Below, one piece after another: positions 1 through 39,768 of a DNA stretch of 39,768 nt; position 1 is the first letter of the stretch, and every line of letters begins with the position of its first letter. The DNA lies in assembly GCA_001512495.1 (NCBI GenBank), contig LFRU01000030.1, forward strand, positions 2,021 through 41,788, given 5' to 3'. The stretch is from Syntrophothermus sp. DTU052 (GTDB lineage: Bacteria > Bacillota > Syntrophomonadia > Syntrophomonadales > DTU052). The notes under the pieces are model-generated. The model did no database searches. It was not told where the DNA came from and saw nothing but the letters and a program-made list of their open reading frames with translations. The position numbers were made by a program, and so were the translations under genes.

Positions 1-2
1 TC

Positions 3-1232
3 CTTCAGTATACTGAGGCCGCACTGTCCCCGGTCAGCGGCTGCCTGGATTTAATCCTGGGTCAGGATGTTGATGCGGGTAATCAGTCCCTATACATCCA
101 GAACAGCTCCCTCTACCCGCCCTACCGCAACACCAGGGTCGAGTTTCTGCCCAGCGGGGAAGCCAAATTTGCCCGTTTGATGGAGGAGCTGCAGAAGGCG
201 GAGCACTATATCTTTCTGGAGTATTTCATCATTAAAGAGGGATTCATGTGGAAAAGCATACTGAAAATACTGAAGGAGAAAGCCGCTGCCGGGGTGGATG
301 TGCGGGTCATCTATGATGATTTCGGCTGCCTGGCGGCTCTTCCTTACCAGTATGACAGAGTGTTGGAAAGCATGGGTATCAAATGCGGTGTTTTCCATCC
401 CGTACTCCCCATCCTCTCCGCCCGGCTGAACAACCGGGATCACCGCAAGATCGTGGTAATAGACGGGCACACGGCATTCACCGGGGGAATCAACCTGGCC
501 GATGAGTATATTAATAAAATTGAGATGCACGGTCACTGGAAGGATGCCGCCATCATGATCAAAGGAGAAGCCGTGTGGAGCCTGACAGTCATGTTTCTCT
601 CCATGTGGAACTACATCAAAGGAATCAGGGGAATGCCGGATATCAGTCAATTCCACCCGGACACCATCAGCACAGCAACCGATGATGGATTTGTACAGCC
701 TTTTAGCGACAGCCCCCTGGATGATGAACCGGTAAGCGAATTAGTCTACCTCAATCTGATCAATAAAGCCACGGATTATGTCTATATCACCACCCCGTAC
801 CTGATCCTAAGCCACGAGATGGTTACCGCCCTTTGCCTGGCAGCCAAAAGCGGGGTTGATGTTCGCATTATTACCCCCCACCATCCAGACAAATGGTACG
901 TACATGCGGTGTCGCGGTCCTATTACCGTGCGCTGGTGGAGAGCGGGGTCAAGGTCTATGAATACCTGCCGGGATTCGTTCATTCCAAGACCGTGGTGGT
1001 GGATGGCAAATACGGTGTGGTGGGCACTATCAATCTGGACTACCGCAGCTTTTACCTGCATTTTGAGTGCGGGGTATGGCTCTATCGCAATAGCTGTATC
1101 CAGGATATAATAAAGGATTTCCGGGAAACCCTGGAAGTTTCGCGGGAGACTACCCTGAAAGATATAAGAAACATCCATTGGAGCAGGACCATGGTCATGT
1201 CGGCATTAAGGTTATTTGCACCCTTGATGTGA
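3..1232 (+). CDS. cls: Cardiolipin synthase (5' truncated by window edge)
   Basis: Phospholipase-D superfamily enzyme that joins phosphatidylglycerol units into cardiolipin at the membrane. The frame is open from base 3 to the TGA at 1232 (409 codons), so a start at the TTG near 177 would be artificial; the N-terminal membrane segments lie outside the window. Two HKD motifs are visible: the first around NNRDHRKIVVIDG followed by GGINLADEY, the second around FVHSKTVVVDG followed by GTINLDYRS. Both give the H-x-K-x4-D pattern needed for catalysis, so the visible part looks intact. The family is usually about 480-510 residues, so roughly 70-100 are missing. It is convergent with the minus-strand genes that follow. 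Confidence 0.95.
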   Translation, partial: LQYTEAALSPVSGCLDLILGQDVDAGNQSLYIQNSSLYPPYRNTRVEFLPSGEAKFARLMEELQKAEHYIFLEYFIIKEGFMWKSILKILKEKAAAGVDVRVIYDDFGCLAALPYQYDRVLESMGIKCGVFHPVLPILSARLNNRDHRKIVVIDGHTAFTGGINLADEYINKIEMHGHWKDAAIMIKGEAVWSLTVMFLSMWNYIKGIRGMPDISQFHPDTISTATDDGFVQPFSDSPLDDEPVSELVYLNLINKATDYVYITTPYLILSHEMVTALCLAAKSGVDVRIITPHHPDKWYVHAVSRSYYRALVESGVKVYEYLPGFVHSKTVVVDGKYGVVGTINLDYRSFYLHFECGVWLYRNSCIQDIIKDFRETLEVSRETTLKDIRNIHWSRTMVMSALRLFAPLM

Positions 1233-1259
1233 TACTTAATCTCCGCTCATACGCCGATA

Positions 1260-1287
1260 AAAAACCGGGACAGGAAACCTGGTTTTT
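1260..1287. terminator. Bidirectional intrinsic terminator
   Basis: Inverted repeat AAAAACCGGG / CCTGGTTTTT (one G-T pair) with an 8-base loop. A-run and T-run flank it, so it can stop cls on the plus strand and the amidohydrolase transcript on the minus strand. Confidence 0.75.
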
Positions 1288-1324
1288 CCGCGATTGCTCC
1301 TCATGGTCCCTGCCCCTTGCAGTC

Positions 1325-1513
1325 TTAGTTCATTACCTTCTTGGGGAAGAACATGGTCATATCGGAAAGGGGTATGTGCAGCATATTCTCTGGATTGACG
1401 AGGGCCAGAACAACAACCTCTTCTCCGGAATACTCCTCTTTGTAGGAACCAATGACGCAGATGGTCATCATTACTCCATTGAGGTATACACTAAATAAGT
1501 CTCCCCTGTTCAC
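1325..1513 (-). CDS. Small hypothetical protein coupled to the amidohydrolase
   Basis: A 62-codon ORF not assigned to any family. The GTG start lies one base after the amidohydrolase stop, and the run of G in the last amidohydrolase codons can serve as its ribosome site, so translation is probably coupled. An ATG start at 1537 inside the amidohydrolase would give 70 residues but is less well placed. The protein is acidic to neutral with alternating hydrophobic residues (VMMTICVIGSYKEEYSGEE) and a VVVLALVNPENMLHIPL stretch, suggesting a small beta-rich domain. No signal peptide is apparent. No function is claimed. Confidence 0.5.
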   Translation of the reverse strand: MNRGDLFSVYLNGVMMTICVIGSYKEEYSGEEVVVLALVNPENMLHIPLSDMTMFFPKKVMN

Positions 1514-1514
1514 G

Positions 1515-2651
1515 TTATCCCCCCCATATGATACCATCCACCAGGACCTGCCTGACTCGCGACTTCACCTCGAGGGGGTGACCATCAAAAATCACGATGT
1601 CCGCCTTTTTGCCCGGTTCGATGGATCCTAATTCTTGGTCCACGCCCAGTATGTGAGCTGGATTCCATGTCAGTGCTCTTATGGCGGTCTCTTCATCCAG
1701 GCCTTCTCGTACCGCCAGGGCTGCACAAACCCCTAAATACTGAATTGGAATCACGGGATGGTCCGTGATCAGACAGAATTGTATACCCGCCTTCTGCAGG
1801 AGGGCGACGTTACGGAAAGAAACCTCCTGCATTTCGACCTTGGCCCGATTGGTCAGCAGCGGTCCCAGACACACTGCTACTCCTCGCCGGGCGATCTCAT
1901 CGGCTACCAGATGGGCTTCAGTACCGTGCTGCAGCACCATATCAATGTTGAATTCATCTTTGATGCGCAGAGCGGTCAGGATATCATCAGCCCGATGAAC
2001 ATGCAGCCAGAGCGGCATTTCCCGGCGAATAACCCGGATGAGTGCCTTCTGGCGGAACTCATCTTTGGGCTCGAGCTGCTCCTTTTCACTGTTCCTGCTT
2101 GCGGTATGCAGAGCTTCGCGCAGGAGGGCAGCATTGGCCATCCTGGTTTTGGGTGCCTTATTCTGGTTGCCGTAGACCCTTTTGGGATTCTCTCCCAGGG
2201 CCGCCTTCAAACCCCAGGGATGGCGATATACCATCTCCATTGGAGTGGGCGACCACGATTTAAGCAGTACCGATTGACCCCCGAGCACATTGGCGCTTCC
2301 CGGGTGTACCATCAGGCGGGTTACCCCGCTGCGGACCGCATCGTCAAAAGCCAGATCATTGAGGTTAACCCCATCCAGGGCCTGCAGGTATGGTGTAATG
2401 GGATCAGTGGTCTCATTTATATCATTACCCTCGATACGGAAAACCTCTTCGCTGATGCCAACATGGCAGTGGGCATCAATAAACCCGGGGACCACATAAC
2501 ACCCTGCTGCATCGATCACGGTGCTGGAAGGAGGGATGGCAATACCCTGACCTACCTCCTGGATGGTGGAACCTTCCACCAGAATAACTCCATCCCGGAT
2601 TGTTCCATTCTTTACTGTGACAATGGTACCGTCTTTGATCGCTATCATCAA
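1515..2651 (-). CDS. Amidohydrolase, imidazolonepropionase-like
   Basis: Metal-dependent amidohydrolase (378 aa) with the full family layout: a small N-terminal beta domain, then a TIM barrel. H61-C-H63 in PGFIDAHCH binds the first metal, H217/H219 (WLHVHR) and H242 (LQHGTEAH) follow, and D297 in LITDHP is the catalytic aspartate. The C-terminal NPAHILG...GSIEPGKKADIVIFDG segment is the usual closing strand. The closest broad class is imidazolonepropionase-related hydrolases. The substrate cannot be read from sequence, and no histidine-degradation genes are nearby. The ATG is preceded by GGGGAGG. It lies 30 bases after the DUF362 gene and is probably co-transcribed with it. Confidence 0.85.
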   Translation of the reverse strand: MMIAIKDGTIVTVKNGTIRDGVILVEGSTIQEVGQGIAIPPSSTVIDAAGCYVVPGFIDAHCHVGISEEVFRIEGNDINETTDPITPYLQALDGVNLNDLAFDDAVRSGVTRLMVHPGSANVLGGQSVLLKSWSPTPMEMVYRHPWGLKAALGENPKRVYGNQNKAPKTRMANAALLREALHTASRNSEKEQLEPKDEFRQKALIRVIRREMPLWLHVHRADDILTALRIKDEFNIDMVLQHGTEAHLVADEIARRGVAVCLGPLLTNRAKVEMQEVSFRNVALLQKAGIQFCLITDHPVIPIQYLGVCAALAVREGLDEETAIRALTWNPAHILGVDQELGSIEPGKKADIVIFDGHPLEVKSRVRQVLVDGIIWGG

Positions 2652-2681
2652 AACTTCTCCTCCCCTGTGTTATTGTATGAC

Positions 2682-3863
2682 TTACTCTAAAGGCCCGTTC
2701 CCATTCATGGCCTCCATAATTTTCATGGCTAAAGCTCCCAACCAACTACTAGCCTTTATTTCAAATGCTCCCTGTGGACACAACTCCTGGCAGCAGAGGC
2801 ACTGTATGCACTTATCACGGTCAACGGTAACCCCTTCCCCACCTGTTTTGGCGGTAATAGCCTGTACCGGGCAGGAATCCCGGCAGATATTGCATCCCGT
2901 ACACTTGTCGGCATCACAAAAGGGCAGGTATTTGAGCCGGCGCATAACATACCGTGTTATGCCGGGCGGGTTCAATTCAAACCACAGGTTTACCGGGAAC
3001 CTGAAGTCCTTAACCACCGGAAAATCGACCTTGTCCCCCACCAGGGCATAACTGGATAAGCTGGGGCAGAGCCTTCTTCTTTCCGCCTCTTCCAGATACC
3101 GCACCCGTCTCGGTTCCAGACCGATAGCCCGGCAGCAGACGGCGTCCACCAGAACCGGGTTGACTCCGGCCACGATCAGGCCGATGTCCACCGGACTGCC
3201 CACGCCCGGGCCATTCCCTTCCATCCCTACCACGCCATCGACGATGGTCAGCCGGGGGGCCAGTCTCTGGATGATATCCACCAGCAGATTGCTAAACTCC
3301 CGGGCTGATGGCGCCTGGCTGTGATAGTCGGCCTTGCGCGACCCGGGAACCGAGCCGAACATGTTCTTAACCGCCCCCGTATACAGGGTTGCGCTGTGGG
3401 TTTTAAGCTTGGGGAGATTGATTATGACGTCGGCCTCCAGCACCGGACGGGCGATCTCCAGTTCCGTCAGAAAGCGGCCGGCTACCGGTATGCGCGTACT
3501 TCCTGCGGTATCAAAGTTAACCTTCTCAATCCCCAGTTCCTCGCAAACCCTGGTCATGCCGGAGACACGCAATGAGCGCTCGGTAGGGTAGTGCCCCCCC
3601 ACCAACCCGCCTGAACTGTCGCCGACCATCACCCTGGCTCCCAGGGCCAGGACTCGCTTGGCTACTTCCCTGACCACGGCTGGATGGGTGGTAACCGCTG
3701 CTTCCGGTTTCCGGGGTGCAAGCAGGTTGGGCTTGAGAAGCACCAAATCACCGGGCTTCACTATCTCGGCCAGGTTTATCTCCTTGAAGACCCTGTCCAA
3801 CGCCTCGGCAATCTGTACCTCTTCATAAGATTGACACCGAACTACTGCTACCTTTGAGGTCAC
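2682..3863 (-). CDS. DUF362 protein with C-terminal 2[4Fe-4S] ferredoxin domain
   Basis: A 393-aa protein. The N-terminal ~290 residues are a DUF362 domain (LLKPNLLAPRKPE, VMVGDSSGGLVGG, INLPKLKTHSATLYTGAVKN). The C-terminus carries two ferredoxin clusters, CTGCNICRDSCP and CIQCLCCQELCP, each with four cysteines for a [4Fe-4S] cluster. Such proteins are common in anaerobes, and the biochemical role of DUF362 is unknown; electron transfer is inferred from the clusters. The GTG start has AGAGGAG seven bases upstream. It appears to head the transcript that continues into the amidohydrolase. Confidence 0.9.
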   Translation of the reverse strand: MTSKVAVVRCQSYEEVQIAEALDRVFKEINLAEIVKPGDLVLLKPNLLAPRKPEAAVTTHPAVVREVAKRVLALGARVMVGDSSGGLVGGHYPTERSLRVSGMTRVCEELGIEKVNFDTAGSTRIPVAGRFLTELEIARPVLEADVIINLPKLKTHSATLYTGAVKNMFGSVPGSRKADYHSQAPSAREFSNLLVDIIQRLAPRLTIVDGVVGMEGNGPGVGSPVDIGLIVAGVNPVLVDAVCCRAIGLEPRRVRYLEEAERRRLCPSLSSYALVGDKVDFPVVKDFRFPVNLWFELNPPGITRYVMRRLKYLPFCDADKCTGCNICRDSCPVQAITAKTGGEGVTVDRDKCIQCLCCQELCPQGAFEIKASSWLGALAMKIMEAMNGNGPLE

Positions 3864-4031
3864 AACTTATCTCCTCTCTGCCAGATTTACTTTCCCTGTA
3901 ACTGCACTGAGTTCCTAACGGGAACCGTTTGGTTGTTCCGAGTTTTATGCACCTACTTCCAGCGGAAAACTCCCACAGAATCATTATGCGGCTCCGGCTT
4001 ACGTTTCCGCCGGACCAAGCCCTGCTTGACT

Positions 4032-4727
4032 TCAGTTATATTTTTTCGCGGCCGCATACACCAGTCCCTGAAACAGCCGGGAGGACAACTCATCCTGCAT
4101 GGCTTCAGGATGCCACTGGACCCCCAGGATAAACCTTTTCGCCGGGTATTCGACCGCCTCGATCACCCCGTCTCTGGCTCGGGCGGTGGCAATTAATCCC
4201 GGTGCCAGACCGGCAATAGCCTGATGGTGGAAGCTGTTTACTCTAACCGTTCCCTGGCACAGGAGGCGGTAGAGAACACTGTCCTTTTCCAACAATATAT
4301 CATGAAATGGATGATGCCTGGGAGCACGCTGGCGGTGGGCAATGCCCGAACACAGGTCTTGAACCAGAGTCCCTCCCAAAGCCACGTTCAAGACCTGGAT
4401 TCCCCGACATATGAATAGGGCCGGTTTGTCTCTTTTGATTATGGCCTGCACCAGGCTTATTTCAAACCGGTCCCGGCGGGGATCAATTTTTCCCAACCCG
4501 GGCTCCGGGTCCTGCCCCCAGTAAAAGGGGTCGATATCATCACCACCACTCAGTATGTAACCGTCACAGATCTCCAGGTAATGATTTATCCCTTCAGGTG
4601 AATCCACCGGCGGCAGTATAATCGGAATCCCTCCTGCCATCTCCACCGATTCCCAGTAACCGGGCCTTAAGTAATACATATTCCGCTCATCATCAAAGCC
4701 GCAGGTTATGCCCACCAGGACCTTCAC
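4032..4727 (-). CDS. Gamma-glutamyl-gamma-aminobutyrate hydrolase family protein (peptidase C26)
   Basis: Class-I glutamine amidotransferase-like hydrolase, 231 aa. The nucleophile cysteine sits in the elbow FICRGIQVLN. The His/Glu pair is in GVQWHPEAM, and the oxyanion region is ILSGGDDIDPFYW. Length and motifs fit PuuD-like enzymes that cleave gamma-glutamyl amide bonds. Gamma-glutamyl-GABA is the E. coli substrate, but the substrate here is unproven. The GTG start has a G-rich ribosome site. If GABA were released it could in principle feed 4-hydroxybutyrate metabolism encoded at 13-15 kb, but that link is speculative. Confidence 0.85.
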   Translation of the reverse strand: MKVLVGITCGFDDERNMYYLRPGYWESVEMAGGIPIILPPVDSPEGINHYLEICDGYILSGGDDIDPFYWGQDPEPGLGKIDPRRDRFEISLVQAIIKRDKPALFICRGIQVLNVALGGTLVQDLCSGIAHRQRAPRHHPFHDILLEKDSVLYRLLCQGTVRVNSFHHQAIAGLAPGLIATARARDGVIEAVEYPAKRFILGVQWHPEAMQDELSSRLFQGLVYAAAKKYN

Positions 4728-4806
4728 AAAGACGCTCCCCCCATCACATTCTACCTGGTCCAGTGTACGCTCCTTTACCTTTCCGTATGCCGGAACGGTG
4801 GATGGG

Positions 4807-4836
4807 CAAAAAAATAACAGGCCTTAATCAGCCTGT
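4807..4836 (-). terminator. Intrinsic terminator after ndoA
   Basis: On the minus strand an ACAGGC/GCCTGT hairpin is followed by TTATTTTTTT, about 20 bases after the toxin stop codon. Confidence 0.75.
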
Positions 4837-4858
4837 CGCTCCTTGTATTGTATTGTTT

Positions 4859-5212
4859 TCAGTTTATGTCCTGAATGCCTACGCTGATCTCCAGGGCCTG
4901 GTTGACCTTGGCCATAAGCTCTTCATCCAGGAAGGCGATCCGTTGTTTGAGACGGGCCTTGTCAATCGTGCGAATCTGTTCCCCCAGAATAACCGAATCC
5001 TTGTCCAAACCGAACTTTTCGGCTTTCAGCTCAACATGAGTGGGCAACTTGGCCTTATTAATCTGTGAAGTGATAGCCAGGACAATCGTAGTTGGGCTGT
5101 ATTGGTTGCCGATATCGTTTTGTACTACCAGTACGGGTCTGATTCCACCCTGCTCCGACCCGATAACCGGATTCAGTTGAGCAAAGTATATCTCTCCTCG
5201 CTTAATTATCAA
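4859..5212 (-). CDS. ndoA: mRNA interferase EndoA (MazF-family toxin)
   Basis: A 117-aa ribosome-independent, sequence-specific endoribonuclease of the MazF/PemK family. It starts [20 protein letters not shown]. The catalytic pair matching Bacillus EndoA R25 and T48 is present at the same positions ([11 protein letters not shown] and AITSQ), so it should be active. The start codon is TTG, with GGAG in the last codons of the antitoxin gene, indicating coupled translation. It is last in the alr-antitoxin-toxin string, as in Bacillus. Confidence 0.95.
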
Positions 5213-5218
5213 GCAAAA

Positions 5219-5488
5219 TCACTCCACCAATTTTTGTAGACCCTTCGTTAACCCTTCATAATCTACCATAAAACTCTCTTCAGCTATGGCTTTATTAATA
5301 TCCCCCATTTCAATATATCCCTTGCGTAGACGCTCACATAATTCCGTTTTTTTGCGTTCCCAAATATATAATCTTATCGCTTCCCGTACAATCTCGCTCC
5401 GGTTCTTACTCTCAGCAACACTCACCAGGTCTATTTCCGCCAGCAATGAATCAGGTATACTCACAATAATCTTCTTCGCGGCCGGCAA
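5219..5488 (-). CDS. ndoAI: Antitoxin EndoAI (ribbon-helix-helix)
   Basis: Antitoxin partner of EndoA. The N-terminal ribbon-helix-helix DNA-binding fold (KKIIVSIPDSLLAEIDLVSV then NRSEIVREAIRLYI) is followed by a C-terminal tail that would bind and block the toxin. I chose the TTG at 5488 (89 aa) because GGAGG lies eight bases before it. An upstream in-frame ATG at 5509 (96 aa) has no ribosome site. The toxin gene begins six bases after the stop, so production of the two is linked. The complex probably represses its own promoter, as related antitoxins do; this is inference. Confidence 0.92.
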   Translation of the reverse strand: MPAAKKIIVSIPDSLLAEIDLVSVAESKNRSEIVREAIRLYIWERKKTELCERLRKGYIEMGDINKAIAEESFMVDYEGLTKGLQKLVE

Positions 5489-5576
5489 TCGGAGCACCTC
5501 CAATCCCATATGTAGAGAACGACAACCTAATTATAGCCTTTCTGCATTTGGACCAGCAAATCCAATAATTTCATGG

Positions 5577-6701
5577 TTAGTCGTTTACGTACACACGGGG
5601 GACGCGCGAGTTCAAAAGACAAACTACTTCATAGTTGATGGTTCCGGTTATCTCCGCCAGTTCATCGGCCGTAACCTGGTCCTCCTGCCGTCCAAAGAGG
5701 ATCACTTCATCTCCAACCTGGATATCATCCACGGCGGTGGCATCGAACATGCAGTAATCCATACACACCCTGCCGATAAGAGGTACCCGGTGTCCCCGCA
5801 CCATTGCCCAGACCCGGTTGGAATAGGCCCTAGTATAGCCGTCACCGTAACCGATAGGTACTGTGGCTATCCTGGTAAGACGGGACGTAACATAGGTACA
5901 GCCGTAGCTGACCACCGTGGATTCCGGCACCTCTTTTACCATAACCACCCTGCTTTTTAACCTCATGGCCGGAATCAGGTTGAGAATGCTCTCGCGTTCC
6001 AGGGATGACCTCAGTCCGTAGAGATTAATACCGGCTCGCACCAGATCATAGTGCGCTTCGGGGTAAAAGGCGATCCCCGCACTATTGGCCGCGTGCCGGA
6101 TGGGTATTTCTATTCCGCTCTTCTGCAAGGCCTGAAGAAAACCGGAAAATCGCTCAAGCTGCAGCCTGGTAAAGGTTTCATCCGCACTGTCGGCTGCGGC
6201 CAGGTGAGTGTAAATCCCTTCTACTGTCAGCCCGGGCAGCTTACAGATGTGGGCGACGGTCTTGACGGTTTCTTCATCGGTAAAAAACCCGGTCCTTGAC
6301 ATCCCGGTGTCCACTTTTATATGCACAAAAGCCTTCCGGCCTTTTTTGACCGCCGCGTCTGAAAGCGCCTCAGCCGTCTTCTGATCAAAAATCGTCTGCC
6401 GGAAACTGTACTCCACCACTTCATCCAAGGCCGAGGGCGGGGTATAACCCAGTATAAGCACCGGGGTGTTAATGCCGTTTTCGCGCAGGTAAAGAGCCTC
6501 ATCCAGCAAGGCCACTCCCAGGTAATCAACTCCCTGTTTTACACAGGTGTGCGCTACTTCCAGCATACCGTGCCCATAAGCATTGGCCTTCAGGATGGCC
6601 ATGAATTTGGTGGAAGTCTTGAGTAAACTCCGGATCTCTTTAATGTTATGGGCGATGGCCTTTAGATCTATCTCTGCCCATGTCGGTCGTAAGCTATGCA
6701 T
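5577..6701 (-). CDS. alr: Alanine racemase
   Basis: PLP enzyme converting L-alanine to D-alanine for peptidoglycan, 374 aa. The PLP lysine is K38 in AILKANAYGHG, and the opposite-face catalytic tyrosine is Y266 in VVSYGCTYVT. The beta-barrel C-terminal half carries GYGDGYTRAYSN and RVCMDYCMFD. Length is normal. The ATG lies three bases after the stop of a 58-aa ORF and has only a weak ribosome site, so coupling to that ORF is likely. D-alanine is also a germination inhibitor in many spore formers. Confidence 0.96.
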   Translation of the reverse strand: MHSLRPTWAEIDLKAIAHNIKEIRSLLKTSTKFMAILKANAYGHGMLEVAHTCVKQGVDYLGVALLDEALYLRENGINTPVLILGYTPPSALDEVVEYSFRQTIFDQKTAEALSDAAVKKGRKAFVHIKVDTGMSRTGFFTDEETVKTVAHICKLPGLTVEGIYTHLAAADSADETFTRLQLERFSGFLQALQKSGIEIPIRHAANSAGIAFYPEAHYDLVRAGINLYGLRSSLERESILNLIPAMRLKSRVVMVKEVPESTVVSYGCTYVTSRLTRIATVPIGYGDGYTRAYSNRVWAMVRGHRVPLIGRVCMDYCMFDATAVDDIQVGDEVILFGRQEDQVTADELAEITGTINYEVVCLLNSRVPRVYVND

Positions 6702-6704
6702 ATC

Positions 6705-6881
6705 TTATCCAACCAGAGCTTCCGGGATACCACCTGGAAGGTTCGTCCCTACTCGCTCAATATTATTAACCGCCGGGGAACGGTTTATGTCGTTTCCCGG
6801 CAAATTCCATATTGCACGGGTAAACATATCACCGGGATCCACGTTTACCAGCCCGGCAGCCACGGTAATCATGTCCTTCAC
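6705..6881 (-). CDS. Small hypothetical ORF between nnr and alr
   Basis: A 58-codon ORF filling almost the whole nnr-alr gap. The start is GTG at 6881, with GGAGAGG seven bases upstream. The sequence runs roughly KDMITVAAGLVNVDPGDM, then TRAIWNLPGN, and ends GIPEALVG. No family is recognised. Its stop is three bases from the alr ATG, whose own ribosome site is poor, so it may exist mainly to couple alr translation. It might alternatively be non-coding spacer with a chance frame. Confidence 0.45.
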   Translation of the reverse strand: MKDMITVAAGLVNVDPGDMFTRAIWNLPGNDINRSPAVNNIERVGTNLPGGIPEALVG

Positions 6882-6908
6882 TCTTTACCCTCTCCTTCAT
6901 TTACAGGT

Positions 6909-8465
6909 CTAAAACTCCTTTTCAAAGCCCCTAATCACCTCGGGAAGCGCCCGTACCAGGTCACCGGCTATCAATCCTCTCTCTCCCTGGGTTTCCTTAA
7001 CCAGGTCACCGGCCTTCCCATGCAGGTAGGTTCCGATGGCGGCGGCTGTGTTCGGCCTCATGCCCTGGGCGATGAGCCCGGTTATCACTCCGGTCAGGAC
7101 ATCACCGCTGCCGGCTGTTGCCATACCCGGGTTACCGGTGACATTCAGGTACACTTCTCCACCGGGCTCAGCCACAAGCGTACCCGAGCCTTTCAGCACC
7201 ACGGTGACGCCCCATTTGGACGCGGCTTCGCGGGCTACTTCCATACGGCGAGACTGGACCTCGCCCACCGTTACACCCAAGAGCCGACTCATCTCTCCCG
7301 GGTGGGGGGTCAATACTATCGGTACCTGCCGGTTTTCGAGAACGCTCATATCTTCACCCAGAGCATTAAGCCCGTCGGCATCGATAACCACCGGCACCCC
7401 CGACCTTTCCAGCACAAATCGCACTACGGCCTTGGCTTCAGGATACCGCGACATGCCGGGGCCAATGGCGCATACTGATACCGTACCCAGCAGGTTTTCA
7501 ATGACCGGCAGGGCCTCGAGGGCAATCGTATTCTGCCTGGTTTCTGCCAGGGGAGCAGTCATTACCTCCACCAGGGAACCCTCTACAATCGGCAACAGGC
7601 TTTCGGGTACGGCTGCGGTTACCAACCCCGCTCCCACTGTCAGGGCTGAAGCCGCCGACAGCACAACGGCACCGGTCATACCCGTGGAGCCGCCAATCAC
7701 CAAAGCGTGACCGTAAGTCCCCTTATGGCTGTTCCGGGGACGCGGCGGGAAAAACGCCTTTATCATGGTCTCAGTCAGGAGGTTGGTCTTAAGCGCCTTC
7801 TCCGATAATAACAGGGATGGGATCGAGATATCAGCCACCGTAACCCGCCCGGCATAGCTGCATCCCGGCTCAATCAGCAGGCCCAGCTTGGGAAGCGCCA
7901 TGGTTACCGTCCAGGCGGCCTGCACGGCTTCACCCCCAACGCGCCCGGTATCAGCCTCCACCCCTGAAGGAATGTCGACTGCAATAATGGGCTTATGCGA
8001 CCGGTTCATGGCGGACACCACTTGTCGGTCGAACTCCCTGAGTTTTCCCCGGAAACTGATACCGTAAAGGGCATCAATGATTAAATCCGCTGCCGTTGTA
8101 GATGCAATAAGCCGGTTTATTCCTTCCTCATCTTTTAATGGGAACATCAGGGCCCCCATCTTCTTCAGGATTTCATAATTGACCAGGGTATCAGGGGTCA
8201 TCTCCTCCGGGTCCCCCAGCAGAAAGGTTTCAACCCGCACGCCGGTGTTTATGAGGTGACGGACCGCTACCAGCCCGTCTCCCCCATTATTGCCTTTTCC
8301 AGCCACAACCACCACCCGGCCGGGGGGGCTGTTCTCCAGAAATGTTTCTGCAACCTCCACCACCCGTATGCCGGCGTTTTCCATGAGAATGAGGCTGGGA
8401 ACCCCGTACTCATCAGAGGCCCGCCGGTCAATGTTCCTCATTTCTGCGGCGGTTACAATCTTCAT
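6909..8465 (-). CDS. nnr: Bifunctional NAD(P)H-hydrate epimerase / ADP-dependent dehydratase
   Basis: Repairs hydrated NADH and NADPH. The N-terminal YjeF_N epimerase domain (about 1-215) shows VVVAGKGNNGGDGLVAVRH and VDIPSGVEADTG. The C-terminal ribokinase-like dehydratase (about 230-515) shows SHKGTYGHALVIGGS, VLTPHPGEMSRL and the ATP/ADP site GMATAGSGDVLTG. Both domains look complete (518 aa). I prefer the ATG at 8465, six bases after GGAGG, over the GTG at 8471 that abuts the same site. The start lies inside the 3' end of acpS, a 38-base overlap, so the two are translationally coupled. Confidence 0.95.
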   Translation of the reverse strand: MKIVTAAEMRNIDRRASDEYGVPSLILMENAGIRVVEVAETFLENSPPGRVVVVAGKGNNGGDGLVAVRHLINTGVRVETFLLGDPEEMTPDTLVNYEILKKMGALMFPLKDEEGINRLIASTTAADLIIDALYGISFRGKLREFDRQVVSAMNRSHKPIIAVDIPSGVEADTGRVGGEAVQAAWTVTMALPKLGLLIEPGCSYAGRVTVADISIPSLLLSEKALKTNLLTETMIKAFFPPRPRNSHKGTYGHALVIGGSTGMTGAVVLSAASALTVGAGLVTAAVPESLLPIVEGSLVEVMTAPLAETRQNTIALEALPVIENLLGTVSVCAIGPGMSRYPEAKAVVRFVLERSGVPVVIDADGLNALGEDMSVLENRQVPIVLTPHPGEMSRLLGVTVGEVQSRRMEVAREAASKWGVTVVLKGSGTLVAEPGGEVYLNVTGNPGMATAGSGDVLTGVITGLIAQGMRPNTAAAIGTYLHGKAGDLVKETQGERGLIAGDLVRALPEVIRGFEKEF

Positions 8466-8844
8466 CTCCACCCTCCTCTTTTCCCGCTATGGCAACTGCA
8501 ACTGCCAGCGCGTAATTACCAGAATGACTGAGGCTTAAATCTATGCGGGCAATGTTTAGTTCCTGTACCCGGGCCAGGGCTTCTCCCCGGAGTCGGTACC
8601 GGGGACGACCACCGGGGTCATTAGTAACCTCCACCTCTTGAAATTTTATTCCGGAAGTGAAAGCAGGATGCAGTTTTCGAAAGGCTTCCTTCGCCGCGAA
8701 ACGGACTGCAAAGGAGGGGAAGGGGTTGGCTTTCGAATTACAGTATTCGATCTCCCCGGGGGTAAAGACCCGTGTACAAAACCGTGAAGTCCTCTTTATA
8801 GCTATCCTTACCCGGTCTATCTCAATTAGGTCTGCTCCAACCAT
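8428..8844 (-). CDS. acpS: Holo-[acyl-carrier-protein] synthase
   Basis: Transfers 4'-phosphopantetheine from CoA to apo-ACP. 138 aa, with the family signatures GADLIEIDRV (metal-binding aspartate), FTPGEIEYC and RFAAKEAFRK (metal-binding glutamate), and a later SLSHSGNYALAVAVA. The C-terminus is a charged tail of about 15 residues (GKEEGGDEDCNRRRNEEH) produced by overlap with nnr. It is first gene of the acpS-nnr-(58-aa ORF)-alr-ndoAI-ndoA string. Confidence 0.95.
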   Translation of the reverse strand: MVGADLIEIDRVRIAIKRTSRFCTRVFTPGEIEYCNSKANPFPSFAVRFAAKEAFRKLHPAFTSGIKFQEVEVTNDPGGRPRYRLRGEALARVQELNIARIDLSLSHSGNYALAVAVAIAGKEEGGDEDCNRRRNEEH

Positions 8845-8894
8845 CCGCTTAAACCTCGGTAATTGCTGCTGCTTTAATTATTCATCAATTCGTA

Positions 8895-8930
8895 TTAAAA
8901 TAAAAGCCCTGTTGAAAGATCAACAGGGCT
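8895..8930 (-). terminator. Intrinsic terminator after cheW
   Basis: Perfect 11-bp stem (AGCCCTGTTGA and its complement, 4-base loop). On the minus strand it is followed by TTTTATTTTAAT. It separates cheW from acpS. Confidence 0.9.
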
Positions 8931-8943
8931 GATTCATGGTTGA

Positions 8944-9408
8944 TCACATGTTGCTGAGCGCTTTTTTTTCTCCTTCGGAGAGCACCTTGGTCACATCGAG
9001 CATGATGAGCAAACGGTCCTCGAGCTTTCCTACCCCGGTGAGGTATTCCGCAGTCAGTCCCCCAATAACCGCCGGGGGTGGTTCCACACTGCTCAGGGGC
9101 AGTCTCAGGACCTCCGCTACCTGATCCACGATGATCCCGACCGTCTTACCTTCGATATCCACGACAATAATACGAGTCTCATCGGTGTATTCATCCGTCG
9201 GCATGTTAAAGCGTTTCTTGAGGTCAATTATAGGAATAATATCCCCGCGCAGGTTAATGATCCCCTCAACGAATGCCGGAACCTGTGGAAGTCTGGTCGG
9301 GGTAGTCAAGCGAATTATTTCCTGAACCTGAGTAATAGGAACCCCATACTCGCACGTCATATCTCCTGCATTTAGAGTAAATACCACCAGTTGAATCTCA
9401 TCAGCCAT
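8944..9408 (-). CDS. cheW: Chemotaxis coupling protein CheW
   Basis: A single CheW domain (154 aa) that links chemoreceptors to the CheA kinase. Typical segments are QLVVFTLNAGDMTCEYGVPI, VQEIIRLTTPTRLPQVPAFV, EGIINLRGDIIPIIDLKKRF and DETRIIVVDIEGKTVGIIVD. The start is the ATG at 9408 (ADEIQLVVF). The frame stays open 66 codons further upstream, but that extension has non-CheW composition. No receptor, CheA or flagellar gene is in the window, so this is a stand-alone copy with its own terminator. Confidence 0.95.
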   Translation of the reverse strand: MADEIQLVVFTLNAGDMTCEYGVPITQVQEIIRLTTPTRLPQVPAFVEGIINLRGDIIPIIDLKKRFNMPTDEYTDETRIIVVDIEGKTVGIIVDQVAEVLRLPLSSVEPPPAVIGGLTAEYLTGVGKLEDRLLIMLDVTKVLSEGEKKALSNM

Positions 9409-9813
9409 CCTCTCACCCCGCTGTATTATTTTTGTTCCAACTGCACCAACCACCCAGGGATGTAGGCCTGTATGGGAGCCATGGATACAATTTCTCCGGC
9501 GCCCCATGGCCCCGGGGAACATCTTGCACAGTCTAATGGTTTTTGCATTGGAATTTTCAACCTTTACCTTTACATTCGCTTCCACACCCTGCATATCCTG
9601 CTGCATCTTGTCATGTAAAAGGTTTTAAGTGCGAAATTTAGCTTGTGAACCGCGACCGATTTAGAGAATGCGCCACTATGATTATTAAAAGGTTTTGATG
9701 GCCATACTGGCGAACCATTATTATATATCTCTCTGGGTGAACCGTTGCCTGCGAACGAGTAGGATATGGCGTCTGTTAGTTGAAAAAATGACAACCGGGG
9801 GTGACTTTTCGCT
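9409..9813. other. Intergenic region between divergent cheW and the 300-aa gene
   Basis: About 405 bases without a convincing gene. It should hold both divergent promoters, but I cannot assign -35/-10 boxes with confidence. It contains two near-palindromic direct repeats, TAAAAGGTTTTRA at 9616-9628 and 9686-9698, exactly 70 bases apart. Confidence 0.5.
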
Positions 9814-10716
9814 GTGGGTTTTCTGGAAAAACTGTTCGGCAAAAAGCAGGACAAGGAAACGGCTATTATTCTTATTAAAGAATACGTTGATGCGCACGTT
9901 GAGTCCCTGATGGCAAACTGGATGGCTATGCAGGAGGAATTAAGCGACTTTACCGATCTGGAGCGCAAGGAGATCCTCAAGGATGAAATGAATAAAATTA
10001 CCCGGGCTACAGCCGATGCACTAAAAAGGCAGAAAATAAAGGCTCCGGCTCATCTCTTCCAGGTCGTACGCGAGGAGATCAATGACAAAATCATGGAGTT
10101 TGCCCGCCCCCACATAAGTCAGTTTGTATACAGTTACCGAAGGCCGTACCTCGCATGGCCTCATCCCGTCGACATCCCGCTAAAGGATCTGGAAAAGTTG
10201 AGAGCTACCTTGAAAGAAAACGGGATCCCCCTGGAAATGTTGAACTACGATCTTACTGATCAACGGATTCGCTCTCTGCTGATCCAATACGAAATCAGGC
10301 GCAAACCCGAGTTCCAGAATGCCGAAACCTGGAACCGCAATTTCAGTTACTCCCATGACGATCTGATCCTGCTGTCCGAAGTCCTGAAGGCCAAAAACGT
10401 CAGGATCCAGGGAGTGGAGCATGTAAGGGGAGATCTCTGGATCCTGGTAAAGCAGGAATTGCTCCGTCAGCAGGATAGTCAATTCCGAAAAACGTTCCTT
10501 AAAGCCAACCCCGACCTTCCGGAAAAGCCATCCCGCAGAGAATGGGCGGCTGCTTATGCCCGGACTCTTAAGAATGACTTCGATTATCTTGGTTATGTGG
10601 AGAGAATGGCCCGCCTGTCAGGCACAATATTCGAAAAGGGAGAACTGGAAAAACTGGTACGAGATGAATTATCTCAAAAAATCCCCTATTCCCCGGGCAG
10701 GTCACCCGGGATATAG
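9814..10716 (+). CDS. Hypothetical protein (300 aa), no family recognised
   Basis: The GTG start is preceded by a GGGGGTGA site about ten bases upstream. The N-terminus GFLEKLFGKKQDKE is amphipathic and basic, followed by a largely helical, charge-rich chain with no signal peptide or membrane span. Phrases such as LERKEILKDEMNKITRATAD and ELEKLVRDELSQKIP suggest coiled or bundled helices, with a less charged centre (SYRRPYLAWPHPVDIPLKDL). It is alone on the plus strand between two minus-strand genes, divergent from cheW. The reading frame is well used and long, so I take it as a real gene. Function is unknown. Confidence 0.75.
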   Translation: MGFLEKLFGKKQDKETAIILIKEYVDAHVESLMANWMAMQEELSDFTDLERKEILKDEMNKITRATADALKRQKIKAPAHLFQVVREEINDKIMEFARPHISQFVYSYRRPYLAWPHPVDIPLKDLEKLRATLKENGIPLEMLNYDLTDQRIRSLLIQYEIRRKPEFQNAETWNRNFSYSHDDLILLSEVLKAKNVRIQGVEHVRGDLWILVKQELLRQQDSQFRKTFLKANPDLPEKPSRREWAAAYARTLKNDFDYLGYVERMARLSGTIFEKGELEKLVRDELSQKIPYSPGRSPGI

Positions 10717-10815
10717 GAGCGCCCCGGCGGTCGGATTCGTTTTCACTCCCAGGCCAAAGGCATACCGGAGGCGACAGCCGTTCAATGATTAAGGCGCGTT
10801 TGGGGGCCAGGGTCT

Positions 10816-10860
10816 AAAAAAAAGGCCACCTCTGCCAGGTGTGGGCTGGCAGGTTGGCCT
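10816..10860 (-). terminator. Intrinsic terminator of the McrB-N-like gene
   Basis: A large hairpin (AGGCCAACCTGCCAG pairing with CTGGCAGAGGTGGCCT, with a small internal offset), followed on the minus strand by eight T. Confidence 0.85.
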
Positions 10861-10909
10861 CACATTAAGGGTTAAGGTTTTGGGACTTTCATGATTGAGA
10901 ATTGTGATA

Positions 10910-12196
10910 TTAACCGATCTGCCGTTCAAACCAGGTGCCAGGTTTGGTTTGGCCAAACTCCGAGGAAAAATCGAGAATGGTCTCGCTGAATGCCTTAATT
11001 AAAGGCTCCCGGCCCATACTCCGCAGATCTTCGCTGATTTCTACCATAATGAAATGGTAGGCTCTATTTTCTCCATTAAAGCTGCGGCAGCTTTCCCAGT
11101 AGCGTTGGAAAAGGTTGGTTTGTCTATCAATGAACTGCACCCGGATTCGCACCGGCGAGCCCCCATGTACGGAGAGCTTTCGTGTCTTTTCCCTCAGTCG
11201 GTTGGCGAACCAATTGATCATGCTGTAGGAAGCCGGTTCTGTATATGACACCCTTATCTCCGAACCATGGGTATCACCGTTTCTTATGGCATGAAAAGCG
11301 ATGTGCAGGAATGGTAAAATGACCTTTTCATCAGAACCGAGAACCTCCATGTATCGGAGGATCCGGCGTAATGTATCCCGATACTCAAAAACCGCCTCCA
11401 TATTCCTGGGATTGGCATGACGGTTGAGGTCATACTTGAAGGAAGGAGCAGTGTTGATTATCCCGGAGCAACCGGAACGTTTACAGATGCCCTCCACAAT
11501 TTCCCCCGTGTATTTATCGGAGTCCGCATAGACGGCCTCGCAGTGACAGGGGACATTTCCCTGCCCCGGACGGTATTTAATGAATACCCGTTTTTCCGAA
11601 TCACCCTTGTCTTTGTATGCTGATCTCCCGAATTTCTTGAAGCGAATATAGCGCTCATAAATGCTGATCATTTCGTATAAATCATTCTGTAGCGTCATTT
11701 CATCAGGCAGGTTATTGGCTCCATATATGCGGCAGAATACACAGGCCTCCTCGATGCGCTGAGCAGTTTCACTCTTGGAACGCAGATCCATGTACTCTGA
11801 GTAAACATTACTGTTACGGGGACGGATCTTGTTACGGATGCTCCTGGCATCCTTAAATATCCTATCTACATCCGTCCGTTCCCAGGGCACCACCAGGGCC
11901 AGGTAACAGTACTGCATGTCAGCCGAAAAGATATACATGATAGAGAGGGCGTTCCCGGTCTTTTCCTTAAGCGAACGGTGTTTAATCAGGATGTAGGGGT
12001 TGTCTATCCAGTTTCCCCACCCGGCCCAGCCGCGCACTGAATAGTTGAGCCCTCCGGAAAAGAAGGTTTCCCGAAGCACCTGGGGAAAGCCGCTTTTAAT
12101 CTTCTTGGCCAGAGGATTCTTTGCATAATTCATCGCTTTATCATTTTCATAGCAGCTCATGACCTCCGACATAAATTCTCTGATAGTTTCCCTCAT
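10910..12196 (-). CDS. Orphan protein with McrB N-terminal-like (DUF3578) domain
   Basis: A 428-aa protein starting at the ATG at 12196, nine bases after GAGGAGG. An upstream ATG at 12220 would include the ribosome site and is rejected. Residues about 20-125 resemble the MrcB_N/DUF3578 domain found at the front of McrB-type restriction GTPases: YSVRGWAGWGNWIDNPYILI, then NALSIMYIFSADMQYCYLAL. No Walker motifs or AAA+ domain follow. The C-terminal ~280 residues are unrecognised. They contain two cysteine/histidine clusters (VPCHCEAVY and ICKRSGCSG) that could bind metal, and a region ending VQFIDRQTNLFQRYWESCRS. No restriction or methylase gene is adjacent. The gene ends in a strong terminator and looks monocistronic. 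Confidence 0.7.
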   Translation of the reverse strand: MRETIREFMSEVMSCYENDKAMNYAKNPLAKKIKSGFPQVLRETFFSGGLNYSVRGWAGWGNWIDNPYILIKHRSLKEKTGNALSIMYIFSADMQYCYLALVVPWERTDVDRIFKDARSIRNKIRPRNSNVYSEYMDLRSKSETAQRIEEACVFCRIYGANNLPDEMTLQNDLYEMISIYERYIRFKKFGRSAYKDKGDSEKRVFIKYRPGQGNVPCHCEAVYADSDKYTGEIVEGICKRSGCSGIINTAPSFKYDLNRHANPRNMEAVFEYRDTLRRILRYMEVLGSDEKVILPFLHIAFHAIRNGDTHGSEIRVSYTEPASYSMINWFANRLREKTRKLSVHGGSPVRIRVQFIDRQTNLFQRYWESCRSFNGENRAYHFIMVEISEDLRSMGREPLIKAFSETILDFSSEFGQTKPGTWFERQIG

Positions 12197-12737
12197 TATA
12201 AAAGCCCTCCTCTCTATCATCTAGCCGAAGCGATTCCACCGGGTTGGTAAGTGCTTTTGTTCCCTTTTTACTGGCGTATCCTTCGCTGCGTACATATATG
12301 TTGAGTTGCAAAATTTGTGCCAATTTCACCGGCTAGCCTGTGCATCCTTTTTAGAAAGGCCGCTGTTTGGCTGTTGGGGGGATAAAATGACTTGAATCAG
12401 GGGCACCTCACCGGAGAATGTCGAAGGCATTACACTGTCATAAAAGTGTAACTGTCTTATGAACGGATGTAACTGGTGATTACATAATGGTGACGCCGGG
12501 CCTGCTTCCGTTGGGACTGGAATCAGTGCGCTTGTGAAAGGTGAATTGGGCTTTATATCCCATAAAATCAGCGTTATCGGGATGCAGATAACCGGCAGCT
12601 CCGCCTGCCTGCAGGAAAACCGATTGTCTCGTCTCTGTAACCCCCCTGGCAACCGGGTGCACATTGGTTACAAAACCCTCTTTGGGGCGCTGCATTTCCT
12701 TTCCAGAAGAAGGAGCAGGCTTTGCCTGCTCCCTGCT
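12197..12737. other. Intergenic region upstream of the McrB-N-like gene
   Basis: About 540 bases without a supported gene. Short ORFs on both strands lack ribosome sites and family features. It carries a 7-bp inverted repeat TTACACT/AGTGTAA at 12430-12451 (8-base spacer) and, near 12712-12732, the hairpin that ends the DUF2680 gene. Confidence 0.5.
12708..12732 (-). terminator. Probable terminator after the DUF2680 gene
   Basis: Perfect 9-bp stem GGAGCAGGC/GCCTGCTCC with a 3-base loop. On the minus strand it is followed by a T-rich but interrupted tract (TTCTTCTGG), so efficiency is uncertain. Confidence 0.6.
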
Positions 12738-13142
12738 TCAGCTTTGTGTTTGGGGCCGTTGCCACCTTCCGGCACCGTTTCCCGAGCACCATTCTTTTTG
12801 GAGCCCTTTTCCTTTACCCCTTCCCTGAAACATGCCCGGGGTGAGATTTCCTGATTTTACTGCCTCCAACCTGGCGTTTATTCTTTGTTCCATAACCTGA
12901 TACTGCTCCTGGGTTATTACCCCATTCTTGAGATTGTCCTTAAGAACTTCCTTCTTCAATTCAAGCATCTGTGTCATAAGAGAGGTCATCTGTGCCTTTT
13001 GTTTTTCGCTTATCACAAGCTGCGGAATGTTGGCCCGGTTGGGGACCTGGTTGGAAGTATCTCCTGCATAAGCGAGAGACGCTATTCCGATAACCATAAT
13101 CAGGACCAGAACAAAAACCATTGTCCTTTTCAATCTCTTCAC
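12738..13142 (-). CDS. Secreted DUF2680 (YckD-like) protein
   Basis: A 134-aa protein with a clear Sec signal peptide: MKRLKRT, a hydrophobic core (MVFVLVLIMVIGIASL), and a probable cut after AYA. The mature part has the DUF2680 helical hairpin (MTSLMTQMLELKKEVLKDNL then NGVITQEQYQVMEQRINARL), known mainly from small exported proteins of Firmicutes. The tail is Gly/Lys/Arg-rich. Role unknown. It has its own leader region and probable terminator, so it is likely monocistronic. Confidence 0.8.
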   Translation of the reverse strand: MKRLKRTMVFVLVLIMVIGIASLAYAGDTSNQVPNRANIPQLVISEKQKAQMTSLMTQMLELKKEVLKDNLKNGVITQEQYQVMEQRINARLEAVKSGNLTPGMFQGRGKGKGLQKEWCSGNGAGRWQRPQTQS

Positions 13143-13244
13143 CCCCTTTCACTAAGCTATTAATAATTTAACCTCTTATATATAAATAAAGCGTGGTAAA
13201 GATATGAACTTTTGATGAATTTTCTTGCAAGCATGAGTAAGGAT

Positions 13245-13279
13245 AAAAGAAAAAGCCCCCGGCAGTTCTCGCCCGGAGC
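13245..13279 (-). terminator. Intrinsic terminator of the fadN-fadA-fadE-abfD operon
   Basis: On the minus strand GCTCCGGGC pairs with GCCGGGGGC (one mismatch), followed by TTTTTCTTTT, about 75 bases after the abfD-type stop codon. Confidence 0.8.
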
Positions 13280-13353
13280 AACAGCAATTGTTGTTAAACG
13301 TGGGATTTCTTCCCGGTTATAAGAGGGTGATCTCTATTGGTCTGAAACTCGAA

Positions 13354-14850
13354 TTATACACCCATTATTTTGATCTTCTTATCGGCGACTATGGACATCC
13401 CCGCCATCTTGTATACGGTATCTCTCCTCTTCTTAATATCGTACTGGCTGGTGATGGCTATTTGTTCCATGATCGGGGAGCCTCCACCGTGGTAGTTGCC
13501 GTAATTCCCTGATCCTGCAGAATGGGAGGTGGTGGCGTCAACAAATAACAGCCAGAATCTCCACTGGTCCTCTACGGGAATATCGGGGTTACGCTTGATG
13601 TATTTTTCCATATAGGGGCGCAGCTCGGGATTGAACAGGTCCTTTTCCGTCGGGAAAGTGGCCGGGATCCCACCGGCGATGTTGCAGAGGATCTCCTGTT
13701 CATGGAAAACAGCCTCTCCGGTGAGGCAGCGCCCAACATTGGCATAAATGGAGTTGGGGATGTAGCTGCCCGGGCCATAGGGGACCGGCCCATACCCGGG
13801 CATATAAACCTCGGGTTTTGCCAACGCGGAAGCGGTAAATCCGGCTGCGTATCCTAACTCGGCGGTCATGATGAGCTCCGACATCATCTCCCTTACGTGG
13901 GCCGTCTTTTCAATGCCGTTTATCTGAGCAGCTCCGGCAGCCAGACCGATTATGAAATCCAGGCAGGCCGGCTTGCAGCCGGAATAGCTGTGACGGTGAA
14001 ACAGAGCGAATAAAAGGGCCGCTATTCCGCCGTGATCAACCTCCCCACACAGAAACACCCGTTCCCAGGGAATAAAGGTGTTGTCAAATATTATATAGGA
14101 ATCAGTGTAACCCGTCTTTTTGGGACTCTTAAGCAACTCCCGTCTGATGGGGTTGTGGAAGGATACAACCTGCTTAATCTCCGGATGATCAGAAGGGATG
14201 GCAAAGCATACCGCATAATCCGATTCGTCTTTCGTCAGAGCCCGGTTTGGTACTACCAGGATTTCATCCGATATCGAGGCTTCCGAAATATGGACCTTAC
14301 AACCCCTGACTACAATACCGTCGCTTTTCTTTTCCACCACCCGTAGGTAGTGATCGGGGTCCGTCTGTTGAGCCGGTCTTTTCAGCCTCTCTCCCTTGAC
14401 ATCCGTTTGAGCACAGCTGGCCACCAGGTCGTTCTCCTGGAAATACTCCAGCCACTTGAGGAAGTTTTTATGGTAATCAGTTGCGCGGTTGGGGTTTTTC
14501 TCGGCTTCAAAAGAAACGGCATTGATAGCGTTGGCGGCATCAACGCCCATGCATCTCTGGATGCAGGTGCCGACCTGATTGCACAAGGCCCGCGTCATGT
14601 CCTGTTTTTTATGCAGGTCCTCGGGCGATTGATGGATATGGTTGAAGCGATTGATCGTATTACCCGTCAGGTGTGAAGTCGCAGTGCAAAGGTCTTTAAG
14701 ATCAGGATCGAAGGCGGCGTCGAAAGTGAGCCCCATGACATTGATGGCTCCTTCCTGCATGGGGTCGAGCCGGTCGATCTTGTTGCCATTAAAGTATAAG
14801 TTGGGGTATTTTTTCCGAAGATCCGCAATATACTGCTCCTTGGTTCTCAC
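13354..14850 (-). CDS. abfD: 4-hydroxybutyryl-CoA dehydratase / vinylacetyl-CoA isomerase type enzyme
   Basis: A 498-aa flavin plus [4Fe-4S] enzyme of the 4-hydroxyphenylacetate-3-hydroxylase superfamily. In the Clostridium aminobutyricum enzyme the cluster is bound by three Cys and one His. The same pattern is present here as C96 and C100 (GTCIQRC) and H285 and C292 (FHRHSYSGC), which separates it from the flavin monooxygenases. The expected reaction is 4-hydroxybutyryl-CoA to crotonyl-CoA, feeding beta-oxidation. The GTG start has GGGAG nine bases upstream. It is the last gene after fadN-fadA-fadE, 100 bases downstream of fadE with a hairpin between. The exact substrate is inferred; a longer 4-hydroxyacyl-CoA is possible. 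Confidence 0.88.
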   Translation of the reverse strand: MRTKEQYIADLRKKYPNLYFNGNKIDRLDPMQEGAINVMGLTFDAAFDPDLKDLCTATSHLTGNTINRFNHIHQSPEDLHKKQDMTRALCNQVGTCIQRCMGVDAANAINAVSFEAEKNPNRATDYHKNFLKWLEYFQENDLVASCAQTDVKGERLKRPAQQTDPDHYLRVVEKKSDGIVVRGCKVHISEASISDEILVVPNRALTKDESDYAVCFAIPSDHPEIKQVVSFHNPIRRELLKSPKKTGYTDSYIIFDNTFIPWERVFLCGEVDHGGIAALLFALFHRHSYSGCKPACLDFIIGLAAGAAQINGIEKTAHVREMMSELIMTAELGYAAGFTASALAKPEVYMPGYGPVPYGPGSYIPNSIYANVGRCLTGEAVFHEQEILCNIAGGIPATFPTEKDLFNPELRPYMEKYIKRNPDIPVEDQWRFWLLFVDATTSHSAGSGNYGNYHGGGSPIMEQIAITSQYDIKKRRDTVYKMAGMSIVADKKIKIMGV

Positions 14851-14882
14851 AAAATTTCTCTCCCTTCCATGCTTAAGATGAA

Positions 14883-14909
14883 GATAGCCTCCGCAGAGCG
14901 AAGGCTATC
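14883..14909 (-). other. Intercistronic hairpin between fadE and abfD-type gene
   Basis: 8-bp stem GATAGCCT/AGGCTATC with an 11-base loop. On the minus strand only a weak T-containing tract (TTCATCTT) follows, so it may be a leaky terminator or a processing/stability element that lowers abfD-type expression relative to fadE. Confidence 0.5.
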
Positions 14910-14950
14910 GTTTCAGTTAGATGAAGGTAGTCAGTAAACACATGCCCAAA

Positions 14951-16783
14951 TTAGTAGTCAAAGATTTCGTCCGGGGCCTCAACCACCGACATATCACCAA
15001 TTTTAATGATTTCAGCAATATGCCACACATTCGGTACTGTATTGTTCAGGTAGTAACGGGCTGAGAATACTTTGCCCAGATAGAAGTTGTATTCGTAGTG
15101 GTCTTTGCCTAGTTCCGCCATCCGCCGCAGGGCGATCTTGGCTTGGTCCAGAAGTAGATATCCGCAGTAGAGTTGGGAGGTTGCCGTTAGTATGCGACGG
15201 GCATAAGTCGGCATCAGTCCTACCTTGCCCTGGGTCATATACTGCAGGATTGCTCCCTGGATCTCATAGTAGGCCTGCAGAGCTTTCTCCAGATGCTCTA
15301 TTTCCCGTTCAAATCCTTCTATCTTGCCCTTGTTCTCGGCAATGAAGTCGGCAATTTCCTTTAACAGGTTGGCAAAGTCCTGCCCCTTGTTCTGCCGCCA
15401 CTTACGGCCAATCAGGTCCAGGGACTGGATGAAGTTGGTTCCTTCCCAGATGGACCAGATCTTACAGTCCCGGGTGGCGCTGGCTGCGGGGTAATCCTCG
15501 CAGTAACCATATCCGCCATAGGATTGCAGGGATTCGGCAGTCAGTATCCAGGCCTCGTCACTGGGATATGCTTTGCAGAGCGGGGTTATCATGTCCAGTT
15601 GCCGCTGGGCCCAGTCACGGCGAGCCGGATCCGGATCATATAGCCGGACATCTTCATAGTAGTAAGCTTTGGCCAGCATCGCCCGGCAGGCCTCGGTGGT
15701 AGCCTTGTTCAACAGGTACATCCTCTTAACGTCTTCATGTTTGTTGATGGTGACCCGGCCACCTTTGGGGTCAGTCATAAGACGCCCCTGGACCCGCTCG
15801 CGTCCGTAAGCCACAGCGTTCCAATAAGCGTTGGCAGCAACAGCGGTTGACAGGCGTCCGGTATCAACCCGGGCCTCGTTCATCATATGGAACATCTGAG
15901 CCATTCCCTGGCCTCTGCCATTTTCGTCCGGAGGATCTCCCAGCAGCCATCCCCGGCAGTTATTGTTCTCCCCAACTACCAGTGCTGCTGTTGCCGAGCC
16001 TTTTAATCCCAATTTGTGCTCCACCCCTGCACATTGAACATCATTGTCTTCCAGGGTTCCGTCCTCATTAACCCAGTACTTGGGCATGATAAACAGGGAA
16101 AGTCCCCTGGTTCCCGGTGCTGCGCCCTCTATCCGGGCCAGGTACAGGTGGATGATGTTTTCTACGTCGTCACGGTCACCGGCGGTAATAAATATCTTTT
16201 GCCCTTTCAGCTTGTAAATGCCGGGTTCATCGGTAGGATAAGCCTTGGACAGGAGATCACCAACATCCGACCCGGCAGTGGGCTCAGTCAAACACATGGT
16301 TCCTGACCAAGTGCCATCAAACATCTTGGGCAGGAATCTCTTCTTTTGCTCTTCGTTTCCAAATAGCTGGATAACTGCCGCCGCTCCGCTTCCTGCCCCC
16401 ACATAGGGCATGAAAGCCGGATTAGCCGCTGACTCAATCTCGAGCAGAAGGCCATTCAAAACGTGCGGCAAAGCACCTTCGGCATTCTCATCAATGTTGC
16501 TGGATCCCCAGCCATTGTCCTGCATGAAGCGGTAAACCGCATGGAACGAAGGGGGTATATAGGCCTGGCCGTTTTCATAGCGAACCCCGACTTCATCGCC
16601 CTCCTCCGCCGTGGGAGCGATAACCTCGGCCGCCACCTTATGAACCTGGTCGATAATGGTATCAAAGTCATCCTTGGAGTAGTAATCCTTGTACCGGTCA
16701 TAGGCCAGTATCTCATCAACCGGGAGCCACTCCTTGAGAATAAATTTTATATCTCTGGTGTTATAAGCGTATTTGTAGGCCAT
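14951..16783 (-). CDS. fadE: Acyl-CoA dehydrogenase, long form
   Basis: FAD-dependent alpha,beta-dehydrogenation of acyl-CoA. At 610 aa it is of the long subfamily with an extra C-terminal helical domain, like Bacillus FadE (about 594). Signatures are CLTEPTAGSDVG (FAD and substrate contacts), LKGQKIFITAGD, and the catalytic-glutamate region IWEGTNFIQSLDLIGRK near residue 450. The C-terminal ~130 residues are helical (AENKGKIEGFEREIEHLEKA). The ATG has AAGGAAGG seven bases upstream. It is third in the fadN-fadA-fadE order. Electrons would pass to ETF, which is not encoded in this window. Confidence 0.92.
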   Translation of the reverse strand: MAYKYAYNTRDIKFILKEWLPVDEILAYDRYKDYYSKDDFDTIIDQVHKVAAEVIAPTAEEGDEVGVRYENGQAYIPPSFHAVYRFMQDNGWGSSNIDENAEGALPHVLNGLLLEIESAANPAFMPYVGAGSGAAAVIQLFGNEEQKKRFLPKMFDGTWSGTMCLTEPTAGSDVGDLLSKAYPTDEPGIYKLKGQKIFITAGDRDDVENIIHLYLARIEGAAPGTRGLSLFIMPKYWVNEDGTLEDNDVQCAGVEHKLGLKGSATAALVVGENNNCRGWLLGDPPDENGRGQGMAQMFHMMNEARVDTGRLSTAVAANAYWNAVAYGRERVQGRLMTDPKGGRVTINKHEDVKRMYLLNKATTEACRAMLAKAYYYEDVRLYDPDPARRDWAQRQLDMITPLCKAYPSDEAWILTAESLQSYGGYGYCEDYPAASATRDCKIWSIWEGTNFIQSLDLIGRKWRQNKGQDFANLLKEIADFIAENKGKIEGFEREIEHLEKALQAYYEIQGAILQYMTQGKVGLMPTYARRILTATSQLYCGYLLLDQAKIALRRMAELGKDHYEYNFYLGKVFSARYYLNNTVPNVWHIAEIIKIGDMSVVEAPDEIFDY

Positions 16784-16822
16784 ATCTTAACCTTCCTTCT
16801 CTGTGAGATGATTTGGATATGG

Positions 16823-16851
16823 GGTGAGGAGATCCTCCGGATCCCCTCACC
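16823..16851 (-). other. Strong intercistronic hairpin between fadA and fadE
   Basis: A 13-bp stem with one mismatch (GGTGAGGAGATCC against its complement) and a 3-base loop. There is no T-run on either strand, so it is not an intrinsic terminator. A role in mRNA stability or processing is inferred. Confidence 0.55.
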
Positions 16852-16890
16852 AGCAAGGTCAACATAAGAGATAGAGTATCGGCCAAATGG

Positions 16891-18078
16891 CTACTTGATA
16901 AGTTCGAATATGGTAGCCGCACCCTGGCCGCCGCCGATGCACATGGTCACCATACCGTACTTAACATCACGTCTCTCCATCTCATACATGAGAGTAGCGG
17001 TCAGCTTGGCACCGGTACATCCCAGGGGGTGTCCCAGGGCAATGGCGCCGCCGTTGACGTTTACGATTTCCTCGTTTATTCCCAGGGTCCGGATGCAGTA
17101 GAGGGACTGGGAGGCAAAGGCCTCGTTCAGCTCAATCAGCCCGATGTCTTTCAGTTCCAGCCCAGTCCGCTTCAGTACCTTCGGTATTGCATATACCGGT
17201 CCGACTCCCATAATAGCAGGATCACATCCGGCCACTGCGAAGGCCACAAACTTCAAGCGGGGCTTTATCCCCAGTTCCAGAGCTTTTTCCTTGGACATAA
17301 CCATCACGGCTGCAGCTCCGTCGGTGGTCTGGGATGAGTTGGCCGCGGTCACACTGCCGCCGGGCACAAAAGCCGGACGGAGCTTGGCCATTGCCTCGAG
17401 GGATACGTCGTAACGGATACCCTCCTCGTAGTCATAAATGATCTCCTTGGTAACCGGCTTACCGTCCGGTCCCAGGGTGGTCATCTTGACCGGCACCGGC
17501 ACGATCTCGTCCTTGAACTTGCCGCCCTGCATGGCAGCCGCAGCCTTCTTCATGCTGTTGTACCCGAAAAGATCCTGGTCTTCGCGGGATATATTGAAAC
17601 GGGTGGCCACATTCTCCGCGGTCTGCCCCATGCTGGTATAGACCTTGGATACATGGGGGTCCAAAACCAGGTCCGGGTTAGGCCTGGTTATCCCGCCCAT
17701 AGCCACCATACTCATGTGTTCGATCCCGCCGGCCAATACGATATCGCAGCGGCCGGAGATAATTGCCTCGGCTGCAAAGGCAATAGCCTGGGACCCTGAG
17801 GAACAGAACCGGTTTATGGTACAAGCGGGAACCGATTCGGGAATCCCGGCATAAAGAGCGGTAATCCGGGTAATATTCATCCCCAGGGACTGTTCCGGAG
17901 TGGAGCATCCCCAGATCACGTCGTCGATCATTTCGGGCTTGAAGTTGGGTCCGCATCTCCTCATGGCCTCTTCCATGCAGAGTTTTCCAAGGAATTCCGG
18001 CCGGGTGTCTCTCAAGGTGCCCCTCGGAGCTTTACCACCGGCAGTACGTACTGCTGAAACGATAACAGCTTCTCTCAC
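16891..18078 (-). CDS. fadA: Acetyl-CoA acyltransferase (thiolase)
   Basis: Degradative thiolase, 395 aa, cleaving 3-ketoacyl-CoA with CoA. The nucleophile is C92 ([12 protein letters not shown]). The [10 protein letters not shown] histidine lies near residue 350 and the second cysteine, in [10 protein letters not shown], near 380. The start [14 protein letters not shown]-like segment ([18 protein letters not shown]) is standard. The GTG start has GGGGAGGT about eight bases upstream. It follows fadN by 41 bases in the same transcript. Confidence 0.94.
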
Positions 18079-18119
18079 TTGTCTTACCTCCCCGATTTAA
18101 TTAATACCTGACAAAAGGA

Positions 18120-20495
18120 CTAATTGCGCAACGGCTTGCCGGTCTTCAGCAGGGCCATGATTCTATCCTGGGTCTTCTGCTCACCGCACAGGCTCAGGAA
18201 GGCTTCCCTTTCCAGATCCAGGAAGTACTGCTCCGTGATCAGGGAGCCTTTCATCACATCGCCGCCTGCCAGGACATCCGCGATCTTGCAGGCAATAAAG
18301 AAGTCATACTCAGTGGCGACACCTGCGAGAACCATCTGCTTGACGCCCAGCTTCAACAGCGCAAGTTCGTTCTTGCCTGGAGCCGGAACGGGCCTGCTGA
18401 CCGGTGGAGTATAATCGTCTTCCAGCAGCCTCAGTACCTGTTTCTTGGCGTCTGCGATCTGGAGTACCGGATTCATGGATATGCCATCCGTAGGTCTGAG
18501 GTATCCCAGCTTCTTACCTTCCTTGGCACTGGTAGCGACCCTGGCCGTAGCTATGTTCTGGAAATAAGGAATCACGTGGTCCACCAGAATGGGGCCCTGA
18601 ATGCCTTCAACAGCCTTTATTGCTTTCAATGCAACTTCCTTACATCCACCGGCAGCTGGCAGCAGACCTACTCCCACCTCAACTAAACCGATATAGGTCT
18701 CGGCAACGGCCTGGGCAGCAGAGCACTGCATTACAATCTCGCAGCCGCCTCCCAGGGTCTGGCCATAAGGAGCAACTACCACTGGTTTGAGTGAATACTT
18801 GTTGGCCATCATCGCATCCTGGTTCCTCTTAAGAGCGGCATCCAGTGCATCCCAGTTTTTGGTCTCAATGGCCTGAACCACACCGGTCAGGTCGGCTCCC
18901 ACGCAGAAGTTCCTACCTCCTCCGGTAATGACCATGCCCTCCCAATTCTTGGCCAATTCAGCCTGGGCTGCTTCCATAGCCGCGATCAGGTCCTCAGAGA
19001 TGGCATTGTTCTTGGAATGCAATTGCAGACACACTACGCCATCGCCGATATCATACAGGGTTCCGGCAGGCATGGAGAATACAACCTTGTTTTCCTGTTT
19101 GAGCTTGAGGAAGTTAACTGCCTTCGGGTTGGTCGGTACAGGCTTGTAAGCTTTGTCGGGAATGGAGTAGTAGTATTCAACACCATCTTCCGTCTTGTAG
19201 AAGGAAGTGATGCCGGCGTCAAACATTTCCTTAACCCAGGGAGCTACCGATCCACCTTCGGCTTCAATGCGAGCCACATACTTCGGCAGATCCAAACCGT
19301 TCCACATCTTGAAGGGCCCGGCCTGGTGGTTGTAACCCCACTCCATAGCGTTGTCAATATTGACTATGTCATCGGATATTTCGGGAATCTTCTTGGAAGC
19401 GTATTGCAGAGTGCCGCTGTTCATCTTCCAGACCAACTGGGCTGCTTTGTCGTCCCCTTCATAAAATACAGCCAGTTTTTCCGGCAGGGTCTTGGCGGCT
19501 TTGGCCTTTTCCAGGCTCGGGAAATCAGCAGGCTTCTGGGATACATATTCAAAGGTTTCCGGATCCAGCATCAGCTTCTCTTTTCCGACTCTCTTATAGA
19601 ATCCGCCTTTGGTCTTATTCCCAAGAATGCCCTTCTCCTTCATCTTGAGGAATAATTCAGGCACCTCATAGAGCTTTTTCTCTTCCGGATCGGGTAAAAC
19701 ATCATGTATCGACTGGGTACCGTTAACCGCAATATCAAGTCCCACCAGGTCCATTAGACCGAAGGCGCCGGTCTTGGGTCTGCCGATGGCCGGACCGCAA
19801 ATCGCATCAATTTCGGAGAAGGTCAGGTCCAGCTCCTTCATCAGTCTGCCAATAGTCGGTCCACCCTGGTTGCCAAAACGATTGGCTATAAATCCCGGTG
19901 TATCCTTGCACCATACAATGCTCTTGCCCAGAACCCGCTCGCCGAAATCGGCCATAAACTGTAAAACCTCAGGGTCGGTATCCTTGCCCGGTATAATTTC
20001 CAAGAGTCTCATGTAGCGAACCGGGTTAAAGAAGTGAGTCCCCAGCCAGTTCTTTCTGAATTCCAGGGGCATGTCTTCCGCCATGGTGGTAATCGAGATG
20101 GTCGAGGTATTGGAGCTTACAATGGCTCCCGGCTTAATATAGGGTTCGATCTTTTTGAGAACGTCTTTCTTGATTTGGAGGTTCTCAGGAACAGCTTCGA
20201 CAATCCAGTCACACTCTCTCAGCCACTCAAGGTTGTCTTCCATGTTGCCAACAGTGATGTAGTCTGCATCTGCTTTATCGTACAACTGGGCCGGACGGGA
20301 CTTTAGAAGGTTGTTTTTGTTGGTCTGAGCGATTCTGTTTCTTGCAGCCGGGTTGGCCTTTTCTTCATCGCTAAGATTCGGGGGAACGATATCCAGAAGA
20401 TAACTCCTTATACCCGTAGCTGCACATTGCGCGGCGATTCCGCTCCCCATGGTACCTGAACCAAGCACTGCTACTTTTCTGATTCTTCTCTTCAC
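18120..20495 (-). CDS. fadN: 3-hydroxyacyl-CoA dehydrogenase / enoyl-CoA hydratase fusion
   Basis: A 791-aa two-domain beta-oxidation enzyme with the dehydrogenase first and crotonase second, the FadN/YusL layout (Bacillus FadN about 789 aa) and the reverse of FadB. The Rossmann motif is G12-S-G14-T-M-G17 in VAVLGSGTMGSGIA, followed by SNTSTISI and the GTHFFNPVRYMRLLEIIPG core with its catalytic histidine. From about residue 475 the hydratase domain shows VITGGGRNFCVGADL, GGGCEIVMQC and GLVEVGVGLLPAAGG. The GTG start is seven bases after GGGAGGT. First gene of the operon, with a roughly 1-kb gene-free region upstream. Confidence 0.95.
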   Translation of the reverse strand: MKRRIRKVAVLGSGTMGSGIAAQCAATGIRSYLLDIVPPNLSDEEKANPAARNRIAQTNKNNLLKSRPAQLYDKADADYITVGNMEDNLEWLRECDWIVEAVPENLQIKKDVLKKIEPYIKPGAIVSSNTSTISITTMAEDMPLEFRKNWLGTHFFNPVRYMRLLEIIPGKDTDPEVLQFMADFGERVLGKSIVWCKDTPGFIANRFGNQGGPTIGRLMKELDLTFSEIDAICGPAIGRPKTGAFGLMDLVGLDIAVNGTQSIHDVLPDPEEKKLYEVPELFLKMKEKGILGNKTKGGFYKRVGKEKLMLDPETFEYVSQKPADFPSLEKAKAAKTLPEKLAVFYEGDDKAAQLVWKMNSGTLQYASKKIPEISDDIVNIDNAMEWGYNHQAGPFKMWNGLDLPKYVARIEAEGGSVAPWVKEMFDAGITSFYKTEDGVEYYYSIPDKAYKPVPTNPKAVNFLKLKQENKVVFSMPAGTLYDIGDGVVCLQLHSKNNAISEDLIAAMEAAQAELAKNWEGMVITGGGRNFCVGADLTGVVQAIETKNWDALDAALKRNQDAMMANKYSLKPVVVAPYGQTLGGGCEIVMQCSAAQAVAETYIGLVEVGVGLLPAAGGCKEVALKAIKAVEGIQGPILVDHVIPYFQNIATARVATSAKEGKKLGYLRPTDGISMNPVLQIADAKKQVLRLLEDDYTPPVSRPVPAPGKNELALLKLGVKQMVLAGVATEYDFFIACKIADVLAGGDVMKGSLITEQYFLDLEREAFLSLCGEQKTQDRIMALLKTGKPLRN

Positions 20496-21329
20496 CAGTT
20501 CTACCTCCCGTTTCGTATTGTCCTAATAGAAGTTGATGCCCGAACACTGTGTCGTCAGACTGAAACCTGTTGACACCCCCTTTCCAAGTCTAAAATTCAA
20601 CCTGGCATTTGAGGAGAGTAGCTGCAGAATTGAAGAGCAAGATTTGTAATTAAATAAACCACCAGGCCATTTGATAGTCCATATAAGTCATCAGTTACTC
20701 GTGGCGTTTCCATAATGTAGATAAACAGTATGGTTGTTCCTATATATAATAATAACTGTTTTCACAAATAAATAAATGATATTTTGGTAGAAACTTAATT
20801 TATGTGTAGATTCCGGGTGCTCTTGCCGGAACCATGAGGTCTACTTCGGTACTGCTGACAAATAAAAGGCTTGCTGAAGCCGTCCCTCGGCACCACCGCC
20901 CCAGGGCAAATTAAAGAACCGATAGGAACATAAGGGAGTACTATATTAGAATGAATAAGGGATAGCATAACCTTCAGCCTGTCCCGGAGGAAAAGAAAAT
21001 AAGATTACACCTGCCTCATCCGTTTTAGTTTTTTGAACTATTTGGTTTTTTAATGAGGTTGCTTCAGAATTCGCAGCGAATAAATGACATGTATTGGTTA
21101 GAATGCTGGTGCAGTATTGAGAAGATATGATTAGATTAAAAAATGGACACCTATCAATATGCTACGTGGCTTAAATTGGAAAACGACTTCATATAATGAC
21201 CTATATTATATTATACAATAATCTTGAATTAAGAATAGTGCTATCGGAATAATCTTACCACCTTAGTTGTCAACACCCGATTCCCCTAAGGGATCATTTG
21301 TTCACTCCTATTTCGAATGTACACTAAAA
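20496..21329. other. Long AT-rich gene-free region upstream of fadN
   Basis: No ORF with a ribosome site or family match on either strand. The stretch around 20740-20800 and 21190-21230 is very AT-rich (runs such as TATATATAATAATAACTG), compatible with promoters and regulator sites. I cannot assign a unique sigma-A or sigma-54 promoter for fadN. It may hold an unannotated RNA. Confidence 0.5.
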
Positions 21330-21363
21330 ATGAAGAAGCCCCTTCAAAACTTGAAGGGGCTTC
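21330..21363 (-). terminator. Intrinsic terminator after maoC
   Basis: Perfect 13-bp stem GAAGCCCCTTCAA with its complement and a 3-base loop. On the minus strand it is followed by TTCATTTTTAG. Confidence 0.85.
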
Positions 21364-21478
21364 ATTGAGTCTACAGTAAGCACACACGAAGGTCGGCCAC
21401 CATTTCGGTGCCGACACTCCGGGTAATCCTTTTTCATGTTAAAGCCGGTTCAATCACGGTCCATTCAGTTTTCCGCAA

Positions 21479-21937
21479 TCAGAAGAACAACAGGCCCAGT
21501 CCTTCGGCTACACAAGCCGGTCTGTCCTGGCCTTCGATCTCGATGGTGTGGGTAGTCGTCATCAACATTTGATTGGGGCCTTTTTCTTCCAGTGAGGAAA
21601 TGACCATACGGGATCGTACGCGGGATCCAACCGGAACCGGTGATAGAAACCGCACCTTATTGAGGCCGTAATTGACACTCATCTTGATACCTTCAGGCGC
21701 ATATTTTGCCTCATAGGAAAATTTGGACAGGAGGCTCAAGGTTAGAAAACCATGGGCAATCGTCTTCCCGAAGGGCCCGTTTTTCGCCTTTTCCTCATCG
21801 ACATGAATCCACTGCCAGTCCTCAGTAACATCGGCAAAACGGTTGATCCTATCCTGGTCAATGGTTACCCACTCGGTCACGCCGTTCTCCTGTCCCACCA
21901 TCTCCTTGAAACGCTCTAAAGGAATATATTCTGGCAT
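21479..21937 (-). CDS. MaoC-like (R)-specific enoyl-CoA hydratase
   Basis: A 152-aa hot-dog-fold hydratase. The hydratase-2 signature is visible: NRFADVTEDWQWIHVDEEKA followed by GPFGKTIAHGFLTLSLL, giving the Asp and His pair. Known relatives hydrate crotonyl-CoA and similar compounds to (R)-3-hydroxyacyl-CoA. The ATG is preceded by AAAGGAGGATATA. It lies 73 bases downstream of the crotonase, probably in one transcript ended by the hairpin near 21340. A NodN-like or dehydratase role is the alternative. Confidence 0.9.
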   Translation of the reverse strand: MPEYIPLERFKEMVGQENGVTEWVTIDQDRINRFADVTEDWQWIHVDEEKAKNGPFGKTIAHGFLTLSLLSKFSYEAKYAPEGIKMSVNYGLNKVRFLSPVPVGSRVRSRMVISSLEEKGPNQMLMTTTHTIEIEGQDRPACVAEGLGLLFF

Positions 21938-22010
21938 TTATATCCTCCTTTCTTGTTTCGACGTCTATCCCGCCTGTGTTCCGGACAGCGTCGCCATTAT
22001 AACACCGGAC

Positions 22011-22802
22011 TTATTTACCTTTGAAATTGGGTTTTCTTTTCTCCAGGAAGGCGGTCAATCCTTCCTTCATGTCCTCAGTAGCAAAGCACTCCGCAAACAA
22101 TTCTCTTTCAATTTGCAGACCGATTTCCAAATCGGTTTCAATTCCTAAGTCCATTGCGGTCTTGGCAAGGCTCAAGGTAACGCTTGATTTTGCCATCAAG
22201 ACCCGGGCCATTTTCTTGACCTCGCTCATGAGCTCTTCATGGGGCACCACCCGGTTAACCAGGCCGATTTCATACGCCCGTTTGGCATCAATTGGTTGGC
22301 CTGTAAGAACCAGCTCCTTGGCTATTCCCATACCCACCAACCGGGGGAGTCTCTGGGTGCCTCCCCCGCCGGGAATGATACCCAGGTTAATCTCGGGTTG
22401 CCCAAAGGAGGCTCTTTCAGATGCGATCCTGATGTCACAGCACATAGCGATCTCACAGCCACCGCCAAAAGCAAAACCGTTTACAGCAGCAATGGTTGGT
22501 TTGGGAAAATGAGCAATAGTCTGCTGAGCTCTAAAACCTTGATAGGTCAGTTCGCGGGCCTGCAAAAAAGTATAGGTAGACATCATGGAGATATCAGCCC
22601 CAGCAACGAATGCCTTATCTCCGGCTCCAGTGATTACAGCTACCCTGACCTCATCGTCGTACTCCATCATCTCAAAGATCCGCTTCAATTCTGCAAACAC
22701 CTGATCATTTAGTGCATTTAACACCTGGGGACGGTTGATGGTAACAGTTGCTATACCATCTTCCTTTTCAAACAAGAGCACCTTAAAATCATCGTAACTC
22801 AC
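22011..22802 (-). CDS. Enoyl-CoA hydratase (crotonase)
   Basis: A 263-aa crotonase. The GTG at 22802 is chosen because AGGAG lies nine bases upstream and the protein then begins SYDDFKVLLFEKEDGIATVT. An ATG at 22850 would add 16 residues foreign to the family. The oxyanion hole is AGADISMM and GFAFGGGCEIAM. Both catalytic glutamates of hydratases are present, in FGQPEINLG and in AKELVLTG. Expected to interconvert crotonyl-CoA and (S)-3-hydroxybutyryl-CoA. Confidence 0.93.
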   Translation of the reverse strand: MSYDDFKVLLFEKEDGIATVTINRPQVLNALNDQVFAELKRIFEMMEYDDEVRVAVITGAGDKAFVAGADISMMSTYTFLQARELTYQGFRAQQTIAHFPKPTIAAVNGFAFGGGCEIAMCCDIRIASERASFGQPEINLGIIPGGGGTQRLPRLVGMGIAKELVLTGQPIDAKRAYEIGLVNRVVPHEELMSEVKKMARVLMAKSSVTLSLAKTAMDLGIETDLEIGLQIERELFAECFATEDMKEGLTAFLEKRKPNFKGK

Positions 22803-23116
22803 CAGTTTCAACTCCTTCGTCGCTATGCGATACCTGTTTGAATGCGACAAGTATCCGGCCCAATTACTGTATGCGGACCGGCGTATTAATTTAGTTGCCC
22901 CAGTAGTATTCCCATTGTTAAATCAGGCGATGTCTCACTCTTTATATGCTTTGAATGACTCATGTCGAAAGGCAGCTGCCGCAGCACCGCCACCAACGCC
23001 ACCAATATATCGTCTGAGCGCTTGTTTTTCCGTTCCAGATTCATTAGAGGCTAACGATCCCAGCAATAAGAAACAGATACGGGCCACCTGACGGTGGCCC
23101 TTTGGCAGTCCAAATA
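22803..23116. other. Crotonase upstream region with hairpin
   Basis: About 310 bases with no supported gene. It contains an 8-bp perfect hairpin GGGCCACC/GGTGGCCC at 23081-23100, just after the SDR gene, with only a weak T tract (GTATCTGTTTCTT) on the minus strand. It also has a GGTGGC/GCAGC-rich stretch at 22974-23008. A promoter for the crotonase is expected here but not identified. Confidence 0.5.
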
Positions 23117-23857
23117 CTAAGGCATCATTACCCCACCGTCTACCTGCAGGCACTGACCGGTGATATATGACGATTCATCGCTGGAGAAGAAGAGAATGGC
23201 ATTAGCTACTTCTTCAACGGAACCCGGTCTCTGCAGAGCATTGGCCCTGGCGGCTACCTCTCTAATCTTCTCGGGAACTGCCAGGAACATGGCGGTTTCA
23301 ATCGAGCCGGGAGCAATCGCATTCATGGTGACACCCTTGGGACCCAACTCCTTGGCCATTGTCCTGGTGAATCCAACCAACCCGGCTTTAGTTGCAGCAT
23401 AGTTTGCCTGACCCGGGTTTCCGAAGCGGCTGACCGAAGAGATGTTAACTATCCTGCCATAACCCTTGTCCCTCATGATGGGCACCACTGCCTTGCAGCA
23501 GAAGAAAACACCTTTCAGGTTCACGTCAAAAACCTGATCCCACTGTTCTTCCGTCATCTTGTGGAATATGGCGTCCCGGGTAATACCGGCGTTGTTAATC
23601 AGAATGTCTACGGTTCCAAAGGCATCAACTGTTTTTTGCACCATGGCATCCACCGATGCTTTGTCGGCAACGTTACATACTACTCCGATCGCAGTCCCAC
23701 CCATGTCTTTAATTTTCTGTTCAACTTTTTTTACCTCGTCCTCTTTGAGGTCGGCAACAACTACCTTTGCACCTTCCTGGGCAAACTTATAGCATACACC
23801 TTCGCCAATTCCGTTAGCCCCCCCGGTGACTATTGCAACTTTGTCTTTCAAACGCAT
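23117..23857 (-). CDS. SDR 3-oxoacyl reductase (FabG/PhaB-like)
   Basis: A 246-aa short-chain dehydrogenase. The cofactor motif is TGGANGIGEG; NNAG is in LINNAGITRDAIF; the catalytic Ser, Tyr and Lys are in NISSVSRFGNPGQANYAATK. The C-terminus is the usual ITGQCLQVDGG. Length and motifs fit 3-oxoacyl-ACP or acetoacetyl-CoA reductases; the carrier cannot be told from sequence. Being beside a crotonase and a MaoC hydratase rather than fab genes favours a CoA substrate. Confidence 0.9.
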   Translation of the reverse strand: MRLKDKVAIVTGGANGIGEGVCYKFAQEGAKVVVADLKEDEVKKVEQKIKDMGGTAIGVVCNVADKASVDAMVQKTVDAFGTVDILINNAGITRDAIFHKMTEEQWDQVFDVNLKGVFFCCKAVVPIMRDKGYGRIVNISSVSRFGNPGQANYAATKAGLVGFTRTMAKELGPKGVTMNAIAPGSIETAMFLAVPEKIREVAARANALQRPGSVEEVANAILFFSSDESSYITGQCLQVDGGVMMP

Positions 23858-23992
23858 GCTCTACACTCCTTTTCACATAATTTTTGCTACGATTTATGTT
23901 TTGCATTTTATTACTTCAAGATTCCCTGGTAAAAAACCTTCTTTTTTATATTAAAAAATTCCAAGGTTGTCGAAGAAACAAGGAAAATGGGT

Positions 23993-24022
23993 AAAAAAAA
24001 CAGGGGAACCAGTCCCCTGTTT
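23993..24022 (-). terminator. Intrinsic terminator after the 201-aa membrane protein gene
   Basis: 10-bp stem AAACAGGGGA/TCCCCTGTTT with a 5-base loop, followed on the minus strand by a run of eight T. Confidence 0.88.
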
Positions 24023-24039
24023 GTAAATATCTGGATTTA

Positions 24040-24645
24040 TCAGTGTCCTGCTTCGGCTGGGGGCAGCACACCCGCTTTGCGTAACAGGGTGATGCAGGCG
24101 ATGATAAGTGCGAGAACACCACCGCCACCGAGGAGTGCAACCAGTCCCCATTCCACTGAATTGCCGACTAAAACTTTGGCTGAAAGATCGGCAAGTGCTG
24201 CCGGATCAGTTACGCCCTCCATCATTGCAGCTCCAATAGCCTGTTCAATGAGAAGCGGAATCACAGCCAGAGCAATGGTGAAATAGGCGAAAGCGTAGTT
24301 GTTACAAACATGCGGCAGTACTTCCCCCAGGGCTGCAATAAGGAAAACAGCTATCCAGACGAGCAGTAGCGTTGCCGCTGGATCGCCAATCGCATTCTGC
24401 AGCGGAGTAAGAGCCGTGCACAGCAGGAATGCAAAAACCAGACCGGAAATCGCTCCAATCATGATAGTTGGCAGGTTCTTAACATCCGCCCCCATCAAGA
24501 AGAACGAAATCATGATAAAGAATGCGGGCCAGACCATATGGATACCGAACAGCCCCATAACGTAGACGCCCAACACAACACAAGTTGCAATGACTAGTCC
24601 CAAAATCACGTGAATCTTAAGACTAATTAATTTTGCCTGATCCAA
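24040..24645 (-). CDS. Small multi-pass membrane protein, possibly DUF1097-like
   Basis: A 201-aa protein with about five or six hydrophobic spans: IHVILGLVIATCVVLGVYVM, VWPAFFIMISFFLMG, IMIGAISGLVFAFLLCTAL, LLLVWIAVFLIAALG, AFAYFTIALAVIPLLIEQ and a last one near VLALIIACITLL. The central pattern vaguely recalls DUF1097/YcdZ inner-membrane proteins, but I am not sure. The TTG start is six bases after GGGGAGGG. It stands alone with its own terminator, upstream of the SDR gene. Function unknown. Confidence 0.75.
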   Translation of the reverse strand: MDQAKLISLKIHVILGLVIATCVVLGVYVMGLFGIHMVWPAFFIMISFFLMGADVKNLPTIMIGAISGLVFAFLLCTALTPLQNAIGDPAATLLLVWIAVFLIAALGEVLPHVCNNYAFAYFTIALAVIPLLIEQAIGAAMMEGVTDPAALADLSAKVLVGNSVEWGLVALLGGGGVLALIIACITLLRKAGVLPPAEAGH

Positions 24646-25201
24646 CTTACACCCTCCCCTTCATTTTAAGAGATTTGACATGCCTACAGATAACTCCAGT
24701 TATGACCCCCTGCCTTCTAATACTTGACTTACTGAATTGTATTCAACAAGTCTCATATTATGAATCAACGGGATCACAACCAAAAACTTTGTCTGTGGAG
24801 CACCCCCCCTTTTGCCATGAAGTATAGCTACTTATTGGATAGGCTCTTTTTATAATAACACAAGTATAGTTGAAATCTTCAAATTTTTTAAAATCCCGGA
24901 TAGATTTATTGTCGAAAAAAGATTTCAATTAACTGCGGTTTAGCAAAAGAGCCTTCACCAATCAAACCATGGGAATGCAATTGCCATGCCAACATGGATG
25001 CGAACACTTCTTTTTCTCGAAGTCCGTCTTATCCGGACGCTATAGCACAATTATGGATTTCATGAACGCCGTATACTTGCAGGTACCTGGATACCGGGCT
25101 AGTATACAAGTTGTGCCGACCTGACCCATTGCCACTGTTGTCCCCTTGCTGAGTCTAAATTTTGGCTTCCTTAGGTTGCCAGGTTTTTATGCGAAAAACG
25201 T
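24646..25201. other. Gene-free region, 556 bases
   Basis: No ORF I can support. It contains a 13-base palindrome TGAATTGTATTCA at 24733-24745 close to a possible weak promoter for the membrane protein (minus-strand TTGAAT, 17 bases, GTATTA). Otherwise nothing recognised. Confidence 0.5.
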
Positions 25202-25888
25202 TCACATTATATAAGATACGCCGTAATGAATAAAATACCCTCCCATCCCGAACAAAAAGAATCCACACACAACAAGGACCACCTTATAAACAGCTTCAGT
25301 AAAATACTTCCTCCCGCCGGAAACGGCTGCTCCAATCATAAAGTACCAGACCAGATCAGATAAGGCATGCCCGGTGAAAAAGAAAGCAACTCCAATAGTT
25401 CCCGATTTCAGTGCAACTGTGGTATAACCCAGTCCCACCGTGGCCCACCATAGAAGCCAATAGGGGTTGGCCAGGCTTATAAGACCTCCGGATAAAACCA
25501 ACCTGGATTTGAGGAGCCAGTCGTTCTTGCTATTGAGCAACGATTGTTCCGGCTTGACCCCCGCCTCTGAAGTATCCTTATGGGGTGGTAATGAAACCCG
25601 ACCGGCTATTACACCCCTTATCATTCCCCATCCCATCCATAGCATGAACAGCCCACCAAATACTGCCATCCATTGGGAGGCACCGGTTTTCAATACGTTG
25701 ACCATTCCCAAGGCCAGAGCAACCACCAGTATCAGTTCCAGAGCGATATGGCCCAGAATTATCAAGGGCGCAGCCACTATCCCGTGGCGTGCGGTTTCAC
25801 CAATGGTAACAGTCAGTAAGGGCCCCGGCATCATGGCTCCGGACAATCCCACCAAAAATGCAGTTGTAAAAAGACCTGCCAGTTCCAA
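25202..25888 (-). CDS. LysE/RhtB-family exporter
   Basis: A 228-aa membrane protein of the LysE superfamily of amino-acid and metabolite exporters. The family signature near the N-terminus is GLSGAMMPGPLLTVTIGE. About six membrane spans follow, with a hydrophilic loop (residues about 95-125) and NPYWLLWWATVGLG in the second half. The substrate is unknown. The TTG start has AGCAGGTG upstream. It begins 45 bases after the HD-GYP gene and may be co-transcribed with it. Confidence 0.88.
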   Translation of the reverse strand: MELAGLFTTAFLVGLSGAMMPGPLLTVTIGETARHGIVAAPLIILGHIALELILVVALALGMVNVLKTGASQWMAVFGGLFMLWMGWGMIRGVIAGRVSLPPHKDTSEAGVKPEQSLLNSKNDWLLKSRLVLSGGLISLANPYWLLWWATVGLGYTTVALKSGTIGVAFFFTGHALSDLVWYFMIGAAVSGGRKYFTEAVYKVVLVVCGFFLFGMGGYFIHYGVSYIM

Positions 25889-25933
25889 GTATCATACACC
25901 TGCTGTTTGCTTACAGTTTTAATGGCTTATCCA

Positions 25934-27061
25934 TCAGTTACTGTTTACAACCTGTTTAACAGATAGAAGTCCCTTGAACAACCTGGAGACCTCCTCTTCG
26001 CCAAGTACCCTGCTAATATGGACTGAAGCATCTTTTGTCAGGTCGATTTCCTTTACAACCGACAGGGGTTTCAGGCGTTTACTGAAAATCACCCTGACCA
26101 CCGGCAGGATAGGCTTTTCCCTGTTGGTATCTACCACAACTCCTATCTCCCCCGAACTCAGCGCAACTACCGTTCCAATAGGAAATTCAGCCACGTTCAC
26201 CAGAAACGATTCAAGAATGCCGGGGTCGAATTGACTCCCCGACATGCGCCGCATAAGAGATATAGCCTGGCTGGTGGAGTAAGCCTTACGATAAGGTCTG
26301 TCTGCAACTAAAGCGTCAAATACGTCGGCGACCGCTACTATACGTGAATACAGGTGAATTTCTTGCTCTCGCAGACCACGGGGATAACCGTTGCCGTCCC
26401 AGCGCTCATGATGCTGATAGGCTATGTGGGCGGAGAGTAACGAAATGTCCTGATTGGCCCGCAGGATTTCAAAGCCACGCTCAGCATGGCGTTTGATCTC
26501 AATGAATTCTTCCGTAGTCAGGTCTCCAGGCTTGTTGAGAAGTTCTCTGTCCACCCGGGTTTTGCCAATATCATGTATCAGGGCTCCGGTGGCCAAATCC
26601 TTTAACTTGATATGGTCCAGACCCAGGGATATCCCGGTTATTATCGACAGAACACATACCTGAACCGAGTGAGAAAATGTATAGTCGTCAAAATTCCGAA
26701 TGTCGGCAAAATTGACCAGGATTTCGCGATTGCTCAGCACTTCGTCGATTAGGTTTTTAACCGTCTTTTTGACGCCCTGGAGGTTGATTCGTTTCTTGCT
26801 CTCCAGGTTATGAAAAAGCTCCTTAACTGTTCTTACCGATTCCAGACGCGTCTGCTCCGAGATCAAATCCGGCGGTTCTTCGATCTCATCGAACATATCG
26901 TCCTTGATAAAAACGGAACCTATTCCATAGTCAATCAAACGTTTAATATAATGGGTGTTCAGGACCATTCCTGCTACCAGCAGGGGTCGACCATCAGTAC
27001 TGTAGATGGTACGTCCGATTTTCATTCCTGGTTCCAGATACTCAAGACTTACCCTTCGCAT
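25934..27061 (-). CDS. HD-GYP domain protein (putative c-di-GMP phosphodiesterase)
   Basis: A 375-aa cytoplasmic protein. The ATG at 27061 (RRVSLEYLEPGMKIGRTIY) follows AGAGGG and is preferred over an ATG at 27094. An N-terminal region of about 120 residues, of the DUF3391-like GMKIG type, precedes the HD-GYP domain. The HD pair is in ALIHDIGK, and the GYP motif is intact in HHERWDGNGYPRGL, with RIVAVADVFDALVADRPYR after it. A short C-terminal domain (GTVVALSSGEIGVVV, then PVVRVIF) resembles the tails of Clostridial HD-GYP proteins. All metal and GYP residues are present, so activity is expected; there is no linked diguanylate cyclase. Confidence 0.92.
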   Translation of the reverse strand: MRRVSLEYLEPGMKIGRTIYSTDGRPLLVAGMVLNTHYIKRLIDYGIGSVFIKDDMFDEIEEPPDLISEQTRLESVRTVKELFHNLESKKRINLQGVKKTVKNLIDEVLSNREILVNFADIRNFDDYTFSHSVQVCVLSIITGISLGLDHIKLKDLATGALIHDIGKTRVDRELLNKPGDLTTEEFIEIKRHAERGFEILRANQDISLLSAHIAYQHHERWDGNGYPRGLREQEIHLYSRIVAVADVFDALVADRPYRKAYSTSQAISLMRRMSGSQFDPGILESFLVNVAEFPIGTVVALSSGEIGVVVDTNREKPILPVVRVIFSKRLKPLSVVKEIDLTKDASVHISRVLGEEEVSRLFKGLLSVKQVVNSN

Positions 27062-27235
27062 ATAAACCCTCTCTGACAACCGGGAAATTATCAATGAGAT
27101 CCCTTATTTCTAAACCTCTGCAGTAATAAATACTCCAATAAACCGATGTTTAGCCCTCTCATTAATTCTTTTTCCCGGAAACAAGCCCTGCCCTGAACTC
27201 AGCATCTGTAAATTCTCGGGCTGGAAGGTACCCGG

Positions 27236-29020
27236 TCAATTGGCACCGGCAGAAGTTTTTTCCGCAAGGTTCATCAGGCGTTTTTCATGTTTCACAATAT
27301 TGATCAGATTGGCGCTGTTAAGGTCATCTACCACAAACAGCTTGCCTTGGCCAACATCAGCCAATCTCTCCAGAAACCCACGGTTGGCCTCGACACCTAT
27401 GCAAATAAGCCTTATTTTGTTCTTTGGTACCCGGGCGGCCGCCTCCAGAGCATCCTTCTCGGCGTCAAAACTCCACAGGGGGTAATTGGGTAGACCGTCG
27501 GTAATTAGAACCAGGGTCGGGTTATGGGGCCTGGAGGATAAGATTAAATCGACGGCAGTTATGATTCCATCCGCCAGGGGTGTCATGCCCACAGGACGGA
27601 TGCGGTTCAGGCCGCGAATGAGGTCCTGTTGATTCCGGGTAAACGGGACCACCACCTGGCTCCTCATCTCCTGAAAGGTTACTACCGCCACCTTCTCCTT
27701 CCCGGTCAACAGGAGATGTTCCGCCAGGAAGCAAGCTGCTTCCCATTTTTCACCCACCATGCTTCCACTGGCATCGATCAGCAGGCATATATCAACCGGC
27801 ACATATGAGCGCTTGCGGTATATATAAAGGTCGTCCTTGGAGATCCGGAGACGCCTTTCCTTCCTCATCAGACAGTTTTTCTTCGCCTGGATTACCGTCT
27901 CCGGAACTGCCAAATCCCCGCTCCAGAAACCGGAATTCAGTCGGATGGTCTTATTACGGTTGGTATACTGTATGGGGGACATTTTGTGGGGGCTGCTGCC
28001 TGATTTCTGGAAGCTACCGGGACGCCCCGGCGACTTTCTAATCTTGCGGCGCATCTCGGCTTCCAGTTCGCATTTATGATTGATCAGGTATTCCCGTACC
28101 TCTTTCCCTTCCTTGGTTAGAACAGGCCCCAACCAGCTATCCTTGACCAACCCCAGTTCCTTCAACTCCCGGGTACGTTCCTCAAGCTCTTTCCCCTTGG
28201 GTTTCGGGTCGGTTCTTTGGAAAAGCTTGGTGGAAAAACTGTCTACAAAGTCTTCTAAATCTTGCACACTGCCAAATTTTTCAGCCAGCTTCATTAACAG
28301 TTGATTCTGGCTCTCCTTCATCAACTGGTAATTGGCATTCTTAAACCTCTTCCAGGGTATGGGGATGCTGGCGCCACCCTCTTGTTTCTCCTTTTGCTTG
28401 GCTATGATGTGCGAAATTTTCTTGACCTTGCCCAACTCCAGCCCGGTTTCGATTAAAGCTTCTTCAACCGCTACGGCAATAGGCAGGATGATCCCATACT
28501 TATCGCTGCTCAGCTTCGCCAACACCTGCACAAAATTACCACCGCGCTGTCGATCCTCAATGGGCTCGACCCTGCCGGAGATCAGATCCCATACCAGGCC
28601 TTTTCCTCCCCGGGTGGATACCTGCAGCTTCATGGCATAGTCCGTCATATGCTCCAACTTCTCGTCCTCGGCTGCGGTGAGTCGGGGTATTTCAATGGTT
28701 ATATAATCCTCGATAGCGGAGTAGATCTTCCGGGCCACCGCACACGGATCCGGAATGCCGGGTCCGTGGAATACATTAAGGTTAACCACCATCTGCGGAT
28801 CAATATAATCCAGGAGAACCTGGCCGGCATCCCGGTTGGTAAGAACTTTCACATGCCCCCTGACAACCGCCGCCACCTCGTGGTCCTTGAGACTCACAAC
28901 ACAACTTTCACCAAGTCTTACCCCCTGGCCCCTATCAAGATACAGGCCCAGATAATTGCCGATGGATTTGGCAGTTTCATATGCCTCCAATCTCTCCTCG
29001 TGGCTTCTTCCAGTGGTCAC
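27236..29020 (-). CDS. VWA-domain protein with uncharacterised N-terminal region
   Basis: A 594-aa protein starting at the GTG at 29020 (seven bases after GGAGGG); a GTG at 29035 is less likely. The C-terminal ~190 residues are a von Willebrand A domain like that of Mg-chelatase subunit D, with a complete MIDAS: DASGSM, the threonine in GMTPLADG, and the aspartate in ITDGLPN. The N-terminal ~330 residues are unrecognised (LGLYLDRGQGVRLGESCVVS, then a charged helical stretch), followed by a basic linker (RRKIRKSPGRPGSFQKSG). There is no AAA+ partner gene beside it, which is unusual for this VWA type. Cytoplasmic; role unknown. Confidence 0.8.
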   Translation of the reverse strand: MTTGRSHEERLEAYETAKSIGNYLGLYLDRGQGVRLGESCVVSLKDHEVAAVVRGHVKVLTNRDAGQVLLDYIDPQMVVNLNVFHGPGIPDPCAVARKIYSAIEDYITIEIPRLTAAEDEKLEHMTDYAMKLQVSTRGGKGLVWDLISGRVEPIEDRQRGGNFVQVLAKLSSDKYGIILPIAVAVEEALIETGLELGKVKKISHIIAKQKEKQEGGASIPIPWKRFKNANYQLMKESQNQLLMKLAEKFGSVQDLEDFVDSFSTKLFQRTDPKPKGKELEERTRELKELGLVKDSWLGPVLTKEGKEVREYLINHKCELEAEMRRKIRKSPGRPGSFQKSGSSPHKMSPIQYTNRNKTIRLNSGFWSGDLAVPETVIQAKKNCLMRKERRLRISKDDLYIYRKRSYVPVDICLLIDASGSMVGEKWEAACFLAEHLLLTGKEKVAVVTFQEMRSQVVVPFTRNQQDLIRGLNRIRPVGMTPLADGIITAVDLILSSRPHNPTLVLITDGLPNYPLWSFDAEKDALEAAARVPKNKIRLICIGVEANRGFLERLADVGQGKLFVVDDLNSANLINIVKHEKRLMNLAEKTSAGAN

Positions 29021-29212
29021 AACTCTTCCCTCCACTCAAAAAGTGGCACCAAATTTTGGGATAATTTTCAGGGCCCGTTCCGACCAGTGTGTAAAAAAAG
29101 CGGCTCAAGGACAGAAACGGACAGCACAGCCTCCTGCAATTGTAACTATGCCGCGAACAACAAGGGGTTTGTATGTAATATTTACCATATTTTCCTAATT
29201 TAGAATAATATA

Positions 29213-29240
29213 ATTATACACTATTATTCGCGGTTGTCGT
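29213..29240 (-). promoter_or_regulatory. Candidate sigma-A promoter for the VWA gene
   Basis: Minus strand ACGACA, 16 bases, TATAAT, about 190 bases upstream of the VWA start. The -10 is perfect and the -35 matches four of six. Confidence 0.45.
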
Positions 29241-29346
29241 TTAAAATCCTGCAAGACATCGATTCCATTGTAACCTGATTTATGGCTGCAAAGTCAATAT
29301 TTTGGTCGAAGGCGTTCTTATCCATGCCAAAAAAGGACATCAGTCC

Positions 29347-29374
29347 GAAAAAAGACCGCCCAACCAGCGGGCGG
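29347..29374 (-). terminator. Intrinsic terminator after the alcohol dehydrogenase
   Basis: Minus-strand hairpin CCGCCC/GGGCGG with a 7-base loop, followed by TCTTTTTTCGG, about 90 bases beyond the stop codon. Confidence 0.85.
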
Positions 29375-29460
29375 CTATTTAAGCATGAATCCTGTAGAAA
29401 ATGAATCCCACAGGGAAGCTTTTTTCGATTGAACCTGAGGTTTGACTGCTCTCCCGTTTA

Positions 29461-30516
29461 TTATCTTACATAGGGAGTGACAACCCATTTAAGGCAGTTG
29501 TCCTTCTTATTGCCGAATACATCATAACCCTTAACGATGTCATTCAATGGAGCCCGATGGGTGATCAGCGGATCGGTATTGATCTTTCCAGCCTGAATCA
29601 GGTTAATCAGTTCCGGAATTCGGTTGGCGTTAACCAGACCCATGCTGATCCTTATGTTTTTAATCCACAGGGTGTTCATAGGCAATACCTGCGGCTGCTC
29701 GAACACCCCAATTATAGAAACATTACCACCTGGTCTGACCGCTTCCAGGGCCAATTCGTATGTTCCCTTCACGCCTACGGCTTCAATACAGCGGTCAGCA
29801 CCACGGCCACCGGTCAGGTCCCGGATAGCTTCAGGGACATCAACCTTGGTTGGATTTAATGCCATATCGGCATAACCGTTCTTTAACGCAAAGTCCAACC
29901 GTTCCTGTAGCATATCAACGGCGATGATGCGAGCCGGCCCCCATAGCCTGGCAGCAGCCATAGCGCACATCCCTACCGGACCAGAGCCCATAACTGCTAT
30001 GGTATCACCGGGCTCAATGCATGCCTGTTCGGAACCGAAGTAACCGGTAGATAAGATATCTCCAACAAACAGCACATTTTCCTCGGTCAAGCCCTCGGGA
30101 ATGCTAAACATGCCCAGGTTAGCATGAGGTACCCGGACATACTCAGCTTGGCAGCCGTCAATCATGTAACCAAATATCCAGCTTCCGGTCGTGCAGTGAG
30201 AATAAATTCCCCGCACGCAGTAAAAGCATTCACCACATTGGGTTACACAGGAAACTGCCACCTTGTCTCCCACTTTTGCGTTTCTTACAGCGGGCCCTAC
30301 TTCAACGACCTCGCCACAGAACTCATGACCGAGAATTCGGGGAGCTTCTACCTCGGGCATTCCGCCATGCCATATGTGAATATCCGTTCCGCATATGGTG
30401 GAGGTAGTAACTCTAACAATCGCGTCGTCGGGCTCAATGATTTTGGGAATAGGAACATCCTCCAGACCGATCTTTTCTGGTCCACGGTACACCAATGCTT
30501 TCATCGTATCTGCCAC
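29461..30516 (-). CDS. Zinc-dependent alcohol dehydrogenase
   Basis: A 351-aa medium-chain dehydrogenase. Catalytic zinc ligands are C42 (TICGTDIH) and H64/E65 (GHEFCGEVVEVG), with D153 in FVGDILSTGYFG. The aspartate at this place is seen in clostridial secondary alcohol dehydrogenases. Four structural-zinc cysteines (C94, C97, C100, C108 in CGECFYC...HC) are kept, and the NAD(P) motif is GSGPVG. The substrate is uncertain; 4-hydroxybutyrate or secondary alcohols are only possibilities. The GTG start is eight bases after AGGAGG. Its leader carries a repeat element overlapping a terminator (30604-30700). Confidence 0.9.
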   Translation of the reverse strand: MADTMKALVYRGPEKIGLEDVPIPKIIEPDDAIVRVTTSTICGTDIHIWHGGMPEVEAPRILGHEFCGEVVEVGPAVRNAKVGDKVAVSCVTQCGECFYCVRGIYSHCTTGSWIFGYMIDGCQAEYVRVPHANLGMFSIPEGLTEENVLFVGDILSTGYFGSEQACIEPGDTIAVMGSGPVGMCAMAAARLWGPARIIAVDMLQERLDFALKNGYADMALNPTKVDVPEAIRDLTGGRGADRCIEAVGVKGTYELALEAVRPGGNVSIIGVFEQPQVLPMNTLWIKNIRISMGLVNANRIPELINLIQAGKINTDPLITHRAPLNDIVKGYDVFGNKKDNCLKWVVTPYVR

Positions 30517-30603
30517 TCCAACAACCTCCTAATTTTTTGTGGACTAACCTTAATGAAAACCCGCTTGTACATCACCTCTTTGTTTTGATTTGTGCTCCAC
30601 CAA

Positions 30604-30657
30604 AACAAAAAAGCCAATGTTCTTACAAGCACTAAGGGTCATTCGTAAGAACACTGG
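30604..30657 (-). terminator. Terminator in the alcohol dehydrogenase leader / after the DUF2294 gene
   Basis: Minus-strand CCAGTGTTCTTAC pairs with GTAAGAACATTGG across an 18-base loop and is followed by CTTTTTTGTTTT. The first arm shares bases with the 3' end of the repeat element at 30654-30700, so the two structures compete. Confidence 0.85.
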
Positions 30658-30700
30658 TCTTTCTTGAAGCCACCGCTCAGGTTTCTTCTCAATCCACCAG
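30654..30700 (-). promoter_or_regulatory. Leader element copy B (candidate riboswitch/attenuator)
   Basis: 47 nt in the minus-strand RNA, closed by CTGGT/ACCAG. Inside are two imperfect repeats, GGTGGATTGAGAAGAAACC and GGTGGCTTCAAGAAAGACC, separated by TGAGC. The closing 3' strand ACCAG is also the start of the terminator's first arm. It lies about 140 bases before the alcohol dehydrogenase start. Ligand or protein partner unknown. Confidence 0.55.
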
Positions 30701-30726
30701 GGTTGTATGAAATTGCAATTGGATCA

Positions 30727-31143
30727 CTACTCCGTCAGTTTGCGGTCAAAGATAACAACGTGCATCCAGAAATCGTTCTCCGGTTCCACGTCATAGACTT
30801 GATGGATGGCCTTGGCCTGTAATACCTCCTCAAAATAGGGGACATTATCTATCGAATGCTGTTTGGCAACCTGCATCCGTGCTGCCCGGACGACATCCTT
30901 TCCTGCAGGGGTTTCAACTATGTATCGTTCCGGGTCGGTAAGGAATCTCTCCCCCCGGATTACGAGCATATCATCCCAAATTACCACCTTGGTGTGATCG
31001 ACACCTTTCCCCAATTTCGCTTTAAAGTACTGTTCCATATAAATCTTGAGTTCATGCTGCAGCTGTCTGCGTTCCTGTTCACTGAGCTTTTTCCTGTCAA
31101 TAGCACTTCTAATGGTGTTGGCTTTTTCCATACTGACGGCCAC
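30727..31143 (-). CDS. DUF2294 (MpsC-like) protein
   Basis: A 138-aa protein. An N-terminal helical part (SEQERRQLQHELKIYMEQYF) leads into the DUF2294 core: LGKGVDHTKVVIWDDMLVIR, FLTDPERYI and a conserved MHVVIFDRKL end. This Pfam family has been tied to the MpsC component of a Na+-translocating membrane-potential system in Staphylococcus; no MpsA/MpsB gene is nearby, so the role here is open. Soluble, with no signal peptide. The GTG start has AAAGGAG about ten bases upstream. A good promoter and a leader repeat element lie upstream. Confidence 0.8.
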   Translation of the reverse strand: MAVSMEKANTIRSAIDRKKLSEQERRQLQHELKIYMEQYFKAKLGKGVDHTKVVIWDDMLVIRGERFLTDPERYIVETPAGKDVVRAARMQVAKQHSIDNVPYFEEVLQAKAIHQVYDVEPENDFWMHVVIFDRKLTE

Positions 31144-31185
31144 CGCATTTCACTCCTTTCCCACAAACAATAAAAACTAATATTT

Positions 31186-31211
31186 TGTAATCAGATAATA
31201 CCCTGACTACA
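31186..31211 (-). other. Hairpin following leader element A
   Basis: 9-bp stem (TGTAGTCAG/CTGATTACA, one G-U pair) starting six bases after element A. A T5 tract follows about nine bases later, so it is at best a weak terminator. Confidence 0.4.
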
Positions 31212-31216
31212 GGAAA

Positions 31217-31262
31217 CATTGGTTCTTCGGAGCCACCCCTGCGGGGTTTCTTCTTATCCACC
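31217..31262 (-). promoter_or_regulatory. Leader element copy A upstream of the DUF2294 gene
   Basis: 46 nt on the minus strand with repeats GGTGGATAAGAAGAAACC and GGTGGCTCCGAAGAACC flanking CCGCAGG, so the middle can fold as ACCCC-GCA-GGGGT. It is closely similar to copy B 560 bases away. It sits in the 5' leader, roughly 20 bases after the predicted transcription start and about 75 bases before the GTG start. Confidence 0.55.
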
Positions 31263-31285
31263 TTAATATCTGCGTTATGCCTAAA

Positions 31286-31314
31286 ATTATATCAGAGCGT
31301 TCTTGCCCTTGCAA
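31286..31314 (-). promoter_or_regulatory. Sigma-A promoter for the DUF2294 gene
   Basis: Minus strand TTGCAA, 17-base spacer, TATAAT. Transcription should begin near 31279, giving a leader of about 135 nt that contains element A. Confidence 0.75.
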
Positions 31315-31438
31315 TAATTTTCACAAGACAGGTATCGTCAATTATCGACCTGTATTTTGGGTTTTTGTTATTGCCCATATACCATATGTTGGCAATGTTG
31401 GAGGTCAAGTCCTTTGGTGCAATTCTTTTGTCTTCTAT

Positions 31439-32245
31439 TCACCAGCCACGGCTGCTGCCGCCACCGCCACCTGAGCCTCCGCCACCGCGGAAGCCTCCAC
31501 CGCTGGAGCCCCCGCCGCCTCTTCCACGTAGAAGCATGCTGAAGAGCATACCGGTTATGAAGCCGCCAAGAAAACGTTGATCCAGCCACAGGAGTATGAA
31601 GGCACCAATAACCATCAATGCAACCGCCCACGGGGGCAGTGATTCTCCCGCATCTTCCCGGGTACCGGTTTGGTGCCGGGTGGATGCCGGTTCACCTACC
31701 ACTATCCCGTATTCCTGCTCTATCTCACTAATAACAGCCTGATAACCCTGGAGTACCCCGCGATCATAATCCCCTTCCCGGAAAGCGGGGATCATGTGCT
31801 CATCCTGAATGCGGCCGGTCTTGCCATCCGGCAGAGCTCCTTCCAGCCCATATCCTACCTCGATACGGGACTTCCTCTCTGCAGGCACTACCAGGATTAA
31901 AACCCCGTTGTTCTGCTCCTTGTCCCCCAGTCCCCACTCCCGCAGGATTCCCAGGGATACATCTTCCAGGGGTTGGTCTTCCAAGCTATTCAGGGTTACG
32001 ACTGCCACCTGGGCCCCGGTCTTTTCGGCCAGCCGGCTGCTGATGTCAATAATATAGGACCTGGTTTCAGCCTTTAGGATCCGAGCCTGATCCAGAACGT
32101 AGAATTCCGGTGCCGGTTGAGGGATTGCGGCGAAGGCCGTCCCCACTGCTCCCCATAGTATGCAAAGAGCGAGCATGATTGAAAAGACAGTCCGCAACCA
32201 GCCTTTTGAGTCTGGTCTATTAAGACTGCGAATTCCATTTATCAT
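31439..32245 (-). CDS. TPM-domain (YgcG-family) membrane protein
   Basis: A 268-aa protein with an N-terminal signal/anchor (TVFSIMLALCILWGAVGTAF, AFA cut site). The extracytoplasmic TPM domain shows VLDQARIL, ISSRLAEKTGAQVAVVTLNS, NNGVLILVV and RIEVGYGLEGALPDGKTGRI. One membrane span (WAVALMVIGAFILLWL) precedes a glycine/serine-rich tail (RGGGGSSGGGFRGGGG), typical of the YgcG group. TPM proteins are often paired with LemA, as here, 12 bases downstream of lemA. The role is unsettled, with envelope function inferred. Confidence 0.9.
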   Translation of the reverse strand: MINGIRSLNRPDSKGWLRTVFSIMLALCILWGAVGTAFAAIPQPAPEFYVLDQARILKAETRSYIIDISSRLAEKTGAQVAVVTLNSLEDQPLEDVSLGILREWGLGDKEQNNGVLILVVPAERKSRIEVGYGLEGALPDGKTGRIQDEHMIPAFREGDYDRGVLQGYQAVISEIEQEYGIVVGEPASTRHQTGTREDAGESLPPWAVALMVIGAFILLWLDQRFLGGFITGMLFSMLLRGRGGGGSSGGGFRGGGGSGGGGGSSRGW

Positions 32246-32257
32246 ATTAATACCTCA

Positions 32258-32815
32258 TCAGTCAAATTCAACTTGAGGAACCTTATGAGCCGAGTCCTCA
32301 GCTTCAAAGTAATCACGCTCGGAGAAACCAAACATCCGTGCCCAGATCACTGTGGGAAAGCTTTTTACCCTGGCATTCAAAACCTGCACCGCATCGTTGT
32401 AATCCTTGCGCGCCACTGCGATGCGGTTCTCGGTTCCTGCCAGCTCATCCTGCAGATGCCGGAAGTTGGCATCCGCTTTAAGGTTGGGGTAGTTTTCCAC
32501 TACCACCAAGAGGCGCGACAGGGCACTATCCAATGCCGCGTTGGCCTCGGCCTTGTCAGCTACACTTCCGGAACCCACCAGGCGGCTGCGGGCAGCGGCA
32601 ATCTCGTTCATAATGTCTTCCTCATGAGCCGCGTAACCTTTTACCGTGGACACCAGGTTGGGAATAAGATCTGCACGTCTCTGCAGGTTGTTTTCTACCT
32701 GACTCCATTTACCGTCCACCGTTTCGTTCAATGCTACCAGGCTGTTGTAGCTGCTGCCCATGATTAATGAGAGAATAATGATAATGACCGCTGTAATTAT
32801 AATCGGCTTTTTCAT
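32258..32815 (-). CDS. lemA: LemA family protein
   Basis: A 185-aa protein with an N-terminal membrane anchor (IIITAVIIIILSLIMGSSYN) and the LemA helical bundle: VDGKWSQVENNLQRRADLIP, NLVSTVKGYA, LVVVENYPNLKAD and YNDAVQVLNARVKSFP, with a terminal FGFSERDYFEA. The ATG at 32815 is five bases after AGGAGGG; a longer frame to 32884 is discarded. It forms a two-gene operon with the TPM protein. Molecular role unknown. Confidence 0.93.
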   Translation of the reverse strand: MKKPIIITAVIIIILSLIMGSSYNSLVALNETVDGKWSQVENNLQRRADLIPNLVSTVKGYAAHEEDIMNEIAAARSRLVGSGSVADKAEANAALDSALSRLLVVVENYPNLKADANFRHLQDELAGTENRIAVARKDYNDAVQVLNARVKSFPTVIWARMFGFSERDYFEAEDSAHKVPQVEFD

Positions 32816-33019
32816 GAAATCCCTCCTTGAATTACTGGTTGGGCCAGTACAATACAGTAAAAGGCCTATTGTTCCTCTAAACATTTTATTATAGTTCTAT
32901 TCCCTTGCCCACAGAATTTTAGGTAGGAGGCGCTGCCCGTACCAACCGGTTTCCTTCCGAGCCTGCTCTGCTGGGTTTTCCATCCGGTATACCTTGACCC
33001 CTACTTTGATTAATCAAAT

Positions 33020-33049
33020 GAATCTTATTCTTTTCTCCAGGTAAATATA
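33020..33049 (+). promoter_or_regulatory. Weak sigma-G-like promoter before the first DUF1657 gene
   Basis: GAATC, 18-base spacer, AAATATA. It only partly fits the forespore consensus GNATR-N18-CATNNTA. It lies 34 bases before the start codon. Confidence 0.35.
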
Positions 33050-33082
33050 ACCCTAGCCCAACATAATTAAAGGAGGTCTTCC

Positions 33083-33289
33083 ATGACTGTTTCCAGCCAG
33101 ATAAAAGAGGCCCTATCGAACTTAAAGAGCGCCCAGGCCAGCCTGGAGTCGTTTGCCCTGCAAACTCAAAACCAGCAGGCCAAACAGCTCTTTACCAGCG
33201 CTGCTCAGCAGGCCAAGAGCATCATCAATACCCTGGAACCTAGAATCCAGGAGATCGAGAGCCAAGAACCCCAATACAAGGGATTTTAA
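33083..33289 (+). CDS. DUF1657 protein, copy 1
   Basis: A 68-aa all-helical soluble protein (TVSSQIKEALSNLKSAQASL) ending QEPQYKGF. DUF1657 proteins are found almost only in spore formers, next to spoVA and DUF421 genes. It is paralogous to the 68-aa protein 280 bases downstream, which ends in the same motif. The ATG has AAAGGAGG eight bases upstream. Function unknown; forespore expression inferred from the neighbours. Confidence 0.88.
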   Translation: MTVSSQIKEALSNLKSAQASLESFALQTQNQQAKQLFTSAAQQAKSIINTLEPRIQEIESQEPQYKGF

Positions 33290-33501
33290 GCACGTCCCTC
33301 CGCGGCATTCCGTATTGCGCTCATGTTGGTGCCATGGGGGGGACTGGCTTTCCATATCCCCGCCGTTCGTCCCCCGGCCCCTTCTAAACGACCCGCTCCC
33401 GGGGTCCCGTCATCCCGGGTGCCGTTAGGCATGCCTCCCTGATAGCCTCTCTTTCTGAAAGGAGTAAGGACTAATCCTTGATTCTCCCGCAAAATTTGCA
33501 G

Positions 33502-33531
33502 GAATATTACCGGGCTCTGATAAGCACAATA
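33502..33531 (+). promoter_or_regulatory. Sigma-G-like promoter of the spoVA-type operon
   Basis: GAATA, exactly 18 bases, CACAATA, fitting GNATR-N18-CATNNTA except for one base. It is 34 bases before the second DUF1657 start. Confidence 0.6.
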
Positions 33532-33565
33532 GTTTAGAGAGAAATCACCTGGCAGGGTGAAAGCA

Positions 33566-33772
33566 ATGACCGTAGCCTCGCAGGTTAAACAGACGGTTGC
33601 CGGCCTTAAGGGAGCACGGGCAAACCTGGAAAACATGGCTTCTATTGAGAAAACTCCAGCCACCCAGGACCTTCTCCGCTCCAACGCCGAAAAATTGAAC
33701 CTCATCATCAACCGGATGGAGCAGCGCGTTGGTGAGCTGGAGCGGCAGGAGCCTCAGTACAAGGGCCTCTAA
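33566..33772 (+). CDS. DUF1657 protein, copy 2
   Basis: A 68-aa helical protein (TVASQVKQTVAGLKGARANL) ending QEPQYKGL, with the same length and C-terminal motif as copy 1. I use the ATG at 33566, preceded by AGGGTGA; a GTG at 33557 would add three residues. First gene of the continuous run to 36999, with the DUF421 gene starting 20 bases later. Confidence 0.85.
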   Translation: MTVASQVKQTVAGLKGARANLENMASIEKTPATQDLLRSNAEKLNLIINRMEQRVGELERQEPQYKGL

Positions 33773-33792
33773 GCTTAAAAGGTGATGCATCT

Positions 33793-34653
33793 ATGCCGGA
33801 ATGGTTGATGATAACGGCTCGGGTAGCCGGGGTTTTTGCCCTGGTGCTGTTATTAACCCGTCTCCTGGGCAAACGACCCGTTGCCCGTCTTACCCTTTTT
33901 GATCTTACGACGGTTATTGTAATCGGCTTTATTGCCGGAGCGCTGTCACTTGACCTTATACCGAATCCGGTCAATGGTCTGATCTCCCTGGGAATCTGGA
34001 TCCTTTTTCCGGCTCTAATCTATGCACTGTCCCTGAAGTTTAAAGCAGTTCGGGACCTGTACCAGGGAAAGGAAACCGTAATAGTCAATCACGGCCGGGT
34101 TTTGGATGATAAACTGCTTGCAGCCGGACTAACTCCCGAGGACTTCCTGGGACTACTCCGCCGGAAAAACGTGTTCAACTTCGCCGATGTAGAGTTTGCC
34201 GTACTCGAACCGACCGGTGAGCTTAACGTTTTGCCCAAGAAAGAACAGCAGAGCCTAACCCCAAAAAACATGGGGATCAAGGTTGCTGAGGAGAGCGTGC
34301 CGCAAACAGTGATCCTGGACGGCAACATAATGGACGAAGCTCTCACTGCTATGGGCGTTAACCGCAACTGGTTGTTGACCGAGATCGATAAGGCGGGAGT
34401 ATCGGTAGAAAACATCTTTATCGCCCAGGTTGATTCAACCGGACAGCTTTACCTGGACCTTTTCGATGACTCGTTGTCAACCCCGCAGCCTACAATCAGG
34501 GAGATGACTCTGGCCACCCTTAAGAAATGTCAGGCCGACTGCGAACTGTTTGCCCTAGGAACCAGGGAACCGGAGGCTAAAACCATGTACCGGGAAACAG
34601 CTACGGGTCTGAATGATATCATTGGAGAGCTGGAGCCGCTGCTGGGAAGGTAA
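33793..34653 (+). CDS. DUF421 (YetF-like) membrane protein with DUF1657-like C-terminus
   Basis: A 286-aa protein. Three N-terminal membrane spans (ITARVAGVFALVLLLTRLLG; FDLTTVIVIGFIAGALSL; LISLGIWILFPALIYALSL) precede the cytoplasmic DUF421 domain: VIVNHGRVLDDKLLAAGLTP, LLRRKNVFNFADVEFAVLEP and GELNVLPK. The last ~55 residues (IREMTLATLKKCQADCELFA...ETATGLNDIIGELEPLLG) look like a fused DUF1657 unit, similar in pattern to both small neighbours. This composition matches YetF-type proteins described in spoVA2-like clusters. It is expected in the spore inner membrane. Confidence 0.88.
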   Translation: MPEWLMITARVAGVFALVLLLTRLLGKRPVARLTLFDLTTVIVIGFIAGALSLDLIPNPVNGLISLGIWILFPALIYALSLKFKAVRDLYQGKETVIVNHGRVLDDKLLAAGLTPEDFLGLLRRKNVFNFADVEFAVLEPTGELNVLPKKEQQSLTPKNMGIKVAEESVPQTVILDGNIMDEALTAMGVNRNWLLTEIDKAGVSVENIFIAQVDSTGQLYLDLFDDSLSTPQPTIREMTLATLKKCQADCELFALGTREPEAKTMYRETATGLNDIIGELEPLLGR

Positions 34654-34690
34654 GCGATCTACAGCAGGAACAGTAAAGGAGGCCTCAAGA

Positions 34691-35170
34691 GTGTCGGAAA
34701 AAGCCAAGAAACAGCTGTCTCCTACACAGAAGGAATACCAGGATTTTGCCCGGGCCCGGGAACCCAAACGCTCGGTATTTTTCAACTGTATTAAAGCTTT
34801 TTTCGTCGGTGGAGGCATATGCCTCCTGGGGCAGTTCGTTCAGGACTTTTTTATCTGGAATTTTGATTTTACAGAAAAGACAGCGGGCAATCCCACAGTG
34901 GCGATAATGATCCTCCTGTCCGTTATCCTGACCAGCATCGGCGTCTATGATCATATCGGGCAGTGGGCCGGTGCGGGAACTGCAGTTCCGGTAACCGGTT
35001 TTGCCAACTCCATTGCATCGGCGGCTATAGAACACCGCACCGAGGGGTATGTTCTGGGGGTGGGGAGCAATATGTTTAAGCTGGCGGGTTCGGTTATAGT
35101 TTTCGGGGTTTTTGCCGCGTTTGCCGTGGCCCTGATCAAGACTACTCTTTCCATGCTAGGAGGGGGTTAG
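34691..35170 (+). CDS. spoVAC: Stage V sporulation protein AC
   Basis: A 159-aa membrane component of the spore dipicolinic-acid channel. The GTG at 34691 is eight bases after AAAGGAGG; an upstream ATG at 34613 inside the DUF421 gene is discarded. SpoVAC features are the front SPTQKEYQDFARAREPKRSV and membrane spans around KAFFVGGGICLLGQFVQDFF, IMILLSVILTSIGVYD and the GAGTAVPVTGFANSIASAAI motif. Work on Bacillus shows SpoVAC acts as a mechanosensitive channel. One base separates it from spoVAD. Confidence 0.95.
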   Translation: MSEKAKKQLSPTQKEYQDFARAREPKRSVFFNCIKAFFVGGGICLLGQFVQDFFIWNFDFTEKTAGNPTVAIMILLSVILTSIGVYDHIGQWAGAGTAVPVTGFANSIASAAIEHRTEGYVLGVGSNMFKLAGSVIVFGVFAAFAVALIKTTLSMLGGG

Positions 35171-35171
35171 G

Positions 35172-36179
35172 TTGCTGCGGGGATACCAGACCTGGGTCTT
35201 TACAAATCGCCCGGTAATTGCGTCCACCGGGACTGTGGCCGGGCCTTTTGAGGCCCAGGGACCTCTGGCGCGGGACTTTGACCTCCTGCATGGAGACCTG
35301 TGGCTGGGCCAGGACAGTTATGAAAAGGCAGAGAGAAAAATGCTGGAGGAGGCGTGTGAGCAGGTTATCTCCAAGGCGGGCATTCAGAAGGAGGATGTTC
35401 AGTTTTTTCTGTGCGGCGACCTTATCAACCAGATAACCCCCAGCAGCTTTGCCGCCCGTACTCTTGCGGTTCCTTTCCTGGGCGTTTTCGGGGCCTGTTC
35501 AACCAGCATGGAATCGCTCGCTCTGGGCTCCCTCATTGTTAACAGCGGCGGCGCCCAGCGGGTGATATGCGCTGCTGTTAGCCACAATGCCACCGTGGAA
35601 AAGCAGTTCCGTTACCCCACCGAATACGGGGGGCAAAAACCCCCCACGGCGCAATGGACCGTTACCGGTGCCGGCGCAGCTTTATTGTGCAACCAGGGTC
35701 ATGGACCCCGGACTACAGCCGCGACTATTGGCCGGGTTATAGACATGGGAATCTCCGACCCTTTTAACATGGGCAGCGCCATGGCACCAGCGGCAGTAGA
35801 CACCATAACCGCACATTTGCGGGATCTGAATATTGATGCCGATTACTATGACCTGATCGCTACCGGGGACCTGGGCAGAATCGGGCACGGAATTGCCAGG
35901 GACCTGCTTAAAAAACACGGGATAAGAATACCGGATGATCGTTTCACCGACTGCGGGATCCTGATTTACAGCGAGCAGCAGCCGGTAATGGCGGGAGGGA
36001 GCGGCTGCGGATGCTCAGCCATTGTGACCTACGGTCATCTCATTAACCGCATGAAGAAGGGCGCCCTCCAGCGGATACTGGTGGTCGCCACCGGTGCGCT
36101 GCTTTCTCCGCTGTCCTACCAGCAGAAGGATTCGATTCCGTGCATTGCTCATGCGGTAGCCATTGAAACCGACCATTAG
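35172..36179 (+). CDS. spoVAD: Stage V sporulation protein AD
   Basis: A 335-aa thiolase-fold protein that binds dipicolinic acid for import into the forespore. Recognisable blocks are VIASTGTVAGPFEAQGPLAR, FDLLHGDLWLGQDSYEKAE, FGACSTSMESLALGS, YPTEYGGQKPPTAQWTVTG and GGSGCGCSAIVTYG. The cysteine in GACSTS replaces the thiolase active site, but the protein is not thought to be an enzyme. The TTG start follows AGGAGGGGG at the end of spoVAC, giving tight coupling. Confidence 0.95.
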   Translation: MLRGYQTWVFTNRPVIASTGTVAGPFEAQGPLARDFDLLHGDLWLGQDSYEKAERKMLEEACEQVISKAGIQKEDVQFFLCGDLINQITPSSFAARTLAVPFLGVFGACSTSMESLALGSLIVNSGGAQRVICAAVSHNATVEKQFRYPTEYGGQKPPTAQWTVTGAGAALLCNQGHGPRTTAATIGRVIDMGISDPFNMGSAMAPAAVDTITAHLRDLNIDADYYDLIATGDLGRIGHGIARDLLKKHGIRIPDDRFTDCGILIYSEQQPVMAGGSGCGCSAIVTYGHLINRMKKGALQRILVVATGALLSPLSYQQKDSIPCIAHAVAIETDH

Positions 36180-36191
36180 GAGTGATGGTTT

Positions 36192-36545
36192 TTGGAGATA
36201 TATTTCTGGGCATTCGCGGTTGGCGGTTTGATCTGCGTCATTGGCCAGATATTGCTGGATGTAGCCCGGCTTACCCCGTCTCATGTAATGAGCATCCTGG
36301 TGGTTTCCGGAGCAGTCCTGGGAGGTCTGGGCCTATACCAACCGCTGATTGATTTTGCCGGTGCCGGGGCCACCGTTCCCATAACCAGTTTTGGCAACTC
36401 CCTTTTGGAAGGAGCACTGGTGGAAGCCGAACGCACCGGATTGGTTGGTATACTCACCGGGATATTCGAAGTAACCAGCGCCGGTATCTCCTCGGCCATC
36501 ATCTTTGGTTTTATAGCTTCCCTGCTGTTCAAATCGAAAGGTTAA
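36192..36545 (+). CDS. spoVAE: Stage V sporulation protein AE (SpoVAEb type)
   Basis: A 117-aa membrane protein with four hydrophobic segments: AFAVGGLICVIGQILLDVA, VMSILVVSGAVLGGLGLY, the GAGATVPITSFGNSLLEGAL region, and a last span near IIFGFIASLLF. It resembles SpoVAC in its GAGA-VP-T-F-N-L motif, as is usual for the SpoVAC/SpoVAE pair. The TTG start lies about ten bases after AGGAG. It is part of the membrane channel for dipicolinic acid. Confidence 0.94.
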   Translation: MEIYFWAFAVGGLICVIGQILLDVARLTPSHVMSILVVSGAVLGGLGLYQPLIDFAGAGATVPITSFGNSLLEGALVEAERTGLVGILTGIFEVTSAGISSAIIFGFIASLLFKSKG

Positions 36546-36555
36546 GAGGTTGCTC

Positions 36556-36999
36556 ATGAAGAAAATCAAGTTATTGATAGCATTAGTATCGATAATTATG
36601 GCGGCCAACGGTTGCGGACACTCGTCTCCCCCAATAAAGCCCCGCCCCGCGCATATGCCGCAGCCCGGTCAGCAGATAACTATTGATCTCCGGCGGGCCG
36701 AGGAGGTCAAAAACCTGATCAGAGAAGCCGGGGAGGTGGAAGATAGCAGCGCGGTAGTGGTGAATCAGGATATTGCCGCCGCCATTAAAGTCAGCGGCTT
36801 CAATCGGCTGCGGCTGGAATCGATCCGAAACCAAGCCAGAGAGAGGATTAAACAGGCCCACCCCGGATTCCATGTGTACCTCACCAGTGACAAAAAACTG
36901 TTTGCGCAGCTCCAGCAACTGGAGCAGGACATACGGGAATCAAACCTGTCACCACCGGAAGCCAGGGCCAAGGCAAACAAGGTTATCAGTGATATGTGA
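36556..36999 (+). CDS. YhcN/YlaJ-like sporulation lipoprotein
   Basis: A 147-aa protein with a basic start (KKIKLLIALVSIIM) and a cysteine after AANG that is a plausible lipoprotein site, although ANGC departs from the usual L-A/S-G/A-C. The mature part fits the YhcN/YlaJ spore lipoprotein family: RRAEEVKNLIREAGEVEDSS, AVVVNQDIAAAIKV and HPGFHVYLTSDKKLFAQLQQ. Such a gene accompanies spoVA2-type operons. The ATG is six bases after AAGAGG. Last gene of the operon; no clear terminator follows. Confidence 0.85.
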   Translation: MKKIKLLIALVSIIMAANGCGHSSPPIKPRPAHMPQPGQQITIDLRRAEEVKNLIREAGEVEDSSAVVVNQDIAAAIKVSGFNRLRLESIRNQARERIKQAHPGFHVYLTSDKKLFAQLQQLEQDIRESNLSPPEARAKANKVISDM

Positions 37000-37109
37000 C
37001 GGCGGGATATTCCCCTGTCTGCATCCAGTCTTAAAGTGGTTGCTCCCGTCTGGTGACGAACCGCGGCCTTTTAACCGGGTGGCTGTCGCGCCAAAGTTTT
37101 TTGTGATGC

Positions 37110-37574
37110 TCAAGATTTCCGGTATTCCAAGACCAGTTCCGGACGTTCCTTGAAGAATTGCACCAGCCGGGCGATTTCTTTCAGGGTTTGCGGGTTCAGT
37201 GTATGTTCAATCATCTCCGTCTGCTCCAGTAACCCCTCTGTAACCCCCAGAAGCTGCAAGAAGTCCTCTACCACCTGGTGCCGGTACAGCAGCTCTTTCC
37301 CCAATTCTTTCCCTTTCGGGGTAAGTATTATGTAACCGTATTTTTCGTACGCGACCATCCCCTGCTCGGCAAGTTTCTGGATCATCTTGCTGACCGACGG
37401 CGGCTGAACGTTGAGAGCGGAAGCCAGTTCGTTCACTCTGGTAAACCCATGATTCCCGGATAGCCGATACACCATCTCCAGGTAGTCTTCCATGGATGCA
37501 GTCAGGTCATCATCGTCTCGTTTCATCAGTTCGCGGAAGGTAAAAAATTCCTCTTCTTCCTTCACCAAACTCAC
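37110..37574 (-). CDS. MntR/DtxR-family metal-dependent regulator
   Basis: A 154-aa repressor. The winged helix has SMEDYLEMVYRL and LNVQPPSVSKMIQKLAEQGM, followed by the dimerisation domain. All six metal ligands of Bacillus MntR have counterparts: Asp and Glu in SMEDYLE, His in YRHQVVEDF, and Glu, Glu, His in TEMIEHTL. A manganese response is therefore likely. The N-terminus has about 20 extra acidic residues. The start is uncertain (GTG 37574 or GTG 37565), since the ribosome site GGAAGG is very close to the first. No metal transporter is adjacent. Confidence 0.88.
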   Translation of the reverse strand: MSLVKEEEEFFTFRELMKRDDDDLTASMEDYLEMVYRLSGNHGFTRVNELASALNVQPPSVSKMIQKLAEQGMVAYEKYGYIILTPKGKELGKELLYRHQVVEDFLQLLGVTEGLLEQTEMIEHTLNPQTLKEIARLVQFFKERPELVLEYRKS

Positions 37575-37702
37575 CGCCTTCCGCTGTTTATAAAAGTATA
37601 TGCCATTAAAACTAAAAAGTATGGCTGTCTATTGCTTCGCCCTCCGAGCACGCCGGCCCCACCTTCCGGTCAGGTTGCTCCCCAATTTGTATGGGTTTCC
37701 TC

Positions 37703-37741
37703 AAAAAAAATACCGGCCGGTAGCTAAACAGCACCGGCCGG
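37703..37741 (-). terminator. Intrinsic terminator after the acyl-CoA ligase
   Basis: Perfect 9-bp stem CCGGCCGGT/ACCGGCCGG with an 11-base loop, followed on the minus strand by TATTTTTTTT. Confidence 0.9.
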
Positions 37742-37780
37742 CCCTGAAGTTTATATCCTGGACCCGGGAGTCCTTAAACT

Positions 37781-39478
37781 TCACTCCGTTTTTTGTTCTC
37801 CCTGCTCCTTCATTTTGGCGATTTCCTCATCGCGGAGCAGCCTGCGCAGGGCCTTGCCCACCGCGGTGCGCGGGAGTTCCTCCCTGAATTCTATATACCG
37901 GGGCACCTTGTAAGCAGCTAAATGCTCCCGACAGAAGTTCCGGAGTTCTTCTTCGGTAGCGGTTTGACCTGCCGCCAACTGGACAAAGGATTTGATAGTC
38001 TCCCCGCGGTATTCGTCGGGGATACCTACGGTTATTACGTCTTTGACCTTGGGATGCTTGAACAGGACTTCATCTATATCACGCGGGTAGATGTTGAAAC
38101 CACCGGCGATTATCATATCCTTGGTGCGGTCAACGATGAACACATAACCGTCCTCGTCCTGGTAGGCCACATCCCCCGTTCTAAGCCAGCCATCACGCAT
38201 CTGGTTGGCGGTTTCCTCAGGGTTGTTCCAGTATTCCTTCATAACTGTCGGACCCTTAATCCAGATCTCGCCCCGTTCGCCCTGCTTCACGTCCTCCAGG
38301 GTATCCGGGTCGACTATGCGGATATCGTTGTCGGGATAAGGAACCCCGATACTAAGAGGTTTCTTAACCCCCATAACCGGGTTGGAGATGCCCAGGGAAG
38401 TAGTTTCACTCATCCCCCACCCTTCACTGAAGTAAACATTAAGGTCCTTGGCCTTCTCAATAAGTTCCAGGGGAGCAGGCGCCGCTCCATTATTGACAAA
38501 ACCGAACTTCTTTCCCAGATCCATGGCCTGGGCCCGGGGATGATTCAGGAATGCGGTCAGCATGGTAGGAACCGCCGGCCAGAAGGTTATTTCCGGAACT
38601 GCTTCAATAGTAGATATCACTTCCTCGATCTCAAACCGGGGAAGCAGTACCATGGTAGCAGCCGCGTGCAGCCCGTACATCAGGCAGCAGATCTCACCGT
38701 ACACATGGAACAGCGGCAGAACCGTAAAAACCCGACGTCTCTCTATCTGAACACTATCGAGTATAGAGGCTCCTGCCATCACCACCTGGAAGGTAGCGGC
38801 TACTAGGTTGCCTTGAGTTAGAGTTGCTCCCTTGGGAGTGCCGGTAGTTCCTCCGGTGAATTGGATCAAAGCCGGATCATCCTTTTTAAGATCGGGACGG
38901 GGTGGTATCTTGTTGGCGCAACTGTCCAGAAATTCGGAGAAATGGTGCCAGTTCTCCGGCAGACCAAGGCTCTCTTTAGTGCTGACCCCGGCGCCGTTGA
39001 CGAAATCGGTGATCTTGGTGACCATTACTATCTTTATGCTGGGACATTCCTGAGTCAGCTTCTGCACCATTGGCATCAAGGCATCGAAAGTGATGATAGC
39101 CTTCGGCTCGGTTATGTCAATGCAGTGCTTAAGTTCCCCGTAAGTGTGCTGGGGGTTCAGGTTGACAACGATGGCACCTGCATTGAGCGCCGAACAAAAC
39201 GTAAGCACGAATTGAGGGCAGTTCGGCAGCAGTATGCCGACCCGGTCACCTATTTCTACGCCTAAATCGATAAGACCGTTCGCGAAGCGAACCACCATAA
39301 GGTACATTTCCCAGAAAGTAATCTCGGTTCCGTAAAAATACGTGCAGGCCTTATCCGGATGAACATTGGCCGTATCTCTCAATATCTGGTAGGCGGGAAT
39401 ATTGGGATAGTTTATCGTCCAGGGGAATTTATAATCCAAGTGGCGTAGCCAGGGCCTTTTCTCCAACAGACTTAACAT
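37781..39478 (-). CDS. fadD: Long-chain-fatty-acid--CoA ligase (AMP-forming)
   Basis: A 565-aa adenylate-forming ligase that activates fatty acids to acyl-CoA. The ATG at 39478 is seven bases after GGAGG; the frame runs on to 39550 but without family sequence. Motifs in order: P-loop IQFTGGTTGTPKGATLTQGN, VLPLFHVYGE, GWGMSETTS, GWLRTGDVAYQDEDGYVFIV, hinge DRTKDMIIAGGFNIYPRDID, and the catalytic lysine in ELPRTAVGKALRR. It looks complete. Monocistronic with its own terminator, and probably supplies substrate to the beta-oxidation enzymes at 13-24 kb. Exact chain length unknown. Confidence 0.93.
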   Translation of the reverse strand: MLSLLEKRPWLRHLDYKFPWTINYPNIPAYQILRDTANVHPDKACTYFYGTEITFWEMYLMVVRFANGLIDLGVEIGDRVGILLPNCPQFVLTFCSALNAGAIVVNLNPQHTYGELKHCIDITEPKAIITFDALMPMVQKLTQECPSIKIVMVTKITDFVNGAGVSTKESLGLPENWHHFSEFLDSCANKIPPRPDLKKDDPALIQFTGGTTGTPKGATLTQGNLVAATFQVVMAGASILDSVQIERRRVFTVLPLFHVYGEICCLMYGLHAAATMVLLPRFEIEEVISTIEAVPEITFWPAVPTMLTAFLNHPRAQAMDLGKKFGFVNNGAAPAPLELIEKAKDLNVYFSEGWGMSETTSLGISNPVMGVKKPLSIGVPYPDNDIRIVDPDTLEDVKQGERGEIWIKGPTVMKEYWNNPEETANQMRDGWLRTGDVAYQDEDGYVFIVDRTKDMIIAGGFNIYPRDIDEVLFKHPKVKDVITVGIPDEYRGETIKSFVQLAAGQTATEEELRNFCREHLAAYKVPRYIEFREELPRTAVGKALRRLLRDEEIAKMKEQGEQKTE

Positions 39479-39768
39479 TGACAGACCTCCATTCGCTTTC
39501 TGATTCGTTTTCCTCCCTGCATCAACAGGGGTCACGACAGCATTCCCCATACCTGGAGCCAGGTTCCCGGTTCATCGCCACAGCTATGGCTGCCGTATCT
39601 CCGAGGATTCGGCCAAATCCTTACTGTTTTGAACCTGTGCCTGTACCCCCAGGCCATAGAGCATATGACAACAAATCACTATGCTGTGCGGTTTTCTCCC
39701 CCCTTCATAATGGCCCACTGCACGGTCGATTTCTCTATCTATTTCCTGGGCGTTATGATGCAAACTAG
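39479..39768. other. Region upstream of the acyl-CoA ligase to window end
   Basis: 290 bases with an open frame on each strand but no ribosome site or family match. It should contain the ligase promoter, which I did not identify. Confidence 0.4.

Follow-up and report, generated by a model that had tools for sequence, protein, structure and literature searches.

A covarying hairpin element flanking mpsC (DUF2294) and preceding dehydrogenase genes in syntrophic and related anaerobes: a possible new antitermination system

In the bgl operon of E. coli, sites for a BglG-type antiterminator flank the gene of the regulator itself. The locus described here resembles BglG, LicT and SacY antitermination in that a short hairpin with internal loops has a strand in common with an intrinsic terminator, and it resembles the BglG and LicT systems in that the elements flank the gene of a putative regulator, mpsC, and precede an enzyme gene at most loci (in family f30 the element lies only downstream of mpsC). 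It departs from them in that MpsC has neither a CAT nor a PRD domain, and in that the element RNA is longer than the RAT hairpin, to which its sequence likeness is superficial. The second group for comparison is that of the ON riboswitches, such as the tandem glycine, guanidine and Moco-type leaders, which share with the element a covarying hairpin, an exchange between terminator and antiterminator and tandem copies, whereas the element has no Rfam match, a variable internal loop and a constant tie to one protein subfamily. Syntrophomonas wolfei carries many Moco RNAs (PMC2408646); the element is not a Moco RNA. The encoded protein belongs by Pfam to the MpsC/DUF2294 family (PF10057), and its element-linked subfamily differs from the other members inspected in having a basic N-terminal helix and in sitting with the element.

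The window, that is, the whole stretch of DNA analysed, comprises 39,768 nucleotides from Syntrophothermus sp. DTU052. According to direct reading and Pfam, its minus strand carries in order a promoter, element copy A, mpsC, element copy B and a zinc alcohol dehydrogenase gene. Each element copy is a hairpin with two helical parts, P1 and P2, which are described below. The features are the following.

31286..31314, minus strand: predicted sigma-70-like promoter, a consensus match with TTGCAA (31314-31309), 17 nt and TATAAT (31291-31286)
31217..31267, minus strand: element copy A in the mpsC leader, 5' strand 31262-31245 and 3' strand 31237-31221
31172..31223, minus strand: terminator of copy A, beginning at the P1 ACC and ending in UUAGUUUUU, with one stem mismatch
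30727..31143, minus strand: mpsC (DUF2294, PF10057) of the element-linked subfamily, GTG start as listed, an ATG at 31131 also possible
30652..30703, minus strand: element copy B between mpsC and adh, 5' strand 30698-30680 and 3' strand 30674-30656
30700-30696 and 30658-30654, minus strand: P1 of copy B, CUGGU and ACCAG, by direct reading
30607..30658, minus strand: terminator of copy B, whose 5' arm begins at the 3' strand of P1, z = -4.5
29461..30516, minus strand: adh, a zinc-dependent MDR alcohol dehydrogenase gene (Pfam ADH_N / ADH_zinc_N), the candidate controlled gene

Direct reading confirmed the TTGCAA-17-TATAAT promoter that an earlier note on this DNA had placed before copy A, and found no obvious promoter belonging to copy B. 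The mpsC product matches PF10057 with 90.3 bits, above the curated cut-off of 23 bits and as its sole Pfam match; it scores 246.8 bits against a profile of the element-linked MpsC subfamily, and its AF2 model has a pLDDT of 90.6. The best solved relative of the ADH is 5yln. Elsewhere in the window, on the plus strand at 33083-36999, a cluster of genes for DUF1657, YetF/DUF421-DUF1657, SpoVAC, SpoVAD, SpoVAE and YhcN/YlaJ proteins resembles spoVA operons that have been linked to the heat resistance of spores.

The earlier note had described a repeated unit occurring four times, in two pairs. Two copies do lie on the minus strand in the same orientation, 565 bases apart and before the DUF2294/MpsC and ADH genes, and the literal unit fits only their two 5' halves (31262-31245, and 30698-30680, which is 19 nt), the 3' halves being looser (GGTGGCTCCGAAGAACC at 31237-31221 in copy A, GGTGGCTTCAAGAAAGACC at 30674-30656 in copy B). 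Exact matches of the pattern GGTGGNT-N(0-8)-GAAGAAACC in the 2.28-Mb genome are copies A and B only, with 0 for the reversed-pattern control. As a bare string within the window, the loose repeat gives 2 matches with up to 3 mismatches against 0.59 expected, which is not beyond chance; the significance of the element lies in its turning up at the corresponding place in other genomes.

The element is one hairpin of about 50 nt that consists of P1, a large internal loop and P2. P1 is (CU)GGU/ACC(AG), the internal loop has GGAUU.. opposite ..AAGAA(G), and P2 is made of P2a (RAG/CUY), a step of AA facing GG, and P2b (ACC/GGU). The hairpin mimics a direct repeat, since GGUGG...AA..ACC can be read along both strands: the two 18-nt repeats per copy have no role of their own as repeats but form the opposite strands of a single pseudo-symmetric hairpin, and a duplicated leader of independent repeats was rejected on that ground.

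A MAFFT alignment made without structure guidance, folded with RNAalifold, recovered P1, P2a and P2b from 22 divergent copies. Among 63 distinct copies, 89.3% of the pair cells form and 8 of the 12 pairs show double changes; cells changed on both sides number 44, compared with 15.9 +/- 3.1 when shuffled and at most 27 when slid, a count that leans towards the model since the alignment was fitted to it. On trees, at least 22 compensatory switches from one Watson-Crick pair to another are counted, as a minimum, and the top three column pairs by corrected mutual information are all proposed base pairs, while pairs G6-C57, G7-C56 and C25-G39 are invariant. The bases of the internal loop differ between copies, some of them within one genome (GGUGGAUU, GGUAGUUU, GGUGGUCU, GGUGGCUG, GGGAGAUU). 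Judged from this sequence comparison, the element is a structured cis-regulatory RNA whose secondary structure is backed by compensatory changes across genomes.

The absence of a known riboswitch class, as put forward earlier, agrees with the search of the whole window against Rfam 15 at the gathering threshold, which gave 0 matches; a local Rfam search to E = 10 returned chance-level hits only, the best being DapZ with 19 bits against the 56 needed. Since the element is conserved in related genomes, its helices covary there and it has no Rfam family match, none of the outcomes that the earlier note had set against its own proposal occurred. A literature search, with most subscription journals outside its reach, found no pairing of DUF2294 with riboswitches and a single, unrelated paper that names DUF2294, and neither alcohol dehydrogenase nor DUF2294 appears in the main text of two large surveys of new bacterial RNAs.

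CTGGT (30700-30696) and ACCAG (30658-30654) are paired in copy B, where the same ACCAG is the opening of the terminator stem ACCAGTGTTCTTAC...GTAAGAACATTGGCTTTTTT, both as noted before. A terminator starting from the P1 ACC is present in copy A as well (31223-31172), weaker than that of copy B and absent from the earlier description. In both copies P1 and the terminator share a strand and are mutually exclusive. Of 95 distinct copies, 89 have a helix of 8 bp or more that starts at the P1 ACC and abuts a U-tract; among shuffled controls in which the U-tracts were kept, 7% do. When copy B is folded at increasing length, the hairpin forms first, in transcripts of 56-80 nt (-16 to -17.5 kcal/mol), and at lengths of about 95 nt and more the terminator wins (-36.1 kcal/mol versus -27.0 with P1 forced); the terminator and P1 folds of copy A are nearly equal (-29.9 versus -29.3 kcal/mol). 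By its shared and exclusive strand, the element is a predicted ON-type transcription attenuator, that is, an antiterminator/terminator pair, as the layout proposed earlier had it. Its ON direction is inferred from structure: readthrough needs something holding P1, hence an ON switch. A strong terminator in nearly all copies would also suit plain insulation, in which the upstream hairpin aids termination or RNA stability and regulates nothing; this is very improbable, since the hairpin shows covariation and, in those 89 copies, lends its P1 strand to the terminator as the 5' arm, so that it opposes the terminator instead of helping it.

Seven of 63 genomes from the class of the window contain the complete double motif, against 0 for the reversed control. 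Elsewhere in the order, nearly all adh orthologues (about 70-90% identical) have a diverged element upstream, G021:C2 being an exception. Covariance model R1, built from 6 sequences, found the element in 27 of the class genomes at E <= 0.06, and a directed look added G018, which makes 28 element-positive genomes; model R2, for which 64 sequences were used, detected it in 18 of 399 genomes from a phylum-wide draw, adding five families to those of the window's order. In all, the covariance searches, whose E-values are rough and most of whose genomes are MAGs, gave about 100 copies, from Syntrophomonadia and, in a scattered way, from other Firmicutes, and a scan of named genomes placed the element in Syntrophomonas wolfei, Syntrophaceticus schinkii, Syntrophothermus and other Syntrophomonadaceae MAGs. 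Copy B scores 71.4 bits with R1 and 64.7 bits with R2; copy A scores 33.6 bits with R1, and 46.1 bits with R2 at the corresponding place in locus L109. A 3.3-kb contig labelled Deltaproteobacteria (L151) has the order element-mpsC-element-adh, with an ADH 86% identical to that of the window, and is probably misbinned.

At most loci the standard order is element, mpsC, one or more elements and a dehydrogenase gene. For 97 model matches, the nearest downstream gene within 600 nt was adh in 42, mpsC in 35 and a short-chain dehydrogenase (SDR) gene in 4, as counted with a simple ORF caller on the fetched loci, which also supplied all other gene calls outside the window; misses read by eye showed adh behind the element in L084 and L079 too. 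Three elements separate mpsC from adh in G013, while G011, G325 and G410 have two, and these four genomes together with G058 have tandem series of two or three before an adh or SDR gene. In family f30, whose operon layout is common to Syntrophaceticus, mpsC belongs to another operon and has no upstream element, and it still directly precedes the element and adh. Papers on T. phaeum and S. schinkii contained no usable expression data for this adh.

Other gene settings were also seen. A promoter-bearing element precedes a gene for an ABM-family monooxygenase, away from mpsC, in L143, L144 and L106. A pair of genes for a HigB-like toxin and an HTH (HigA-like) antitoxin has an additional, divergent element before it in S. 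wolfei subsp. methylbutyratica (L075 2682-3604, L161 681-1603); in two other Syntrophomonas genomes this same element is followed by no clear gene. In one lineage (L131 30-2997), mpsC comes after genes for a PaaK-like CoA ligase (a fragment as called), a protein with a pair of ACT domains and a 373-aa protein with no Pfam match.

The most constant neighbour of the element is MpsC. Of the 28 element-positive genomes of the class, 26 also have MpsC, G001 and G059 being the exceptions. The MpsC/DUF2294 family is present in 117 of the 399 genomes drawn across the phylum, and the profile of the element-linked subfamily finds 19 of these 399, all 19 with the element: 17 were already element-positive, and G165 and G136 were added on inspection, the copies of G165 scoring only 19 and 16 bits and yet having the hairpin and the terminator. 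In five further loci from the family of G432, chosen by MpsC alone, the element lies between mpsC and adh (5/5). The enzyme, by comparison, changes while MpsC is kept, with an SDR in place of the ADH in G011, G019, G033 and G035 and an ADH of 26% identity in G136. Much of the co-occurrence of element and MpsC is explained by co-inheritance, because the two are physically linked. The N-terminal helix of the subfamily, QHELKIYMEQYFKxKLGKG, has a mean net charge of +5.1 against +0.6 in MpsC proteins without elements (11 comparison proteins, motif-anchored stretch). A fold search with the MpsC model turned up no similar solved structure, whether RNA-binding or not (best E 0.08), and a profile search of the PDB found no relative (E 0.4 or worse). 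A coevolution between an R-to-Q change in MpsC and a GGGAG element in G019, G021 and G033 was dropped, since G136 has GGGAG and keeps the R.

It is because MpsC is the constant partner that we tilt to protein control, and we would give even odds to MpsC binding the element and thereby averting termination ahead of both its own gene and the dehydrogenase gene. A new riboswitch class, in which a small molecule (perhaps an alcohol, aldehyde or cofactor that the dehydrogenases use) would prevent termination and mpsC would merely be co-regulated, is a tentative but serious alternative. It stays close mainly because of G059, whose assembly is 98% complete and has a near-perfect element (62.6 bits) with its terminator before adh, and no detectable MpsC. 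Riboswitches typically show such a fold, an ON-type platform and tandem copies, and the controlled genes (zinc ADH, SDR and ABM-family monooxygenase) share a theme. The riboswitch would, however, leave unexplained why the element goes with every examined member of the MpsC subfamily while the enzyme changes, and the variation of internal-loop bases, some of it within one genome, would be unusual for a pocket with one ligand. Binding by some other trans-acting factor, either a different RNA-binding protein or a small RNA, with MpsC as a co-regulated effector, draws on the same structural evidence and fits both G059 and the ABM-gene copies away from mpsC; we consider it improbable, as no candidate was found and the sole constant neighbour is MpsC.

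The losses in related genomes bear on the same partnership. The congeners G001 and G002 have lost mpsC-adh by different deletions, and each retains a short C-terminal mpsC remnant and broken elements between TPM and VWA genes (L093 3100-3330 and L198, respectively). The element before the VWA gene of G001 was considered as a new target and rejected as a decaying relic with the mpsC remnant upstream. In G004, adh is kept, mpsC is absent, and the element has lost its 5' half with the terminator intact. The decay in these three genomes argues that the element is maintained mainly together with mpsC and adh.

Regarding the signal, the sodium or ion ligand guessed at earlier is unsupported. The "Na+" label of MpsC stems from an operon of S. 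aureus, in which deletion of mpsC, there encoding a distant MpsC, gives no growth phenotype and the gene is dispensable for MpsAB bicarbonate uptake (PMC6689103). Several of the mpsC genes without an element (L168-L197) adjoin genes for biotin carboxylase, PurK, PEP carboxylase or the SbtA bicarbonate transporter, and this neighbourhood, in a small sample of loci, suggests a CO2- or bicarbonate-related signal as a possibility for MpsC.

Under control by MpsC, the hairpin of about 50 nt formed by P1 and P2 would fold first as RNA polymerase leaves the element. With P1 unheld, the downstream terminator stem would capture the P1 3' strand (ACC-R-R-U) and transcription would stop; with a factor holding the hairpin, the terminator would be blocked and the next gene transcribed. 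The likeliest factor would be the protein of the MpsC (DUF2294) subfamily whose gene lies between copies A and B; at copy A it would sustain its own transcription and at copy B it would admit RNA polymerase into the dehydrogenase gene, and its binding may be triggered by substrate, redox state or CO2/bicarbonate. The full reading, that the MpsC subfamily is a new RNA-binding antitermination regulator acting on an undescribed hairpin that flanks its own gene and controlling dehydrogenases in syntrophic and related anaerobes, has in our estimate a probability of roughly 0.48.

If either MpsC control or the riboswitch were true, the element would represent a previously undescribed class of regulatory RNA, found in bacteria that power methane-forming food chains, namely Syntrophomonas, Syntrophaceticus and their relatives, whose gene regulation is little understood. 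If MpsC is the binder, this would be the first testable function for the MpsC/DUF2294 family, and another route, from unrelated parts, to a BglG-like switch.
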